From: Candidatus Sumerlaea chitinivorans
Lineage (GTDB): Bacteria; Sumerlaeota; Sumerlaeia; Sumerlaeales; Sumerlaeaceae
Reading direction: 5' to 3'
Assembly: GCA_003290465.1 (NCBI GenBank)
Contig: CP030759.1
Location: 1,393,144-1,457,143 of the forward strand
DNA length: 64,000 bases
Shown here: piece by piece, positions 1 to 64,000 of the stretch
Layout: each line of letters begins with the position of its first letter
Position numbering within the stretch: position 1 is the stretch's first letter
Translations under genes and position numbers: made by a program
Notes under the pieces: generated by a model
The model's input: only the letters and a program-made list of their open reading frames with translations
What the model was told of the DNA's origin: nothing
The model's database searches: none

Positions 1-1
1 T

Positions 2-109
2 GCGATTGAGTCGTTTACGGGAATCACTGTCGAGCGAGTGAACGTCACCATCAAGGATGTGATTGTGGCCGAACAAGTCCCACCCACCGGCAAAGCCAAA
101 AATAACTGA
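2..109 (+). CDS. Asp23/Gls24 (YloU-like) family protein, C-terminal end only
   Basis: The window opens inside this gene; only the last 35 codons are present, ending in TGA at 107-109. The visible residues include TGITVERVNVTIKDV, which matches the conserved C-terminal strand (tGi.V..VnV.I.dv) of the Asp23/Gls24 alkaline-shock family. It lies 12 bases before an AmaP-like gene. That is the usual partner order, because AmaP anchors Asp23 at the membrane in Gram-positive bacteria. Family assignment rests on a short fragment plus this neighbour. Confidence 0.62.
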   Translation, partial: AIESFTGITVERVNVTIKDVIVAEQVPPTGKAKNN

Positions 110-121
110 GGCGAACGAGCC

Positions 122-1030
122 ATGAAATTCATTCGCAACTTACTATTCACAATTTTGATGCTCACGCTTCTGGTAGCGAGCGTCGTGGAAATGCTTGTGC
201 TTTTCCCGATCGACAGCGTGTTCGTAGCACCGCTGCGGGGGCTTGGCGAATGGGTTGTGCGCCACACAGTGCCCACCCCAGCCATGAAATTCTGGTTTTG
301 GTTCGGCCTGTTCTGGTGCACCCTCGGCCTAAGTTGCTTGTCGTGGGCACTGCGGCGTAAAACCGCAGGTGTCGAAGTAAAAATGGAAGCCGGCAAGGTG
401 GTGATTCTTGAGTCGGCGATCCGCAAGTATCTTCGCAACAGCCTCGCGAATTTCCCAGCAGTAACTCTTCAGAAGATTGACATTTACCGGCAACGAAACG
501 GTTTGCACGTCGATCTCTACGCACAGGTGCGGGCACAGGCAAATCTGCCAGAGTTGGAGAATCAGCTGATTGAAGAAGTGAAGAGAGCTCTTCGGGAGAA
601 TTTGGGAATCGAGGAACTTGCTTCTGTGCGCTTCTTCGTCCGAGATTTCCACGTCGGCATCGAGCCTCCGCTTGTTGCACCACGTACCCCAGCAGAAACG
701 GAGACAAGTCTGGCTTCCACGCCGTCTCCGCCTCAAGAGCCAGAACGAGAAATGCCATACGAAATTGCAGCGGCATGGAGCCGCGAAGAACCGGAAGCGC
801 AACCGGTCGAGACCTCTGCTGCTGAGGAACCGGCCTCGGAAAAAGGGGAAGAGATCGCGACGACCGTCTCGAACCAAAGTCGCAGCGGATTCTTCGGCTT
901 CTGGCGAAAGAAGAAAGAACAAGCGGACGCTGCTGGAGAGACCTCGACAGCAGAAGCTACGCCGGCGGAGTCCCCCCAGGAAGAGAAAGACAAGCAACCG
1001 ACCCCATCCGACGAGACTAAAAGCTCCTGA
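122..1030 (+). CDS. AmaP-like membrane anchor of Asp23-family protein
   Basis: This 302-residue protein has two N-terminal membrane segments (about 7-29 and 54-76). A soluble segment follows (about 90-180) that resembles a diverged Asp23 domain, with alternating strands and helices such as NGLHVDLYAQVRA and ELENQLIEEVKRAL. The tail (about 185-302) is low-complexity, rich in Glu, Pro, Ser and Ala, with a basic patch FWRKKKEQ. In known cases AmaP holds an Asp23-type protein at the cytoplasmic membrane. Pairing with the preceding Asp23-like gene supports the call. The long acidic tail is unusual and probably disordered. Confidence 0.6.
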   Translation: MKFIRNLLFTILMLTLLVASVVEMLVLFPIDSVFVAPLRGLGEWVVRHTVPTPAMKFWFWFGLFWCTLGLSCLSWALRRKTAGVEVKMEAGKVVILESAIRKYLRNSLANFPAVTLQKIDIYRQRNGLHVDLYAQVRAQANLPELENQLIEEVKRALRENLGIEELASVRFFVRDFHVGIEPPLVAPRTPAETETSLASTPSPPQEPEREMPYEIAAAWSREEPEAQPVETSAAEEPASEKGEEIATTVSNQSRSGFFGFWRKKKEQADAAGETSTAEATPAESPQEEKDKQPTPSDETKSS

Positions 1031-1137
1031 GCGATGTTTGCTATGGGGCTTTCGGTAGAGATCGCACAGTCTCATTAGCGTTCGCTAAGTTACGGTATAG
1101 ATAAACAACAGACCAAACCTACTGAAGGAACGGCACA

Positions 1138-1653
1138 GTGAAGTATAGCAAGGAGAGTCACGTGGAAGGCGTTTTGAGCTGGGAGGAAGCTCGCGACCGT
1201 ATAGCCGAACTGCAGGCGCAAGACAAAAAAGTTGTGTTTACCAACGGGGTGTTTGATCTCATCCATCCCGGACACATCTGCTACCTGCGTGAAGCTCGGG
1301 CATTGGGGGACGCCCTCATTGTTGCACTCAATAGTGATGAATCTGTGCAAAGAATTAAAGGGTCCCTTCGCCCCATCCTGCCACTTGTTGAGCGAGCCCG
1401 CCTGATTGGCGCCCTCGAGATGGTGGACATGGTGACTGCCTTCGACGAGGACACGCCGCTGGAGGTCATTCGCGCACTGCAGCCCGACATACTGGTCAAG
1501 GGGGGTGATTATAGCCCTGATCAGGTGGTAGGAAAAGACTTCGTTGAGTCTTACGGTGGGAAGTGTTTAACGCTTTCGCTTGTGGAAGGCGTCAGCACCA
1601 CCACGATCATTCAGCGCATCTTGCGGTCGGCTCAAATCGCGAAGTCGAAATAA
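1138..1653 (+). CDS. rfaE2: D-glycero-beta-D-manno-heptose 1-phosphate adenylyltransferase
   Basis: A 171-residue nucleotidyltransferase that transfers AMP from ATP to heptose 1-phosphate, giving ADP-heptose for the LPS inner core. The signature FTNGVFDLIHPGHICYL (about 34-50) carries the HxGH motif, and GVSTTTIIQRI near residue 150 is the second nucleotide-binding motif. The length fits the free-standing RfaE2 type, not the fused HldE, so a separate kinase should be encoded elsewhere. The start is GTG, with GAAGGA at 1124-1129. It opens a same-strand run with the tudor-like gene, gatC and nadE. Confidence 0.9.
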   Translation: MKYSKESHVEGVLSWEEARDRIAELQAQDKKVVFTNGVFDLIHPGHICYLREARALGDALIVALNSDESVQRIKGSLRPILPLVERARLIGALEMVDMVTAFDEDTPLEVIRALQPDILVKGGDYSPDQVVGKDFVESYGGKCLTLSLVEGVSTTTIIQRILRSAQIAKSK

Positions 1654-1674
1654 CAACACGAAAGAGGTGATTCC

Positions 1675-1923
1675 ATGGAACAACTTCAAATCGCTGTGGG
1701 TGACAAAGTGGAGCACGCCACATTTGGAAAAGGAACGGTCACTGCAGTATGGGGCGAAGGGGAACAGACCAAGGTCACTGTCAAATTTGCCAAAGAAGTG
1801 GGCGAGAAAAAACTTTTAGTGCGCATGGCTAACTTAAAAATTTTGAGTGATCGCACACAACTCCTCCCTGACGAAGAAAACGACGACGCTCAAGCAGAGG
1901 AGCTGTCAAAGAGCGATGAGTAA
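1675..1923 (+). CDS. Small free-standing tudor-like protein resembling the UvrD/PcrA C-terminal domain
   Basis: An 82-residue protein beginning MEQLQIAVGDKVEHATFGKG, then a TVTAVWGEGE turn and TKVTVKFAKEVGEKKLLV. This V-G-D-x-V-x-H-x-x-F-G-x-G-x-V pattern is that of the tudor-like beta-barrel at the C-terminus of PcrA/UvrD helicases. There it contacts RNA polymerase or other partners. No helicase is fused or adjacent. The last 25 residues are acidic. AAAGAGGTG at 1660-1668 serves as ribosome-binding site. The stop region overlaps the gatC start by 8 bases, so the two are translationally coupled. Function unknown; a nucleic-acid or polymerase contact is inference. Confidence 0.62.
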   Translation: MEQLQIAVGDKVEHATFGKGTVTAVWGEGEQTKVTVKFAKEVGEKKLLVRMANLKILSDRTQLLPDEENDDAQAEELSKSDE

Positions 1924-2212
1924 ACTGGACATCGAAGCCGTCAAACATGTGGCGCTTCTCGCTCGGTTGGAGCTGAGTGAAGAAGAAATTGAGCATTTTG
2001 CCCGCGATTTGAACACGATTCTTGATTACGTCGCGAAGCTCAACGAATTGGACACGTCAGGTGTCCCGCCAACCTCCCACTCGCTGGCCTTATCAAACGT
2101 GTTTCGCGAGGACATCGTGCGGGAATCCCTACCTGCGGAAGCCGCTTTGGCCAACGCCCCTGAGGCCGAAGATGGCTGCTTCAAAGTACCTGCGGTCATT
2201 CAAGAACAATAG
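1916..2212 (+). CDS. gatC: Glutamyl-tRNA(Gln)/aspartyl-tRNA(Asn) amidotransferase subunit C
   Basis: The 98-residue GatC subunit stabilises the GatCAB complex, which converts mischarged Glu-tRNA(Gln) or Asp-tRNA(Asn) to the amidated form. The start at ATG 1916 gives MSKLDIEAVKHVALLARLEL, the normal GatC N-terminus; the frame stays open upstream but matches nothing. ELSEEEIEHFARDLNTILDY and the C-terminal FKVPAVIQEQ are typical. The start lies inside the preceding gene (8 nt overlap). gatA is about 12 kb away at 14306 and gatB is not in the window, so the operon is broken up. Confidence 0.93.
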   Translation: MSKLDIEAVKHVALLARLELSEEEIEHFARDLNTILDYVAKLNELDTSGVPPTSHSLALSNVFREDIVRESLPAEAALANAPEAEDGCFKVPAVIQEQ

Positions 2213-2232
2213 ATTGCCCGTGCGGTGCGACG

Positions 2233-3948
2233 ATGAAGATCGCCCTTTGCCAAATCAACACGATTACGGGCAACATTGAGTACAACGTTCGCCGCATCTG
2301 TGAGGAACTTGGTTATGCCAGACAATGCGGCGCAAGACTGGCGATCTTTCCTGAGCTTGCCATCGTCGGGTATCCCCCCAAAGATCTGTTAGAGTACAAC
2401 TTTTTTGTAAACCGAGCAAGTTCTGCCTTGTCAATTATTCAGGACAAGTGCAATACACTTGGGATCGACTGCATCTGTGGGGCGCTGCACACGAACTTTT
2501 TTGGCGGAAAAAAAGAGCTCCTGAACGCGGCCGCCTTTATACGGGCAAACGCTGGGATCGAGTTCACGTTCAAAAAGCTTCTCCCTACGTACGACGTTTT
2601 TGACGAGCACCGCTATTTCGAGCCCTGTCCGGGCCACATCGCATCCCCTTTGTGCAGTTATCCTGAGGAAAACCTACGTATCGGCATCTCGATCTGCGAA
2701 GACATTTGGAACGACCCCCAGTTCTGGAAAGACGAGCGGCTGTACGAGTACGATCCGATTGAAAGCCTCATTCGCAATGGCGCAAACCTGCTCGTCAACA
2801 TCAGCGCCTCGCCCTTTGTGATCCACAAACCGTTGCGGCGCCTTGAGATGCTACGCCACACCGCTCGCCGGTGGCAGGTTCCTGTCCTAATGGTCAATCA
2901 AGTGGGAGGTTGCGATCAGATCATTTTCGACGGGGGCAGCGTGGTGGTGCTTCCGGATGGGACTGTGGATGCAAGTGCCGGCTGGTTCAAGGAGCGAACC
3001 ATCATCTGGGACACTGCGTCGCGTGAGGTTGATCCCGAATGGGAAACGCACTATTCACACGTGCAGGATGAGATCCGCACGGTGCGCGACGCCCTTGCGC
3101 TGGGCTTAAAGGATTACCTCAGAAAAACGGGATTTGCGCAGGTGGTGGTCGGGAATAGTGGTGGGATTGACTCGGCCACCGTCCTCACGCTAGCCACTCA
3201 GGCACTGGGGCAAGAGGCTGTCATAAGTGTATCCATGCCCGGCCCTTACACCAGCAACGAGACGCGTGCCGATGCGGCGGAGCTCGCGCGCCGCTTGGGG
3301 ATTCGCCATCTGGAGATCCCAATCCAGGGGCCTTTCGATGCGTTTCAGGACCTACTGCAAGGAGAAACCGGCGCGCCACTATTTCATCTCTTCGCTGGGG
3401 ATCGCTCACAGATTGACCGCCTCGCCAACGAGAACCTTCAGGCACGGCTGCGGGGCAACATCCTCATGTGGATTTCCAATGCCATTAAGTCGCCCAGAAC
3501 TTTGGTGCTTTCCACGGGTAACAAAAGTGAATTAGCTGCAGGGTATTGCACCCTCTATGGCGATATGGCTGGAGGGCTCGCTCTCATCTCAGATGTTCCC
3601 AAAATGATGGTCTACGCGCTTGCTCGTTTCCTGAACGCTGAAATGAATCACCCCATTCCTGAGAGCATCCTCCAGCGAGAACCAACGGCTGAACTTGCGC
3701 CCAACCAAAAGGACACGGATAGCTTGCCGCCGTATCCGATTTTGGACGAAATCATTCGTCTCTACGTTGAAGAGCTCATGGGCCCTGAGGAGATTGTGGC
3801 GGCGGGTGTCGCTGACGAGGCTCTAGTTCGCAAAGTGATTCGCATGATTGATAACGCAGAATACAAGCGTGCTCAGGCCGCACCTGGTTTGAAGGTGACA
3901 AGTAAAGCTTTTGGATTTGGTCGGCGCATGCCCATTGCCCGCGGCTAA
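2233..3948 (+). CDS. nadE: Glutamine-dependent NAD+ synthetase
   Basis: A 571-residue two-domain enzyme making NAD+ from deamido-NAD+, ATP and glutamine. The N-terminal nitrilase-fold glutaminase (1-270) has Glu41 in FPELA, a Lys near 114 in FKKLLPTYDVFDE, and the nucleophile Cys155 in GISICEDIWND. The C-terminal synthetase has the PP-loop SGGIDSATVL near residue 309 and the LSTGNKSELAAGYCTLYGDM signature. Length is normal for bacterial glutamine-type NadE. It starts 20 bases after gatC and probably shares its transcript. Confidence 0.95.
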   Translation: MKIALCQINTITGNIEYNVRRICEELGYARQCGARLAIFPELAIVGYPPKDLLEYNFFVNRASSALSIIQDKCNTLGIDCICGALHTNFFGGKKELLNAAAFIRANAGIEFTFKKLLPTYDVFDEHRYFEPCPGHIASPLCSYPEENLRIGISICEDIWNDPQFWKDERLYEYDPIESLIRNGANLLVNISASPFVIHKPLRRLEMLRHTARRWQVPVLMVNQVGGCDQIIFDGGSVVVLPDGTVDASAGWFKERTIIWDTASREVDPEWETHYSHVQDEIRTVRDALALGLKDYLRKTGFAQVVVGNSGGIDSATVLTLATQALGQEAVISVSMPGPYTSNETRADAAELARRLGIRHLEIPIQGPFDAFQDLLQGETGAPLFHLFAGDRSQIDRLANENLQARLRGNILMWISNAIKSPRTLVLSTGNKSELAAGYCTLYGDMAGGLALISDVPKMMVYALARFLNAEMNHPIPESILQREPTAELAPNQKDTDSLPPYPILDEIIRLYVEELMGPEEIVAAGVADEALVRKVIRMIDNAEYKRAQAAPGLKVTSKAFGFGRRMPIARG

Positions 3949-4049
3949 AAGTCTGAAGGTGGCTCAAAAGGGATCGGTGTCTTATTCCCGTATCACGTGG
4001 TTGGCAAACTGTTGAAAAGGTATGGACCATTTGCGTAGAAATCCGATTC

Positions 4050-5063
4050 ATGAACCTCACGCCATTTACACGAAAAATTATGAGCGGTGACGAACTGTCG
4101 CAAGACGAAGCGCGACAAGTCGCCGAGGCTTTACTGAGCGGCGAGACCTCGCCCGTTCAAACCGCAGCGTTCCTAACCGCGCTTCATATGCGCGGAGAAC
4201 GGCTGGGCGAAGTCGTTGCTTTCGCAGAAATCTTACGAGCACGTGCCGCTAAATTTGATTCTCCGAGCGAGCCCATTCTCGACACCTGCGGGACGGGCGG
4301 GGATCACGCCGGGACGTTCAACATTTCCACAACAGCTGCCTTTATTGCAGCCGGAGCAGGTGTGCGCGTGGCAAAACATGGCAATCGCTCCGTCACAAGC
4401 CAATGTGGGAGTGCTGATGTACTCCAAGCACTGGGAATCAACATCACATGCCCCCAATCTGTCATGGAGCGCGCCTTGCGTGAGATTGGGATCTGTTTCT
4501 TGTTCGCCCCCCAATACCACTCATCGATGCGTCACGTGGCGGACGTACGGCGCGAACTTGGCTTCCGTACGATCTTCAACCTGCTCGGTCCTCTCCTCAA
4601 CCCGGCTCGCGCTCAACGCCAACTCATCGGTGTGTATAGTCGTTCCATTCAGCAACTCTACGCGGAAAGTTTGCGAGCCTTGGGTACGGAGCGGGCATTG
4701 GTGGTCCACAGTGACGATGGCATGGATGAAATCTCGACCTGTGCTCCTACCCGAGTCATCGAGCTACGAGACGGCAGAATCGAAACATTCGTAGTGGACC
4801 CTGCGGAATTCGGCATCCCTCGGGCGGAGTCCTCTGACCTCGCGGGTGGAGACGTGGCAACCAACGCATCCACGGTTGAGAAGATTTTGCGAGGCGAAGG
4901 GGGTCCGAAGTCGGACATCGCGCTTGTGAACGCCGCTGCGGCAATCTATGTCGGCGGACTTGCCGCATCGATTGCGGAGGGGTTATCCCTTGCCAAGAGA
5001 GCCATCGAAAATGGGGCGGCGTGGCAAAAGCTTGAAGCCCTACGCGAGATTACGAAGGGATAG
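4050..5063 (+). CDS. trpD: Anthranilate phosphoribosyltransferase
   Basis: This 337-residue enzyme joins anthranilate to PRPP in tryptophan synthesis. The PRPP-binding DTCGTGGDHAGTFNISTTAA motif (about 77-96) and KHGNRSVTSQCGSADVLQALG follow the family pattern closely. The N-terminal helical domain (LTPFTRKIMSGDELSQDEA) is complete. It is followed eight bases later by trpC. No other trp genes are in the window, so this is a two-gene island of the pathway. Confidence 0.95.
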   Translation: MNLTPFTRKIMSGDELSQDEARQVAEALLSGETSPVQTAAFLTALHMRGERLGEVVAFAEILRARAAKFDSPSEPILDTCGTGGDHAGTFNISTTAAFIAAGAGVRVAKHGNRSVTSQCGSADVLQALGINITCPQSVMERALREIGICFLFAPQYHSSMRHVADVRRELGFRTIFNLLGPLLNPARAQRQLIGVYSRSIQQLYAESLRALGTERALVVHSDDGMDEISTCAPTRVIELRDGRIETFVVDPAEFGIPRAESSDLAGGDVATNASTVEKILRGEGGPKSDIALVNAAAAIYVGGLAASIAEGLSLAKRAIENGAAWQKLEALREITKG

Positions 5064-5071
5064 CAACACAC

Positions 5072-5917
5072 ATGATCCTCGATGAAATTGTTGCATATAA
5101 AACAGAGTTTGTTGCCCACGCAATGCGACAGCGGCCACTGCTGGAGCTGCGCTCGGCCATCGCGGATCTGCCGCCTGCTCCTGACTTTGTGGCAGCCTTG
5201 CGCGCTAAGGACGACATCCCACGGGTCATTGCGGAAGTAAAGAAGGCTTCCCCGTCGAAAGGCGTAATCCGCGAACAGTTCGACCCCATCGCAATTGCGC
5301 GTAGCTACGCTGAGCACGGGGCGGCAGCAGTTAGCGTGCTCACGGATGAGGCGTTCTTTCAGGGACACCTCGACCACTTGCGTGCCGTTCGGCAAGCGCT
5401 CCCCACTATGCCCCTCCTGCGAAAAGATTTTACGATCCATGAATATCAGATCTACGAAGCGCGTGCTTCGGGCGCCAGCGCTGTCCTCCTGATTGTCAGC
5501 ATTCTCGATAAATATCAGCTGCGTGATTTCCAAGCATTGGCGGCCGAGCTTGGGCTGGCTGCACTGGTTGAAGTGCATTTTGAAAAAGAGGCCGACCTCG
5601 CAGCCGAAGGAGGCGCACGCTTACTCGGCGTGAACCATCGCGATCTCAGGACGTTTAACGTCGACATCACTCGAACCGAATCCATCCTTCGTTTGCTTGG
5701 GGCGGAAAGAGCAAACTTCACGATCGTGGCGGAAAGCGGAATCCAAACCCCTGAAGACGTGGTTTATTTCGCAAAATTAGGGGTAGATGCCATGCTCATA
5801 GGGGAACAGTTTATGAAGCAACCCGATCCCGGGGAGGCACTGGTACAACTCTGCACTCGGGCACGGGCTCTAGTGAGAGAGGCGAAATTGGACTCGGCTT
5901 CCGAGGATGGTCGCTGA
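5072..5917 (+). CDS. trpC: Indole-3-glycerol-phosphate synthase
   Basis: A 281-residue TIM-barrel enzyme that closes the indole ring from CdRP. The family motifs VIAEVKKASPSKGVI, SVLTDEAFFQGHLDHL, LLRKDFTIHEYQIYEAR, LGVNHRDLRTFNVD and IVAESGIQTPEDV occur in the right order and hold the catalytic Lys and Glu residues. The N-terminal segment (MILDEIVAYKTEFVAHAMRQ) is the substrate-binding extension. The gene follows trpD directly. Its last 11 bases overlap the start of the next gene, implying coupled translation. Confidence 0.95.
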   Translation: MILDEIVAYKTEFVAHAMRQRPLLELRSAIADLPPAPDFVAALRAKDDIPRVIAEVKKASPSKGVIREQFDPIAIARSYAEHGAAAVSVLTDEAFFQGHLDHLRAVRQALPTMPLLRKDFTIHEYQIYEARASGASAVLLIVSILDKYQLRDFQALAAELGLAALVEVHFEKEADLAAEGGARLLGVNHRDLRTFNVDITRTESILRLLGAERANFTIVAESGIQTPEDVVYFAKLGVDAMLIGEQFMKQPDPGEALVQLCTRARALVREAKLDSASEDGR

Positions 5918-6791
5918 AACGGTGTCAGACACGAAACCAATCGTTATCACTGGCGCGAGCGGACACACCGGCATGCGCCTCGCCAAGCGACTTGTCGAAG
6001 CGGGTCGTTGCGTGCGAGCAATTACTCGCGATCCCGCGGTGATTCCACTGGCTTTGCGGCGACGTATGGAAATCCGGCGCTGTGACCTGACAGTCCCGGA
6101 GGAGGCCCGATACGCTGTCAGGGGAGCGTTAGCGGTTGTTGCGATGACGCACATTCGCTTCGCGCCTTACATCATTGAGGCGATGCAGGCTGAAGAGGTT
6201 CGACGCGCCATCTTCATGAGTTCGACTCGCCGCTTTACGCGCTTCCCAGAAGAGACTGCTCGCGCCGTCATCGCTGGCGAGGAAGCGGTGCAACAATCCG
6301 ATCTGGATTGGACGATCCTCCGCGCTTCCATGATCTACGGTGGCTCGCAAGATAACAACCTGACACATCTCGTGCGTTGGTTGAAAAATACACCTGTCTT
6401 TCCTCTGCCGGGGGCTGGTTCCATGAAATGGCAACCTGTCTTCACATGGGACGTGATTTCCGCAATTGAAGCAGCGCTCGAACGCCCCTACACCATCAAG
6501 AAGGCATACACACTTGCAGGCCCAGAACCAATCACGCTCCGCGAAATGATTGAGACGATTTTGCGATGCATGGGAAAGCGAGTGCTTCTTGTGCCTGTCC
6601 CCATCGCCTTTCTGCGCTTTGCGGCACGCATGCTGGCTCTGGTGATGGAGCGGCCACCCATCACGCTTGATCAAATCCAGCGCCTCGAAGAGGACAAAGT
6701 ATTCGATATCAGCGAGGCCCAGCGTGACCTCGGTTTCGCCCCAATCTCCTTCGAGGACGGTATCCGACGAAAATTGGCTGGCAAGGCGTGA
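5907..6791 (+). CDS. Atypical SDR / NmrA-like NAD(P)-binding protein
   Basis: A 294-residue single-domain Rossmann protein beginning with the cofactor loop IVITGASGHTGMRLAKRLVE (about 11-30). It has LDWTILRASMIYGG and a C-terminal ITLDQIQRLEEDKVFD segment like those of NDUFA9/complex-I-type and NmrA-like atypical SDRs. The usual YxxxK catalytic pair is not evident, so it may bind a nucleotide without classic dehydrogenase chemistry. It overlaps trpC by 11 bases but nothing in it points to tryptophan synthesis. Substrate unknown. Confidence 0.7.
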   Translation: MVAETVSDTKPIVITGASGHTGMRLAKRLVEAGRCVRAITRDPAVIPLALRRRMEIRRCDLTVPEEARYAVRGALAVVAMTHIRFAPYIIEAMQAEEVRRAIFMSSTRRFTRFPEETARAVIAGEEAVQQSDLDWTILRASMIYGGSQDNNLTHLVRWLKNTPVFPLPGAGSMKWQPVFTWDVISAIEAALERPYTIKKAYTLAGPEPITLREMIETILRCMGKRVLLVPVPIAFLRFAARMLALVMERPPITLDQIQRLEEDKVFDISEAQRDLGFAPISFEDGIRRKLAGKA

Positions 6792-6892
6792 CCTCCCCTT
6801 TCCAGTGACTCCGCGCTTTCTTAGTGACCAAACCAAAATCTTCCTGTCACAGTCTCTTTGGGTGTGTGCCATCCTAAGCGCGGAGAGAGGCT

Positions 6893-9800
6893 ATGTTGGT
6901 TTGCCACCTGAATGTTCGCCGGACCTTTGCTCTTATCTTTGCCCTTACAATCGCTTCCGTCACGGTTTGCTGGGGCGGGCCGCTTGAAGAAGCGAACCGC
7001 CTTTTTGAAGAAAAGTCCTATGCGTTAGCGCTCAAAAAATACGACGAGATTTTGGCAACAAGCTCAACGCAAGCGATTGCACGAGAGGCATTGTGTCGAA
7101 AAGCAGAATGCCTCATCGCCCTGCACGAAAATGCGGCGGCGGAGCGGACACTCAGCGAGCTGGAAAAGTCGGCGGAAGAAGATCGTTGGACTGCGATTGC
7201 GGCGTGGAAGCTTGCCTTTTTGGCAGGCCAACGTGGCTTGTCACCCGAGGACACAAGCCAAACGCTTGCGAGATTGGACCGAGCAGAAAGGATTCTCTCC
7301 GTCGCCGCCCCCTCCTTGCTCACCGATCTCTACCGAGACGTCGTGCGCACGATTGCTCCTCAAGTTCCATGGGGCAATGTCGAATGGCGAGTCCGCTTCT
7401 TGCCGTATTACGACAAACTCATCGCCAAACTTAAGGATCCAAACGAAATTGCGGAGGCACATTGGGCGAAGGCGCAATTCCGGCGCGGCCTGCAAGAACC
7501 AGACAGTGAGCGCCAGTGGCTTGATGCAATGAGAATGCTTGTACGGGAATTTCCCGACACCGCGGTGGCGCCGCGCGCTCAAGCTGAGCTGGCCCGTCAT
7601 GTTCAGGCTTCGGGAAAACTTGCTGCGGCCTTAGCTGAGTGGAAGCGCTTGCTCGAACGTTGGCCTCAAAGCGAGGAGGCCCGACAGGCGCGGGAAGAGA
7701 TCCGTGCCATTACTCTTGAGTACGTTTCGATCACCCCACGGCAGTTTCAAGTCTCGCCAAACGAACGAATTGAGTTGCTCCTTCAGGCGCGGAATCTTCA
7801 TTCGGTTTCAGTCGCGCTGTATCGAGTTTCGCCGAAGCAACTTCTGGAAGCCGGAGATCCGGACAATTTTAATCTGAGCGTCTTCGTCTCTGGCACACCC
7901 GTCCTGAGAAAAGAGGTTCAACTCCCGATCGGCGAGGACTATCGGCCCACGACGACAAGCGTTGTGCTGCAAAGCGAAGCCACCGAGCGAGGCGAGCGCC
8001 TACCCAAGGGACTTTACGTAGTGGCGGCACAAGGGGGCAATGCAAGCGCCTACCACATTTTTGCGGTCAGTGAACTTCTCCTTGTGACCAAACCGGCGGG
8101 TCAACGACTGGATGTGTGGTCCGTAGATGCCACGACGGGCCGTCCAATCGCTGGCGTGGAAATAAGCCTTCGCGGTTCGGGCAAACAGGCTGCGACGCAA
8201 AGCAAGACGCAGAGGCTCAGTTCGCAACTGGATGGGGTCCAGTCCGTTCGAAGCGATGGTAATGGGTTGGCTTCCTTTTCAATTGAGTCACGCCGCGGGG
8301 CACTCATTGTGGCTCGATTTGGGGAGGACATTGCTTTCGTCAGTCTGCCGGCGTATGCGACAGAACGTTGGGATAGCAGGAACGTTGCGTACGTTTACAC
8401 GGACCGACCCGTCTATCGGCCCACAGAGAAAGTCGGCTGGAAAGCGATCATACGTGTGCAACGAGAGGGCAAGTACGAGAACCTAGCGGGCCAAACGTTT
8501 CGTGTCGAGGTCACCGACTCTCGTGGCGCCCGAGTCCTACAAGATGAATTTGTCGCAAATGAGTTTGGCACGATTTCCGGCGAAGTCGCGCTTGGTCAGC
8601 AGGCGCCGCTGGGAGTCTATCACATTCACGTTTCCGATCGAGCCACCCGCACCCACGGTTATGCCAGCTTCCGGGTGGAAGAGTACAAGAAGCCTGAGTA
8701 CGAGGTCCGTGTCTCCACCGTCGAGAAGATCTACAAAGTGGGGAGCACGATCCAAGCTCGAGTGCAGGCGCAGTATTACTTTGGAGCACCAGTGGCCAAC
8801 GCACACGTTCGGTACGAGGTCCGCAGGCAACCGCGGTGGTGGTGGATGTCGTATGAGCGCATTGCGCAAAGAGGGCAAGACTTACCTGATTGGTTTGAAT
8901 CTGAACGTGCAGATCAAAGAGTGAAGCGACGGGCCGGGGGCGCTGAAATTGTGGCGACGGGCGAAGGAAGTACGGATGAAAAGGGAACGTTTGAATTCGA
9001 ATTCACTGCCGAGGCAGTTGGGAAAGGCCAAAAGATCGCCCAATCACAATTCGAGAGTTACGAATTCGTAATAGAGGCCACGGTAACGGACGCAAGCCGC
9101 CGCGCTATCAGTGGCGCTACAAGCGCCATTGTTGGCGAGAAGGCACTGGTGGCACTCGTCTCAGCGGAGCGCTCTATTTACGTCCCCGGCGAGACGGTGA
9201 AAGCACGCATCGCAACGCGCAATCTGCGCGGAGACTCGGTAGCATCGAGCGGCACACTCTATGTGGAAAAACTACAGTGGGATCCGGCTACGGAGAAAGA
9301 TCTTGTAACGACCATTGTGGAAGAGCGCATTCGAGTTCCGGCGGAAGGCGAATGGGTCTATGCGTGGCGAGCACCGGAGGGACAAGCCGGACGCTATCGC
9401 ATCCTTTACATTGCCGACGATCCGTTTGGCGGCACAAGCTCGGGCAAAACCGAAATCACCATCGCAGACCCATTCACGCGGGACATTCAAGTGCGCTACC
9501 AAGGCATTCAGCTTGTCTTGGATAAAGGCAGCTATCAGCCCGGAGAAGTCGCGCGAGTTCTTGTGCTGAGCGAATGGGTCGATGCGCACGCTTGGCTATG
9601 GGTGGATACAGGCACCGGACATATCGAACAAAAGGTTTTGCCTCTGCGCTACCGCACGACGTTCGTAGAGCTGCCAATCACCGAAGCATTTGTGCCGAAT
9701 TCTGAGCTGCATGTGATCATGGTGCGTGATAAACACGTGTTCCGCGACTCGAAAGAGATCATTGTCCCCCCGACACGGCAAGTTCTCAACATCCATGCCC

Positions 9801-12451
9801 GATTTGACCGCGACTCTTATCGGCCGCGCCAGCGAGGGGTGTTGCGCCTCGAAGCCAAAACTTGGGATGGCAAACCGGTTGAGGGAGAATTCTCCGTGGC
9901 GATTTATGACAAGGCCCTTGAGTATATCGCGGACTCCTTCCGCCCAGATATCCGGAGCGTCTTCTACGGGAAAAAGCGGTATCTGCACTCTTACTTTGAT
10001 TTCTCTTACAACGAGTTGCAAAAGCACGGCCTCTCTGTGCCGCCCCCCACGCAATACGACGTCATCTACCAAAACGAGTATGAAAGCCCGCGACGAGCTA
10101 TCGGCAGAGCAGCCCTCAGTGAGAGAAAGATGCTTGCTGCCGCACCCACGATGGCAAGATCTGAGGCGGAAGCAGTCCCTGCAAGCGCGGCGATGGACAT
10201 GGCGAAAGAAGAAGGTGGAGCACCACTGGTGCGACGGGATTTTCGCGATAGAATCCTTTGGCAACCAGTTCTGAAAACCAACAGCGATGGGCTCGCCGAA
10301 ATCGAGGTCGCATTCCCAGATTCACTCACCACATGGAAAGCCGATGTTGTTGGAGTCACGCAATCCCATTTGGTGGGAAATGTAACGACGGAGACAATTG
10401 TTGAGAAAAAAATTCTCGTGCGCCTCGAGACGCCGCGTTTTGTGCGCGAGCGCGATGAGCTGACGATCTCCGCAAACGTCCATAATTATCTTACCGAAGC
10501 TCAACGGGTTCGTGTTTCATTAGATGCCGATGGGCTCACGTGGTCCTCCACGGAAGATGAGCGCACAACCGTGGTGGAAATCGAAGCGAACGGAGCACGT
10601 CGCGTGGATTGGAGGCTTCGCGCGACCGCAGTCGGGCCAGCCACTCTTCGCGCCGAGGCACGCAATGATGCGGAAAGCGATGCGATGGAAGTCCGACTTC
10701 CTGTTCTCCCCCATGGGATAGATCGCATCGTCGTTCGCAGTGGTTCTACGCTCGACTTGTCAAGCGGCACACGGACGGTCGTTCGAAATTCAAAGGAAAC
10801 CATCATTACGGAGAAACTCCATTTTCCGGTGGAACGGATTCGCGCGACCTCCAAGGTGCAGGTCACCATCGCTCCGTCAATTGCCGCAACTATTCGTCAG
10901 GCGCTCCCCTACCTCATTGAGTATCCGTACGGTTGCGTGGAACAAACAATGAGTCGCTTTCTCCCAGCGGTGATTGCGGCTAAGGCGTTTGAAGACCTTG
11001 GCATTCCGCGGGATCCTTATTTGAGCGAGAAACTCCCCGACGTCCTAAGGGCTGGTTGGCAACGTTTGGCCGACTTCCAGCGGCCTGACGGGAGTTGGGG
11101 GTGGTGGAAAGATGGTCCTGCCGACGCTTATATGAGCGCCCATGTCATGTACGGGCTCACCCTTGCCCGCCAAGCCGACGTTGGCGTTGCGGAAGATGTA
11201 TTTCAGAGGGGTCTCGCGTTTATCAAACAAGATTGCGAAACACGTGCGAAACGCGATCCGGCATGGCGTTCTGACTGGCGGAGCCAACGAGACCTTCACA
11301 CGTTGGCCTACGAGGCATTCGTGCTTGCGCTAAACGGGCAACGCGTGGCGTTGGCAGAGGACCTCCTGTGGCGCAGCAGGGAGAGCCTGTCACCCACTGG
11401 ATTAGCGATGTTCGCACGCACCCTCTGGCGAGCCGGAAAGAAAACCGAAGCTGAGACGGTGCTCCGCAACCTGATGAATTTCGCTGTGCCAACAGAAGAA
11501 AACTCCACGGTGCATTTTGAGCGGCGGGGCTCGGGCGCATGGTACTGCTACTGGTGGAACGACAACGTGGAAGCGACGGCGTATGCTCTTGAGGCCTTCT
11601 TGGAAATTGCCCCGTCGGACGAAACTCTCCACCGGGCTATGAAGTGGTTGGTCTTGAATCGACAGGGCCGCCAATGGAAATCCAGTAAGGACACGGGCTT
11701 AGCGGTTCTAGCGCTGACTGCCTATCTACGAACCCACCGAGAGGACCAAAAGGCGGCAGACATTGAAGTGTCGATCGGGGATGGCAAGGCGCAAACGTTC
11801 GCCGTGACCCCGCAGAACTTCTATTCCGCGGAATTCAGCACGGAAATTGAAGGCGATGCGATCCCGGACGGCGAGCTCCGCGTCCGAATCCGAGTCCTTG
11901 GCGAGGCGACAGTGTTTTACGTTGTAAGTGGAACCTACTACTCGCTCGAAGAACCGATTCCTGCGGCGGGTCATGAAGTTTTTGTCGAACGCTTGTATGA
12001 ACGCCGTCTCCGCCCTAACGAGATGAAAAGCCGTGCCACCACAGAAACAAGCAAGCAACCAGTGTATGTCCCGCTGCAGGAGGGTGAGACGATCCAATCC
12101 GGCGACCGCTTGCGTGTGCAACTTCGGCTGCGGGCTTTGAATGATTACGAATACATCGTCGTGGAGGACCCGAAGCCGGCAGGTTGTGAACCTGTAGAGG
12201 TGCGAAGCGGCTGGCAGTATTTCGGGACTACCGCAGGAAACGTGGAGTTTCGTGATCAGTGGGTGGCCTTCCTCCTCAGTGAGGTTCGCCAAGGTGACCA
12301 CACCCTAACGTACGAGTACGACGCGCAAATCCCGGGCGTTTTTCACACTATGCCATCCCGCGCCTACGGAATGTACGTGCCGGTTCTGCGGGCGAATTCG
12401 AAAGAAGATGTCTTGCGAATTACGGATAAGGCCGCGGACGTCAGGCCTTAG
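6893..12451 (+). CDS. Secreted bacterial alpha-2-macroglobulin with TPR-like N-terminus
   Basis: An 1852-residue exported protein. Residues 1-28 form a signal peptide ending near TVCWGG. About 30-270 are helical, TPR-like repeats. MG2-type macroglobulin domains follow (VYTDRPVYRPTEKVGWKAII near 500). The A2M region contains SDGLAEIEVAFPDSLTTWKA, and the thioester motif GCVEQ has its Cys at residue 1348, followed by an alpha/alpha-toroid region (RPDGSWGWWKDGPADAYMSA). An Ala/Glu/Met-rich linker just before the A2M domain could be the protease bait. Such proteins are thought to trap foreign proteases in the periplasm. The usual pbpC partner is not adjacent. GAGAGAGG precedes the ATG, and the stop overlaps the rfbB stop. 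Confidence 0.9.
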   Translation: MLVCHLNVRRTFALIFALTIASVTVCWGGPLEEANRLFEEKSYALALKKYDEILATSSTQAIAREALCRKAECLIALHENAAAERTLSELEKSAEEDRWTAIAAWKLAFLAGQRGLSPEDTSQTLARLDRAERILSVAAPSLLTDLYRDVVRTIAPQVPWGNVEWRVRFLPYYDKLIAKLKDPNEIAEAHWAKAQFRRGLQEPDSERQWLDAMRMLVREFPDTAVAPRAQAELARHVQASGKLAAALAEWKRLLERWPQSEEARQAREEIRAITLEYVSITPRQFQVSPNERIELLLQARNLHSVSVALYRVSPKQLLEAGDPDNFNLSVFVSGTPVLRKEVQLPIGEDYRPTTTSVVLQSEATERGERLPKGLYVVAAQGGNASAYHIFAVSELLLVTKPAGQRLDVWSVDATTGRPIAGVEISLRGSGKQAATQSKTQRLSSQLDGVQSVRSDGNGLASFSIESRRGALIVARFGEDIAFVSLPAYATERWDSRNVAYVYTDRPVYRPTEKVGWKAIIRVQREGKYENLAGQTFRVEVTDSRGARVLQDEFVANEFGTISGEVALGQQAPLGVYHIHVSDRATRTHGYASFRVEEYKKPEYEVRVSTVEKIYKVGSTIQARVQAQYYFGAPVANAHVRYEVRRQPRWWWMSYERIAQRGQDLPDWFESERADQRVKRRAGGAEIVATGEGSTDEKGTFEFEFTAEAVGKGQKIAQSQFESYEFVIEATVTDASRRAISGATSAIVGEKALVALVSAERSIYVPGETVKARIATRNLRGDSVASSGTLYVEKLQWDPATEKDLVTTIVEERIRVPAEGEWVYAWRAPEGQAGRYRILYIADDPFGGTSSGKTEITIADPFTRDIQVRYQGIQLVLDKGSYQPGEVARVLVLSEWVDAHAWLWVDTGTGHIEQKVLPLRYRTTFVELPITEAFVPNSELHVIMVRDKHVFRDSKEIIVPPTRQVLNIHARFDRDSYRPRQRGVLRLEAKTWDGKPVEGEFSVAIYDKALEYIADSFRPDIRSVFYGKKRYLHSYFDFSYNELQKHGLSVPPPTQYDVIYQNEYESPRRAIGRAALSERKMLAAAPTMARSEAEAVPASAAMDMAKEEGGAPLVRRDFRDRILWQPVLKTNSDGLAEIEVAFPDSLTTWKADVVGVTQSHLVGNVTTETIVEKKILVRLETPRFVRERDELTISANVHNYLTEAQRVRVSLDADGLTWSSTEDERTTVVEIEANGARRVDWRLRATAVGPATLRAEARNDAESDAMEVRLPVLPHGIDRIVVRSGSTLDLSSGTRTVVRNSKETIITEKLHFPVERIRATSKVQVTIAPSIAATIRQALPYLIEYPYGCVEQTMSRFLPAVIAAKAFEDLGIPRDPYLSEKLPDVLRAGWQRLADFQRPDGSWGWWKDGPADAYMSAHVMYGLTLARQADVGVAEDVFQRGLAFIKQDCETRAKRDPAWRSDWRSQRDLHTLAYEAFVLALNGQRVALAEDLLWRSRESLSPTGLAMFARTLWRAGKKTEAETVLRNLMNFAVPTEENSTVHFERRGSGAWYCYWWNDNVEATAYALEAFLEIAPSDETLHRAMKWLVLNRQGRQWKSSKDTGLAVLALTAYLRTHREDQKAADIEVSIGDGKAQTFAVTPQNFYSAEFSTEIEGDAIPDGELRVRIRVLGEATVFYVVSGTYYSLEEPIPAAGHEVFVERLYERRLRPNEMKSRATTETSKQPVYVPLQEGETIQSGDRLRVQLRLRALNDYEYIVVEDPKPAGCEPVEVRSGWQYFGTTAGNVEFRDQWVAFLLSEVRQGDHTLTYEYDAQIPGVFHTMPSRAYGMYVPVLRANSKEDVLRITDKAADVRP

Positions 12452-13473
12452 GGATTCAGGCGCTTTCGGCTGCCGTACATCTTTTCGTAATAGGCACGAA
12501 ATTCGCCACTGAGGATGCGCTCCCACCAGTCGCGGTGGTCAAGGTACCATTGCACTGTGGAACGCAAGCCATCCTCGAAGTTTACTTGGGGTTGCCAGCC
12601 CAGCTCGGTCCGGATCTTGGTTGAGTCAATTGCGTAGCGACGATCGTGGCCGGGCCGATCTTCCACATGGCAGAGGAGCGATCGCGGTTTTCCCATGATC
12701 TCAAGCAAGAGATGGAGCACCTCGAGATTAGGACGTTCGTTCACTCCGCCGATGTTGTACACTTCCCCTATGCGGCCATGTCGCAACACAAGTTCGATCG
12801 CGCGGCAATGATCGCTCACGTGGAGCCACTCGCGGCGCTGCATTCCATCGCCATACACAGGGACCTCACGGTCGTGCAACAGGTTGATAATGGAGAGAGG
12901 CAGTAATTTCTCCGGGTACTGATACGGGCCATAGTTATTGGAGCAGCGAGTGATAAGCACAGGCGTGCGATAGGTGTGGTAATAGGCCAGCACGAGCTGA
13001 TCCGCGGCAGCCTTGCTCGCGGAATATGGGCTACGGGGCGCCAGCGGAGTCGTTTCTTTGAATGCACCTTCGGGACCAAGGCTCCCGTAAACTTCGTCGG
13101 TGGAGATTTGAATGTAGCGCTCGACTCCGTATCTCCGAGCAGCATCCACGAGCGCCTGGGTGCCAAGGACGTTGGTCCGTAAAAACACTTGGGGATTCTC
13201 GATGGAGCGATCAACGTGCGATTCGGCGGCAAAATTGATCACCACGTCGAATTTGTGTTCAGCGAAAAGCCGATCCACAAGTTGTACGTCTGCAATGTCG
13301 CCGTGCACAAAATGGTAGTTTGGGCGCCCCTCTAAGTCGCGCAAATTATCTGGGTTCCCCGCGTAGGTGAGAGCGTCGAGGTTGACAATCGTATCTTCGG
13401 GGTATTCCGCCAAATGTGCACGAATGAAGTTGGTTCCTATGAAACCGCAACCACCTGTAACCAGTAATTTCAT
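12448..13473 (-). CDS. rfbB: dTDP-glucose 4,6-dehydratase
   Basis: A 341-residue extended SDR forming dTDP-4-keto-6-deoxyglucose, a precursor of rhamnose and other surface sugars. It shows the NAD loop TGGCGFIGTNFI, the catalytic STDEVYGSLG segment and the YSASKAAADQLV Tyr-x-x-x-Lys pair. The start at 13473 gives MKLLVTGGCGFIG and has AGAGGA eight bases upstream; the frame is open further up but that extension is not family-like. The three-base stop overlaps the A2M stop tail-to-tail (TTAG). rfbA, rfbC and rfbD are not in the window. Confidence 0.93.
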   Translation of the reverse strand: MKLLVTGGCGFIGTNFIRAHLAEYPEDTIVNLDALTYAGNPDNLRDLEGRPNYHFVHGDIADVQLVDRLFAEHKFDVVINFAAESHVDRSIENPQVFLRTNVLGTQALVDAARRYGVERYIQISTDEVYGSLGPEGAFKETTPLAPRSPYSASKAAADQLVLAYYHTYRTPVLITRCSNNYGPYQYPEKLLPLSIINLLHDREVPVYGDGMQRREWLHVSDHCRAIELVLRHGRIGEVYNIGGVNERPNLEVLHLLLEIMGKPRSLLCHVEDRPGHDRRYAIDSTKIRTELGWQPQVNFEDGLRSTVQWYLDHRDWWERILSGEFRAYYEKMYGSRKRLNP

Positions 13474-13605
13474 GGCGTCCTCTGAATGGTCTCTATCGTT
13501 TGCAAGGTGCACTCAGCCAACCGCGCACTTTGCAAGCAACGGAAAGAAGAATTTTGTAAAAAGAAGGGGGTGGGCAAGTGATACTTTTCCGCGAGAGGTG
13601 GAATT

Positions 13606-14118
13606 ATGGCGGAAGCTCAGGTTGCGCGGTGTGAGGCTGTCTTTGAGGTTGGCTCCTCTCCGATACGACTCGTATTGGAAGCCACGGACGAGGGGCTGAG
13701 ACGTTGTAAACTGGTCGCTGAACCTTATGATACCGCACGGCAGCAGGCACCTTCGCATCCCGTGCTTGAGCAGGCTGTGCGCGAGCTCCGGGAGTACTTT
13801 ATGGGTGAACGCGCAAAATTCGAAGTCACCCTTGCCCCAGAGGGAACCGATTTCCAGCTTCAAGTGTGGAAAGCAACGCGTCAGATCCCCTATGGGCAAA
13901 CGCGTTCTTATTGGTGGGTTGCGGTGCGGATGGGCAATCCTTACGCAATGCGAGCGGTGGGGGGGGCCCTGGGTGAAAATCCGTTGATGTTATTCATTCC
14001 GTGCCATCGGGTGGTACGGCAGGATGGGAGCCTTGGAGGGTTTACGCCGGGAATCGGGTGGAAGCGCATACTCTTAGAGCACGAAGCCGCATACCGCGAA
14101 AAATTATGTGGCCGATAG
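13606..14118 (+). CDS. ogt: Methylated-DNA--protein-cysteine S-methyltransferase
   Basis: A 170-residue suicide repair protein removing methyl groups from O6-methylguanine. The acceptor Cys133 sits in FIPCHRVV, preceded by the recognition helix with RAVGGALGENP and its arginine finger, and followed by GSLGGFTPGIGWKRILLEHE. The N-terminal ribonuclease-like domain is present, so this is full length. It is divergent from rfbB with about 130 bases between starts. No Ada regulatory domain is attached. Confidence 0.92.
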   Translation: MAEAQVARCEAVFEVGSSPIRLVLEATDEGLRRCKLVAEPYDTARQQAPSHPVLEQAVRELREYFMGERAKFEVTLAPEGTDFQLQVWKATRQIPYGQTRSYWWVAVRMGNPYAMRAVGGALGENPLMLFIPCHRVVRQDGSLGGFTPGIGWKRILLEHEAAYREKLCGR

Positions 14119-14305
14119 CAGAGAGCCAACCTAAGCCATCTTGCACCCAAGGGACAGGCACACGCTCCGGCATGGAGCTCTCTGAGACACAATTCGTGGT
14201 TTCGCTCGTCCAGCCGAGGCATGGGCGCTACCCGCGATTCGTCATTGCATTGACGCCGTGGAGCTTTGTTGAGTGATTCGTGAATTTGGGAGATAGCGTG
14301 AGACA

Positions 14306-15775
14306 ATGAGTCTATACGAGAAAACTGCACATGAATTGAGCGACTTGCTGCGCAAAGGCGAGATCAGCAGCGTGGAACTTACACGCTCAGTGCTGTCTCG
14401 GATTTCTGAGGTTGAGCCGCAAATTCAGGCCTATATTAGCGTGACGGGAGATATTGCCCTCGAAATGGCTAAAGCCGCGGATGAGACACTGCGCCGCGGT
14501 GAAGCCGTGTCCCCCCTTGCCGGAATCCCGATTGCGATCAAGGACAACATGTGTACGAAAGGGGTTCCGACTACGTGTGCCTCGCGGATTCTTGGGAATT
14601 TTGTTCCACCGTACGATGCGACAACCGTGGCGCGCTTGCGTGCGGCCCGGACGGTGTTTGTCGGAAAGACGAACATGGACGAATTCGCTATGGGGTCGTC
14701 CACAGAGAATTCAGGCTTTAAGAAGACATTCAATCCATGGGATCGGGAACGCATTCCGGGAGGATCCAGCGGAGGAAGTGCGGCCGCTGTGGCCGCCGAC
14801 ATGGCAATTCTTGCTACCGGAAGTGATACGGGTGGCTCGATCCGTCAACCCGCAGCATGCTGCGGTGTCGTGGGCCTCAAACCGACCTACGGCTTGGTTT
14901 CGCGCTACGGCCTTGTGGCGTTTGCTTCATCGTTGGATCAGATCGGCCCGATCACCAAGGATGTCGAGGACGCTGCTTTATTACTCAACGAGCTTGCTGG
15001 TCATGATCCCATGGACTCGACCAGTGCCCCCTACACACCCCCCGACTACAGAACATTTCTGAACAAAGAGATTCGGGGGATGCGCGTAGGGCTTCCCAAG
15101 GAGTACTTCGGTGAGGGACTTGATCCAGAAGTACGAACAGCGGTGGAAAAAGCGGTCTCTCTCCTTCAGGAATTAGGAGCGAGCATCGTTGACGTTTCGC
15201 TTCCACATTCACCATACGCCGTAGCTACTTATTACCTGTGCGCAACCGCCGAGGCGAGTTCGAATCTCGCCCGATACGACGGCGTAAAGTATGGCCTGCG
15301 GGTAGAAGCGGATAACGTCATTGATATGTTCTCACGGACACGAAGCGCGGGATTTGGTTCGGAAGTGAAGCGCCGGATCATGCTGGGAACGTACGCGCTG
15401 AGTGCGGGCTACTACGACGCCTACTACCTCAAAGCGCTGCGCGTGCGTACACTCATCAAGCGGGATTTTGAAGAGGCGTTCCAGCAATGCGATGTCATCG
15501 CTGGGCCGACGGCTCCTACCCCTGCGTTCCGAATCGGGGAGAAAACGGAGAATCCGCTGGAGATGTACTTGAGTGACATCTTCACGATTTCAGTGAACCT
15601 CGCGGGGAATTGTGCGATTTCAGTACCTTGTGGCTTTTCTGGCGAGGGCCTTCCGATCGGGCTTCAATTTATTGCACCAGCCTTTGAGGAGGGTAGGCTG
15701 CTCCAAGTCGCACACGCTTACGAGCAAGCCACGCCATGGCATCTTCGAAAGCCACCGTGTGGGACAAACAAATAA
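14306..15775 (+). CDS. gatA: Glutamyl-tRNA(Gln)/aspartyl-tRNA(Asn) amidotransferase subunit A
   Basis: This 489-residue amidase subunit releases ammonia from glutamine for the GatCAB transamidation. The amidase triad is visible: Lys in [11 protein letters not shown] (about 77), cis-Ser in [10 protein letters not shown] and the nucleophile Ser in [12 protein letters not shown]. The C-terminal [20 protein letters not shown] is characteristic. It stands alone here, about 12 kb from gatC. About 190 bases after ogt hold no recognisable gene. Confidence 0.95.
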
Positions 15776-15840
15776 ACGCCAGCGAATGTTTGCTTTGGAA
15801 GACACACCTCTTACCAGAAGATGGCCGACGTGCTGGTTGG

Positions 15841-17184
15841 TCACGTTTGTGTAGGGATTGCATGGGCCACGGGCGGCACGAGGGGATAGCTACTGATCAA
15901 CCGCAGCAAGCGACGTGCAAGTCCAATGACCGAGTCCTGCAAAGCTTTGGTAGTAACCTCCTCAACCGTGCTACGCAGCAACTTCACCAGCTTCTCCTGT
16001 GCCTCCACCCGCGCAGCAAAAGATTTTTGGGTATTCAGAAGGACAGAGAGCAGTTGCGCTGCCTCTGTATCCTCGAAGCTCGTTGCTCGGGCTAAGTATT
16101 CAAAAGAACTGCTCACCACAGCAAATGCAACCTGCGGGTCATTCAGCACCTCCCCCACTTCTGCCACCAACAACTGTCTGGAGAACGCTTCGCCGTTCTC
16201 TATCTGTTCCAAATTCGCGATCACCATCATGGCGCCATAAGGCTCGTTGGTCGCCATTGTGAAAATTGTCTGCCACTTCTCTCCTGCGGTGCGCACGTCT
16301 AACCACACTTGTGCTGTATCGGGCACTTGAAAAGCGCCGAATTCCCCGAAAAGATCCCGAGGCCCGAAAACAATTCCATCAAAATAAGTGGCTGACTTTG
16401 GCATCCGATTCGAGAGCGTATACCAGTCGCGGCTATCCAACAAAAGTGGCACGGGCAAGGCGCCGCGGTGCGCAGCCGTACGTAGAGCACGATAGAATGC
16501 TAAAGGATCCACCTGTGCTGTTGACAGTTTCATGTCTCCTGATGTTTTTAGCTCGATGTCGTCGTCGCGCTCCTCACTCCGCGCGCGTATCGTCTGCGGC
16601 GAATCCTCGATTGCCGGGAGCAGGCTCTCAGGTAGTACTGAACGCTGCAGAAATATCGCATCCACGGGGTACTGTGTCACCAACTCAGCAATGATTGCTG
16701 CGAGATATTGGCGAACCTCAGCCGCGTAGCTATTCCACCAAAAGCGCGGAGCGGCTTCGTCCGGCGATTGAGCTCCTATTGCCGTTTGCTCGAGGACCCA
16801 GTTCGAGCGGCGCCTCCGAAGGATCTCTCGGCTCAATGGGGCCAGGCCTGGGCCCGCATCGAGTAGATGCGAGAAAACGACAACTTGCAAATCCAGCTCA
16901 AGCGCGGCTTCACACAGATTCTCAAAGGAGGGACTGTGGTAGCGTTTGGCGCGGCGTCCCCACACCGCGGCGGCCGCCTGCGAACGAAAAACAGGAAAGC
17001 CATATCTGAAGAACTCAACCAATACGCCACGGACTTGGGCATCAGCCAATGATGCAAGGCGTTCGCGCCACTGAGTCAGCGATACTGCTGGTTCTAAGTC
17101 GAGTGATACAATCCAACTTGGCGCCAAGGGGCAGGGCTCGAAGTTGCTGGTGCTTTGTTGATGTTCGATGTCCATGGGTGGCAC
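15841..17184 (-). CDS. GHL10-like (glycosyl-hydrolase-like TIM barrel) protein of unknown substrate
   Basis: A 447-residue protein without a signal peptide. Two stretches look like the GHL10/YngK family: VRGVLVEFFRYGFPVF with LCEAALELDLQVVVFSHLLD (usual form fxxxieeAHkrGLevhaWf), and FWWNSYAAEVRQYLAAIIAE then YPVDAIFLQRS (usual form P.vR.y...ii.elv..Y.vDGI.lDr). The Asp expected at the end of the vDGIxxD motif is Gln here, so catalysis may be lost or altered. The C-terminal 90 residues are mostly helical. The start is GTG at 17184, or ATG at 17175. It follows the symporter by nine bases, so the two are probably co-transcribed. Confidence 0.5.
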   Translation of the reverse strand: MPPMDIEHQQSTSNFEPCPLAPSWIVSLDLEPAVSLTQWRERLASLADAQVRGVLVEFFRYGFPVFRSQAAAAVWGRRAKRYHSPSFENLCEAALELDLQVVVFSHLLDAGPGLAPLSREILRRRRSNWVLEQTAIGAQSPDEAAPRFWWNSYAAEVRQYLAAIIAELVTQYPVDAIFLQRSVLPESLLPAIEDSPQTIRARSEERDDDIELKTSGDMKLSTAQVDPLAFYRALRTAAHRGALPVPLLLDSRDWYTLSNRMPKSATYFDGIVFGPRDLFGEFGAFQVPDTAQVWLDVRTAGEKWQTIFTMATNEPYGAMMVIANLEQIENGEAFSRQLLVAEVGEVLNDPQVAFAVVSSSFEYLARATSFEDTEAAQLLSVLLNTQKSFAARVEAQEKLVKLLRSTVEEVTTKALQDSVIGLARRLLRLISSYPLVPPVAHAIPTQT

Positions 17185-17193
17185 GCTCTACTG

Positions 17194-18987
17194 CTATCGC
17201 CCGATTCTCTCCCAGCCGATGCGATTCAGCATGAGTACAATTCCGCTCACTCCCCCTGCGGCAATCGCAAAGCATAGTGCGGCTTTCCCATAAAATCCAA
17301 AGATCGCATAGCCGACACCGGGCAACACAGAGTACACAGTGATGATGCCAAACAGGGCACTCAAAAGCGAAGGAACAAACGCCTCGTTGTCGGGGACCAC
17401 ATCAGGGGCTTGCGATGCAATTGGCCGCCAGCCGTAATTTGCCGGGCGGATTTTTCGATAAAAACTTGTGAGAACCGATTGGGACTCCGGTCGTGTGAGG
17501 AACGTCACCACAAGCCAAACACCAATCGTGGCGAAGGCCACAAACGCGGTCTGATACTCTGGCACAGAGAGGATCTGCCCAAGACGACCGAACTGGTCCT
17601 TCGCGCTCGCAATCGCTTGGACGAGTAAGAAGAAACCAAGCGACGCCACCATTGCGCTGATTTCCGTCCACGCGTTGATTCGCCACCAGAACCAACGCAG
17701 GATGAATACCGCACCCGTCCCGGCTCCCAGCGCAGCAAGGAATTTCCACGCGCTTTCCACCGAGGTGATCAGGGGCGTGACTGCGGCTGCAAGAAGGACG
17801 ATGACCAGCGAGGCGAGGCGCGACACCCATGCATAATGCTTATCTGTGGCGTCCCGCTTGATAAAACGTTTGTACAGGTCATTCACCAAGTAGGAAGCGC
17901 CCCAGTTCACCTGAGTGGAGAGTGTGGACATGTAGGCCGCGAAGAAAGCTGTAAGGAGCCATCCACGCAGGCCGGGTGGCAGTAAATCGCGCATCACACG
18001 TGGGAATCCCTCCCCGGGATCCGAAAGAGTGCGAAGCTCCGGGTACTTGACCAAAGCGACAAAAGCAACAATGAGCCAAGGCCAAGGGCGTAAACAGTAG
18101 TGGGCGATTTGGAACCACAACGTGGCCAACAACGCATGCTTTTCATCCTTGCACGAAGCCATGCGTTGAACAATGTAACCGCCGCCCCCCGGCTCAGCGC
18201 CCGGATACCACGACGCCCACCACAGGATAAACAGATAGACAAGGAACATTTTCCAGCTAATCCACGCAACCTGTGAAAAATCGGGGAGAAACCGCAGAAC
18301 TTGGTCGCCCTCAGGATAGGCTGCGACCACCTTTTGTTGGAGAGCAGAGATTCCTCCTACATCCTGAACCGCGAGAACGGCGAGCGTGATGCATCCACCC
18401 ATCGCCAACACAAACTGAATTACGTCGGTGACGGCAACCCCCCAGAGGCCAGAGAGCATGGAATAGATGGCAGTGATGGCCACCATCACTCCAAGAAGAA
18501 GCCAATCATTCGCTTCCTCTCCAAACAGGGTGACCTTGAGCACCTTGAGCATCGCGAAATTGACCCAGCCGATAATGATCGTGTTGACGGGAATCGCTAA
18601 ATAAAATGCGCGAAATCCTCGCAGAAACGCAGCTGGACGCCCGCCATAGCGTAGCTCGATGAGCTCCACATCCGTAAGCACTTCGGCTCTGCGCCACAAG
18701 CGGGCGAACAGGAAAACGGTGAGCATCCCTCCCACAGCCATGGCCCACCAAAACCAGTTGCCGGCCAAACCGTACTTCGCCACCAAGCCGGTTACAGCAA
18801 GTGGGGTGTCCGCTGCGAACGTCGTGGCCACCATCGATGTTCCCGCGATCCACCATGGGAACGACCGACCGGAAACAAAGAACTCTTGGATGCTCTTTCC
18901 AGCCCGCTTTGAAAACAGAATCCCAACCCCCAACGAGACGACAAAGTACGCTACAATGACGAGCCAATCGATCCAATTCAGTGTCAC
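17194..18987 (-). CDS. Sodium:solute symporter (SSS family)
   Basis: A 597-residue integral membrane protein with about 13-14 hydrophobic segments. The first, LNWIDWLVIVAYFVVSLGVG, is followed by FVSGRSFPWWIAGTSMVATT, the standard opening of the sodium:solute symporter family. AFFAAYMSTLSTQVNWGASYLVNDLY matches the conserved sodium-site helix. The start chosen is GTG 18987, with GGAGGG eight bases upstream. An upstream ATG in frame lacks family match. The ligand cannot be read from sequence; pairing with a GHL10-like gene suggests a sugar or glycan breakdown product (inference). Confidence 0.88.
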   Translation of the reverse strand: MTLNWIDWLVIVAYFVVSLGVGILFSKRAGKSIQEFFVSGRSFPWWIAGTSMVATTFAADTPLAVTGLVAKYGLAGNWFWWAMAVGGMLTVFLFARLWRRAEVLTDVELIELRYGGRPAAFLRGFRAFYLAIPVNTIIIGWVNFAMLKVLKVTLFGEEANDWLLLGVMVAITAIYSMLSGLWGVAVTDVIQFVLAMGGCITLAVLAVQDVGGISALQQKVVAAYPEGDQVLRFLPDFSQVAWISWKMFLVYLFILWWASWYPGAEPGGGGYIVQRMASCKDEKHALLATLWFQIAHYCLRPWPWLIVAFVALVKYPELRTLSDPGEGFPRVMRDLLPPGLRGWLLTAFFAAYMSTLSTQVNWGASYLVNDLYKRFIKRDATDKHYAWVSRLASLVIVLLAAAVTPLITSVESAWKFLAALGAGTGAVFILRWFWWRINAWTEISAMVASLGFFLLVQAIASAKDQFGRLGQILSVPEYQTAFVAFATIGVWLVVTFLTRPESQSVLTSFYRKIRPANYGWRPIASQAPDVVPDNEAFVPSLLSALFGIITVYSVLPGVGYAIFGFYGKAALCFAIAAGGVSGIVLMLNRIGWERIGR

Positions 18988-19217
18988 GGCTTTTACCCTC
19001 CACTCATCAATTCCCAGCGGCGCCCGACAAAAAAGCACTCCATGCCTGGAGTGAAAACATCGACCAAGAAGAGATCAGGTTAGGTGCTATGCCGCGCTGA
19101 ATTGTGAGTCAATCCAGAACTGGAGCCCTTCGCTCTGCAAGCTCCCGACGTCTCTTCCCCCACGGGCAACACACGTTTTCGTTGCGCCTCGCTGTCTGTT
19201 GTACGGACCATTAGGCC

Positions 19218-19748
19218 ATGAGCTATTGGGTGACTGCATATCTTGCGCTTGGTTCAAACGTATCCGCCGAACGGAGTTTAGAGGACAATCTTCGGGAAGC
19301 GTGTTGGGAACTCACCGAGCATCCGGGGCTTCAGATTGTCGCCACGTCATCCATCTACCGCAGCAAACCATGGGGTGAAGTCGAACAAGACGATTTTCTA
19401 AACGCGGTGATCGGCATTGAAACATTGCTCAGTCCGCGAGAGCTCTTAGAATACGTGAAAAAAGTGGAGCGAGAAGTGGGCAGAATCCCAACATACCGGT
19501 GGGGCCCACGCGTCATTGATATCGACATCCTTCTCTACGCCAGCCTACAGGTCGTCGAACCCGACCTCGTCATCCCGCATCCGCATTTGCTTGAGCGCCC
19601 ATTTGTTTTCATCCCGCTCTTAGAGATTGCGCCAGACGTGCGTCTGCCCGACGGACAACTGTTGGGTACGCTCGTAAAATGGGACGCAGGTTCTTATCCT
19701 GATTTGGTAAAAGTAGGACCGCTTGCTCGCCGGAGAACTTCAAAATGA
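19218..19748 (+). CDS. folK: 2-amino-4-hydroxy-6-hydroxymethyldihydropteridine pyrophosphokinase
   Basis: A 176-residue enzyme that transfers pyrophosphate from ATP to the pterin in folate synthesis. AYLALGSNVSAERSLEDNL, SSIYRSKPWGEVEQDDFLNA and the metal-binding RWGPRVIDIDILLY are the HPPK signatures in correct order, ending with VIPHPHLLERPFVFIPLLEI. Length is normal. No folP or folB gene is next to it; it is followed by a tRNA gene on the other strand. Confidence 0.94.
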   Translation: MSYWVTAYLALGSNVSAERSLEDNLREACWELTEHPGLQIVATSSIYRSKPWGEVEQDDFLNAVIGIETLLSPRELLEYVKKVEREVGRIPTYRWGPRVIDIDILLYASLQVVEPDLVIPHPHLLERPFVFIPLLEIAPDVRLPDGQLLGTLVKWDAGSYPDLVKVGPLARRRTSK

Positions 19749-19752
19749 AAAG

Positions 19753-19830
<78 letters not shown>

Positions 19831-19961
19831 ACATCTGCCGTCTCCTTCTACCGTTTCCGCGCGTGGCTATTCGCGCTTGCCCCTCACGCCTGATTGCGGG
19901 GCCTTGAAGTTCGCAAAGGTCTTCACCGGTCGAAATCTGCGAGTGCCAGGAAAAGAGAAAA

Positions 19962-19991
19962 ATGACGTTTTGCCACGCAGCAATGTATGAG
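19962..19991 (+). promoter_or_regulatory. Candidate promoter for the TPP riboswitch/thiC transcript
   Basis: ATGACG at 19962-19967 and TATGAG at 19986-19991, separated by 18 bases, give a modest sigma-70-type match. A start about seven bases downstream would fall at about 19998, where the riboswitch P1 stem begins. The position fits better than the motif quality. Confidence 0.3.
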
Positions 19992-19996
19992 ATTAT

Positions 19997-22041
<2,045 letters not shown>

Positions 22042-22089
22042 CGGTGGAGCTTCGTCGTTACGCTGAAAATATCAGACAAAGATAAAACA

Positions 22090-22128
22090 AACGGGTGGAA
22101 AGATGTCGCCAACATCGTTCCACCCGTT
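22090..22128 (+). terminator. Likely bidirectional terminator between thiC and the pilus operon
   Basis: AACGGGTGGAA (22090-22100) pairs with TTCCACCCGTT (22118-22128), with an inner GATGT/ACATC stem. It lies between convergent thiC and the pilC-type gene. T-rich sequence follows on the plus side, and an A-rich run precedes it, which becomes U-rich for minus-strand transcripts. Confidence 0.72.
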
Positions 22129-22142
22129 GTGTCTTGTTGTGA

Positions 22143-23345
22143 TTATTCGACCACCAAAGCTGGATTGTTGACCAGCGATACGTACGGTAAGAACACTGCC
22201 ACCGCAAGGAAACCAACCGCCAAGCCAAGGAAGACGATCAGCAGCGGCTCAAGAATCGAGCTGAGGCTACGCAAAGCCACATCCACCTCGCTGTCGTAAA
22301 TGTCAGCAAGCTTGAGGAGCATGGTATCAAGTGCGCCAGCCTCATCCCCCACCATCACCATGTCCACGACCATGGCATCAAACACGGGTTCGCTGCGCAT
22401 GGGCTCATCCATCTTCCCGCCCCGTTCAACGGTTTCGCGAACCCTCAAAAGGGTGCGACGTAACACTTCGTTATCACTCGTTTCTGCAGTAATCGCCAAC
22501 GCTTCAATAAGCGGGATGCCAGCCGCGGTCAGGCTACCAAGTGTGCGCGAGAAACGCTCAACGTTGATCTTTCGGATTAGGTTCCCGCAGAGGGGGAGCC
22601 GCAGCGCAATACTTTGGGTAAGCGCCCGACCGCTGGGCGTCCTCCGGAATAGCCAGAATCCAACAACGACGGCCGCCAAGACAATCAGAGCGATAAGCCA
22701 ATTCGTAGCCACCCAGGTGGAAATGCTCATAAGAACTCGCGTGATCTCCGGCAGATCCTCGGGCTTCGGATAGGCGGCCACCAACTTGGGGAGGGCATAA
22801 ACCATGATAATCCCGATGATGATAATCTCGATGATCAACGTGATCACCGGATAAATGAGAGCCCCCACGACGCGGCGACGGATCTCTGCTTGGCGTTCCA
22901 GCAGCTCGGACAGTCGGCGAAGCGCTTCCTCAAGAATGCCCCCGGCTTCGCCGGTACGCACGACGCTGATAAACATTGGGGAAAAAACGCGCGGATGAGC
23001 CGCCAATGCGCTACTGAAGGCTTGGCCTTCTTCAACGCGACGCGCAACATCCGCTGTGACCTTTCTCAATTTGGGATGAGCGCTGCGCTCAGCGAGAATC
23101 TTCAGGCTGCGGAGAAGTGGGACACCCACGTCAACTAACGTAGCAAGTTGGCGACAGTACGCAGCCATTTGGCGAGTGCTAATACCGCCCCAAAGCGCCC
23201 CACCGCTTGAAGTGGAAGGGGAAGACGAGGTGGTTGGAGCACCCCCTGTACCCACGCTTGCTGCCTGTTGCTCACGCAACTTCTGTAGGATTTCCTCTTT
23301 TTTCACCGTGGTCCCCGGTTGTTGCTGTTCTTTATTCTCTGCCAT
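22143..23345 (-). CDS. Type IV pilus / type II secretion inner-membrane platform protein (PilC/GspF)
   Basis: A 400-residue platform protein that docks the PilB-type ATPase and guides pilin assembly. Two copies of the GspF domain are visible: MAAYCRQLATLVDVGVPLLRSL opening the first (about 60), and RFSRTLGSLTAAGIPLIEALA opening the second (about 265). Membrane segments lie near 165-190, 215-235 and at the C-terminus. The first 50 residues are a Gln/Ser/Thr-rich linker. AAAGGAG precedes the ATG. It lies 47 bases after the ATPase gene and ends the operon. Confidence 0.92.
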   Translation of the reverse strand: MAENKEQQQPGTTVKKEEILQKLREQQAASVGTGGAPTTSSSPSTSSGGALWGGISTRQMAAYCRQLATLVDVGVPLLRSLKILAERSAHPKLRKVTADVARRVEEGQAFSSALAAHPRVFSPMFISVVRTGEAGGILEEALRRLSELLERQAEIRRRVVGALIYPVITLIIEIIIIGIIMVYALPKLVAAYPKPEDLPEITRVLMSISTWVATNWLIALIVLAAVVVGFWLFRRTPSGRALTQSIALRLPLCGNLIRKINVERFSRTLGSLTAAGIPLIEALAITAETSDNEVLRRTLLRVRETVERGGKMDEPMRSEPVFDAMVVDMVMVGDEAGALDTMLLKLADIYDSEVDVALRSLSSILEPLLIVFLGLAVGFLAVAVFLPYVSLVNNPALVVE

Positions 23346-23392
23346 GGCTGGCTCCTTTCTTCATCGGTTCGCTTCCCATGTTTTCAGTCCGA

Positions 23393-25648
23393 TCAAAAAA
23401 CCGTCACTGCTTTGAGCATCTCTTCAGGGGTGGTGATCCCCTTTAGAACCTTTTCCACGCCAACCTGAAAGAGGCGCTTGCTATGCTTGTCCGCAAGGGT
23501 GCGGAGATCGTCCTCACTCACGCGGTCAGCAATCGCACGGCGGAGCTCTTCGCGCACCTCCACCACTTCAAAGACGCCCGTGCGACCATGATATCCCGTT
23601 TTGAAACATGCAGGGCAGCCTTCGCCTCGGTAGAATCGCTTTCGTGAATTCTCCGGCAATCCAAGCTCCGCCAGAATGCCTTTCGTGGGAACGTAGGGGC
23701 GTTTGCACTCGTCACAAATCTTTCGCACGAGGCGCTGCGCGATAATCCCGCTCACAGCTGAAGCGATTAGGAAGTGGTCTATTCCCATGTGTGCGAGAGC
23801 ATTGATGGCCCCAAGAGCTGTGTTGGTGTGGAGAGTGGAAAAAACAAGATGGCCCGTGAGAGCGGCACGAATTGCCGTCGCGGCTGTATCGCTATCACGG
23901 ATTTCCCCCACCATGATGATATCTGGATCCTGTCGCAACGCACTGCGCAGGCCATTGGCAAATGTCAGATCAATGTTTGGATCCACTTGTACCTGCGTGA
24001 TCCCCTCCAACTGATACTCGACAGGATCCTCGATGGTGATGATATTGACGCCTTCGCGGTTCACTGTGCTCAGACAAGCGTAGAGGGTGGAAGTTTTTCC
24101 ACTGCCTGTCGGCCCTGTGACGAGGATGAGTCCGTGGGGACGCACAATCAGTCGCTCGATTGCTTTGAGTTGTTCGATTTCGAGGCCAAGTTGATCAAGG
24201 CCGGTCATGACACGCGAGCTGTCTAAGACGCGCATCACAATCGTCTCGCCGTGAATCGAAGGAAGCGTTGAGATTCGGAAATCGTAGCTCCCTGTTTCAA
24301 CGTCCAAGCTAAAATGTCCATCCTGGGGGCGGCGCCGCTCGGTGACGTTCATGCCTGCAAGCACTTTGATTCGTGACGTAACAGACAATGCCATTTCTTT
24401 TGGCACACGCATGATGTTGTGGAGTTCACCATCAATGCGGTAGCGGACACGGATTTCGTCAGCCTGCGGCTCGATGTGAACGTCTGTGGCACGCGTGGCA
24501 ATCGCACTTTCCATAATCTGCGTCACAAGCTGGACGGTGGACAGGTTGTCCACAAACGGCTCTCTTTCCACGGGACGTATGCGGTCGGCCTCTGGAACTC
24601 GGCGTGCTTCGTCCCCTCCCGTCATTGGGGTTGGACGTGCCGGTTGCTGGGGCGCAGCAGAAGTTGTGCGAGCCGTGCGACGCACCACAGGAGGAGGCAG
24701 AGTTGTCAGCTTATCTCCTACGCCCCCACCTCCAAATGCTGGCAGAGTTTCAAGCTTCCCTAAGAGTTCCTGATGTGGCGAATAGACAGGCGACACCCGC
24801 TTCCCCGTCAGGAAGCTAATCGTATCACAGAGGGCCAAGTTGAAAGGATCCGATGTTGCGATCTCGAAGCAACTATCTGTAAGAGATAGCGGCAAGAACA
24901 GCTGCCGTCGCATAAACTCTGGTGGGAATCGCTCCAACAACTCCTGCGAAAAGTCATACGCCAGAACTTCAATCATTGGTAACTCAATCCCGCTTTCCAA
25001 AGCGGCGAAAAGCTCTTGTTGAGTGAGCAGTTTGAGATCCGCCAGCGTCTTGTAGAGAGGCGCTTTTGTGACTGCGCGGCTTTCAAGCGCTCGCGCAAAA
25101 TCCTCGCGTGTAATGAGGGAATTGAAAACGAGGATGTCCCCAGCCAACAGGATTCGGTTCTCAAGGGCAAATTCCGACGTACGCTCACGCACTAACTTCT
25201 CAATGTTCTCCGGTGTTACAATCCCTTCGGCAACGAGAACATCATAGACGTTGAGTGCGTTTTTCTCAGCGCGGTCGAGCGCCGCCTCGATTTGGGAGAG
25301 CTTGACCAGATTGTGGGCAAGAAGAAGCTGGCCAAGGCGCGCCACGTCTGGCTGGTTCTGGCGCAAGATGTAGGCAATTTCTCCCGGATAAATCTTTACG
25401 GTTGCGCTCAGGACTTCGTCGAGTCGAGCAACCGTCTTGCCGGGAATCAGTGCTCGAAGGTCCAAGAACATCAAATCTTTGAAGGCAGCCAGCGACACTT
25501 CTTGATTGAGAACGTCCATGACGCCCTTAACGGTCTTGAGTCCAGCCCGTTTGGCAAACTCCTCCCAGTGCGGCTCATCGAGCACTGTGGCTTCCCGAAA
25601 GAGTAGGGCTATCCGCAAAATCTTTTCGTTTTGCAGAGGCGTGCTCAA
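23393..25648 (-). CDS. Type IV pilus / type II secretion assembly ATPase (PilB/GspE)
   Basis: A 751-residue hexameric ATPase powering (pseudo)pilus assembly. The N-terminal half holds repeated MshEN/GspE-N-type units (about 100-300), then a Pro/Thr-rich linker. The core has ATDVHIEPQADEIRVRYRID, Walker A GPTGSGKTS (about 512-520), an Asp box and Walker B DPDIIMVGEIRD. A zinc motif follows with Cys645, Cys648, Cys678 and Cys681 (ICDECK and GCPACF), as in GspE/PilB and not in the retraction ATPase PilT. It overlaps the upstream PilX-like gene by four bases. Confidence 0.94.
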   Translation of the reverse strand: MSTPLQNEKILRIALLFREATVLDEPHWEEFAKRAGLKTVKGVMDVLNQEVSLAAFKDLMFLDLRALIPGKTVARLDEVLSATVKIYPGEIAYILRQNQPDVARLGQLLLAHNLVKLSQIEAALDRAEKNALNVYDVLVAEGIVTPENIEKLVRERTSEFALENRILLAGDILVFNSLITREDFARALESRAVTKAPLYKTLADLKLLTQQELFAALESGIELPMIEVLAYDFSQELLERFPPEFMRRQLFLPLSLTDSCFEIATSDPFNLALCDTISFLTGKRVSPVYSPHQELLGKLETLPAFGGGGVGDKLTTLPPPVVRRTARTTSAAPQQPARPTPMTGGDEARRVPEADRIRPVEREPFVDNLSTVQLVTQIMESAIATRATDVHIEPQADEIRVRYRIDGELHNIMRVPKEMALSVTSRIKVLAGMNVTERRRPQDGHFSLDVETGSYDFRISTLPSIHGETIVMRVLDSSRVMTGLDQLGLEIEQLKAIERLIVRPHGLILVTGPTGSGKTSTLYACLSTVNREGVNIITIEDPVEYQLEGITQVQVDPNIDLTFANGLRSALRQDPDIIMVGEIRDSDTAATAIRAALTGHLVFSTLHTNTALGAINALAHMGIDHFLIASAVSGIIAQRLVRKICDECKRPYVPTKGILAELGLPENSRKRFYRGEGCPACFKTGYHGRTGVFEVVEVREELRRAIADRVSEDDLRTLADKHSKRLFQVGVEKVLKGITTPEEMLKAVTVF

Positions 25649-26124
25649 CGTTGAACTCCTTCTGGCTTAGACTCGCTCAGCAAAATGGGCGCCGGGCGTT
25701 GTTGCATAGTGTTCAAGAGAAACACGGCTTCGCGTGCTGGAAGGAGCTTGCTTGGTCCACGCACTTCAAGCCTAAGCACGACATCCCCCTCCCGAGGCGG
25801 GACGGGTAAGTCTGATCGTTGGCCTGCTGACATTGCCGTGACGACATACGGCACAGACGCTCCCGGAACGGTAGCTTCAAAAATGGTTGTGGGGTCTGAC
25901 CCTGCCGCAACTTTTTGGACGGTAACCGGATTCTGCGCGAGCAGTTCCGCCCCAACTCGCAAAGCGCTAACCAGAGCCTTGTCTTGTTCCCGCAAACGAG
26001 CAAAAGAATACGTAAATTGGGTGGAGCTGGCTGCTGCAAAGGCAAGCGAGCCAAGGATAGCCAAGACTCCAATCGCTGCGAGGAGGACGAATGCGAGATT
26101 CTTTTGTACCCTGAGCTTATTCAT
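25645..26124 (-). CDS. PilX-like minor (pseudo)pilin or assembly protein
   Basis: A 159-residue protein with a short basic N-terminus and one hydrophobic helix (NLAFVLLAAIGVLAILGSLAFAAASS, about 9-34), then a soluble domain. It lacks the classic GFTLIE cleavage motif, which fits a PilX/GspK-type component only loosely. Its place between a PilW-like gene and the PilB ATPase, with four-base overlaps on both sides, ties it to the pilus system. No confident family match. Confidence 0.5.
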   Translation of the reverse strand: MNKLRVQKNLAFVLLAAIGVLAILGSLAFAAASSTQFTYSFARLREQDKALVSALRVGAELLAQNPVTVQKVAAGSDPTTIFEATVPGASVPYVVTAMSAGQRSDLPVPPREGDVVLRLEVRGPSKLLPAREAVFLLNTMQQRPAPILLSESKPEGVQR

Positions 26125-26741
26125 GGGAGCCTCACCGCCGAAACGTACTCAAATCCGAGTTTTGTGCCACGCGGACTTACAGCGTCCTTATAGGAAGCAT
26201 AGCGCGCTTGATTGGGCCAAACGCGAACAGCATAGCCAATGAGCTGGGGTGTTGTCGAAACTCGATCGAGCCATTGAGCCTCAAGCTTGTCCGTTGCCAT
26301 GCCGAACCGAAAGGAGACCTCGGATCGCAGCCGCCGCTCATCAAGCGAGCGTAGGGGGAGCGTGAGTGTCTTGTTATTAGAAAGCTGCGCACGGACGACC
26401 GCACATTTTTGTTCAGGGTCATTTTGAATCTCGAGCCGTGCCAGCCCCTGAGGAAAAGTCGAAGAGTAAAAAGCTAACTGATTCCCCGCAAACACCTCTT
26501 GTTCTCCGTTTGCAAGCTCAGTTGGCGCAATGCGTCCACGAACAAACTTCTCAAGCTTCTGGGCAATAAACAGGGCTTCTTGTCTTGACTCCTGCGCCAA
26601 CATCAGTTCGTCCGACGCACGATTCGTCGCAATTAGTGCTTCTAACACTAAGCCTAACAAGACGACGGCGACCGCAACGACTACGAGCACTTCCACGAGA
26701 GTGTAACCCCGCATGCGAGACAGACCTGCGTGCTGAGTCAT
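26121..26741 (-). CDS. PilW-like minor prepilin
   Basis: A 206-residue protein with a type IV prepilin leader ending MRGYTLVEVLVVVAVAVVLL: Gly before the mature first residue Tyr, and Glu at mature position 5. The C-terminal domain is beta-rich. It is probably cleaved by a prepilin peptidase not seen in this window. It overlaps the PilV-like gene upstream and the PilX-like gene downstream by four bases each. The order PilV-PilW-PilX is the common minor-pilin order. Confidence 0.75.
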   Translation of the reverse strand: MTQHAGLSRMRGYTLVEVLVVVAVAVVLLGLVLEALIATNRASDELMLAQESRQEALFIAQKLEKFVRGRIAPTELANGEQEVFAGNQLAFYSSTFPQGLARLEIQNDPEQKCAVVRAQLSNNKTLTLPLRSLDERRLRSEVSFRFGMATDKLEAQWLDRVSTTPQLIGYAVRVWPNQARYASYKDAVSPRGTKLGFEYVSAVRLP

Positions 26742-27169
26742 CGGGCACCTCCTTGCTCCAAAAGCGCAAAACCGGACACTTCGGAAATCGGTTTGGATTC
26801 TTGTTCCCCAGCTTTAGCAACCAACACCCGAATTGAGGCGACTTGTGGATACTTGTCACTTTTGGTAATTTCGGCCCGCCATTGGAAGCGACTGTCCTCG
26901 TCGAGTTGCTTCCACCCAGTTGGCGGGTAATGAACGTAAACTTTGGTCGCCTTTTCCAACTCGGCCTTGAGCGCAGAGCCTGCCGTCCGAAGCTCCTCTA
27001 ACTTGAGCGAGGCGAGACCCGCTGCTTTTACCTGAAGAGCTGCTCGCTCCGCGCCAACCCGCGCACTCCGGAAAATCTCAGCTACCACGAAAATCCCCAC
27101 TCCCAAGACTCCGATTGCCACAGCAACCTCAACCAAACTCAGGGCCCGGTTCCGACGTTTCGCTCTCAT
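26738..27169 (-). CDS. PilV-like minor prepilin
   Basis: A 143-residue product if started at ATG 27169 (MRAKRRNRALSLVEVAVAIG). The basic leader ending in Ala, followed by LSLVEVAVAIGVLGVGIFVV, is a type III signal; Ala replaces the usual Gly at -1, which prepilin peptidases often tolerate. The frame is open 160 bases further up but that extension is not pilin-like. GGTGGAGAAG lies just upstream. First gene of the five-gene pilus operon. Confidence 0.72.
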   Translation of the reverse strand: MRAKRRNRALSLVEVAVAIGVLGVGIFVVAEIFRSARVGAERAALQVKAAGLASLKLEELRTAGSALKAELEKATKVYVHYPPTGWKQLDEDSRFQWRAEITKSDKYPQVASIRVLVAKAGEQESKPISEVSGFALLEQGGAR

Positions 27170-27378
27170 AGGCAATCTTCTCCACCTCTGACCAAGTTCG
27201 CAACCCACATGATTTGCCGACCTACTTCCCTTAGAAGCTCTTTGGGGAAGCAAGACAGTAAGTCCTCTCCGCTCGGCTTCCCCAAAAGATGCACAGACTT
27301 GCGATTTCGGCTTGTCGGCCGCTTTATGCACCCTACTTTGAAATTGTGAATCTTACGAAAGTCAAAGAAGAAATACTT

Positions 27379-28362
27379 GTGAGAAAGACACTGCACCGCC
27401 TGAGCTACGTGCTGCTTGTGATTCTGGCCTGTTGCACTTGGGATCTCGGGAAAGCGTCGGATGAATTCTCTGGCGAGAAAGTCTTTCGCATTGGTTACCT
27501 GCCAAGTGATCCCGAGGCACAAATCTCAACGGGAGTTCTATACGACCTTAGGGAGTTTCTGCTCGGGCGGCAAGCCGTACGTCAAGCGATGGCAGAGGAA
27601 GGAGTTCAGGATATCGCTCTGCTGGCAGCGGACTCACACGAGAACTTGGTGCAGCGAATGTCCCGCAACGAATTTGATTTGGTCTTTTGCTCGTCGGTTG
27701 ACTTTGTGACTCAGCAGGGCGACTATGAAGCACGGTTCCAATTGCGACGGCCAGACGATAGCTTTGACCCACGGGGCGAGCGGGTATTTCGCAAAGGGGT
27801 CATCTTTGTAAGCAATCGCAACCCACTGTACCGATCGAATGCCTCCCAAACTGCGATCGCGGATATGCTGACCACAACCAAACTGGCCCTGGTAAGTAGC
27901 TCAGCCGCTGGTTACTATTATCCGTGCCTGAAAATCGCGCAGTTGAACTCGAACAAACAGCTTCCCCAAAACATCTTGTTCTGCGAATCGTCAGAGGAAG
28001 CCGTAAAAACGGTGATTAACGGCATCGGAGGGAGTGTGAGCGCCGGTGCTTGCGAAGCAGGTGTGATCGAAAAGGTCTTAGAGCAAGGCGGTTTGCTGGC
28101 AAAACGCGACGAATTAGTTCAAATCCTGCTGGAAACCGACCCTATTCCAGCGGATCCCGTTGCCCTCCGTTCTGAATGGCTACCCCGCTACTCACCGCTC
28201 GGCCTCGCGATCTGCGAAGCGCTTCAGGCATTTTTCACTCCGGAGCGTGGCCTTCCTCGACTCGAAAATTCCTCATCAGAAAAGTTCCGAGACCTGCGAG
28301 AAAAGCTGGACGAGTTTTGGCAAAAACGTCCGTCTACTGTTTCCTCAAGCCGCCTCCAGTAA
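27379..28362 (+). CDS. PhnD-like periplasmic phosphate/phosphonate-type binding protein
   Basis: About 327 residues from GTG 27379 (VRKTLHRLSYVLLVILACCT), which gives a clean signal peptide; longer starts are possible. The mature part opens with VFRIGYLPSDPEAQISTG and has LLAADSHENLVQRMSRNEFD then VFCSSVDFV, the PhnD/SsuA-like class of solute-binding protein for oxyanions. No ABC permease or ATPase gene is nearby, so it may serve a remote transporter or act as a sensor component. It faces the pilus operon divergently. Confidence 0.62.
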   Translation: MRKTLHRLSYVLLVILACCTWDLGKASDEFSGEKVFRIGYLPSDPEAQISTGVLYDLREFLLGRQAVRQAMAEEGVQDIALLAADSHENLVQRMSRNEFDLVFCSSVDFVTQQGDYEARFQLRRPDDSFDPRGERVFRKGVIFVSNRNPLYRSNASQTAIADMLTTTKLALVSSSAAGYYYPCLKIAQLNSNKQLPQNILFCESSEEAVKTVINGIGGSVSAGACEAGVIEKVLEQGGLLAKRDELVQILLETDPIPADPVALRSEWLPRYSPLGLAICEALQAFFTPERGLPRLENSSSEKFRDLREKLDEFWQKRPSTVSSSRLQ

Positions 28363-28467
28363 TTTTTATACTCGTCGTCATCTTTCCGTAAGGTTTGGGG
28401 GGGTAATAGGGTGATGAACGCAGGAATGATCTGCGCTCGACTATTCTTTGAGCAAAGGAGAAGAATC

Positions 28468-29157
28468 ATGAATTCAGCATTCAAGGTGACGCTGCTCGTC
28501 ACCACCCTTGCCTTGGCTTTCCAAGCAGTCTCGCAGAAAGTTGTAGCCCAAGAGAACAACGCGACGCGAAGTGTCGCGAAAGAATCCGAATTGGCTTCGG
28601 ACAAGAAGCCGGAATCCGGGAACGTGGCTCCCGCGAAGGCTACCGAGGAAGAAGCCGGCGAAACCGCCGTGGAGTTAGAATCTGTCCCGTCAGCGGTCCA
28701 GTCAGCTATCAAAGCCGCAGCCGGTCCGCAGGGGAAGATCACCAAGGTGGTTAAGGAAAGCGACGAAGGGGCTGAGGCCTATGAAGCGGATGTCGCGGTG
28801 GGTGGTGTGGAAAAATCCGTAAAAGTCACCGCAGACGGACACGTCGTCGAGATCGAGGAGAAGGTCCAGCCCGATCAGGTGCCGGCAACCATCCAAGCCG
28901 TGGTCAAAAAAGCTGTTCCAGGCGGGAAAATTAAGGAAGCGCTTGCCGTGACCGAACATTACTACGAATTCGAGGTCGTAGAAGATGGCAAAGTGAAAGA
29001 GGTCAAGGTGTCGCTCCTCGGGAAAGCCGATGTAGAAGACGAATCAAGCTCAGGCCAAATGAATGAGGAGAACGAGGCCAAGGAAGAAAAGGCCGCACCT
29101 GAGACAAAACCCGCAGAAAACCGTTCGTCGGAAGAGAAAGAGACAGAGAAAAAGTAA
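28468..29157 (+). CDS. Secreted protein with duplicated PepSY-like domain
   Basis: A 229-residue protein from ATG 28468, with AAAGGAG upstream. A signal peptide (1-28) ends near KVVAQ. Two PepSY-like (BLIP-type) repeats follow at about 73-130 and 137-187: VPSAVQSAIKAAAGPQGKIT and VPATIQAVVKKAVPGGKIKE each lead into strand pairs. The tail (190-229) is almost all Glu, Lys, Ala and Ser. PepSY-like proteins bind or inhibit peptidases or sense envelope state, and are often linked to two-component systems, as here. Partner unknown. Confidence 0.65.
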   Translation: MNSAFKVTLLVTTLALAFQAVSQKVVAQENNATRSVAKESELASDKKPESGNVAPAKATEEEAGETAVELESVPSAVQSAIKAAAGPQGKITKVVKESDEGAEAYEADVAVGGVEKSVKVTADGHVVEIEEKVQPDQVPATIQAVVKKAVPGGKIKEALAVTEHYYEFEVVEDGKVKEVKVSLLGKADVEDESSSGQMNEENEAKEEKAAPETKPAENRSSEEKETEKK

Positions 29158-29182
29158 GTACGATTCCCTCCCACCCCAAAGC

Positions 29183-29218
29183 AGAGAGGAGGGACGAGAC
29201 TGCCGCTCCCTCCTCTCT
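29183..29218 (+). terminator. Strong hairpin after the PepSY-like gene, possible terminator
   Basis: AGAGAGGAGGGA (29183-29194) pairs perfectly over 12 bases with TCCCTCCTCTCT (29207-29218), with a 12-base loop. It lies 25 bases after the stop codon. No U-tract follows, so it may stabilise the 3' end or terminate only partly. Confidence 0.5.
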
Positions 29219-29388
29219 CGGTGTGGAAAACCAGAGCGAAAGCCACCGCACAAAATTACGACCAAGCATTATTGAGATGTGATACAGGTAGAAGACAAAG
29301 CCCCCTACAGTGGTTTTAGAGGCAACGTAGGGCAGATTGCATCGAGCCCGACAAAAGGCGATACCAAGAGTTTAGAAGACAAGAACCG

Positions 29389-30933
29389 ATGAATCTAACC
29401 CACCAAGTCTATAAAACACCTACCGGCGAGAGCCGTTCCATGATTCAGGAGCCAGTCAACGCATTTACCCACAGATTTCGACTGATAGCAGCAGGCATTT
29501 TCGTGGTTGCTGCAATCCTTTATTTTACAGCCTTGGGAAAGACGCCTCTGCGCGTGAATGCCGAGATTCGCTGTCATGACGTGATCGCCAACATGCTGGA
29601 ACGCAGCGACTACATCGTGCCTATTTACAATGGGCAGCCCCGTTTTCACAAACCACCTCTGTTTTACTGGACCGTTGCGGCTACAAGCAAACTGGTTGGC
29701 GGGTTCAATCTCACAACGCTCCGCATCCCACCTGCTTTGTTTGCGTTGGGTGTCTTGGGGCTTATTCTCTGGTGGGGAAAGATTCTGGGGACCCAGCGCG
29801 AGGCGCTTTTAGCGATGGCGCTGTTGGCAACAACTTATATGTTTGTGTTACACGCAAGACGGGGCAGTTTTGAAATGTTGCTGACGCTGCTTTGCAACCT
29901 TTCGGTCCTCCTCCTGTACTTGTGCGTGCAGAAACCGTCGTGGCTAACGGGATTAGGTGGGACGCTCGCCTTCGGTCTTGCATTTCTTGCAAAGGGCACG
30001 CCGGCCCTACTCTATGTGCCGCTGGTGCTGTTTGTGTGGCTTGCGTTGTCGCACCGCTTACGTATGATCTTCCGGTGGCAGGTGGGCACGCTTGCAGTTG
30101 TGGGCATATTGATTGCGATTTCGTGGCATCTCTACGTGATCGCTTTTCGGCCAGAAAGCCGTCAGACAATCTTTTCAGAGCTTCTCTTGCCCGCAGGAGT
30201 CAAAGTCGGCGAGACCAGTTCTGCGCAACACAGGGAGGCTTTCTACTTCTACTTAGTGAATATCTGGCGGGCAGCCTTTCCGCTGTCGCTACTCATCCCA
30301 CTTACCGCATTTCACGTGTGGCACAAACGTGGCTATCCCCCTGAGAGGCCCGAACGTTTGCTTGTACTCATGGTGGTAGTTCCGTTCCTTGTCTTTTCCT
30401 CCATTCCCATGAAACAGGACCACTACCTGCTTCCAGCGATGCCGGCGCTTGCCCTTCTTAGCGCACGCGCTATTTTTGATGTGATTACCCAGTGCGCGCA
30501 ATTGTCGCGAAAGTGGGTGACTGTCCCGGTGCTTGTAACGTGCATTATTTTATTAATTGCTTCCCCTGTGGTCGTTCTTGGGTTGGTATTAGTCGGCGAT
30601 TGGCTTCGCATCCTCGCTGTGATGGTTGGACTCTTGTGCGCAGCTCTTGGGGTAGCAGGTCTGCTCGCATTGCGTCGCGCGGCTACCCTAAATGGCCTTG
30701 GAATCGCGCTCATCGGCACTGCTTTGGTTTTTTGGTGCTATTTTACGGTGATCCGGCCGGTTGAAGATGGTTTTGGCAGTGGGCGTCTTTTCAGTGATCC
30801 GACCTATTTGGCCCAGAAGGAGGCATGGGATCAAAAGTTCGAGCGCTACCCTCTGCTCCGCAAACTCTTGGATGTGGATCGTGGCCTGAAACGCAGCAAG
30901 CAAATTCAAAAACCCGTACCGGATGAGTGGTGA
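29389..30933 (+). CDS. ArnT-like integral membrane glycosyltransferase (GT39/GT83 fold)
   Basis: A 514-residue protein with about 11-12 membrane segments. The first periplasmic loop, PLRVNAEIRCHDVIANMLE, then YNGQPRFHKPPLFYWTVA, matches the ArnT/PMT_2 catalytic loop (acidic-Arg motif, then the KPPLxYW box). These enzymes move a sugar from a polyprenyl phosphate carrier onto an acceptor such as lipid A or protein on the outer face of the inner membrane. A two-component system follows 37 bases later. ATG 29440 is an alternative start. Donor and acceptor unknown. Confidence 0.8.
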   Translation: MNLTHQVYKTPTGESRSMIQEPVNAFTHRFRLIAAGIFVVAAILYFTALGKTPLRVNAEIRCHDVIANMLERSDYIVPIYNGQPRFHKPPLFYWTVAATSKLVGGFNLTTLRIPPALFALGVLGLILWWGKILGTQREALLAMALLATTYMFVLHARRGSFEMLLTLLCNLSVLLLYLCVQKPSWLTGLGGTLAFGLAFLAKGTPALLYVPLVLFVWLALSHRLRMIFRWQVGTLAVVGILIAISWHLYVIAFRPESRQTIFSELLLPAGVKVGETSSAQHREAFYFYLVNIWRAAFPLSLLIPLTAFHVWHKRGYPPERPERLLVLMVVVPFLVFSSIPMKQDHYLLPAMPALALLSARAIFDVITQCAQLSRKWVTVPVLVTCIILLIASPVVVLGLVLVGDWLRILAVMVGLLCAALGVAGLLALRRAATLNGLGIALIGTALVFWCYFTVIRPVEDGFGSGRLFSDPTYLAQKEAWDQKFERYPLLRKLLDVDRGLKRSKQIQKPVPDEW

Positions 30934-30970
30934 TGCATAGGGTGACTGATCCGCGGAGGAGCTCATAACC

Positions 30971-31675
30971 ATGAAACTCTTAGTCGTCGAGGATTCCCGC
31001 CGCCTTCGCGAAGCGTTAGCGTCGGGACTCCGGCGCGTGGGTTACGCGGTGGACACTGCTGAGGACGGGGAAACGGGATGGTTACTGGCAGTTTCTGGCA
31101 ACTATGACGTGGTGATTCTCGATCTTATGTTGCCCAAGCTCGACGGGCTTACTGTCCTTCGGCGATTGCGCGAGCGCGGGAACAATGTGAATGTTCTGGT
31201 TCTTACCGCGAAAGATGCCGTACCAGACCGGGTTGCGGGCCTTCGTACGGGGGCGGATGACTATCTCCCCAAGCCATTTGCATTCGAGGAACTTGTGGCT
31301 CGCATCGAAGCGCTTGTGCGGCGCAAGCACGGCACGAAGAACCCCCGCATTGTTGTCGGCGATCTGGTGGTGGACACTGCGGCGCGCTCAGTCAGCTTGC
31401 GTGGCCAACAAGTGAACCTCACCGCGCGCGAATATGCGATTCTGGAGTACCTCGCGATCCACCGGGGGCGAGTTGTGACAAAGCGCCAGCTCGAAGACGC
31501 GGTTTATGACGAGCGGGTCGAAGTCGGGAGCAACGTCATTGAATCCGCGATCAGTATCCTTCGGCGGAAGATCGATCGCCCGGGTGCTCCCTCATTTATC
31601 CAAACCCGCCGCGGGTTCGGTTACGTCCTAATTGCCCCAGAGGAAGCGGACTCCGTTTGGGAATCCGTCCCATGA
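30971..31675 (+). CDS. OmpR/PhoB-family response regulator
   Basis: A 234-residue two-domain regulator. The receiver domain (1-115) has the acidic pocket VVEDSR, phospho-acceptor Asp51 in VVILDLMLPK, Thr in VLTAKD and Lys in YLPKPFAFEEL. The C-terminal winged helix (about 130-225) contains LTAREYAILEYLAIHRGRVV and TRRGFGYVL, the OmpR DNA-binding form. GGAGGAG lies upstream of the ATG. Its stop overlaps the kinase start (ATGA), so the pair is co-translated. Target genes may include the neighbours (inference). Confidence 0.95.
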   Translation: MKLLVVEDSRRLREALASGLRRVGYAVDTAEDGETGWLLAVSGNYDVVILDLMLPKLDGLTVLRRLRERGNNVNVLVLTAKDAVPDRVAGLRTGADDYLPKPFAFEELVARIEALVRRKHGTKNPRIVVGDLVVDTAARSVSLRGQQVNLTAREYAILEYLAIHRGRVVTKRQLEDAVYDERVEVGSNVIESAISILRRKIDRPGAPSFIQTRRGFGYVLIAPEEADSVWESVP

Positions 31676-33123
31676 AACGAAATCGCTCCATACAAGCGAC
31701 CCTCGTTGTGGGACTTGTGGGAGCGCTTGCGCTGCTATGCATCTTGATCGGAATCACCACCTACCGGATGGTACGGCGTGGCCTTGTGGGCGAGTTTGAC
31801 TACGCTTTGCTGTCCAAGGCTCGGGCAATTGCGAGCCTTGTCCAAATCAAAGCTAATGGCGAGCTTGAATTTGACTTCAGCGGGGAGGCGATGCGCGAGT
31901 TCAGCTTTCGTCACCCGCAAGAGTACTTCGAGATCCGCTACCTTGATGGCCAAGTGCTGGAAAAATCCGAGTCTCTCGGTGACCACGAGCTGCCCCAAAT
32001 CGTAAATGATAAACCCACATTCTTAGACGTGCCACTGCCCGACGGGCAATCAGGGCGAGCCGTTTGCCTAACCTTTCATCCTGCGTGGGACCATGAAGAC
32101 GAGGAAGAAACGCGCAGCCACCAAGAAATGCCAGAGGAGGTAGCACCAACCAGCGTCACGCTCTCGATCACTCTTGCTCGTGAACGAGGCACATTGGATC
32201 AACGGTTGAACGCAACATTAGGGGCGTTGGCGGTGGGAAATGTGTTGCTTATCGTTGCTGCGGTCGGCGTGGTGGTTGGCGTCGTGCGATGGGCGCTCCG
32301 CCCTCTCCACTCGTTAGCAGCCTTTGCAGAATCTGTCACGGCCGAGAAACTCAACTTGCGGATCTCGGCCACAGGCTTGCCCGAGGAATTGGTCCCAGTA
32401 GCCCAACGCTTGAATGATCTCCTGAAACGGTTGCAGGATGCCTTTGAGCGGGAGCGGCGTTATTCAACGGACGTGGCGCATGAATTGCGTACACCTCTTG
32501 CGGAAATACGTACGTCGCTTGAGGTGGGATTGCTCGTGCCAGAGGACCACTCGGCCCTTCGAGGCGGCGCGCAAGAAGCTTTGGAAGCCGTCAAACAAGC
32601 GGAAGAACTTGTCTCAACTCTCCTGTGGCTCGCGCGCTGCGAAAAGGAAGCAACACTTGAGAGCCTCGAGGCTGTTTCGTTTGTCGCAGCATGGGAAGCA
32701 ATCCGCGAATCGATTGAGAAGCAGGCCGAGAAGCGTTGCATTGAGCTTGCGGTGGCTATGGATTCAGAAGCGACCGTACCCGCGCGGCCCTCCTTGCTTG
32801 TAGCCTGCTTGCGTAACATCATCGAAAACGCAGTCGAATACACTCCAGACAAGTGCAAAGTCGAGATTGCCGCTGGGATTGAGGATGGGCTCGCGTACTG
32901 CAGGGTGCGCAATCCCGCTCCTCACTTGACCGATGAAGACGTCGAGCGCCTTTTTGAGCCCTTTTGGCGTAAGGATACTTCGCGTTCCGACCGCACCCAC
33001 AGCGGTCTTGGGCTCACCATCACTCGTTCGCTCTGCAAATTGATGGGATTAAGCGTCACGGCAAAACTCGACCCAGACGGCTGGTTAGCCATTTCCATCT
33101 GTCCCCAACGCGCTCGCCCGTAG
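31672..33123 (+). CDS. Membrane sensor histidine kinase
   Basis: A 483-residue kinase. It has a membrane helix at about 10-30, a periplasmic sensor region of about 150 residues that includes an acidic stretch HEDEEETRSHQEMPEEVAP, and a second helix at 185-207. HAMP (207-260) and the H-box STDVAHELRTPLAE with phospho-His270 follow. The ATP-binding domain has NIIENAVEYTPD (N-box), a weak G1 region and RSDRTHSGLGLTITRSLC (G2). The start is the ATG inside the regulator stop. The acidic sensor patch could bind cations or cationic peptides, as in PhoQ, but this is inference. Confidence 0.92.
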   Translation: MKRNRSIQATLVVGLVGALALLCILIGITTYRMVRRGLVGEFDYALLSKARAIASLVQIKANGELEFDFSGEAMREFSFRHPQEYFEIRYLDGQVLEKSESLGDHELPQIVNDKPTFLDVPLPDGQSGRAVCLTFHPAWDHEDEEETRSHQEMPEEVAPTSVTLSITLARERGTLDQRLNATLGALAVGNVLLIVAAVGVVVGVVRWALRPLHSLAAFAESVTAEKLNLRISATGLPEELVPVAQRLNDLLKRLQDAFERERRYSTDVAHELRTPLAEIRTSLEVGLLVPEDHSALRGGAQEALEAVKQAEELVSTLLWLARCEKEATLESLEAVSFVAAWEAIRESIEKQAEKRCIELAVAMDSEATVPARPSLLVACLRNIIENAVEYTPDKCKVEIAAGIEDGLAYCRVRNPAPHLTDEDVERLFEPFWRKDTSRSDRTHSGLGLTITRSLCKLMGLSVTAKLDPDGWLAISICPQRARP

Positions 33124-33265
33124 ACAAACATGCGGATTTTGTCCGCTCCGTAAGGTTCCCGTAACTATGTGGTGCTACTCGGTAGCTCAGTCGCCGACGC
33201 TCCCTGCGGTAAGCCCGGGGCGCTTGGCAAGAGACGAATACCAGAAAAGTTAAGGAAGCGCCATC

Positions 33266-33829
33266 ATGCAAACCTACCGAGGTTTTACCCTGATTGAGTT
33301 ACTTGTTGTTGTAGCCATTGTGGCAATCCTTGCAGCGATTGCATTGCCAAATTTTTTAGAGGCCCAGACACGAGCAAAGGTTGCCCGGGCTCGCGCTGAC
33401 CTGCGCACCGCGGCCACCGCACTCGAAGCTTATGCAGTGGATGAAAACCGTTACCCACCGGATCAACCCCGTCCAGATCTGGAGGGTTTCTTTGCGGCAG
33501 CCCAGCTTACCACACCCGTCGCGTACCTAAGCAGTTTGGCGGCGGTCATTGATCCATTTCGGCGAGATCTCGATTTTGTGCCTGCGGATGCCGACGAGGT
33601 TTACCGCTACTGGAACCTTTCCGAACGCCGCACGAGTCCGCTCATGCTTCCAGCGGCAGAAAACGGTTGGCTAAACTACGGTGCATGGGTTGTGAGTTCT
33701 GCGGGACCGGACCGGGTGGACAACTATCCAACAAGTGGAGCCCATCGCTTTGAATCTCTACCCTACGACCCCACAAACGGCACCGTTAGTAGCGGCGATA
33801 TTCTTCGGTCAGCGAAAGGGGGACAGTAA
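33266..33829 (+). CDS. GspG-like pseudopilin with prepilin leader
   Basis: A 187-residue protein with a six-residue leader and the prepilin motif YRGFTLIELLVVVAIVAILA, then AALPNFLEAQ-type sequence (IALPNFLEAQTRAKVARARA) and a short C-terminal domain. RADLRTAATALEAYAVDENR with YPPDQ is the GspG signature. This style is very common and multi-copy in some uncultured and planctomycete-like bacteria, where its exact role is unclear. It stands alone after the two-component pair, six kb from the pilus operon. TAAGGAAG lies upstream of the ATG. Confidence 0.85.
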   Translation: MQTYRGFTLIELLVVVAIVAILAAIALPNFLEAQTRAKVARARADLRTAATALEAYAVDENRYPPDQPRPDLEGFFAAAQLTTPVAYLSSLAAVIDPFRRDLDFVPADADEVYRYWNLSERRTSPLMLPAAENGWLNYGAWVVSSAGPDRVDNYPTSGAHRFESLPYDPTNGTVSSGDILRSAKGGQ

Positions 33830-33843
33830 AGCGACCGAGCGGG

Positions 33844-33872
33844 TTGAATAAGATAATGAGGCGGCAAATAGT
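33844..33872 (+). promoter_or_regulatory. Candidate promoter for SRP RNA
   Basis: TTGAAT (33844-33849) and AATAGT (33867-33872) are 17 bases apart, each four of six to consensus. Transcription would start near 33879, about ten bases before the terminal stem of the SRP RNA. Confidence 0.3.
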
Positions 33873-33889
33873 TAGGCCTTGCCAACCCT

Positions 33890-34016
33890 AAAAGGCGGTT
33901 GGCTCCCGGTGTGCGGCTGGCGACAGCGCCGCCCGAACCTGGTCAGGCCCTGACGGGAGCAGCCATAAGGTAACGGGCTGTGTGTCAGTCTGCGCATCGG
34001 GAGCCGACCGTCTTTT
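33890..34016 (+). ncRNA. ffs: Small bacterial signal recognition particle RNA (4.5S type)
   Basis: The apical Ffh-binding hairpin is clear: GAACCTGGTCAGGCCC, then loop TGAC, then GGGAGCAGCCATAAGG, which keeps the asymmetric-loop AGCAG and the TCAG side. The ends close by a long stem, AAAAGGCGGTTGGCTCCC with GGGAGCCGACCGTCTTTT, with few mismatches. The terminal T-run plus a second TTTT at 34019-34023 probably ends transcription. The tetraloop is UGAC (URRC class) rather than the usual GGAA. No Alu domain is present. The 3' end is four bases from the lpxB stop. Confidence 0.93.
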
Positions 34017-34020
34017 GCTT

Positions 34021-35223
34021 TTACGACGGTCTTTCAAGGCGCTCAGCGGACTCGCTTTGCTGAAGGTAATGCAGTATTTCTTCCGCGGCACGAGCGCTCG
34101 CACCACTTCTTCCCATCGCACGGCGGACACGCGCCAACCCCTCGCGCATCCGCGTGAGCTGCTCGGGTGAGCAAATGATTTCCAAGGCCGCCCGAGCTAA
34201 TCGCTCAGGAGTCGCGTCGTGTTGTAACAGCTCGGGGACAATCATTTCGTTGGCGATAATGTTCACAAGCCCCACCCAAGGAATGCGCAAAACCGCCTTC
34301 GCAAATAGCATCGTCGGCAGTGAAACTTTATAAAAAATCACCATCGGAACATCCGCCAGAGCAAGCTCGAGGGTGGAGGTACCGCTCTTGCACAGGGCAA
34401 AATCCAAAGCAGAGCGAATAGAGGCTAACTGCCCGTCGGCAATCGCCACCCGCAGGTGGGGATATCCGCGCACATGATTTTCGATAAGTTCCCGCGAGAC
34501 TGTCGTGGCTTGAGGTATCACAAATGCAGCATTAGGTAATTTGCGTCTGATCGCGACTGCTGCTTCAAGGAGTACGGGGAGGTGTCGGCGCACTTCGGGA
34601 ATCCGACTGCCGGGAATGAGTCCCACCACGTATGCATCGGATGGTAAACCGAGCCGTGCAAGAACCTCGGCGCGCGAGTGCATGGGGCCTTCGTGGTCAA
34701 GAAGCGGGTGGCCCACGTAGGCCACTGGAACCCCTTCGCGTCGGTAAAGCTCAGCCTCGAAGGGTAGGATCACCAACATCAGCGAAACAGTGTCGGCAAT
34801 AATGCGCAGCCTGTGCTTATTCCAAGCCCACACCTGCGGCGAAATATAGTAGATAACTGGAATTCCAAGCTTTTTTGCCTCTTGTGCAAGACGCAGGTTG
34901 AAGCCCGGGTAGTCCACAAGGACCAATGCGTTCGGGCGGCGACTGGCAAGCAAATCCACCGCGCGGCTGAAGAGGCGCCGAAGTGTGGGATAGTGACGAA
35001 TCGCTTGCGACAACCCGATGATTGGCACCCGCTGTGCAAGATTCTCCACGAGCTCTAAACCAGCGTGAGCCATGGCTTCGCCCCCGAATCCAAAGCAGTG
35101 CAGGCTGGGGTCGCGCTGACGAAGCTCGCCGATTAGGCGGGCTGCATGCTGATCCCCAGAGTTCTCGCCGGCGACAAACATGAGTGAGCGCGCCGACGAT
35201 GTATGGAGTGCAGCTTGACTCAA
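34021..35223 (-). CDS. lpxB: Lipid-A-disaccharide synthase
   Basis: A 400-residue GT19 enzyme joining UDP-2,3-diacylglucosamine and lipid X to form the lipid A disaccharide on the inner membrane. It has FVAGENSGDQHAARLIGEL, FGFGGEAM, VDYPGFNLRLAQEAKKLG, YYISPQVWAWNKHR, FEAELYRREGVPVAYVGHPL and LIPGSRIPEVRRHLPVLLEA. The start is TTG 35223 with AAGGCGGA upstream, which also covers the previous gene's stop; ATG 35181 is the alternative. It proves a lipid-A-bearing outer membrane. It lies downstream of a Gfo/Idh/MocA oxidoreductase. Confidence 0.94.
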   Translation of the reverse strand: MSQAALHTSSARSLMFVAGENSGDQHAARLIGELRQRDPSLHCFGFGGEAMAHAGLELVENLAQRVPIIGLSQAIRHYPTLRRLFSRAVDLLASRRPNALVLVDYPGFNLRLAQEAKKLGIPVIYYISPQVWAWNKHRLRIIADTVSLMLVILPFEAELYRREGVPVAYVGHPLLDHEGPMHSRAEVLARLGLPSDAYVVGLIPGSRIPEVRRHLPVLLEAAVAIRRKLPNAAFVIPQATTVSRELIENHVRGYPHLRVAIADGQLASIRSALDFALCKSGTSTLELALADVPMVIFYKVSLPTMLFAKAVLRIPWVGLVNIIANEMIVPELLQHDATPERLARAALEIICSPEQLTRMREGLARVRRAMGRSGASARAAEEILHYLQQSESAERLERPS

Positions 35224-35236
35224 CGGGTGTTCCGCC

Positions 35237-36208
35237 TTAGAAATCCTTAAAGTATTTCTCCCACCGTTCCTTTACAAGTCTTGATATTTGAACGGCCAAG
35301 CTTAGAGCATCTCGAGCCTCTTCCCCACGCACCATTGGCTCGCTTCCCTGCGCTACGCACTCGAGGAAATGCTTCAATTCCACCTTCAACGGCTCTTGTT
35401 TCTTCATGGCTTCTTTTGTTCGAACGATGGTGACATTTGGAGTCCCGGGAGGTGCGTTGGGGTTCTTGATCCTCCGATAGATTTCGACCTCTTGGTTAAT
35501 GTAGTCAATGGAGATATAGGCGTTTCTCTGGAAAACCCGAATTTTGCGTTTCCGTTCCGGCGTAACACGACTGGCTGTAAGATTCGCGATGCAGCCATTT
35601 TCAAAGTGGATTCGTGCGTTTGCAATGTCTTCGTGGGTACCGTACACACCCACGCCAGCAGCTTCTACGTGGACCACTTTGGAGTTTACGAGTTGTAGAA
35701 TGATGTCAAGGTCGTGGATCATGAGGTCCAATACGACCCCGATATCTTTGACCCGCGGGTCATAGGGGCCGAGGCGGTGCCCCTCGATGAAAGCTGGGTC
35801 CCGCACAATCTGGCGTAGGCGCATGATGGCAGGGTTGAACCGCTCGATGTGCCCAACTTGGAGAATGCGGCCTGTCCGGCGAGCAACCTCGATTAGGTCC
35901 CGCGCCTCTTCCTCGGTGGTGGTAATGGGCTTTTCCACAAGCACATGGACACCATGCTCGAGGAAATCGCGCGCAAGCGCATGATGCAAGACCGTAGGAA
36001 CAACAATGCTGCACGCATCTACCTTGCCAAACAGTTCCCGGTAATCGGTGTAACCGCTCACCTTGAACTGCCGGGTGATGCGTTGCAGTGCTTTCGGGTC
36101 GACGTCGGCGACGCCAACCAATTCACATTCAGGAAGTTCAGCGTACACGCGGGCATGATGCTGACCTAAATTCCCCACGCCCACGACGCCTACGCGGATT
36201 TTTCGCAT
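35237..36208 (-). CDS. Gfo/Idh/MocA-family oxidoreductase, possibly lipid-A related (GnnA-like)
   Basis: A 323-residue NAD(P)-dependent sugar-type dehydrogenase. The N-terminal Rossmann domain begins RVGVVGVGNLGQHHARVY, and the catalytic-face motif VLVEKPITTTEEEA holds the conserved EKP. The C-terminal domain has DLMIHDLDIILQLVNS. It is 13 bases upstream of lpxB in one operon. In several phyla a member of this family sits in the lpx cluster. GnnA makes the 3-keto sugar used for 3-amino-glucosamine lipid A. That role here is inference from position only. Confidence 0.75.
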   Translation of the reverse strand: MRKIRVGVVGVGNLGQHHARVYAELPECELVGVADVDPKALQRITRQFKVSGYTDYRELFGKVDACSIVVPTVLHHALARDFLEHGVHVLVEKPITTTEEEARDLIEVARRTGRILQVGHIERFNPAIMRLRQIVRDPAFIEGHRLGPYDPRVKDIGVVLDLMIHDLDIILQLVNSKVVHVEAAGVGVYGTHEDIANARIHFENGCIANLTASRVTPERKRKIRVFQRNAYISIDYINQEVEIYRRIKNPNAPPGTPNVTIVRTKEAMKKQEPLKVELKHFLECVAQGSEPMVRGEEARDALSLAVQISRLVKERWEKYFKDF

Positions 36209-36306
36209 TCACCTTCCAACGTGTCTTTTGTTTCGAACGCTCGTGTGTCGGCTTTCCAGACGCTTCGGTCAAGTCTGAGTTTTGATACCGTTTGAATCGT
36301 TCTTCG

Positions 36307-36606
36307 TTATTCCAGTTTGGATTTGGCTTTGGCTTTCAAGCCACGATGCAGCTCGTCGCGACATTTTGAACATAGTTCAAACGTGTATGTTTCGTAGACC
36401 TGATCGGTTGCCTCTTCAACGTCAAGATGTTCCATCTGCTCGATCAGCTTTTCAATCTGGGCGCTATGATCCGCAAGCAAGTCGTCCACGGTCAATTCTA
36501 CGGGGTCCGCACTTGCAAACATTTCGATCCGCAAGGTATATGGCTGATCACCTTTCGTCAGACGTCGACCGCAACCGTCACAAACCCGTACCATAGTAAA
36601 AGCCAT
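36307..36606 (-). CDS. Small protein with two CxxC pairs, probable metal-binding
   Basis: A 99-residue protein from ATG 36606, or 95 from ATG 36594 (MVRVCDGCGRRL). The N-terminal pair CDGC and the C-terminal pair CSKC (in FELCSKCRDELHRGL) could together hold one zinc ion, with an acidic helical centre (LLADHSAQIEKLIEQMEHLD) between. The ends are basic. It resembles small zinc-knuckle proteins but no family is recognised. It is divergent from a DUF2203 gene with about 80 bases between starts. Confidence 0.6.
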   Translation of the reverse strand: MAFTMVRVCDGCGRRLTKGDQPYTLRIEMFASADPVELTVDDLLADHSAQIEKLIEQMEHLDVEEATDQVYETYTFELCSKCRDELHRGLKAKAKSKLE

Positions 36607-36684
36607 ACGTCGGGAGCTTGTCCGGGTCAATGAAACATTTTCTTGCCCGCAACACCTTTGCGCAGTTATGTAGCTACTGCGCAT

Positions 36685-37104
36685 ATGTCCGAGAGTTTCC
36701 ACTTTGCCAAACATTTTACCGTGGAGGAGGCGAACGAGCTTCTTCCGACCGTCCGTCGCATCCTTCAGAAGGTCCAAGACTTAGTCGGCCCCAAGCCACA
36801 GCGCATTCCCCCATTCTCGGGCAATGGCAACGGAGTGAAACCGAACCACGGCTCCACTCCAGAAGATTGGGCACTCAGTGGTGAAGAACGCATTGCGTTG
36901 GCAAATGAACTCCTTCAGCACTTGCAAGACCTCGGAATCGTTGTTCAGGACTGGAGGCGGGGTCTTGTGGACTTTCCCCATATCAGGGACGGCCGGGAGG
37001 TTTTTCTTTGTTACGAATTTGCCGATGGGCCCCGCATTCTTTTTTATCACGAACTGGACGCAGGGTATGCCGGCAGAAAACCTATAGCGGATGAGGAGGA
37101 CTAA
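36685..37104 (+). CDS. DUF2203 family protein
   Basis: A 139-residue protein from ATG 36685 (MSESFHFAKHFTVEEANELL). The ending DGREVFLCYEFADG, then RILFYHELDAGYAGRKPI, is the conserved DUF2203 C-terminus (usual form dGReVyLCWklGE, with yWHe.d.Gf.gR.pi). The N-terminal half is helical (ANELLPTVRRILQKVQDLV), with a Pro/Gly/Asn-rich insert at about 37-60. Function unknown. It ends three bases before the next gene, so it is co-transcribed with the dehydrogenase. Confidence 0.75.
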   Translation: MSESFHFAKHFTVEEANELLPTVRRILQKVQDLVGPKPQRIPPFSGNGNGVKPNHGSTPEDWALSGEERIALANELLQHLQDLGIVVQDWRRGLVDFPHIRDGREVFLCYEFADGPRILFYHELDAGYAGRKPIADEED

Positions 37105-37107
37105 CGA

Positions 37108-38157
37108 ATGAAAGCAGCCGTTTTTGAAGAAGCGGGAGATCTTGAGAAGCTGGTCATCCGGGATTTACCGGATCCTACACCCGGTCCGGGACAGGTGTTG
37201 GTGCAAGTCAAGGCGTGCGCACTCAACCACCTGGACTTGTGGGCCCGGCGGGGAGCCTTCAATATCGCCTTACCCATGCCCCACATTTCTGGAAGTGATG
37301 TGTGTGGCATTGTTGCAGCACTGGGCGAAGGTGTCCATGACTGGACATTGGGTGAAAGGGTCATCATCGCTCCGGGACAGGGCTGCGGGCAATGCGAGGC
37401 CTGCCGAGCCGGTCACGACTCATACTGTGATCAGTATAAGATTTTCGGATTTCAGACTCAGGGTGGGTATGCCGAGTTTGCGGTGACCGAAGCGAGACAT
37501 CTTATTCGCGTCTCGCGAAATCTGAGTTACGAAGAGTGGGCTGCGGTGCCTCTCACCTTTCTGACCGCGTACCATATGCTATTCTCACTGGCGCGCCTGC
37601 AACCCGGGGAGACTGTGCTTGTGCACGCTTGCGGGAGTGGCGTTGGGGTCGCGGCGATCCAATTAGCTCATCTGGGCGGGGCCTGCGTTATCGCAACGTC
37701 TGCAAGTGACCACAAACTGCGCCGTGCTCAGCGGGAACTCGGTGTGGAAAACGTCGTAAACTACGACCGTGAAAACGTCGTGAAACACGTCATGCACCTG
37801 ACAAATGGCCGCGGGGTGGACGTGGTCATTGACCCAGTGGGTCCGGCGGTGTGGGAAGATTCCCTCGCCATACTGCGCCGCGGCGGGCGGCTGGTCAATT
37901 GCGCGGCGACGACTGGAATGGAAACGAAGATTTCGGTCCGCACACTCTATGCGCGCCAGATCTCACTCATGGGCAGCTACATGGGGTTCCGCTACGAGCT
38001 TGATAAGGTCGTCCGGTTGGCCGAATGCGGGAGAATTCGGCCAATCGTAGATAAGACCTATCGGCTCGAGGATGCGCGACTGGCACAGGAACGCATGGAA
38101 AACAGGGAGAATTTTGGTAAGATCGTGCTCGTCATGAACTCGAATTTCGAATCGTAA
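37108..38157 (+). CDS. Zinc-type MDR alcohol dehydrogenase / quinone-oxidoreductase-like protein
   Basis: A 349-residue medium-chain dehydrogenase. The structural zinc lobe GCGQCEACRAGHDSYC is intact with four Cys. At the catalytic site, however, the usual Cys is Asn (ACALNHLDLW) and the usual GHE is GSD (HISGSDVCGIV), so a catalytic zinc is unlikely. The cofactor-binding ACGSGVGVAAIQLAHLGG and a C-terminal GKIVLVM end are normal. This combination is found in a quinone-oxidoreductase-like subgroup. Substrate unknown. The start follows the DUF2203 stop by three bases. Confidence 0.88.
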   Translation: MKAAVFEEAGDLEKLVIRDLPDPTPGPGQVLVQVKACALNHLDLWARRGAFNIALPMPHISGSDVCGIVAALGEGVHDWTLGERVIIAPGQGCGQCEACRAGHDSYCDQYKIFGFQTQGGYAEFAVTEARHLIRVSRNLSYEEWAAVPLTFLTAYHMLFSLARLQPGETVLVHACGSGVGVAAIQLAHLGGACVIATSASDHKLRRAQRELGVENVVNYDRENVVKHVMHLTNGRGVDVVIDPVGPAVWEDSLAILRRGGRLVNCAATTGMETKISVRTLYARQISLMGSYMGFRYELDKVVRLAECGRIRPIVDKTYRLEDARLAQERMENRENFGKIVLVMNSNFES

Positions 38158-38311
38158 GACGCGTTGCTCCCCCACGGGGAGTGCAGCGAAGTCAATCGGG
38201 TGAAAGTTTGAAGAGCACGCTTGCGGGTGATTTTCATTGCAAGCTCCCTATGAGTGGGCAGGAGAAGATCCTACCAGAACAACTTCAACGGATAGGGATG
38301 AGGACTGACTC

Positions 38312-38824
38312 ATGGATTTGAAACGCTTCATTCGAGATATCCCAGACTTTCCAAAAAAGGGGATCATCTTCAAGGACATCACGCCGCTGCTCAAGTCGCC
38401 GGAGGCATTTCGCTACACCGTAGACGAGTTCGCAAAGCGCTATCAGAAAAAGGGAATCACGCAGGTCGTCGCGATTGAATCGCGCGGGTTTATCTTTGGG
38501 GCCGCACTGGCCTACAAGCTGGGTGCCGGCATCGTGCCGGTGCGAAAGATTGGGAAATTGCCAGCGAAGACCCGCCGAGAATCGTACGAATTAGAGTACG
38601 GCACAGACAGTGTTGAAATCCATGAGGACGCTCTTGGAGCGGGCGATCGAATTGTCGTGCTGGACGATGTGATTGCAACGGGTGGAACGCTGGCAGCAGC
38701 ATGCCGTCTGGCCCAGTCGTTGGGAGCAGAAATTGTCGAGGCAGCTACGGTCATCGAGCTGACGTTCCTCGACGGACGCCCCAAACTCGGCAACCTCCCC
38801 TTCTTCAGCCTAGTCCAATACTAA
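38312..38824 (+). CDS. apt: Adenine phosphoribosyltransferase
   Basis: A 170-residue purine-salvage enzyme converting adenine and PRPP to AMP. IRDIPDFPKKGIIFKDITPL is the Apt N-terminus, AIESRGFIFGAALAYKLGAG binds adenine, and VVLDDVIATGGTLAAACRLA is the PRPP loop. Length is normal. It is 154 bases after the dehydrogenase, with a small GC hairpin at 38167-38181 between them, and ends convergent with the GH57 gene. Confidence 0.95.
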   Translation: MDLKRFIRDIPDFPKKGIIFKDITPLLKSPEAFRYTVDEFAKRYQKKGITQVVAIESRGFIFGAALAYKLGAGIVPVRKIGKLPAKTRRESYELEYGTDSVEIHEDALGAGDRIVVLDDVIATGGTLAAACRLAQSLGAEIVEAATVIELTFLDGRPKLGNLPFFSLVQY

Positions 38825-38882
38825 TCGCCGCGCTGGGAAAGCTACTGCTCTTCGTGGCCGAGCGTCGCTTTCTGATCAGTTT

Positions 38883-40487
38883 CTAATCCGCGTAAACGCG
38901 GAAGTCGATGAACGGGAATATGTTATGCCGCTCTTCCAAGCGGCGCAGGTATGACTCGTCCACTTCGCGTCGCTTGATCATGTGGTAGAGGTCCGTAAAG
39001 GCGGCGACGTGCTCCTTGGTGCGCCGCACAGCGTACTCCACCATCGTGCGGGTCTTCATAATAAAAGCCCAGTCGCTGGATTGCGCGAGAAGCAACTCGC
39101 GGGCAGCCTGATTAAGCGCGCGCGTCAGAAGCGGGTCGCCCGTGGGTTTGAACTCGTTGGCAAGTTCCACCATCCGATCCGCAGCCTTGTGAAGATGGCG
39201 ATAGATCCAGTCGTTGCTGCCCTCCAACCAAACCTCGCAGTAACCTTTATGGCCCCAACTCGACAGACTGGGCACGGCAACCTGGTTCTTTGGGTAAATC
39301 TCAAGATACTCGCTGGGCGTGATGAGGGCCAGCGTTTGCTGGTCATAATGGATTTTCCGCAATAGGAAATTGAGGAAATCGGGCCCTTCGTACCACCAGT
39401 GACCAAACAATTCCGCATCGTAGGGTGAGACGATAATCGGGCGGCGGTCCATGAGCGAGGCGAGATACTCCACTTGTTTCTCGCGGTTAAACATGAAGTT
39501 CCCCGCGTGGCGCGCGGCCGTCTCCAACGCCCACTGCTCGTTGTAGGGCTCCTTGTGGGGAGTCTTGCCCGTAATGCGGTAGTACTTGATGCCCGTGTTT
39601 ATGCGCAGACCGCTTTCGTGGATGTACGGGCGGATGTAATCATAGTCGAGATCGAATCCAATGTCGCGATAAAACTCGCGATAGTTGAAATCTCCCGGAT
39701 ATCCCTCCTCCGCGCTCCAAACGGATTTACTGGATTCAGGATCTCGTCCGAACGCAGCGACGCCGGACGGACAGTAAAGGGGTGCATAGACACCGTACTT
39801 CGGGCGTTTGCTTGCATGAAGGATGCCGTGCGCATCCACGAAGAAAAAACGGATCCCATTTTGCGCGAGCACTTCGTCGAGGCCGGGGTAATAGCCGCAC
39901 TCGCCATTCCAGATTCCCCGCGGGGGGCGACCGAAAGCAACTTCGTAAGCCTGACGCCCTACAGCCACCTGAGCTCGCACGGCGTTTTTATTAATTTCCA
40001 TGAGCGGCATAAAGCCATGCGTCGCGCCGCACGTAATAATCTCGAGCTTTCCGGCGTCTTGAAGGGCTTTGAAGCCTTGAACGATGTTGCGCTGATACTG
40101 ATCCACAAACACCCTGCGACATTCGGTGAACTTGCGCAGGTACATTTGCGCCAGTGGGTAAAACTCGGGCTGGAAACGTGTCCGGACACACTCTTTCTCG
40201 GCCAGTTCGATGAGACGTTCGATGTGGCGGACGTAACGCGTTTGAAGGAGGTCGTCCGTGAGCATGGCCACCAACGGAGGCGTGAGACTCATGGTGAGGC
40301 GAAAATCTACGCCATCCCGCATAAGGCCGTTCATCATATTGAGCAGCGGAACATACGTTTCGGTGATTGCCTCGTAGAGCCAGTCTTCCTCAAGGAAATC
40401 CTCGTACTCGGGATGGCGAACAAACGGCAAATGCGCGTGCAGCACTAAACACAAATAACCTTTGGGATTTTTTTGAGGTGTTGGCAC
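38883..40487 (-). CDS. GH57 family 1,4-alpha-glucan branching enzyme (DUF1957-type)
   Basis: A 534-residue GH57 protein. Family motif 1 is LCLVLHAHLPFVRHPE; the putative nucleophile Glu is in GIWNGECGYYPG; the acid/base Asp is in SPYDAELFGHWWYEGPDF. The C-terminal helical domain (SSWGHKGYCEVWLEGSNDWI and on) is the DUF1957 part that defines the branching-enzyme group. It would make alpha-1,6 branches in a glycogen-like store. The start is GTG 40487, with only a weak ribosome-binding site. No glycogen synthase is nearby. Confidence 0.88.
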   Translation of the reverse strand: MPTPQKNPKGYLCLVLHAHLPFVRHPEYEDFLEEDWLYEAITETYVPLLNMMNGLMRDGVDFRLTMSLTPPLVAMLTDDLLQTRYVRHIERLIELAEKECVRTRFQPEFYPLAQMYLRKFTECRRVFVDQYQRNIVQGFKALQDAGKLEIITCGATHGFMPLMEINKNAVRAQVAVGRQAYEVAFGRPPRGIWNGECGYYPGLDEVLAQNGIRFFFVDAHGILHASKRPKYGVYAPLYCPSGVAAFGRDPESSKSVWSAEEGYPGDFNYREFYRDIGFDLDYDYIRPYIHESGLRINTGIKYYRITGKTPHKEPYNEQWALETAARHAGNFMFNREKQVEYLASLMDRRPIIVSPYDAELFGHWWYEGPDFLNFLLRKIHYDQQTLALITPSEYLEIYPKNQVAVPSLSSWGHKGYCEVWLEGSNDWIYRHLHKAADRMVELANEFKPTGDPLLTRALNQAARELLLAQSSDWAFIMKTRTMVEYAVRRTKEHVAAFTDLYHMIKRREVDESYLRRLEERHNIFPFIDFRVYAD

Positions 40488-40733
40488 GGTTTGCTTACCC
40501 TTTCGAGTGTTGGATCGTTCTAAATTCCTTTAGCCGCACGGACAGCCTCTTCCCTGCGCCGTCCTCATCTGTCACACGCGTTATGCCGAGCATCGAGGTG
40601 GCGATTCAAGTTAGAAGTTGCCCTCAGGAGCGTTCAAGTTACTCTTGGCTCGTGCCACAAACAAACGGTAGACAATGAATTTTCGTTGCTGGATGCAATG
40701 ATAATGTCTACCAAACAGGTGGGAGTTTAAGAA

Positions 40734-41912
40734 ATGGATTTTGGGATTTCAACTCGAGCGGTCCACGCTGGTGAACCAGAACGCCAGTACATGGATTCTA
40801 TCACAACCCCGATTGTTCTCACTTCGTCGTACACCTTCCCGACGATGGAGGATGTACTGGACTATGTTACGAAGAAGGTCGACCGCTTTGAGTACGGGCG
40901 CTACGGTAACCCCACAACCGCTGTAGCAATCAAAAAGCTTCGTGAGCTTGAAGGGGCTGAAGATGCCGAAGTTTTTGATTCAGGCATGACGGCGGTAAGC
41001 TGCACCCTGCTCGGCCTCCTACGCAGTGGCGACCACCTCATCCTCACCGATGACGTATACAAGAAAACCCTCATGTTCTGCGAGAAGGTCATGCCACGAT
41101 TTGGGATCCGCACCACCGTAGTCAAGATGGGCGACTACGACGAGATGGAGATGGTGCTGAAGAAGAATCCGGGAACCCGCGTGGTCCTAAGCGAATCCCC
41201 CACCAATCCGTATCTGAACATTGCCGACATGGATATTTTGCGCGAACTGAAGGAGCGCTACGGCTTCGTGTTGGTGGTGGACGCCACGTTTGCCACTCCA
41301 GTGAATCAGCAGCCGCTCAAACAAGGCGCGGACGTTGTCCTCCACTCGGCAACAAAATATCTTGGGGGCCACAACGATCTGCTTGGGGGAGCAGCCTTAG
41401 GACGCCGTGATTTGATCGAGTTGATCCGAGACTACCGCAACACCACAGGCGGGGTGATGGATCCTATGACGAGCTACCTGCTCTTGCGTGGACTCAAGAC
41501 ACTCGCCATCCGTATGGAGCGCCACAATTCCAACGGCTTTGCGGTGGCCCAGTACCTTGAGCGCCACCCAAAGGTTCGCAAGGTGTACTATCCGGGGCTC
41601 CCCTCGCACCATGACCACAAACGGGCTCTAAAATACATGCGCGGATGTGGCGGGGTGGTGACGATTGAGCTCAATGCGACACTCGAGCAAACCATGCGTT
41701 TTCTTTCTTCACTTCGCTTATTCAAAATTGGGCCATCTTTTGGTGGTGTGGAAGCGCTCGTGACCCACCCCATGACGATTTCCTATTACGATTATTCGCC
41801 AGAGGAGCGCAAACGACTTGGGATTCTCGATGAATTGGTGCGTTTGTCCGTGGGCATCGAGGATTCACAGGATCTCATCGCTGATCTGGACCAGGCGTTG
41901 GCAAAAATGTAA
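40734..41912 (+). CDS. Cys/Met metabolism PLP-dependent enzyme (cystathionine synthase/lyase type)
   Basis: A 392-residue fold-type I enzyme. STRAVHAGEPERQYMDSITT opens it, RYGNPTTAVAIKKLRELEGA is the substrate/PLP loop, and the Schiff-base Lys is in LHSATKYLGGHNDLLGG. PSFGGVEALVTHPMTIS near the C-terminus is the substrate-carboxylate site. Cystathionine gamma-synthase, gamma-lyase and methionine gamma-lyase cannot be told apart by eye. GTGGGAG precedes the ATG. It stands alone. Confidence 0.9.
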   Translation: MDFGISTRAVHAGEPERQYMDSITTPIVLTSSYTFPTMEDVLDYVTKKVDRFEYGRYGNPTTAVAIKKLRELEGAEDAEVFDSGMTAVSCTLLGLLRSGDHLILTDDVYKKTLMFCEKVMPRFGIRTTVVKMGDYDEMEMVLKKNPGTRVVLSESPTNPYLNIADMDILRELKERYGFVLVVDATFATPVNQQPLKQGADVVLHSATKYLGGHNDLLGGAALGRRDLIELIRDYRNTTGGVMDPMTSYLLLRGLKTLAIRMERHNSNGFAVAQYLERHPKVRKVYYPGLPSHHDHKRALKYMRGCGGVVTIELNATLEQTMRFLSSLRLFKIGPSFGGVEALVTHPMTISYYDYSPEERKRLGILDELVRLSVGIEDSQDLIADLDQALAKM

Positions 41913-42036
41913 GAAGCGCACCTTCGACCGCTGCACACATTTCCAACGATTTTGTCAAAATGAAATAAATTTGTTCGGGTAAATTACAGGTTTCTACTGC
42001 TTGAAACCGAGTTTTTCGTGGAGGATAGACCGTCCG

Positions 42037-44829
42037 ATGCAACCCCAAAAGTCGACTCACACATTAGTGAGAAGAATTGGCTTCCTTACTACCTTGCTCA
42101 TCGCCGCTACGTGGCTGGTGGCAGCTCCCCCTCCTGGTTATTACGACTCTGCCATGGGGCTATCGGGCAACGCCTTGCGACGAGCCCTCAACAATATCAT
42201 CAAGAACCACACCGTCCTACCATATACGAGCTCTTCGACGACTGACACGCGGGCCGCCCTCAAAATCCTCGATGAGGATCCCAACAACACAAATAATGTT
42301 CTGTTGCACTATAAGGGCACATCAGTCGCAAAGAGTTCCTTTGGGACGTTGTGGAACCGCGAGCACGTGTGGCCCCAATCGCTGGGTGCGGATGTTCTTC
42401 CACCGGAAACTGACCTTCACCATTTATTTGCAGAGGATCCGTCCCTCAATAGCAGCCGGGGCAACAGTGTTTTCAATTATGTCTATCCCAATCATACCAA
42501 CTCTGGCTACGGTAACTATTGGACTTCTACGCAGTTCGAGGTGCGCGATCCGCAGAAAGGCGATGTCGCGCGAGCTCTCTTTTACATGGACGTACGATAC
42601 GATGGAACGGGGGGCGCTGCGGACTTCGTGCTTTCCAACACAACGTCGCCTTCCTACGGTCAGATGGGGGTTCTCTCGGCGCTGATCCAGTGGCATAATT
42701 TCGATCCGCCCGACGCTCGGGAGCAAGAACGAAACGACAAAATTTACACCCTCTTCCAGCACAACCGGAATCCCTTTATTGATCATCCCGAGTTTGTGTA
42801 TCTGATCTGGGGCCCGGTGGCAAATGGGGACACGCTGAACGTAGCTTATACCAATCGCGCCACAGCCACTGTTGGAGCGGGTTCCGCAAATTATCCCCTC
42901 TTGAGTCTGAACCTGACAGCAAACTCGAACGAGTGGGACCTGCAGTCGGTGGGATTGAGCAACATCGGCACACTGCCGGACAGCGGTATCTCTGCAATTC
43001 GGCTCTATCGTGATATGGATAATAGCGGGTCCGTTACGGCAGGGGATATCGAGCTGGCGTGGGGGACGTTCAGCGGTGGCAACCTCACACTCACATGTGC
43101 CGATCCGTCGCGTGTCACCACGTCGACCGTGAATTTCTTGATCGCTGCCGATGTGGCTACCACTGCACCGACGGGTTCCACGTTGCGAGTTCAGGTGAAC
43201 AGTCTAACCTCAAGCTCAACGGGAGGAACCGACCCAAATCCCTCGTTTACCGCGTTTTCGAACACTCCAGCGACTGTGAGCGGTGGGGTCTCAGATGGCG
43301 ATACTCTTAGCGTTTCGTTCACAAATCGTGCTGGCGCCACCATTTCTGCCGGAGCAGTGGACTACCCATTTGTCACCCTTCAGTGCGCTGCGAATTCGAA
43401 CGAGTGGGACCTTGCTTCGCTCGCAATCACCAAGCTTGGTACGGTGGAGGATTCGCGCGTAGTGGCGGTAAAACTTTACTATGATGTTGATCAGGACGGC
43501 GTTGCAGACACGGGCGACACGCTCCTTGACACGAAGACGCTTTCCAGCGGCACGGCGACATTCGCGCCTTCGCAACCCTTCCGAATCACGACAACCCCCG
43601 TGCATCTGCTGGTCGTGGCCACCATTTCGAGCACACAAACGAATGGGCAGACTCTTGGTTTCCGCATTAATGCGAACGGACTGACACGGTCAATTTCGGG
43701 TGGTAATGACGTCAACCCAAGCTTCAGCGCATTTGATAGTGGACTGGCTTCTGTAACGGGTGGCGTCACCGACGGTGACACGCTGAGTGTCTCGGCAACG
43801 AGCGTTGCCCCAACGACAGTACCGGCTGGTGCGATGAACGTGCCTCTCCTTGCGTTGACGTTGACCGCAAGTTCGAACGAGTGGGATGTGAACACGATTT
43901 CGATCTCTCGAAACGGTACGCTCAGCGATTCGCAAATCCCAGCCGTTAGCCTATACGAAGATGCAAATAACAATGGTGTCGTGGACGCCGGGGAAACTGA
44001 GCTCGATATTAGGAATTTCTCCGGAGGTTCAGTAACTTTCCAGCTGAATGGTGCGGTTCGCGTCACTCCCACGCCCATGTATCTGTTAGTCGCGGTGGAT
44101 ATCGCGAACACAGCGCCAAACGCATCCACGATTGGCGTCACGCTAAACGCGAATGGGATTACCTCGGCGGCGAGCGGCGGCAATGACGTGAATCCAACGT
44201 TCTCGGCGCAATCCAGCAATCTGACGAGCGTGGTGAACATTAGCGCAATTCCGGACGTCAAGATCGTCATGGTGTCTACGCGTGGGAGTGACGGCACTGC
44301 CGCAAAGGAGTTCCTCGTACTTGCGAACCACACCGCGAACACGGTAAGCTTGAGCGGCTGGCAACTGCGCACACGGGCGGGAGCAGCAACAAGCGACATT
44401 ACTCTGAATCTTTCGGGCAGCATCCCACCTTATGCCCATTTCTTGATTGCATCCCAGCCGTACGGCAGCAACTGCGAGGGTGTGACACCTAATTTTTCCG
44501 ACACCAACGTGAGTGGCCTCTTTGGGGGCATGTCTGATACGACAGGACGTTCCATTGGCCTTTTCGATGGAACGGGCACGGGTGCAAATCGCGTGGACGG
44601 ATTCTCATTCAATGGTGGAGCAACAAATCCGAACAACCTTCATGAAGGAACCGCGTTCAGCGGTGGCTCAGGCAGCTCGACCGTTTCCTTCGCACGCAAA
44701 CGCCCCGGCGGTGCGGGGACTTTCTATACGGACACTGACAACAACGCAAGCGACCTACAAACGATCACATCGAAAACACCACCGACCGATTTCCTCCCAG
44801 TGAGCGTAAGCCATTTCTCGGTTGAGTAA
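42037..44829 (+). CDS. Large secreted modular endonuclease I (EndA/NucM) with three repeats and lamin-tail domain
   Basis: A 930-residue exported protein; the signal peptide ends near residue 30 (LLIAATWLVAA). Residues 30-260 are an endonuclease I domain, with LWNREHVWPQS (catalytic His near 110), TDLHHLFAEDP and NSSRGNSVFNY. Three repeats of about 155 residues follow, each opening GDTLxVxxT and holding a NSNEWDL-like core, with DxDxDG-like loops such as DVDQDGVADTGD. A lamin-tail-like domain follows (KIVMVSTRGSDGTAAKEFLV, SGWQLRTRAG). The end LPVSVSHFSVE recalls the stretch before T9SS sorting domains, but the protein stops there. ATG 42037 was chosen for its upstream GGAGG; TTG 42001 has none. 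Confidence 0.85.
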   Translation: MQPQKSTHTLVRRIGFLTTLLIAATWLVAAPPPGYYDSAMGLSGNALRRALNNIIKNHTVLPYTSSSTTDTRAALKILDEDPNNTNNVLLHYKGTSVAKSSFGTLWNREHVWPQSLGADVLPPETDLHHLFAEDPSLNSSRGNSVFNYVYPNHTNSGYGNYWTSTQFEVRDPQKGDVARALFYMDVRYDGTGGAADFVLSNTTSPSYGQMGVLSALIQWHNFDPPDAREQERNDKIYTLFQHNRNPFIDHPEFVYLIWGPVANGDTLNVAYTNRATATVGAGSANYPLLSLNLTANSNEWDLQSVGLSNIGTLPDSGISAIRLYRDMDNSGSVTAGDIELAWGTFSGGNLTLTCADPSRVTTSTVNFLIAADVATTAPTGSTLRVQVNSLTSSSTGGTDPNPSFTAFSNTPATVSGGVSDGDTLSVSFTNRAGATISAGAVDYPFVTLQCAANSNEWDLASLAITKLGTVEDSRVVAVKLYYDVDQDGVADTGDTLLDTKTLSSGTATFAPSQPFRITTTPVHLLVVATISSTQTNGQTLGFRINANGLTRSISGGNDVNPSFSAFDSGLASVTGGVTDGDTLSVSATSVAPTTVPAGAMNVPLLALTLTASSNEWDVNTISISRNGTLSDSQIPAVSLYEDANNNGVVDAGETELDIRNFSGGSVTFQLNGAVRVTPTPMYLLVAVDIANTAPNASTIGVTLNANGITSAASGGNDVNPTFSAQSSNLTSVVNISAIPDVKIVMVSTRGSDGTAAKEFLVLANHTANTVSLSGWQLRTRAGAATSDITLNLSGSIPPYAHFLIASQPYGSNCEGVTPNFSDTNVSGLFGGMSDTTGRSIGLFDGTGTGANRVDGFSFNGGATNPNNLHEGTAFSGGSGSSTVSFARKRPGGAGTFYTDTDNNASDLQTITSKTPPTDFLPVSVSHFSVE
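42826..44232 (+). repeat. Three tandem in-frame repeats within the nuclease gene
   Basis: The repeats begin at 42826, 43297 and 43774, at GDTLNVAY, GDTLSVSF and GDTLSVSA. Each runs about 460-477 bases and has the order NSNEWDx, GT-x-x-DS, a calcium-type Asp loop, a ThrPro-x-x-LLV strand and NPSFxA. Sequence identity is moderate, so this is old protein-domain duplication and not recent DNA expansion. Confidence 0.88.
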
Positions 44830-44856
44830 TTCGCTGACCCGTTGGCAAGGAACGGC

Positions 44857-44890
44857 CCCCGCCCCCTCGAGGGGCGGGGTCTTGATTTTC
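44857..44890 (+). terminator. Rho-independent terminator after the nuclease gene
   Basis: CCCCGCCCC (44857-44865) pairs perfectly with GGGGCGGGG (44871-44879) around a five-base loop, then TCTTGATTTTC. It lies 27 bases after the nuclease stop. Confidence 0.85.
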
Positions 44891-45280
44891 TTGCTCAATG
44901 ACTCTGGGGCCAGCGCCAACCAAAGCCCTTAGGGCGCGGCCCACCGGGCGGCGCGAGTGTGCCAATTACTAACAGCTCTTTTCCTGATGAGCAGTCTTTG
45001 AGAGTTTCGGCGCTGTCTGGCTCAAGGGGTATAGCTATGCTGGACAAAACAATAGACGTCTGATTCCAGCTTGGTGTCAGCTTTGCAGATTTTGGCCGCA
45101 TCCATGCCTTTTTTTCCCTTACAGAAGGCATGCCTGCGTCTCGTGAGTTAGCTTTCTTTCGGGTTCCCGCAGAGGAATCACTCAAGCAGGTGAGCAAACA
45201 ATGAACCTGCAGCAGTGCAGTATTGAGTTCGCTACGTCTGAATAGCGCAGGGGGAGACCGCTACGCGCCCTCAAAAGAAG
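44891..45280. other. Intergenic stretch with no recognised gene
   Basis: About 390 bases between the nuclease terminator and tRNA-Phe. One minus-strand frame of 100 codons (44895-45197) is open, but it begins with TTG, lacks a ribosome-binding site and matches nothing I know. I treat this stretch as non-coding. Confidence 0.5.
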
Positions 45281-45356
45281 TGGTGCCGGGGGACGGAGTC
45301 GAACCGCCGACACGCGGATTTTCAGTCCACTGCTCTACCACCTGAGCTACCCCGGC
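45281..45356 (-). tRNA. tRNA-Phe (GAA) with encoded CCA
   Basis: The reverse complement gives acceptor GCCGGGG with its partner CCCCGGC, a D-arm AGCTCAGGTGGTAGAGC, and anticodon arm GTGGACTGAAAATCCGC with anticodon GAA. The T-arm is GGCGGTTCGACTCCGTC, followed by ACCA. Length is 76 with CCA. It is in the same direction as the glycosyltransferase/dnaE pair upstream of it, and could be read from that transcript or its own promoter. Confidence 0.95.
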
Positions 45357-45501
45357 AGGAGCGACCTTGGTCTGACGTCGCTCGCGTGTCCGAATTACGC
45401 AGAGCTCGCCCATTTATTCGCCTGCAGATGAAGTGAATTTCATCGGCATCTACATCCCCAGAGCTCTAATCCAAAAACTCTGTGCATTCGCGCCAAAAGC
45501 G

Positions 45502-47616
45502 TTAGTTGGGGCCGGCTGCACCCCCAGTGAGAATCGTGCTTGTGACTCGGTCAAAAACCTGGGTGAGAGGGCGCGTCGAAGTGAGATCTAAGCGCCCCGG
45601 AATGGGTTGAGCAAGTTCCGCCAGCATGTGGCTGACCTCCTTGGGGAGGTCGGGAGATGAGGCTGTACTCTCGCCTTGTTTGAAAAAAGCAATCACCGCA
45701 CGCGCAGCTGCATCTTGCGGCGCGCCTTCCAACGCTTGCTCTGCAAAAGTACGCGCTGCCACTCGGTCCCCGTTGCGCATTAGCAACATAGCGAGATTTG
45801 CCGAGGCCCGGACGTCCGACGGGTTTGCGCGCAAGACATGAAGGTAGAGTTCTGCGGCCTCTTGAAAAAGCTGTAGCTTCTCGCAAACCACTGCAAGATT
45901 GTTGTAAGCGCGCAGACCTGCGGGTTCGACTTGAATCGCGCGCATGTACGACTCTGCAGCCTTCGCCAAATTGCCGCGCGCAAGCGAAGCGTTGCCTAGC
46001 ACCAGATAAGCGAGCGCGAGGTTTGAATCCGCCGCAATAGCCTTTTCGGCGTAAGCCTCAGCCTCTGCAGGATGTTTGTTCTCTAATGAGGCGATCGCCA
46101 AAAGTACCCACTCCGCTGCGGGCGAGCCGGTTGCGCGGATTCCTGTTCCGAGTGGTTGGTCGTCACTCCATCGGAAATCGATTTGCGGCCATGCATAGCA
46201 CGAGAGGCTCCCAACAAGAAGCACAAGCGCGACAGATTTTGCCACGTTGAGCCAAGCTCGGTTTGCAAGCGCCGATCCAAGAAATTCCACACCCAGCCCC
46301 GCGAAGATGAAAAGAGGCGGCAAAAGCGGCAAGCGGAGGCGGCCTGCAACGAAGAACATGAGAACACTAACGCCCGCGAGCCCCATGTAGAGGAGGAGCC
46401 AGCGCAGCTTCGGAGAGCGCCTCACTCCAGCGTGCGTGAGTCCCAAAATCGCAAGCGCCAGAACAAGGGCATAATTCACAGGCAATAGGCGCAAGACCAG
46501 TGACTCATTCGCACGAGCAAAACCAAAGTCGCGGTTATTGCGCACCTCATGATTGTTAAAAAGAGCTATCAGTTTTCTGGCGTAGAGTCGCGCGGCCTCC
46601 CATGGGTGTTCGAGAAGGTAGCGAAGCGCTTTACGATACCAATACGCAGAAAGCTCCGACGGGCGAGGAGCGGGGTCGCCAGCGTAGAATCGCAGGAGGC
46701 CTTGCTGGGTCCCGTACTGATCCACAAAATACCCAAGCTTGGCGTACTCTTCAACCGTGTCGCGGTACTCGTTCCCTTGTTCCGTCAGCTTCGGTAGCGT
46801 GACGTTGGTGCCATTTGCTGAAGGATTGTTGCCGATCCAGAAATTGATCCCACCTTGCGTGCAGATGAGCGCCGGATCGCCTTTGCGCACATTGTAGAGC
46901 GTGGGCATTCCTACAAGGATGCTAAATGGCAGGCACGCCGCAAGCAGCCACACAATCGGGAAACTGTTCAAACGACGGCGAAATAGGACAATCACACCCG
47001 CGACAATCATAGGGCCGCAAATCAAGAGTGCATTTGGCCGGGTAATTGCAGCGAGCCCTCCCAGTAGGCCAACGTACAAGGCAGGTCGAATTGAGGTGGC
47101 CTCAAGCGATCGAAGGAAGAGAACGAGAAAAGCGGTAAGCAAGAAGAGAAAAACTGTATCGTTCAAAACTTCCGCCTCGTAAAACACAAGCGGACCGTAG
47201 AGAGCGGCGAGTAACCCCGCCGCTACCCCTCCGGCGAAGGTTCCACACTGGATGCCAAGGAACGCAATTAGCACGCAGAACGCAGCGCCGAGCATTAGTT
47301 GGATCAACGGCGCAAGAATTAGTGCGGACGAACCGGCAAGCTTGTAGAGCACCCCTAAAAACAAGGTGTAGAGTGGAGGGCGAAAAAGACTCTCCGGGCC
47401 GAGTCCGCTCCCTTGGGCCCAGCGTTGCGCGGCATCAAACCACCATCGGCTGTCAAGGAGGGGAGCACCAAAATACGGTTTGGTTGAAAGCTCGTAATAG
47501 TAGGCAAGACGCACGACGAGCGCAACCGATCCAACGAGCAAGAGCACCCTGCGAATAAGCGTGGGATCGGGTCTCAGCGTCGGAACATCAATATCGTTGG
47601 GTTCAGCAGTTTTCAC
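45502..47616 (-). CDS. Polytopic membrane glycosyltransferase (PMT_2/GT39-like) with C-terminal TPR repeats
   Basis: A 704-residue protein. Residues 25-480 hold about 11 membrane helices; the periplasmic loop after the first, YYYELSTKPYFGAPLLDSRW then GLGPESLFRPPLYTLFLGVL, resembles the PMT_2 donor/acceptor site. From about 505 to 650 come four TPR-like repeats (ALAYLVLGNASLARGNLAKA, RAYNNLAVVCEKLQLFQEAA and ASANLAMLLMRNGDRVAART). Such fusions are frequent in planctomycete-like and other uncultured bacteria. The acceptor is unknown. The start is GTG 47616, overlapping the dnaE stop by four bases (GTGA). Confidence 0.8.
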   Translation of the reverse strand: MKTAEPNDIDVPTLRPDPTLIRRVLLLVGSVALVVRLAYYYELSTKPYFGAPLLDSRWWFDAAQRWAQGSGLGPESLFRPPLYTLFLGVLYKLAGSSALILAPLIQLMLGAAFCVLIAFLGIQCGTFAGGVAAGLLAALYGPLVFYEAEVLNDTVFLFLLTAFLVLFLRSLEATSIRPALYVGLLGGLAAITRPNALLICGPMIVAGVIVLFRRRLNSFPIVWLLAACLPFSILVGMPTLYNVRKGDPALICTQGGINFWIGNNPSANGTNVTLPKLTEQGNEYRDTVEEYAKLGYFVDQYGTQQGLLRFYAGDPAPRPSELSAYWYRKALRYLLEHPWEAARLYARKLIALFNNHEVRNNRDFGFARANESLVLRLLPVNYALVLALAILGLTHAGVRRSPKLRWLLLYMGLAGVSVLMFFVAGRLRLPLLPPLFIFAGLGVEFLGSALANRAWLNVAKSVALVLLVGSLSCYAWPQIDFRWSDDQPLGTGIRATGSPAAEWVLLAIASLENKHPAEAEAYAEKAIAADSNLALAYLVLGNASLARGNLAKAAESYMRAIQVEPAGLRAYNNLAVVCEKLQLFQEAAELYLHVLRANPSDVRASANLAMLLMRNGDRVAARTFAEQALEGAPQDAAARAVIAFFKQGESTASSPDLPKEVSHMLAELAQPIPGRLDLTSTRPLTQVFDRVTSTILTGGAAGPN

Positions 47617-50600
47617 CGGCCGTTCTCCATTGAGAAGCGTAGCCTCCGCACGCCGGGAATTCGCTTGATCTCGGTCATCAGTTCATTGGTCACTCGGACA
47701 CGAAAAGTCCGCGGCAGCGCGACGATCAGTTGACCACGATCAAGCTGAAGGGTCAATCGCACGTCACGCTTTCCGCGGTGAGCTTGCAGGAGTTGCCGGA
47801 GGGTCGACAGAAAGGTGTCAGGAACCGTGGCATAGTCGGCGAAGATTTCGAAAATGTAGTCGGCTTTTTCTCTGACCTCGTCGATTGCCTGCACTTGCTT
47901 CACAAGGATCTTCGGGACATCGTCTCGAATGTTTACGCGACCGTTGATCAGGAGGACGTTCTCGGGAACAACATACTCGCGAAATTTTTCAAAGGCATCG
48001 TGGAAGAAAATGGCTTCAGCGGTCGCGTCGAGATCGAGAATCTGAACGAATGCCATATCGCGGCCATTCCGGTCCTTCTTTTTTACGACCTCGCCAATCA
48101 TGGCAACCACGTTGACCTCGTCGCCATCGCGACGCTTGGGAAGATGGGCGAGGGAACAATTCCCAAATGCCGTCTGATCGCACTGATATGCATCCATAGG
48201 ATGTCCCGAGATGTAATAACCGAGCAGCTCCTTCTCGGCACGCAACTTTTCTAACTGGGGCATTTCTGGAACATCTCTCAAGAGGCCAAGCGCGGATGGA
48301 CCACGCCCTGCCCCCTCTTCGCTTTCGCCCATGATCTCAAAAAGGCTTATTTGCCCAAGATCGCGCTCTCGTTGGCGCTCTTGGGCAACCTCGATCACCT
48401 TCTCGTATCCGTCGAGTAACTGAGCCCGCGTGTGACGGAGGGAATCAAAAGCGCCTGCGCGAATCAAACATTCGATCGTCCGGCTATTGAGCACTCGCAG
48501 ATCCACCCGGTTACAGAAATCCTCGAAATCTTGGAATCGGCCACCACGGTTGCGTGCCGCGAGGATCGCCTCCACGACGCCCTCGCCGATGTTTTTGATT
48601 GCAGCCAGTCCATAGCGAATGTTGCCGCCACACACTGCGAACTCTTTTTCGGACTCGTTCACATCAGGACCTAAAACACTCACGCCGAGGTCGCGTGCTT
48701 CGGCGAAGTACTTCATCATTTCCTCAACCTTACCGCCAATCGCATTCGTCATGAGTGCGGCAAGATATTCGATCGGATAGTGGGCCTTGAGGTAGGCTGT
48801 TCGGTAGGAGATGACTGCGTAAGCTGCTGAATGCGATTTATTGAATCCGTAGCCCGCGAAGTGTTCAATTTTGGCAAAGATCCGTTCGGCAAGCTCGGCA
48901 TCCACCCCATTTGCCACCGCGCCTTGGACAAAGCGCTCGCGCATCTTGTCCATGACATCCTTTTTCTTTTTCCCCATGGCGCGTCGCATGAGGTCTGCTT
49001 CACCCAGCGTGAAACCGGCCAACACTTGGGCAATCTGCATGACTTGCTCTTGATAGAGAATGATCCCGTAAGTTTCGCGCAGAATTGGCTCAATGAGTGG
49101 GTGGTCGTAGGTTGGCTCTTTTTCCCCGTGCTTGCACTGGACGTACTCGATATGCATGTTGGCTCCAAGGGGGCCCGGCCGATAGAGGGCGAGTAGCGCG
49201 ACGAGGTCCTCGAAACGTGAAGGTTTCATCATTCGCACGAGGTTCGTCATGCCCTCAGATTCCAACTGAAAGACACCAAGGGTGCGCCCCGATGCGAGCA
49301 ACTCGTAGGTTTTGCGATCGGACAGGCCAATCTTCTGCCAGTCAATTTCCACGCCGTGATTTTTGCGGATGGCCATGAGGGTGTTTTGGATGATCGTGAG
49401 GTTTTTTAGGCCAAGAAAGTCCATTTTCAAAAGGCCAAGCCTCTCGATCACGTTCATGGTAAATTGGGTGGCCACGTCGTTTGAGTCGGGGGCTTTGTAA
49501 ACAGGAACAATGTCCGTGATGTCGCGATCGCAAATCACAATCCCAGCGGCGTGCGTGCTGGCATGGCGCACCATCCCCTCGAGTTTCCGAATGTAATCAA
49601 GGATCTGGCGAACCTCGGGATCGTTATCGTACTCAGCCTTTAGCTCAGGGGTCTCACGTAAGGCACGGTCAATGCCCTTCTCGCCTTTTTCGGGCTTGAG
49701 CATTTTAGGGACAAGGTTGGCCAATTTGTTTACTTTCACCGGGGCAACGCCCATCACCCGGCCAACATCGCGGATTGCAGCTCGTGGCTGAAGAGTCCCA
49801 AACGTAATAATCTGGGCCACCCGGTTTTCACCGTATGTGTTTCGCACGTACTCAATCACACGCCCGCGATTCTCGAAGCAAAAATCCACGTCTATATCGG
49901 GCATCGAGATGCGTTCAGGATTGAGAAATCGCTCAAATAGGAGCCCATGCTCGATCGGGTCGATATCCGTAATCTCTAAACAATAAGCGACAAGGGAACC
50001 GGCGGCACTTCCACGGCCGGGGCCAACGGGGATGCCGTTGACCTTTGCGTAACGAATAAAGTCCCAGACAATGAGGAAGTAGGACGCGAAGCCCATCTTG
50101 ACGATGGTGTTGAGCTCATGCTCCAGCCGCTCAATATGTTGTTGAGTTGGCGTGCCGTAGCGTCTGAGGAGTCCGTCGAATGCTAACTGCCGCAGGTATT
50201 CTTCGGGCGACACACCGCCGGGCGTTCGAAACTGTGGCACGTAGCTTTTTCCTTCGAGGTCGAACTTGACGTTGCAGCGCTCAGCAATAGCCAACGTCTC
50301 GCGGCAGGCCTCCGGGAAATCTCGAAAAACCGCGTACATCTCCTCCGGAGTTTTCACGTAGAATTCTTCGGCTTCGTACTTCATCCGGTTGGGGTCCTGC
50401 AACGTGCGGCCCGTCTGGATGCAGAGCAATACATCATGAAATGCAGCATCCTCGCGCTGCAAATAATGGGCATCGTTTGTGGCGATGGTTTTGACCCCCA
50501 TGTCGCGGGCCATTTTGACCAGGACGGGTAGGACCCTGCGCTGCTGTTCGATGCCATGGTCCATGAGCTCGATATAGAATCGGTCCCTACCGAAAATATC

Positions 50601-51098
50601 GATAAACTGGCCCAAATACGTTTTGGCGCGTTGCTCGTCCTCCTCGAGCAGCGACTCCGGGATCAGGCCTTTAAGGCAACCGCTCGTTGCAATAAGGCCA
50701 GCGTTGTATTGCGCAAGCACTTCAAAATCGATCCGGGGCTTATAGTAGTACCCTTCCAGGAATCCGATCGAAGAAAGCTTGCAGAGGTTGCGGTATCCTT
50801 CTTCGTTTTCGGCCAGCAGCAGAATATGATTTGCGGACGTCCGGACTCCAGCTTCATTTCGGCTTCGACGCCCCTTCGCCGCGATATATAGTTCAGCTCC
50901 AATGATGGGCTTTACGCCAGCATCGCAACATGCCTGATAAAATTCAATCGCTGCAAACAAGTTGCCGTGATCGGTACACGCGACGGCCGGCATGCCGGTT
51001 TTTGCGACATACTCCGCGAGCTCCTTTACCCGGCAAGCGCCATCGAGCAAACTATATTCTGTGTGGAGATGGAGATGGACAAACTCTGGCTTACCCAA
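47613..51098 (-). CDS. dnaE: DNA polymerase III alpha subunit
   Basis: An 1161-residue replicative polymerase. The PHP domain opens with FVHLHLHTEYSLLDG; the palm has the catalytic acidic motif SMPDIDVDFCFENR and GPGRGSAAGSLVAYCL. The fingers and the tandem HhH region (DLMRRAMGKKKKDVMDKM, GYGFNKSHSAAYAVISY) follow, then an OB domain near 985-1060 (VNVVAMIGEVVKKKDRNGRD). No exonuclease is fused, so this is DnaE1-type. The start is TTG 51098 with AGGAAGG six bases upstream, normal for the family N-terminus. Confidence 0.97.
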   Translation of the reverse strand: MGKPEFVHLHLHTEYSLLDGACRVKELAEYVAKTGMPAVACTDHGNLFAAIEFYQACCDAGVKPIIGAELYIAAKGRRSRNEAGVRTSANHILLLAENEEGYRNLCKLSSIGFLEGYYYKPRIDFEVLAQYNAGLIATSGCLKGLIPESLLEEDEQRAKTYLGQFIDIFGRDRFYIELMDHGIEQQRRVLPVLVKMARDMGVKTIATNDAHYLQREDAAFHDVLLCIQTGRTLQDPNRMKYEAEEFYVKTPEEMYAVFRDFPEACRETLAIAERCNVKFDLEGKSYVPQFRTPGGVSPEEYLRQLAFDGLLRRYGTPTQQHIERLEHELNTIVKMGFASYFLIVWDFIRYAKVNGIPVGPGRGSAAGSLVAYCLEITDIDPIEHGLLFERFLNPERISMPDIDVDFCFENRGRVIEYVRNTYGENRVAQIITFGTLQPRAAIRDVGRVMGVAPVKVNKLANLVPKMLKPEKGEKGIDRALRETPELKAEYDNDPEVRQILDYIRKLEGMVRHASTHAAGIVICDRDITDIVPVYKAPDSNDVATQFTMNVIERLGLLKMDFLGLKNLTIIQNTLMAIRKNHGVEIDWQKIGLSDRKTYELLASGRTLGVFQLESEGMTNLVRMMKPSRFEDLVALLALYRPGPLGANMHIEYVQCKHGEKEPTYDHPLIEPILRETYGIILYQEQVMQIAQVLAGFTLGEADLMRRAMGKKKKDVMDKMRERFVQGAVANGVDAELAERIFAKIEHFAGYGFNKSHSAAYAVISYRTAYLKAHYPIEYLAALMTNAIGGKVEEMMKYFAEARDLGVSVLGPDVNESEKEFAVCGGNIRYGLAAIKNIGEGVVEAILAARNRGGRFQDFEDFCNRVDLRVLNSRTIECLIRAGAFDSLRHTRAQLLDGYEKVIEVAQERQRERDLGQISLFEIMGESEEGAGRGPSALGLLRDVPEMPQLEKLRAEKELLGYYISGHPMDAYQCDQTAFGNCSLAHLPKRRDGDEVNVVAMIGEVVKKKDRNGRDMAFVQILDLDATAEAIFFHDAFEKFREYVVPENVLLINGRVNIRDDVPKILVKQVQAIDEVREKADYIFEIFADYATVPDTFLSTLRQLLQAHRGKRDVRLTLQLDRGQLIVALPRTFRVRVTNELMTEIKRIPGVRRLRFSMENGR

Positions 51099-51259
51099 CT
51101 TCTGCCTTCCTAACTTTTGAGAGGTGTTGCACAGGCAACATACAGCAGACGACTCAAGATTTCACAAAAGCAAGTTGGGAGTTTTTCCCTACCCTAGGGA
51201 GCAGAACATAAAACGGGTTGCATTTCCGGTTCGGTACCATTCATCTCAGCGACTTGCAT

Positions 51260-51985
51260 ATGAATACGCTCACAGAATTTGAATCACTGATTGCTGCTCA
51301 GACTGCACTTGCGGCCTATCCACCGGAAGTTCGTCAGAAGCTTGCGGTTTTACTTAGCTTTTTATTGGAGCGGAACCAACAGATCAACCTCACTGCGATT
51401 CGGGAACCCGAAGCCATTATTTTGTACCACTATGTGGATTCTTTGGAGTTAGCTCACGCCGTGCCTGATTTTCTGACTGCAAAAGCGGCAGCGGATATAG
51501 GATCTGGGGCGGGATTCCCTGTCCTCCCTCTTGCCCTCGTCGCCCCGGCCTGTCATTGGTACGCTATAGAATCAGTAGGCAAGAAAGCAGCGTTCATTCG
51601 TGAAGCAGCTAACTTGCTCGAGCTTTCCAACGTAACCGTCGTAAGCAAGCGAGCCGAAGACTTTGCTCATGGACCGCAACGCGGAATATTGGACTTGGTC
51701 ACTGCGCGTGCGGTGGGGTGTTTTGCGGGATTGTGTGAGGTTGGCCTCCCAATGTTAAGGCAAGGAGGCAAGCTTGTGCTCTACAAGACGGCTTCTTCGC
51801 ATTCGGAGGTTGCGCGTTCGGCAAAGGCACTCGAAATCCTTGGTGGAGAACTCGTGGCGGAGCACTCCTACCGACTTACGGGGGATCGCCAAGATCGGGT
51901 TTTGTATGTTGTCGAACGGGTAAAAGAAGTGCCGGCAAAATACCCTCGGCCTGCTGGTGAACCTTTCAGAAAACGGCTGGCGTAG
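51260..51985 (+). CDS. rsmG: 16S rRNA (guanine527-N7)-methyltransferase
   Basis: A 241-residue SAM-dependent methyltransferase modifying G527 in the decoding region of 16S rRNA. RNQQINLTAIREPEAIILYH, YVDSLELAHAV, the SAM loop AADIGSGAGFPVLPLAL and LDLVTARAVGCFAGL are typical RsmG motifs. ATG 51260 fits the family start; no clear Shine-Dalgarno is visible, and TTG 51218 in the same frame is possible. It is divergent from dnaE and not near gidA or parA as in many genomes. Confidence 0.92.
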   Translation: MNTLTEFESLIAAQTALAAYPPEVRQKLAVLLSFLLERNQQINLTAIREPEAIILYHYVDSLELAHAVPDFLTAKAAADIGSGAGFPVLPLALVAPACHWYAIESVGKKAAFIREAANLLELSNVTVVSKRAEDFAHGPQRGILDLVTARAVGCFAGLCEVGLPMLRQGGKLVLYKTASSHSEVARSAKALEILGGELVAEHSYRLTGDRQDRVLYVVERVKEVPAKYPRPAGEPFRKRLA

Positions 51986-52037
51986 AGATTGCGATGGTTG
52001 ACACGTACTAAAATCCGTCCAGTAGTCAGCGATAGCC

Positions 52038-53276
52038 ATGCGACGAACCCGAGTCTTACACATAACTCCCAGTGTCCGGATGCTGGGCGCACGCCGAAGT
52101 CTCTTGACGCTTGTTAAGGAGATTGCTGGCACGCGTTACGAACCCTTGGTGCTGGTGCCGTCCCGTGGCGCCCTGACAGATCAGCTGGATCGCCGACGTC
52201 TCCCCTACCGTGTACTCAAGCTCCCGCCGTGGCGCAAAGGAACAGCATGGTTGCAAATGCTTCCCCGCCTTCATGCCCTACGGCGTCTATGCCGCGAAGA
52301 GAAAATTGGGTTGATTCATTGCAATGAGATTTATCCGAACCCTCATGCGGTTGTGGCTACTGCCCGTGGGAGCTTGGTCGGCGAAAGCTTTGGCGCTCTT
52401 CTGAGTTGCCGCCGGTTCTCGTCGCCCACGCTGCCCATTGTCACCCACATGCGACTTTCCGTGACGGAGCGAATGGTGCGGAATTACCTGCTGGCGGAGG
52501 CGTCGCGCATCGTGGCGGTCTCGCACGGTGCAGCACATGATTTCGACCCGTTCCCATGGAAGGAAAGCAAAGTTCGAGTCGTTTACAACGGAGTCGATTT
52601 CGAGGAATTCGAACTGGCTCTGGCCCGGCGCAAGTTCATTCGCGCAAGTTTGGGGTATCAGGAAAGCGATTTTGTGATAGGGCAAGTCGGCCTGCTTATG
52701 CCCCGCAAGCGTCCGTGGTTTCTGATCGAGGCAGCCCCGCGGCTGCGCGAGCGCATTCCCAATTTGCGCATTCTCTTCGTAGGCGAGACCAGTCCCGGTC
52801 ACGAGGGGTATCTTGGGGAGCTTGAGCACCTCGCGCGCGATCGAGGAGTATCCGACATCATCCGCTTCCTGCCATTTCAGGACTGGATCGCGGATGTGTT
52901 TGCTGCTCTCGACCTTCATGTGCTGCTTAGCAACGACGAAGGATTTGGACGCGTCGTGGTGGAAGCGGCTGCAGTACGAATCCCAACGGTTGCAAGTAAC
53001 GTCGGCGGCATCCCCGAATTGATTCGCCACGGAGAAACCGGCTACCTCCTCGGAGGGGACCGGGCCGCCGATGACAACGCGTTCCGGGCATGCCTCGATC
53101 AGTTCGTGGCTGCGGTCGAGGAACTTGCCCGAAATACAGAGCTACGAGCTCGCATGGGGGCGGCCGCTTACGAATATGCCAAGCGACAGTTCTCGCCAGA
53201 GGTATACGCGCACCAGATGATGCGAGTCTTTGATGAGGCCATCGAGGAATTTGAAGCCTCTCTCCCGCCTTGGTAA
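52038..53276 (+). CDS. GT4-family glycosyltransferase
   Basis: A 412-residue GT-B enzyme. The N-terminal acceptor domain opens with RVLHITPSVRMLGARRSLLT; the donor domain has VRVVYNGVDFEEFELA, IGQVGLLMPRKRPWFLIEAA, FLPFQDWIADVFAALDLHVL and the nucleotide-sugar Glu motif SNDEGFGRVVVEAAAVRIPT. Such enzymes add hexoses in LPS, capsule or glycolipid synthesis. Donor and acceptor cannot be told. It is 52 bases after rsmG and ends in a strong terminator. Confidence 0.87.
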   Translation: MRRTRVLHITPSVRMLGARRSLLTLVKEIAGTRYEPLVLVPSRGALTDQLDRRRLPYRVLKLPPWRKGTAWLQMLPRLHALRRLCREEKIGLIHCNEIYPNPHAVVATARGSLVGESFGALLSCRRFSSPTLPIVTHMRLSVTERMVRNYLLAEASRIVAVSHGAAHDFDPFPWKESKVRVVYNGVDFEEFELALARRKFIRASLGYQESDFVIGQVGLLMPRKRPWFLIEAAPRLRERIPNLRILFVGETSPGHEGYLGELEHLARDRGVSDIIRFLPFQDWIADVFAALDLHVLLSNDEGFGRVVVEAAAVRIPTVASNVGGIPELIRHGETGYLLGGDRAADDNAFRACLDQFVAAVEELARNTELRARMGAAAYEYAKRQFSPEVYAHQMMRVFDEAIEEFEASLPPW

Positions 53277-53287
53277 ACCAGCATCTG

Positions 53288-53324
53288 CCCCGCGCAGCAC
53301 CGCCATTCGGTAATCTGCGCGGGG
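53288..53324 (+). terminator. Terminator between convergent GT4 and nuoD genes
   Basis: CCCCGCGCAG (53288-53297) pairs with CTGCGCGGGG (53315-53324), with a nested ACCG/CGGT stem in the loop, followed by TCGTTCTGCTT. It is 11 bases after the GT4 stop and 18 before the nuoD stop, so it may serve both strands. Confidence 0.78.
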
Positions 53325-53341
53325 TCGTTCTGCTTACCTCG

Positions 53342-54475
53342 TTAGCGGTCGCACTCGCCAAGAACGATATCTATGGAGCCAATGATTGCCACCACGTCCG
53401 CGATCAGGCAATCACGCACGATCTCACTGAGTACACTGAGATTGCAGAAGCTGGGGCCACGAATCCGGCACCGATAGGGCTTTTTCTCACCCGTCGAAAC
53501 AATGTAGAATGCCAGCTCGCCGCGTGGATTCTCTGCCCCAAAGTACACCTCGCCCGCTGGTGGTTTCACCACCCGGAGCACCTTTGGATTTTGCACGGGT
53601 CCTTCCGGCAGTTTCTCGAGTGCCTGACGAATGATTCGGCAGCTCTGCTTCATCTCTGCCATGCGAACCCAATAGCGATCCCAGCAATCTCCTACCGTCC
53701 CCATGCGCCCCTCTCCCACCGGGATGTCGAATTCAAACTGATCGTAGACCGAGTATGGCCGCGCACGGCGGAGATCGTAGGCGATGCCGCTACCCCGCAA
53801 GCAAGGACCGGTGAGACCGTAGGCAACCGCTATATCAGGCGGAATCACGCCTATATTTGCAGTCCGCTGGATGAAAATCTCGTTTTCCGTAAGAAGCTGG
53901 TTGTATTCCTCCCACCGATGCTCGAAGTCATCGAGGAACTCTTCGATCATCCGAATCGTTTCGGCATCAAGGTCCCGCATCACCCCACCAATCCTCCCGT
54001 AGGAGTAGGTGAGGCGTGCACCACAGAGGCGTTCAAAGATATCCAGAATCTTCTCGCGCTCACGGAATGCGTAGAGAAAGGGAGTGAAGGCGCCAAGGTC
54101 GAGTCCATAGGTACCGAACGCGACAAGGTGAGAAGCAATTCGTTGAAGCTCGGCGACGATTACGCGAATGTACTCAGCTCGAATGGGGACCTCGTAGCCC
54201 GCAAGCTTCTCCACCGCCCAGCAGAAAGCGAAGTTGTTCGACATGCTGGCGAGGTAATCGAGGCGGTCGGTGTACGGGATAAACTGCGGGTAGGTTACCG
54301 CCTCGGCACATTTTTCCTTGCACCGATGAAGATAGCCGATATGGGGGACCGCCGAGCGGACAATCTCTCCATCCGTGCGGACAACGACTCGCAGCACTCC
54401 ATGCGTAGAGGGGTGCTGCGGCCCCATGTTGACGATCATTTCGTCTGTTTTCAGAAAACTCACGTCGCTGGCCAT
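53342..54475 (-). CDS. nuoD: NADH-quinone oxidoreductase subunit D
   Basis: A 377-residue 49-kDa-type subunit that lines the quinone pocket of complex I. It opens with MIVNMGPQHPSTHGVLRVVV, followed by IGYLHRCKEKCAEAVTYPQF, and ends LSEIVRDCLIADVVAIIGSIDIVLGECDR, the normal NuoD end. No other nuo gene lies in the window, so this subunit is separated from its usual cluster or the cluster is split. A second long open frame on the opposite strand here is a shadow. Confidence 0.95.
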   Translation of the reverse strand: MASDVSFLKTDEMIVNMGPQHPSTHGVLRVVVRTDGEIVRSAVPHIGYLHRCKEKCAEAVTYPQFIPYTDRLDYLASMSNNFAFCWAVEKLAGYEVPIRAEYIRVIVAELQRIASHLVAFGTYGLDLGAFTPFLYAFREREKILDIFERLCGARLTYSYGRIGGVMRDLDAETIRMIEEFLDDFEHRWEEYNQLLTENEIFIQRTANIGVIPPDIAVAYGLTGPCLRGSGIAYDLRRARPYSVYDQFEFDIPVGEGRMGTVGDCWDRYWVRMAEMKQSCRIIRQALEKLPEGPVQNPKVLRVVKPPAGEVYFGAENPRGELAFYIVSTGEKKPYRCRIRGPSFCNLSVLSEIVRDCLIADVVAIIGSIDIVLGECDR

Positions 54476-54661
54476 GATGTCTCAACTTACAGTCAGCTTG
54501 CGCTTTCCACTCGCAACGGTTTTTCAATAAAGGGCCGAAAAACCCCACTCAACGCGTTGCGACGCCGGTCGTGAATCGTGATCTCGCGAATATGCGGCTT
54601 GACACGATGCAAGCACGGGGACCAAAGTGCCACCAACTTCCACCCGCAAGGAGATACAGCC

Positions 54662-55207
54662 ATGTTTAGTCTGCCAAGTGCCCCACCTTGGGAAGGTATG
54701 CACCCTTTAGTTGTTCACTTTCCTATCGCCCTTCTCATGGTTTCCCCAATCCTAATTCTCATAGGACTTCTTTGGGCTCGCCATCGCACAGGCATGCTTA
54801 CGGCGGCTCTGATTGTGATGGCGTTAGGCACACTTGAGAGTTTTGTGGCTGTGGCGACAGGCGAAGCGGCGGGACAGTTTGTGGATCGAAGCGTCCCAGC
54901 CATCGAACAAGTGCTCGAAGAACACGAAGAACTGGGCGAAACCACTCGAAATGTTTTCACTGCCCTCACGGTTATTTACGCGGCTCTAATTGTGCTGCCA
55001 TGGGGCGTTGAGAAGTGGCGGGGGAGGCCGATTCCCATTCGTCCATGGCTTGGTGCTTTGATTCTTTACCTTGCGGTCTACGGAGTTGCGTTGCTCCTCT
55101 TGGCGAACACAGCGCATTTAGGTGGCCGACTTGTTCACGAATTTGGTGTTCGTGCCCAATTCAAGTCCGAGGCGCCGCCCCATCAGGTAGAAGAGAGCGA
55201 AGAATAA
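54662..55207 (+). CDS. DUF2231-family four-helix membrane protein
   Basis: A 181-residue protein from ATG 54662 with AAGGAG eight bases upstream. WEGMHPLVVHFPIALLMVSP contains the HPxxVHFPIAL motif of DUF2231, whose His residues may bind haem or metal. Four hydrophobic helices lie at about 18-42, 48-68, 100-120 and 130-150. A Glu-rich loop (EQVLEEHEELGETT) separates helices two and three. Function unknown; the family is often near redox genes, and here it is divergent from nuoD. Confidence 0.75.
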   Translation: MFSLPSAPPWEGMHPLVVHFPIALLMVSPILILIGLLWARHRTGMLTAALIVMALGTLESFVAVATGEAAGQFVDRSVPAIEQVLEEHEELGETTRNVFTALTVIYAALIVLPWGVEKWRGRPIPIRPWLGALILYLAVYGVALLLLANTAHLGGRLVHEFGVRAQFKSEAPPHQVEESEE

Positions 55208-55398
55208 CAAATGCAACCGCCGGCATGAACGCCCCCGGTTTTGGTTGGATGAAACCCCGTGCATATCGCACAGTCACTTGCTGCAGAAACTGCTGTGCCT
55301 CGTGAGCCGGGGTCCGTCCCACGCCAACGGAACCGGAGAAGCGTTGGCAAGGTCGACGGGCATTGTGCCCAAGACTGCCTAACTCAAATGTCAGCCCC

Positions 55399-56607
55399 CT
55401 ACGCGGTAACAGGAGCTGGACGGCCTCGTCGCGGCGGCATGGAATACGCCATGAATTCCGTCTCGACAACACGAGCAACGCTCAAGAGAATGCCAATTGC
55501 GATGAGGTTCACAACCAGCGAACTTCCCCCCCAACTAATGAGGGGCAACGTAAGACCTTTTGTGGGAGCCATGCCAAGGACGACGACAATATGGAAGAGC
55601 GCCTGTCCACCAATCATCGTCGTAATGCCAGTGGCCAAGAGACAGGCATACAAATCAGACACCCGCGTGGCCACACAGTAGCCCAACCAGACGAAGAGAA
55701 CGTAGAGCAACACAATGACGGTTCCGCCCACGAGGCCGAGTTCCTCGCAAATCGCAGAGAAGATGAAGTCGGTTCGCATCTCGCTCATGTAGAGGTACTT
55801 CTGCGGGCCTTGCCCCAGCCCCACCCCAAAGAGCCCCCCACTTCCCACAGAAATCAGAGACTGAAGTAGCTGGTAACCTGAGCGCAAGGGATCGGACTCC
55901 GGATCGAGGAAAACCAAAACTCGTCGTACACGATAGGGCTCAACCACCACCGCAATGATTGCTAAGATGACCCCCGCTGTCATGAAAAACCCAAGGTGCT
56001 TCACTGGCACGCCCGCAACAACAAACATCACAAACGTGATGAAGCCAATCACCAAGCATGTGCCCAAATCTGGTTCCGGAGCAATTAAGCCGAGCACAAC
56101 CCCTACGATAGCGAGGTGAGGCAAAAGCCCTTTTACGAAGGATTTTAGAGCGTGTGCACGCTCACTGAGCTTCTTGGCCAAGACAATGATGAGAGCAAGC
56201 TTTGCGAATTCGGAAGGCTGAAACTGAATTGGCCCCAAGCGAATCCAGCGACGGGCACCATTGATCAGCACGCCGATGCCGGGAACAAACACAAAGACCA
56301 GCATGACCAAACTCAGAAGGAGCAGCCAAAATGCCCATTTCTTGTACTTGTCGTAGTCTATTCGGTAGCAGATGAGCATGGCGATTATGCCGATGATCGT
56401 CGCCAGCACCTGCTTGAAAAGGATCTTCAGCGTCTGAATCGCAATGGGCGTTTCGGGTGCACTTGCGAACGTGCCAATCTGTTTGAAATGGCTGGAGCGT
56501 AACTCACGCAAAGCCTCCCCTGCACTGGAGCTGTAGACAAGCGTAAGGCCAATGGCCAGCAACATCAGCGTGAGGTAGAAAATCATGCGTGTGAGGCCGA
56601 ATCTCAC
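55399..56607 (-). CDS. FtsW/RodA/SpoVE-family peptidoglycan polymerase
   Basis: A 402-residue SEDS protein with about ten membrane helices. GARRWIRLGPIQFQPSEFAK is the diagnostic SEDS motif; GQGPQKYLYMSEMRTDFIFS with AICEELGLVGG, and LPLISWGGSSLVVNLIAIG, are also conserved. These enzymes polymerise lipid II glycan. FtsW (division) and RodA (elongation) are hard to separate by eye, but the YMSEMRTDFIFSAICEE form is closer to FtsW/SpoVE. GTG start overlaps the hydrolase stop by four bases. It lies outside any division gene cluster in this window. Confidence 0.9.
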   Translation of the reverse strand: MRFGLTRMIFYLTLMLLAIGLTLVYSSSAGEALRELRSSHFKQIGTFASAPETPIAIQTLKILFKQVLATIIGIIAMLICYRIDYDKYKKWAFWLLLLSLVMLVFVFVPGIGVLINGARRWIRLGPIQFQPSEFAKLALIIVLAKKLSERAHALKSFVKGLLPHLAIVGVVLGLIAPEPDLGTCLVIGFITFVMFVVAGVPVKHLGFFMTAGVILAIIAVVVEPYRVRRVLVFLDPESDPLRSGYQLLQSLISVGSGGLFGVGLGQGPQKYLYMSEMRTDFIFSAICEELGLVGGTVIVLLYVLFVWLGYCVATRVSDLYACLLATGITTMIGGQALFHIVVVLGMAPTKGLTLPLISWGGSSLVVNLIAIGILLSVARVVETEFMAYSMPPRRGRPAPVTA

Positions 56608-57425
56608 AGCTTTTGCACCCCCGAAGAAGAATCACGCTGAGCGACGTCCAGCAAATGCCGCTGCAGCCACTCGAACGAGGCGTCGAGCAACGCGTCGATG
56701 GTCGTTGCGCTACCAAAACCGTGGTCAGCGTTCGGATAGACAATCAGCTTATCCGCCGGATTTTTCCGAGCGGAGAGAAAGCGCTCGGATTGCTCTACCT
56801 TCACGATGTCGTCCTCAGCGCCATGACAGAAGAGAATTGGCCCCGGAAATGAAGAAGCCCATTCCACGGGTCGCATGAGTAAGCCTATTTCATCGAGATA
56901 CGCGCGACTGATCCGGTAGCCACCGTACTCCATGTAGCCACGCGTTTCGTAACCTTCAAACTCTGGAAACTGCGATAAGCGATCTCGGATAATATCCGGA
57001 CGCGCCACGCCTGCCCAGTAAACGGCTGTTCGGACGGAAGGATTTCGCCCTAAGAGATAACTGGCTGACAGACCACCCAAGCTGTACCCCACCACGCCAA
57101 TCCGCGCCGGATCAATGCGCGGATCTTCGGTGAACACTTCCCAAGCTTGATCAAGATCCTCAAGCAAACCTTGAGGCGTAAAATCTACGAAATCGCCTGT
57201 GCTCTCACCACATCCCCGGTGGTCGAAACGAAAGGTGGCGATGCCGGCAAGTGCCAGCCGTTGGGCCAAGCGCGCGTACATGCGGCGTGCCTCGACGTGA
57301 TGGCCCGTAAAGCCATGACAAAAAATGACCGCAGGCGCTTTGCCCGGCTGGCCAGAAGGCAGATTCCAAATTCCAAACAGACGAAATGCCCCACTACTAA
57401 AGCTAACAACATCTTGAAAATACAT
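56604..57425 (-). CDS. Alpha/beta hydrolase (cinnamoyl-esterase-like)
   Basis: A 273-residue serine hydrolase. GVVGYSLGGLSASYLLG carries the nucleophile in a G-Y-S-L-G elbow (Ser about 119); PGILFCHGAEDDIV-type sequence (FCHGAEDDIVKVEQSERFLS) gives the acid, and YPNADHGFGSATTID the catalytic His. The opening AVIFCHGFTGHHVEARRMYA is the oxyanion loop. Substrate unknown. Its start overlaps the elbB stop by one base (TAATG), and its stop overlaps the FtsW-type start. Confidence 0.85.
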   Translation of the reverse strand: MYFQDVVSFSSGAFRLFGIWNLPSGQPGKAPAVIFCHGFTGHHVEARRMYARLAQRLALAGIATFRFDHRGCGESTGDFVDFTPQGLLEDLDQAWEVFTEDPRIDPARIGVVGYSLGGLSASYLLGRNPSVRTAVYWAGVARPDIIRDRLSQFPEFEGYETRGYMEYGGYRISRAYLDEIGLLMRPVEWASSFPGPILFCHGAEDDIVKVEQSERFLSARKNPADKLIVYPNADHGFGSATTIDALLDASFEWLQRHLLDVAQRDSSSGVQKL

Positions 57426-58099
57426 TAGTTACTCCCACAAAGCTCAAGCACCGCTTTTACCAGTCTTTCGATTCCGACAAAGAGCTCCGCTGGGCCTTTT
57501 GCAAGCATGTACGCCGGCGTCGAAACGATTCGGTTTTTTCGATCCACACAGATTTCACGCGCAGAGCACTCAACGTGGTCTGCCCCCATGGTGCTGATGT
57601 CGAGTACAGCTTGCGGATCGTTGCCGATCGTTAACGTCGGGATGATTTCTTTCGTGTCGCGGAAGGCAGCCGCAACTACCATTGGCGCAATGCAGATGGC
57701 ACCAATGGGTCGGCCTGCACTTACAAAGTCGTGGATCACGCGAGCGACCTCTGGATGCACTTTGGCATTCACGCCGTCCTTTGCGTAACTACAGAGATTT
57801 TTAGCAGCGCCGTAGCCTCCCGGCAGAATTAGCGCATCCACCACTGCTGGAGTAATGTTTTTGAGGTCCTCGATCTTACCGCGCGCGATCCGCGCCGCTT
57901 CCACCAGCACATTGCGCTTTTCAGACATTGGTTGGCCCGTCAGGTGATTGACGACATCTGCTTGTTCAATGTCAGGTGCACAACAAACAATCTCTGCACC
58001 GTTCTGATCTAAGGCCAGCAAGGTGAGAACCGCTTCATGAATTTCGCTACCGTCGTAGACGCCGCATCCGGAGAGCAGCACTGCAACACGTGGTGCCAT
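57425..58099 (-). CDS. elbB: ElbB/ES1-family protein (DJ-1/PfpI fold glyoxalase-like)
   Basis: A 224-residue class-I glutamine-amidotransferase-like protein. VAVLLSGCGVYDGSEIHEAV opens it, ALILPGGYGAAKNLCSYAKD forms the Glu/Gly loop, and GRPIGAICIAPMVVAAAF holds the nucleophile-type Cys. VECSAREICVDRKNRIVSTP is the ES1-specific end. E. coli ElbB shows weak glyoxalase activity and has been tied to isoprenoid synthesis; its true role is open. It is 68 bases after the GT2 gene. Confidence 0.9.
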   Translation of the reverse strand: MAPRVAVLLSGCGVYDGSEIHEAVLTLLALDQNGAEIVCCAPDIEQADVVNHLTGQPMSEKRNVLVEAARIARGKIEDLKNITPAVVDALILPGGYGAAKNLCSYAKDGVNAKVHPEVARVIHDFVSAGRPIGAICIAPMVVAAAFRDTKEIIPTLTIGNDPQAVLDISTMGADHVECSAREICVDRKNRIVSTPAYMLAKGPAELFVGIERLVKAVLELCGSN

Positions 58100-58167
58100 C
58101 GCTTGTGACCTCCTCGGGGATGATTTGCACTACCAATTACGCCTTATAGGCGAGAGCCAATTCAACT

Positions 58168-58851
58168 TCAACGAGAGAAAAAGCGATATTTTACGAGGAC
58201 CCAAAGGGAAATGACTCCATCCATCCAATAGAGCTTCTTACCTTCGGCGCGGGAACGGGGTCGATAAGACACTGGCACTTCGCGGATGCGCAACCCTTTG
58301 CGCACAAGTTTGAGCGTGAGCTCGATGGAAAACGACATATCGGTGCGCTCAAATTCCATGTCAGCGATCACAGAGCGCCGAAACATCTGATAACAAGTTT
58401 CCACGTCGGTGAGGCAGGTGCCCCAGAAAAGGTTGAGCACTGCATTGATGACCCGATTTCCCCAGTACTGAAGGAAGGTCATCTGCGGGCGTCCCGCTAA
58501 GAAACGTGAGCCAAGCACCACATCACATTCGCCCGCTGCAATTGGGGCAAGCAGGTGCGGAAAACATGCCGGGTCCAGCTCAAGATCTGCATCTTGGAAC
58601 ACGACCACCTCGCCCGTGGCAATGGCAAGCCCCTCGCGCAAGGCTCCTCCGCGCCCATTTTTCTCGCGCTGGAAAATGGCAATGACATCGCCTTTGCGTG
58701 CTTCGCACTCAAGGACTTCGCGCGTGCCGTCGGTGGAGTTCCCATCCACGACAATGATTTCTTTCTCTAATGGCACACGTCGCACGGCATCGAGAACCGT
58801 GGCCAAGGTATTCACTTCGTTGTAGACAGGAATGATGACGCTCAACTTCAT
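58168..58851 (-). CDS. GT2-family (polyprenyl-phosphate-type) glycosyltransferase
   Basis: A 227-residue GT-A enzyme without C-terminal membrane helices. LSVIIPVYNEVNTLATVLDA opens it; VVDGNSTDGT binds nucleotide, FQDADLELDPACFPHLL has the metal-binding DxD, and VLGSRFLAG lies next to the acceptor site. VSYRPRSRAEGKKLYWMDGV is like dolichyl-phosphate mannose synthase. It could charge a polyprenyl phosphate carrier for ArnT/PMT-type transferases (inference). It starts three bases after the DegT gene. Confidence 0.88.
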   Translation of the reverse strand: MKLSVIIPVYNEVNTLATVLDAVRRVPLEKEIIVVDGNSTDGTREVLECEARKGDVIAIFQREKNGRGGALREGLAIATGEVVVFQDADLELDPACFPHLLAPIAAGECDVVLGSRFLAGRPQMTFLQYWGNRVINAVLNLFWGTCLTDVETCYQMFRRSVIADMEFERTDMSFSIELTLKLVRKGLRIREVPVSYRPRSRAEGKKLYWMDGVISLWVLVKYRFFSR

Positions 58852-58854
58852 GCG

Positions 58855-60036
58855 CTATGCTCGTCCTTTGGCCACGCGGGCAATGATGGAGCAAATCTCA
58901 CTAACCGACTCGTCGCTCAAAGCTGGATAGAGTGGGAGGGTAATCTCGCGCCGAGCAAATTCGGTGGCGTTCCTAATTTTGCCCACGCAGACGTTGCGCT
59001 CCTCGGCCGCTCGCCGGTAGCAGGTGAAGCTGTGAATTGGGGCGTAATGGTGCGAGGTTTGAATCCCCGCTTCGTGGAGGGCCGCCCGAATGCGATCGCG
59101 AAGTGCTTCCGTCTCGCAGAGTAGCGGCAAAATATGTGCTGCTGAGTTCTCAAGCAATTCTGGTCGGTCTCCCCAAACGATTCTCACTGCCTCAACGTTT
59201 CGCAAGGCCTCGATGTATAGGCGATAGAGCTCTCGCCGGCGCGCATTCGCAGCAGGCAACTTTTTTAGCTGCTCGATTCCAAGTGCAGCTACGATCTCCG
59301 AACAGCGAAAATTGTAGCCAACGTCGAACACATCATATCCTACACTCCGTGCTGCGTGGCGTTGAGTGGAACTCGAACTCAAGCCATGGCATCGCCACAG
59401 GCGCACGCGCTCGGCGATTTCATCATTGTTCGTCACAACAGCGCCACCTTCACCTGTCGCGAGGTTCTTATTGGAAAAAAACGAAAAACACCCGACCTCT
59501 CCGATCGTACCCAGTGCCCTGCCATCTATGGTTCGAGCGCCAATAGCGTGCGCTGCGTCTTCAATCAGGATCGCACCGTGGCGTTTCGAGACCGCAGCAA
59601 AATACTCTGCTCCACAATCGAACCCGGCATAGTGCACAAGAGCAATGGCTTGCACCTGCTTTGCCTCGAGCACGGACTCCGCCTCTTGCGGAGAAAGCCC
59701 GGGAGTCTCCGCATCCACAATGTCGCAGAGATAGGGTGTGAGACGTTCTGCAAAGGCAGCGTTTGCGGTCGCAACAAAAGTGATGTCGGGCACTATAACA
59801 AAAGCGTTGGAGTGGGCCTGCCCTCGCAGCCAGGCGACCGCACGATAGGCAAGCTGCAAGGCACATGTTCCGTTGGAAACTGCAATCACATGGCGGACTC
59901 CCAGAAACTCGGCGAGTCGAGCTTCGAATTCCTCCGTGCGCGGCCCCATCGTTAGCCAGCGAGATCCTAAGACCTCAAGCACGGCTTGCTGTTCCGCCTC
60001 GTCGTAATTTAAGTCACTGAGTGGTATCCGCCACAT
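58855..60036 (-). CDS. DegT/DnrJ/EryC1/StrS-family sugar aminotransferase
   Basis: A 393-residue PLP enzyme that aminates keto-sugars. ISNGTCALQLA-type sequence (AVSNGTCALQLAYRAVAWLR) binds PLP phosphate, ALVHYAGFDC and IEDAAHAIGA follow, and the Schiff-base Lys is in SFFSNKNLATGEGGAVVTNN. The start at 60036 (MWRIPLSDLNYDEAEQQAVL) fits the family, with AAGGGCGAAG upstream. It heads a five-gene minus-strand operon. A product sugar for LPS or protein glycans is likely but not defined. Confidence 0.9.
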   Translation of the reverse strand: MWRIPLSDLNYDEAEQQAVLEVLGSRWLTMGPRTEEFEARLAEFLGVRHVIAVSNGTCALQLAYRAVAWLRGQAHSNAFVIVPDITFVATANAAFAERLTPYLCDIVDAETPGLSPQEAESVLEAKQVQAIALVHYAGFDCGAEYFAAVSKRHGAILIEDAAHAIGARTIDGRALGTIGEVGCFSFFSNKNLATGEGGAVVTNNDEIAERVRLWRCHGLSSSSTQRHAARSVGYDVFDVGYNFRCSEIVAALGIEQLKKLPAANARRRELYRLYIEALRNVEAVRIVWGDRPELLENSAAHILPLLCETEALRDRIRAALHEAGIQTSHHYAPIHSFTCYRRAAEERNVCVGKIRNATEFARREITLPLYPALSDESVSEICSIIARVAKGRA

Positions 60037-60093
60037 TCTTCGCCCTTTGGTACAACACGACGACTGTCCGTCCTGTGAGTAAGTCGTGGCAAT

Positions 60094-60102
60094 TGTTATA
60101 AT
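60094..60102 (+). promoter_or_regulatory. Perfect extended -10 (TGTTATAAT) on the plus strand
   Basis: TG-N-TATAAT is a full consensus extended -10 element. No good -35 is present at the right spacing, which extended -10 promoters do not need. A transcript would start near 60109 and run rightward toward the 3' end of the homocysteine methyltransferase gene. The reverse complement also gives a weaker promoter (TTGAAA, 16 bases, AACAAT) facing the DegT gene, so the direction is uncertain. Confidence 0.4.
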
Positions 60103-60217
60103 GCCCTCGCTGCTTTCAAGCATACAAATGCACCCCTGGCCCTATGGGAAACAGCTACACAGCAGTCTCCTCCCAGAATCCTTCAGATATAGTGTGTCGC
60201 TCCCTCGCGTGAAGGCC

Positions 60218-60266
60218 GGATCAAGCTGGAGTCTCCGACGAACTCAACGCGGCTTCAGCCTGATCC
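60218..60266 (+). other. Imperfect 12-base-pair inverted repeat in the gap between DegT and homocysteine methyltransferase
   Basis: GGATCA plus CTGGAG (60218-60231) pairs with CTTCAG plus TGATCC (60253-60266), with a two-by-two internal loop and a 21-base end loop. No U-tract follows on either side. It may be an RNA structure or a 3' processing stem. The rest of the 258-base gap holds the possible promoter and no clear gene. Confidence 0.4.
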
Positions 60267-60294
60267 AAATTGCGAACAGAGGGGCTTCCATCAC

Positions 60295-61194
60295 TTAGGC
60301 CTTCTGATCAAGAACTCTCCGGAATTCCCGGATATGGGCGGGAGTGGTTCCGCAACACCCTCCCACAATTTGTGCGCCTGCCGCAACGAACGCGTCTATC
60401 CACTCGGCCATTTTCTCATGGGTCTCGCGATAAACTGTCTTGCCTTCGCTCAGTACGGGAGCCCCAGCATTCGGCTGCACCATCAGGGGGAGAGAGGTCA
60501 CATTGCGCATTCGCTCAAGGATCGCCACGTAATCTTGCATGTGGAGATTGCGACCACAGTTTGTCCCAACCACCGCCACCCCCCAATCGGTGGCGAAGCG
60601 AGCCACGTCTTCCGGGGTAGCGCCGGTCATGGTGTGAATGCCAGCTGGCGACACCTCAAAAGTGAAGGAGAGAAAAATGGGACATTTTGCAACATTCCGG
60701 ACAGCTTCGATGGCGCATTCTGCTTCATCTAAAGCGCTCATGGTTTCGATAAGGATAGCGTCCGTCTTGGCATCAGCAAACGCTTGCGCTTGGGGCTCAA
60801 ACGCTTCCACGGCCTGCGCCTTCGTAAGGTCGCCGATGGGCTCAAGGAATTCGCCTAAGGGCCCGATATCGCCAAGCACAAAGCCCGAGGCGCCAGCAGC
60901 TTCGCGGGCAAGCTGCGCTCCGAGGTAGTTCAGTTCGTATGCAAACTGGGCGCATTGATGACCGGCCAAGCGGACCAAATTACCGCCAAAGGTGTTGGTG
61001 AGAATGAGATCGGCCCCCGCCTCGCGATACGCCTGATGAATCGCCCGCACGCGATCAGGGTAAGCTTTGTTCCACAATTCACCGCATGCACCGTGCTCTA
61101 AGCCTCTTTCTTGGAGTTGCGTTCCCATTGCCCCATCGGCTAATAGGACCCGTTCCTTAAGCGCCTCTAATAGATTTGTCTTCGGCTCCGCCAT
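60295..61194 (-). CDS. Homocysteine S-methyltransferase domain protein
   Basis: A 299-residue TIM-barrel enzyme that activates homocysteine through zinc. VLLADGAMGTQLQERGLEHG opens it; TNTFGGNLVRL, FVLGDIGPLGEFLEP and VVGTNCGRNLHMQDY follow. The zinc ligands are the Cys in GTNCGRN and the pair in VGGCCGTTPAHIREF. The start at 61194 (MAEPKTNLLEALKERVLL) fits the family, with GAGGGT upstream; the frame is open 200 bases further. Length corresponds to the first module of MetH only, so the methyl donor (S-methylmethionine, SAM or a separate corrinoid module) is unknown. Confidence 0.88.
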   Translation of the reverse strand: MAEPKTNLLEALKERVLLADGAMGTQLQERGLEHGACGELWNKAYPDRVRAIHQAYREAGADLILTNTFGGNLVRLAGHQCAQFAYELNYLGAQLAREAAGASGFVLGDIGPLGEFLEPIGDLTKAQAVEAFEPQAQAFADAKTDAILIETMSALDEAECAIEAVRNVAKCPIFLSFTFEVSPAGIHTMTGATPEDVARFATDWGVAVVGTNCGRNLHMQDYVAILERMRNVTSLPLMVQPNAGAPVLSEGKTVYRETHEKMAEWIDAFVAAGAQIVGGCCGTTPAHIREFRRVLDQKA

Positions 61195-61381
61195 ACTTGT
61201 ACCCTCATTAGATTGTGATCCACCCATCAGGCTGTATCTTCCGAATCGCATTTTGAATTTTCCACAAATCTCGCAGCCAGTTCGAAAGCCGGTTTTCGGA
61301 ATGAATCTTGCAAATGACAGCGACCAGAGCGTAGGGTGGAGCAGTCTAAGTCTTAACTCTTTACGTGAGAGGCGCGTAGCG

Positions 61382-62335
61382 ATGGGGAACGGCAATCCGG
61401 TAGTCCAAGTGAAGGATTTGGTGGTGGAATACGTTCAGGGGCGCACAGTGACGCGGGCACTTGACGGGATTTCGTTTGAAATCCGCGAGGGCGAGTGCGT
61501 CGGATTTGTGGGCGCCAACGGCGCAGGGAAGTCCACCACCATCAAAACGCTGATGGGCTTCATATTCCCGACGAGCGGCGAAGTGTGCGTGTTCGGCCAA
61601 CCAGCCGGAAGCGTCGAAAGCCGTAGACGCATCGGCTACTTGCCGGAAGTTGCTCTCTATTACCCGTTTATGAAAGCGCGAGAATTGCTGGAACTCTACG
61701 GCGGTCTTCACGGGCTTACGCGTCAGCAACTTAAGCAACGGATTCCGGAGTTGCTGCGCGAACTGGGATTAGACGGCAAGGGTGAGGTCCTGCTGCGCAA
61801 CTTTTCCAAAGGAATGCAGCAACGGCTGGGGATTGCTCAGGCAATCATTTCGGACCCTGATCTGATGATCTTCGACGAGTTGTCGAGCGGGTTGGATCCG
61901 GTCGGTCGCTACGATCTACGCAAGGTGTTACTTAAGCTCAAGGAACGGGGCAAGACCATCTTCTTCAGCTCCCACGAACTGACGGAAGTCGAGTCGCTAT
62001 GCGATCGGGTGATCATCATTCATAAGGGGCGAATTGTCACCGAGGCCACGGTTCAGGAGCTCTTGAAACCGCTAAATATCTTCGAGATCTCCTTCGCGTG
62101 GAACGGAAGCACACCGTTACCGGAAGCGGTGGCGCGCCACTCCCCCACTCGCGAGGGGGACGTGTGGCGCGTCCTGATTCGCGACGTCAATGAGTATGCC
62201 CAAGCAGTCACCGCGCTCGCCAATAGCGGCGCGAAAATCTTGGCGACGGCATCAAAATCTCAATCCTTAGAGGATTATTTTATCTCGCTGGTACAAGGCG
62301 CACCCACTCGCGAGCAGGGAGGGCAGGTAGCATGA
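61382..62335 (+). CDS. ABC transporter ATP-binding protein (ABC-2 exporter type)
   Basis: A 317-residue ATPase. Walker A is GFVGANGAGKSTT (about 43-55), the signature RNFSKGMQQRLGIAQ precedes Walker B PDLMIFDELSSGLDP, and SSHELTEVESLCDRV holds the switch His. The C-terminal 90 residues are the extension common in CcmA/NatA-type exporters. The start at ATG 61382 has GAGAGGCG upstream. It is divergent from the homocysteine gene and overlaps the first permease by four bases. Substrate unknown. Confidence 0.93.
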   Translation: MGNGNPVVQVKDLVVEYVQGRTVTRALDGISFEIREGECVGFVGANGAGKSTTIKTLMGFIFPTSGEVCVFGQPAGSVESRRRIGYLPEVALYYPFMKARELLELYGGLHGLTRQQLKQRIPELLRELGLDGKGEVLLRNFSKGMQQRLGIAQAIISDPDLMIFDELSSGLDPVGRYDLRKVLLKLKERGKTIFFSSHELTEVESLCDRVIIIHKGRIVTEATVQELLKPLNIFEISFAWNGSTPLPEAVARHSPTREGDVWRVLIRDVNEYAQAVTALANSGAKILATASKSQSLEDYFISLVQGAPTREQGGQVA

Positions 62336-63108
62336 GAGCGGTGCGACTCATCGCTTACAGTGTTCTCATCGAGGCGGTCCGGCGCAAAGAGATTTACGCC
62401 ATCGTGCTTATTTCCACGCTCGTCATCCTTGGCGTCATGAGCATAGATTTCTTCGGCTTGCGTGGCCTGCACAAATTCTACTGCGAGGTGGCTTTACAAG
62501 TGATGAGCACGGCTGCCGCGTTGACCACGATCGCATTGGCTGCGCGCCAATTGCCCCGTGAGTTTGAAACCCGGACGATTTATCCGCTGCTTGCAAAACC
62601 TGTGAGCCGGCTTAAGTTCATGGCTGGGAAGTTGGCCGGCGTCATGGCCGCAGCTGCTTTCTCGTTTCTCTTGTTTATGGCAGTCTATTTAGGAGGAGCA
62701 TTGTATCTCGGTTCCCCTGTCAGTCTCCCCCTTCTTCTCCAGTACCTTTATCTTCAGCTTCTGATGATGCTGATTCTTGCGACGCTAAGTTTCTGGCTTT
62801 CCCTCCTACTCAATCTCGACGCGGCGATCACTCTCGGTGCAATTCTCTACTTCGCCGCGTCGGTCATCATGACGAGCATCTCCTACATCTACGACTTCGC
62901 TTCTCAGTGGGCAAAATACCTGCTTGTCGCGGTGACTTATCTACTGCCACAGCTTCGCCTTTTTGACCTCAGCGAGAAAGTCGTTCACAGTGACACGTGG
63001 CAGCCGCTCGGCTTCGAGACCATGGCACAGCTAACGGTCTATGGACTCGTGTACGCCATCGTATTCTTCTGCTTTGCCTATCTGGTGTTTAGGAGGAAAC
63101 CGCTATGA
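62332..63108 (+). CDS. ABC-2 type permease, first paralogue
   Basis: A 258-residue protein with six hydrophobic helices. It opens with RLIAYSVLIEAVRRKEIYAI and has the cytoplasmic motif LPREFETRTIYPLLAKPVSR just after helix two. The same motif is present in the next gene, so the two arose by duplication and probably form a heterodimer. Four-base overlaps link it to the ATPase and to the second permease. Confidence 0.88.
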   Translation: MRAVRLIAYSVLIEAVRRKEIYAIVLISTLVILGVMSIDFFGLRGLHKFYCEVALQVMSTAAALTTIALAARQLPREFETRTIYPLLAKPVSRLKFMAGKLAGVMAAAAFSFLLFMAVYLGGALYLGSPVSLPLLLQYLYLQLLMMLILATLSFWLSLLLNLDAAITLGAILYFAASVIMTSISYIYDFASQWAKYLLVAVTYLLPQLRLFDLSEKVVHSDTWQPLGFETMAQLTVYGLVYAIVFFCFAYLVFRRKPL

Positions 63109-63911
63109 CAGTCCATGTTCATGCGGGAAATCGCGAAGTGGAGACTTCGCCTGTACTCTTGTTGGTTCGGGCAATGCTACTGGAAGCCATTCGGAGGCGT
63201 GAATTCTATGCTTTGCTTCTACTAATGGGATTATTCTTGATCGGGGCCGTCTTGGTTCAAGTAGTGGGGATCGAGAACCCGGCCACAGGTACCTTCGTGC
63301 TAAACCTTGGAATGACGTTGGCGTTTGGTCTTGGCCACGTCATGGCCTTACTCACCGCCATCCGTGCACTCCCCGATGAAATTGAAAACCGTACGATTTA
63401 CCCATTGCTCGCAAAGCCCATCACGCGTCTTCAGCTCTTTGTGGGAAAGTGGCTTGCCGCAACCTTGGCGGGAGCTGTGACAACTTTCGTTCTCTTTCTT
63501 ATGGGCTGGGTGCCCGTGCCTAAACTTGAGGCCTATGATCCTGTGATGTTGGCTCAAGCTCTGATGCTTCAGTTTGTGTCTCTAGGCATGATTTCGGCTT
63601 TGGGCCTTTTTTTCTCACTGTTTTTGCCCAAAGCAGTCAATCTGATTGTATTACTTCTCCTGTGTTTCCCAGGAAGCAAGCTTGTTAACATGCTAACTGC
63701 CCGTATGAGCCGAGTCATTGGCAGGGATACTGCGAACTGGCTGTTCGGCTACATTCCTGATTTCCAGCTCTTGAATTTGGTCACGGCATACACGGACGGA
63801 CTTCCAGCGCTCTCACCAACGCAGTTTTTCTTACGTCTATTTTACGGCGCGGTGATCATCGCCACGGCGCTGACAGTGGGCACAACTCTGTTTGTGCGGA
63901 GGAATGTGTGA
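63105..63911 (+). CDS. ABC-2 type permease, second paralogue
   Basis: A 268-residue protein with six hydrophobic helices after a longer polar N-terminus (about 22 residues). RAMLLEAIRRREFYALLLLM and LPDEIENRTIYPLLAKPITR mirror the previous permease. Its C-terminal half is more hydrophobic, with LIVLLLLCFPGSKLVNMLTA. It is coupled to the first permease by a four-base overlap and is followed two bases later by another membrane gene. Confidence 0.87.
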   Translation: MTVHVHAGNREVETSPVLLLVRAMLLEAIRRREFYALLLLMGLFLIGAVLVQVVGIENPATGTFVLNLGMTLAFGLGHVMALLTAIRALPDEIENRTIYPLLAKPITRLQLFVGKWLAATLAGAVTTFVLFLMGWVPVPKLEAYDPVMLAQALMLQFVSLGMISALGLFFSLFLPKAVNLIVLLLLCFPGSKLVNMLTARMSRVIGRDTANWLFGYIPDFQLLNLVTAYTDGLPALSPTQFFLRLFYGAVIIATALTVGTTLFVRRNV

Positions 63912-63913
63912 CC

Positions 63914-64000
63914 ATGACTGCGAAGGTTGTGACACATGAACGAAAACTTGCCGCACTGACGGTGGTCTGCCTCGTTTGTTATGCATTACTGCCGGCGTTC
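63914..64000 (+). CDS. Start of a further membrane protein in the ABC operon (partial)
   Basis: Only 29 codons are present before the window ends. MTAKVVTHERKLAALTVVCL leads into a hydrophobic helix (VCLVCYALLPAF). GGAGG lies 15 bases upstream. It follows the second permease by two bases, so it belongs to the same operon and is probably an accessory component. Family cannot be judged. Confidence 0.55.
   Translation, partial: MTAKVVTHERKLAALTVVCLVCYALLPAF

Follow-up and report, generated by a model that had tools for sequence, protein, structure and literature searches.

Proteins of the PepSY type have only recently been shown to regulate sensor kinases directly, the case in point being DbfQ of Vibrio, which binds DbfS and shifts it to phosphatase (PMC12714742). 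In the DbfQRS system of Vibrio cholerae, the exported PepSY protein is encoded beside a response regulator and histidine kinase pair, the operon is autoregulated, and DbfR is activated by LPS defects or by membrane-damaging antimicrobials (PMC12714742). Such PepSY-two-component modules have been reported in several phyla, Sumerlaeota not being among the groups named in the accessible part of that source. Two other families of systems are close enough to be compared. The PmrAB (BasRS)-EptA/ArnT system of enterobacteria resembles the locus described here in its OmpR-type pair, its 11-bp direct-repeat box and its membrane sugar transferase output, while the heavy-metal pairs CusRS/CopRS supply the best-scoring family models for our regulator and kinase. 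Our locus looks like a variant of the kind described in Vibrio, since here too an exported PepSY protein is encoded beside such a pair, and autoregulation is predicted from an 11-bp repeat upstream of the PepSY gene. However, the PepSY protein has 229 aa and two lobes, whereas DbfQ has 135 aa and one PepSY domain (a single-domain size that belongs to DbfQ and need not define the class), and the locus differs further in an adjacent GT-C gene and in a predicted binding-site repeat that occurs phylum-wide. Among the papers listed for PepSY with ArnT, no title concerned bacterial ArnT, and no listed title dealt with the combination of a PepSY protein, a glycosyltransferase and a two-component system.

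The window, that is, the whole stretch of 64,000 nucleotides that we analysed, comes from the genome of "Ca. Sumerlaea chitinivorans" BY40 (3,289,105 bp). A preliminary description had pointed to four genes on one strand, and ORF coordinates together with a Pfam scan confirm that all are real. On the plus strand lie an exported protein whose two PepSY-like lobes are followed by a charged C-terminal tail (28468-29157, ATG start, GTG 28411 also open), a GT-C/PMT_2 (ArnT-like) membrane glycosyltransferase (GT; 29389-30933), an OmpR-family response regulator (30971-31675) and a sensor histidine kinase with a 2CSK_N-type periplasmic domain (31672-33123, from ATG 31672, with TTG 31657 as the alternative), the kinase ATG and the regulator stop sharing 4 nt. 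The RNA hairpin noticed earlier between the PepSY and GT genes (29183-29218, plus strand) is also genuine: it folds better than shuffles (z -3.06), and hairpins of different sequence stand at the equivalent place in the relatives G029 and G030 (z -4.12 and -2.90). We rejected it as a canonical intrinsic terminator because the T-run is missing and the terminator scan did not list it; the Rfam scan matched SRP RNA alone. Directly upstream of the PepSY gene, on the same strand, ORFs and Pfam reveal a PhnD-like periplasmic binding protein gene (PF12974; 27379-28362, GTG start, ATG 27289 also open) that the preliminary description did not mention. On the other side, the Pfam scan identified a pilin-like gene (N_methyl/T2SSG; 33266-33829, plus strand) and LpxB (34021-35223).

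Gene order in relatives, which had been proposed as a check, is kept in both G029 and G030 and argues that the four genes constitute a module. The order binding protein-PepSY-GT-regulator-kinase recurs in another genus (G029) and, as far as the contig shows, in G030, with the GT and regulator genes overlapping by 4 nt in the former and by 20 nt in the latter. Across 19 loci, drawn from 17 further genomes of the phylum and with PepSY detected by phmmer, the PepSY gene adjoins a regulator and/or kinase gene in 15 (16 if a weak PepSY match in L053 is counted); in the remaining three, it either lies near a contig end (L039, L052) or has no two-component system nearby (L045). An ArnT-like GT belongs to the cluster in 7/19 loci (L035, L036, L040, L042, L050, L051 and L052), twice in L042, where the order PepSY-regulator-GT-kinase-GT places one GT between regulator and kinase. 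Of the 28 other PMT_2 matches in the genome, a profile of the cluster GTs gave a strong score to L069 alone, so that chance clustering of GT and two-component genes is unlikely. Most PepSY-two-component loci have no GT, and at the phylum's ArnT-like GT loci the flanks that were read mostly lack a two-component system; the GT would therefore be an accessory output.

The PepSY protein reaches Pfam PepSY_like with E 9.4e-5 and 23.1 bits, under the cut-off of 28.3, and searches of PDB sequences with it and with the PhnD-like protein gave no match. Its AlphaFold2 model has a confident two-lobed core at about residues 64-191 (block pLDDT about 95-98), with the Bacteroides periplasmic PepSY_like/DUF2874 proteins 3db7 (E 3.7e-5) and 3due (6.1e-5) as best PDB structure matches, and the double-PepSY exported protein had thus been rightly recognised. 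TM-scores against these best matches are low (0.28-0.47), a different placement of the lobes being the probable reason. The regulator carries Response_reg and Trans_reg_C and is, judged from its sequence, of the CusR/QseB/BasR type; a single other OmpR-type regulator in the genome scores over cut-off, a PhoB-like protein beside a PhoR-like kinase. In the kinase, 2CSK_N, HisKA and HATPase_c exceed their Pfam cut-offs and HAMP falls under its own, and a fold search returned generic kinase-core matches only. The acidic patch ascribed to its periplasmic region does exist, as HEDEEE next to residues modelled at pLDDT < 50, but it is not conserved in this form among 13 aligned relatives, for which reason we rejected it as a conserved metal site.

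A direct repeat NTMAB-N6-NTMAB with 11-bp spacing, the architecture of the PmrA box, is found 64-141 nt upstream of PepSY in 18/19 sequences, a distance that suits a promoter. Here the predicted regulator box GTCATctttccGTAAG occupies 28377-28392 of the plus strand, 91 nt before the PepSY ATG, with half-sites GTAAG/GTCAT, TTAAG being used in some relatives. At 11 bp the relaxed motif scores 18/19; other periods give 0-4, and 500 shuffles average 1.25 (maximum 4/19 sequences). The strict motif scores 11/19 where shuffles average 0.42 (maximum 3), the motif having been defined on the same sequences in which it was counted. In control upstreams, which were taken from mechanical ORFs and contain some coding DNA, the relaxed and strict forms occur in 6/184 and 2/184. 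A motif-free test peaks at 11 bp as well, with exact 5-mers in 11/19 sequences and in 0-6 at other periods. The E. coli eptA and arnB promoters share the architecture of the box, and the qseB, cusC and phoB upstreams likewise match its motif, so that the motif marks OmpR-family regulation rather than this regulator alone. PMC10927774 gives a YTTAAK repeat for Salmonella PmrA, to which we liken the predicted box; a literature search for PmrA box, direct repeat and half-site had no match. Where a shared repeat had been suggested upstream of both 28468 and 29389, only the first exists, none being found before the GT gene, nor upstream of the PhnD-like gene here. The module looks as if it were autoregulated by its own regulator through the predicted box. 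A second predicted box, GTAAGgttcccGTAAC (33150-33165, plus strand), lies 116 nt before the pilin-like gene and is the sole place in the genome that fits the query pattern without a mismatch, and the regulator may also drive that gene in this species. The strict own-genome pattern has 6 matches in the genome, two of which precede genes of this locus. We do not claim a wider regulon, since three of the four off-locus matches (L059, L060 and L063) are internal to open frames 100 or more codons long; the fourth (L064) lies in none.

Taken together, the locus probably, though by no means certainly, encodes a DbfQRS-like envelope two-component system under PepSY control, together with a GT-C sugar transferase. 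In the resting state, the PepSY protein would dock on the periplasmic domain of the kinase and bias it towards phosphatase activity, a hold that would be relieved by envelope disturbance or by changed divalent cations or lipid state. The phosphorylated regulator would then bind the repeat and raise PepSY as feedback, and partial read-through of the hairpin would raise the coupled GT, regulator and kinase genes. The GT, in turn, would take a sugar from a polyprenyl-phosphate carrier and attach it to a glycoconjugate, either lipid-linked or of the lipid A type. With a predicted site before nearly every PepSY gene, such a phylum-wide module would offer an independent, deeply branching test of the PepSY-kinase principle, and its built-in transferase names a concrete output. 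Purified components allow these predictions to be tested although, as of 2021, no pure culture of the phylum existed (PMC8092238).

A rival reading, prompted by the preliminary description, is a PmrAB/PhoPQ-like polymyxin defence: the pair would control a true ArnT that attaches Ara4N to lipid A. The BasR-like regulator (40% identity), the PmrA-box architecture of the repeat, the nearby LpxB gene and a GT with the ArnT fold by sequence (PDB 5ezm, E 1.5e-7) all suit this idea, which we nevertheless consider quite unlikely. The regulator misses the NCBIfam PmrA equivalog cut-off (199.2 bits, 330 needed) and the kinase that of PmrB (130 bits, 314 needed), a PepSY protein is present, LAB_N is absent in this family f1 (0/8 genomes), and the acidic patch of the kinase is not conserved. 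The GT meets the GT-C/PMT_2 superfamily (Pfam PMT_2 E 3e-16, 60.5 bits against a cut-off of 26.1) but at 83.1 bits stays below the 567 set as cut-off for curated NCBIfam ArnT. Like ArnT (GT83; 5EZM/5F15), it keeps the Lys of KPP (K88) and K202; unlike ArnT, it has A58 for the catalytic loop Asp D55 and E162 for D158 in our alignments. The loop KPPLFYW is there as described but is no ArnT signature, as E. coli ArnT has KPIAGYW and KPPL stands in many of the phylum's other GTs. This genome has no full-length match to ArnA; each half of the enzyme finds its best match in partial homologues of its own, and no one-protein ArnA-type enzyme was found. On these grounds we rejected the identification of the GT as ArnT; of the earlier interpretation, the module and the repeat upstream of 28468 stand, while the ArnT and PmrAB identities do not.

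A metal-responsive system of the CusRS/CopRS type, with the acidic PepSY protein buffering or sensing a divalent metal and the GT an incidental neighbour, is doubtful, although several observations fit it. TIGR01387 and TIGR01386 are the best NCBIfam models, CusR comes nearest among the four E. coli regulators compared (42%), many PepSY relatives have poly-acidic C-terminal tails, and among the nearest solved folds of the PepSY model are proteins whose titles call them calcium-regulated or calcium-binding (3db7, 3u1w). Both models, however, score under their curated cut-offs (207.4 bits for TIGR01387, cut-off 279.2; 204.3 bits for TIGR01386, cut-off 292.55), no metal efflux gene was found among the scanned window genes adjoining the module, and the GT would hardly be incidental when it recurs in seven clusters and overlaps the regulator gene in two relatives. 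That the kinase takes its real ligand signal from the PhnD-like protein, as in TctCDE-like systems, with PepSY secondary, we consider very improbable. The kinase has a 2CSK_N domain and the gene sits directly upstream on the same strand, but among mapped loci it adjoins PepSY-regulator-kinase only in G000, G029 and G030, while its homologues, one match per genome in 34/40 genomes of the phylum, mostly lie off the PepSY-two-component contig, and the box is absent upstream of it here. We rejected it as a core component because of this linkage in three genomes only; by its distribution it is a lineage-specific neighbour.

Within the PepSY-controlled system that we favour, the linked GT could be a GT-C type with a relocated catalytic acid (Glu162 or Glu59 as base), or a lipid-linked-sugar receptor informing the PepSY-kinase pair, although we regard this proposal as unlikely; a receptor would let the module measure the same glycolipid pool that it controls. 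The active-site swap is a separate and checkable question of enzymology. A search of the plasmid collection with the GT had no match, and a contig search with the GT alignment returned two Sumerlaeota and one unlinked Bacteroidetes GT in which the Asp is present. A58 and E162 occur together in all seven Sumerlaeota members found, one of which, in G001, consists of halves at the ends of two contigs that were aligned as separate, unjoined rows and that presumably form one gene. Sumerlaeota are not alone in having lost the loop Asp: several of 14 newly fetched rows lack it, for example L176 (V), L181 (A) and L180 (Q). Of these 14 rows, L186 is the G001 row again, L182 is a G037 row of Sumerlaeota and the others come from outside the phylum. 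Glu at the D158 position together with this loss is confined, among the aligned rows, to the seven Sumerlaeota members. In a 15-row tree the A58/E162 GTs grouped with support 0.976; we rejected a strict clade, as with the 14 further rows they form two neighbouring groups with weak support between them, one of which includes L176 from another phylum.

The genome carrying the window is a single contig of 3,289,105 bases. Gene calls in the window recovered all four same-strand genes that had been proposed to form an envelope-sensing module, on the + strand: a PepSY gene (28468-29157), a glycosyltransferase (GT) gene (29389-30933), a regulator gene (30971-31675) and a kinase gene (31672-33123) whose ATG overlaps the regulator stop. 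Family scans identified the GT as a PMT_2 membrane glycosyltransferase, the regulator as OmpR-type, and 2CSK_N, HisKA and HATPase_c domains in the kinase. A PhnD-like gene, overlooked previously, lies upstream on the same strand. The PepSY protein matched PepSY_like at 23.1 bits, under the cut-off of 28.3, and its AlphaFold2 model, built on an 18-row alignment, is predicted to have a confident two-lobed core, in agreement with the double PepSY originally suggested. The model matched periplasmic PepSY_like/DUF2874 structures from Bacteroides, among which 3db7 ranked best (E 3.7e-5); TM-scores were low. The PepSY proteins of loci L037, L038, L039, L042, L043, L048, L049 and L051 carry poly-Asp/Glu C-terminal tails, possibly cation-binding.

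The PepSY protein was matched in 18 of the 40 genomes of the phylum set, its own included, and the other 17 supplied 19 loci for comparison. PepSY was accompanied by a regulator and/or kinase in 15 of the 19 loci (phmmer); L053 has both with a weak PepSY match, PepSY lies close to a contig end in L039 and L052, and L045 has PepSY without the pair. An ArnT-like GT was found within the cluster at seven of the 19 loci, six of which also have the pair. Gene order proved to be shared with relatives: the arrangement binding protein-PepSY-GT-regulator-kinase is identical in genome G029, where LpxB and a Gfo/Idh gene are also nearby, and in G030 as far as the contig end, while the order in G016 is PepSY-regulator-GT-kinase-GT. 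Since the window genome has 29 PMT_2 matches (24 over the cut-off, one of these only with its neighbours), a GT near a two-component system could be there by chance. A profile built from the linked GTs together with E. coli ArnT, however, gave a strong score to only one of the 28 others (L069, 1.4e-78; next 2e-9), so that repeated chance linkage of this GT subfamily is unlikely. Another of the 29 PMT_2 matches is inside the window (46930-47382, - strand) and scored only weakly with this ArnT-like profile.

The regulator is 42% identical to CusR, 41% to QseB, 40% to BasR and 32% to PhoB; the only other OmpR-type regulator over the cut-off in the genome is PhoB-like and adjoins a PhoR-like kinase. 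We searched a 160-nt stretch preceding each PepSY start in the window and 18 loci (n=19), L053 being excluded because its PepSY start is not clear. Exact 5-mers repeated at 11 bp occurred in 11 of the 19, and other periods (8-24) gave 0-6. The strict motif [GT]T[AC]A[GTC]-N6-same was present in 11/19, always on the gene's strand (first-order Markov expectation: mean 0.42, maximum 3 in 500 rounds). Relaxed at its first base, it occurred in 18/19 versus a mean of 1.25 (maximum 4), at -64 to -141, with 0-4 for other periods and 2/19 on the opposite strand; L050 of G001 alone lacks it. The 184 control upstreams came from the remaining ORFs of these loci, which are mechanical ORFs with some upstreams coding; six had the relaxed and two the strict motif. 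As the motif was derived from the same 19 sequences, its weight rests on the period comparison and the controls, not on the raw count.

A search for a direct repeat shared by the PepSY and GT upstreams had been suggested; a repeat was found before PepSY (28377-28392) but not before the GT, where G000 (the window genome), G029 and G030 all lack it. Such a repeat also precedes E. coli eptA, arnB, qseB, cusC and phoB, and therefore marks OmpR-family regulation rather than a subfamily. The stricter pattern GTMAKN4YCGTAAS has six matches in the whole genome (reversed-pattern control, one). This locus holds two, one ahead of PepSY and the other ahead of a pilin-like gene (33266-33829, +), where the regulator-type box at 33150-33165 lies 116 nt before the gene. 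A homologue of the pilin-like gene is PepSY's upstream neighbour in G021 (L047, 8341-9075). The hairpin at 29183-29218, suggested as a possible separator of PepSY from the other genes, is more stable than shuffled sequence (z -3.06); it was not among the terminators listed by the scan. Hairpins of different sequence occupy the same interval in G029 (z -4.12) and G030 (z -2.90).

The proposed gene group is confirmed, on more evidence than the preliminary description could draw on, and is best read as a probable two-component module under PepSY control, with a predicted binding site that is conserved. It is a variant of a recently described kind, and one feature of its GT is odd. PepSY-two-component neighbourhoods are reported at more than 60-fold above chance frequency across phyla, and in the closest worked example, DbfQRS, DbfQ is described as binding the DbfS sensory domain and turning it towards phosphatase activity, and DbfR as activated by LPS defects or membrane-damaging antimicrobials (PMC12714742); the same kinase, DbfS, had earlier been tied to the response to polymyxin B (PMC5636140). 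If it acts like DbfQ, the PepSY protein of Sumerlaeota would restrain its kinase and the regulator would induce PepSY, closing a feedback loop, with the GT as a putative accessory output.

The GT is related to ArnT (5ezm, E 1.5e-7), but does not classify as ArnT: it misses the ArnT cut-off and has A58 and E162 in place of D55 and D158. Published work on GT-C enzymes calls the leading Asp of the periplasmic-loop DE motif (D55 in 5ezm) critical, and describes D158 as an acceptor contact that pairs with K203 (PMC7801869; PimE, PMC12041525). Our alignments gave VNAEIR as the loop of the GT encoded in the window, with K88 and K202 retained. The A58/E162 pair recurs in G029, G030, G031 contig 8, G004 contig 68, G002 and G001, and A58, E59, R61, K88, E162 and K202 are invariant in six aligned rows. 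PepSY and a regulator lie within the 1.5-kb flanks of four of the seven GTs of this type, and the other half of the G001 gene (one gene by inference) adjoins PepSY-regulator-kinase (L050). Of the remaining 23 top GT loci, whose loop motif was read in all but L111, L117, L122 and L125, one (L120) shows a kinase. Aligning the best loci of a broader search (291 genomes, of which 251 lie outside the phylum) revealed further GTs with another residue in place of the loop Asp, but no other row has Glu at the D158 position; in a tree with these rows, the seven GTs do not form one clade.

Modification of lipid A with Ara4N, on the model of PmrAB/PhoPQ, found no support: the halves of ArnA occur in the window genome only as separate partial homologues, and LAB_N in none of the eight genomes of its family. 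On contig 68 of G004 (L127, 4558-9737), in this order, a DegT-type aminotransferase, the A58/E162-type GT, a family-2 glycosyltransferase, a double LAB_N protein and a Gfo/Idh oxidoreductase may make up a complete Arn-like lipid-linked sugar pathway, a setting which argues that the A58/E162 type is an active enzyme. Gfo/Idh genes lie downstream of this GT in G031 and G004. In the window, LpxB adjoins a Gfo/Idh oxidoreductase gene (34021-36208, -), possibly pointing to a modified lipid A sugar; a bacterial small SRP RNA (33907-34002, +; RF00169, 52.1 bits) lies beside lpxB. LAB_N and ArnT-like GT matches fall in 765-codon frames each on G016 contig 3 (64032-65702; L145, L153, L115), apparently one LAB_N-GT fusion. 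The two-component-linked ArnT-like GT of G007 (L040, 4781-7339, -) is about 850 aa long with a C-terminal extension, in which a GNHD-type phosphoesterase motif was recognised by eye.
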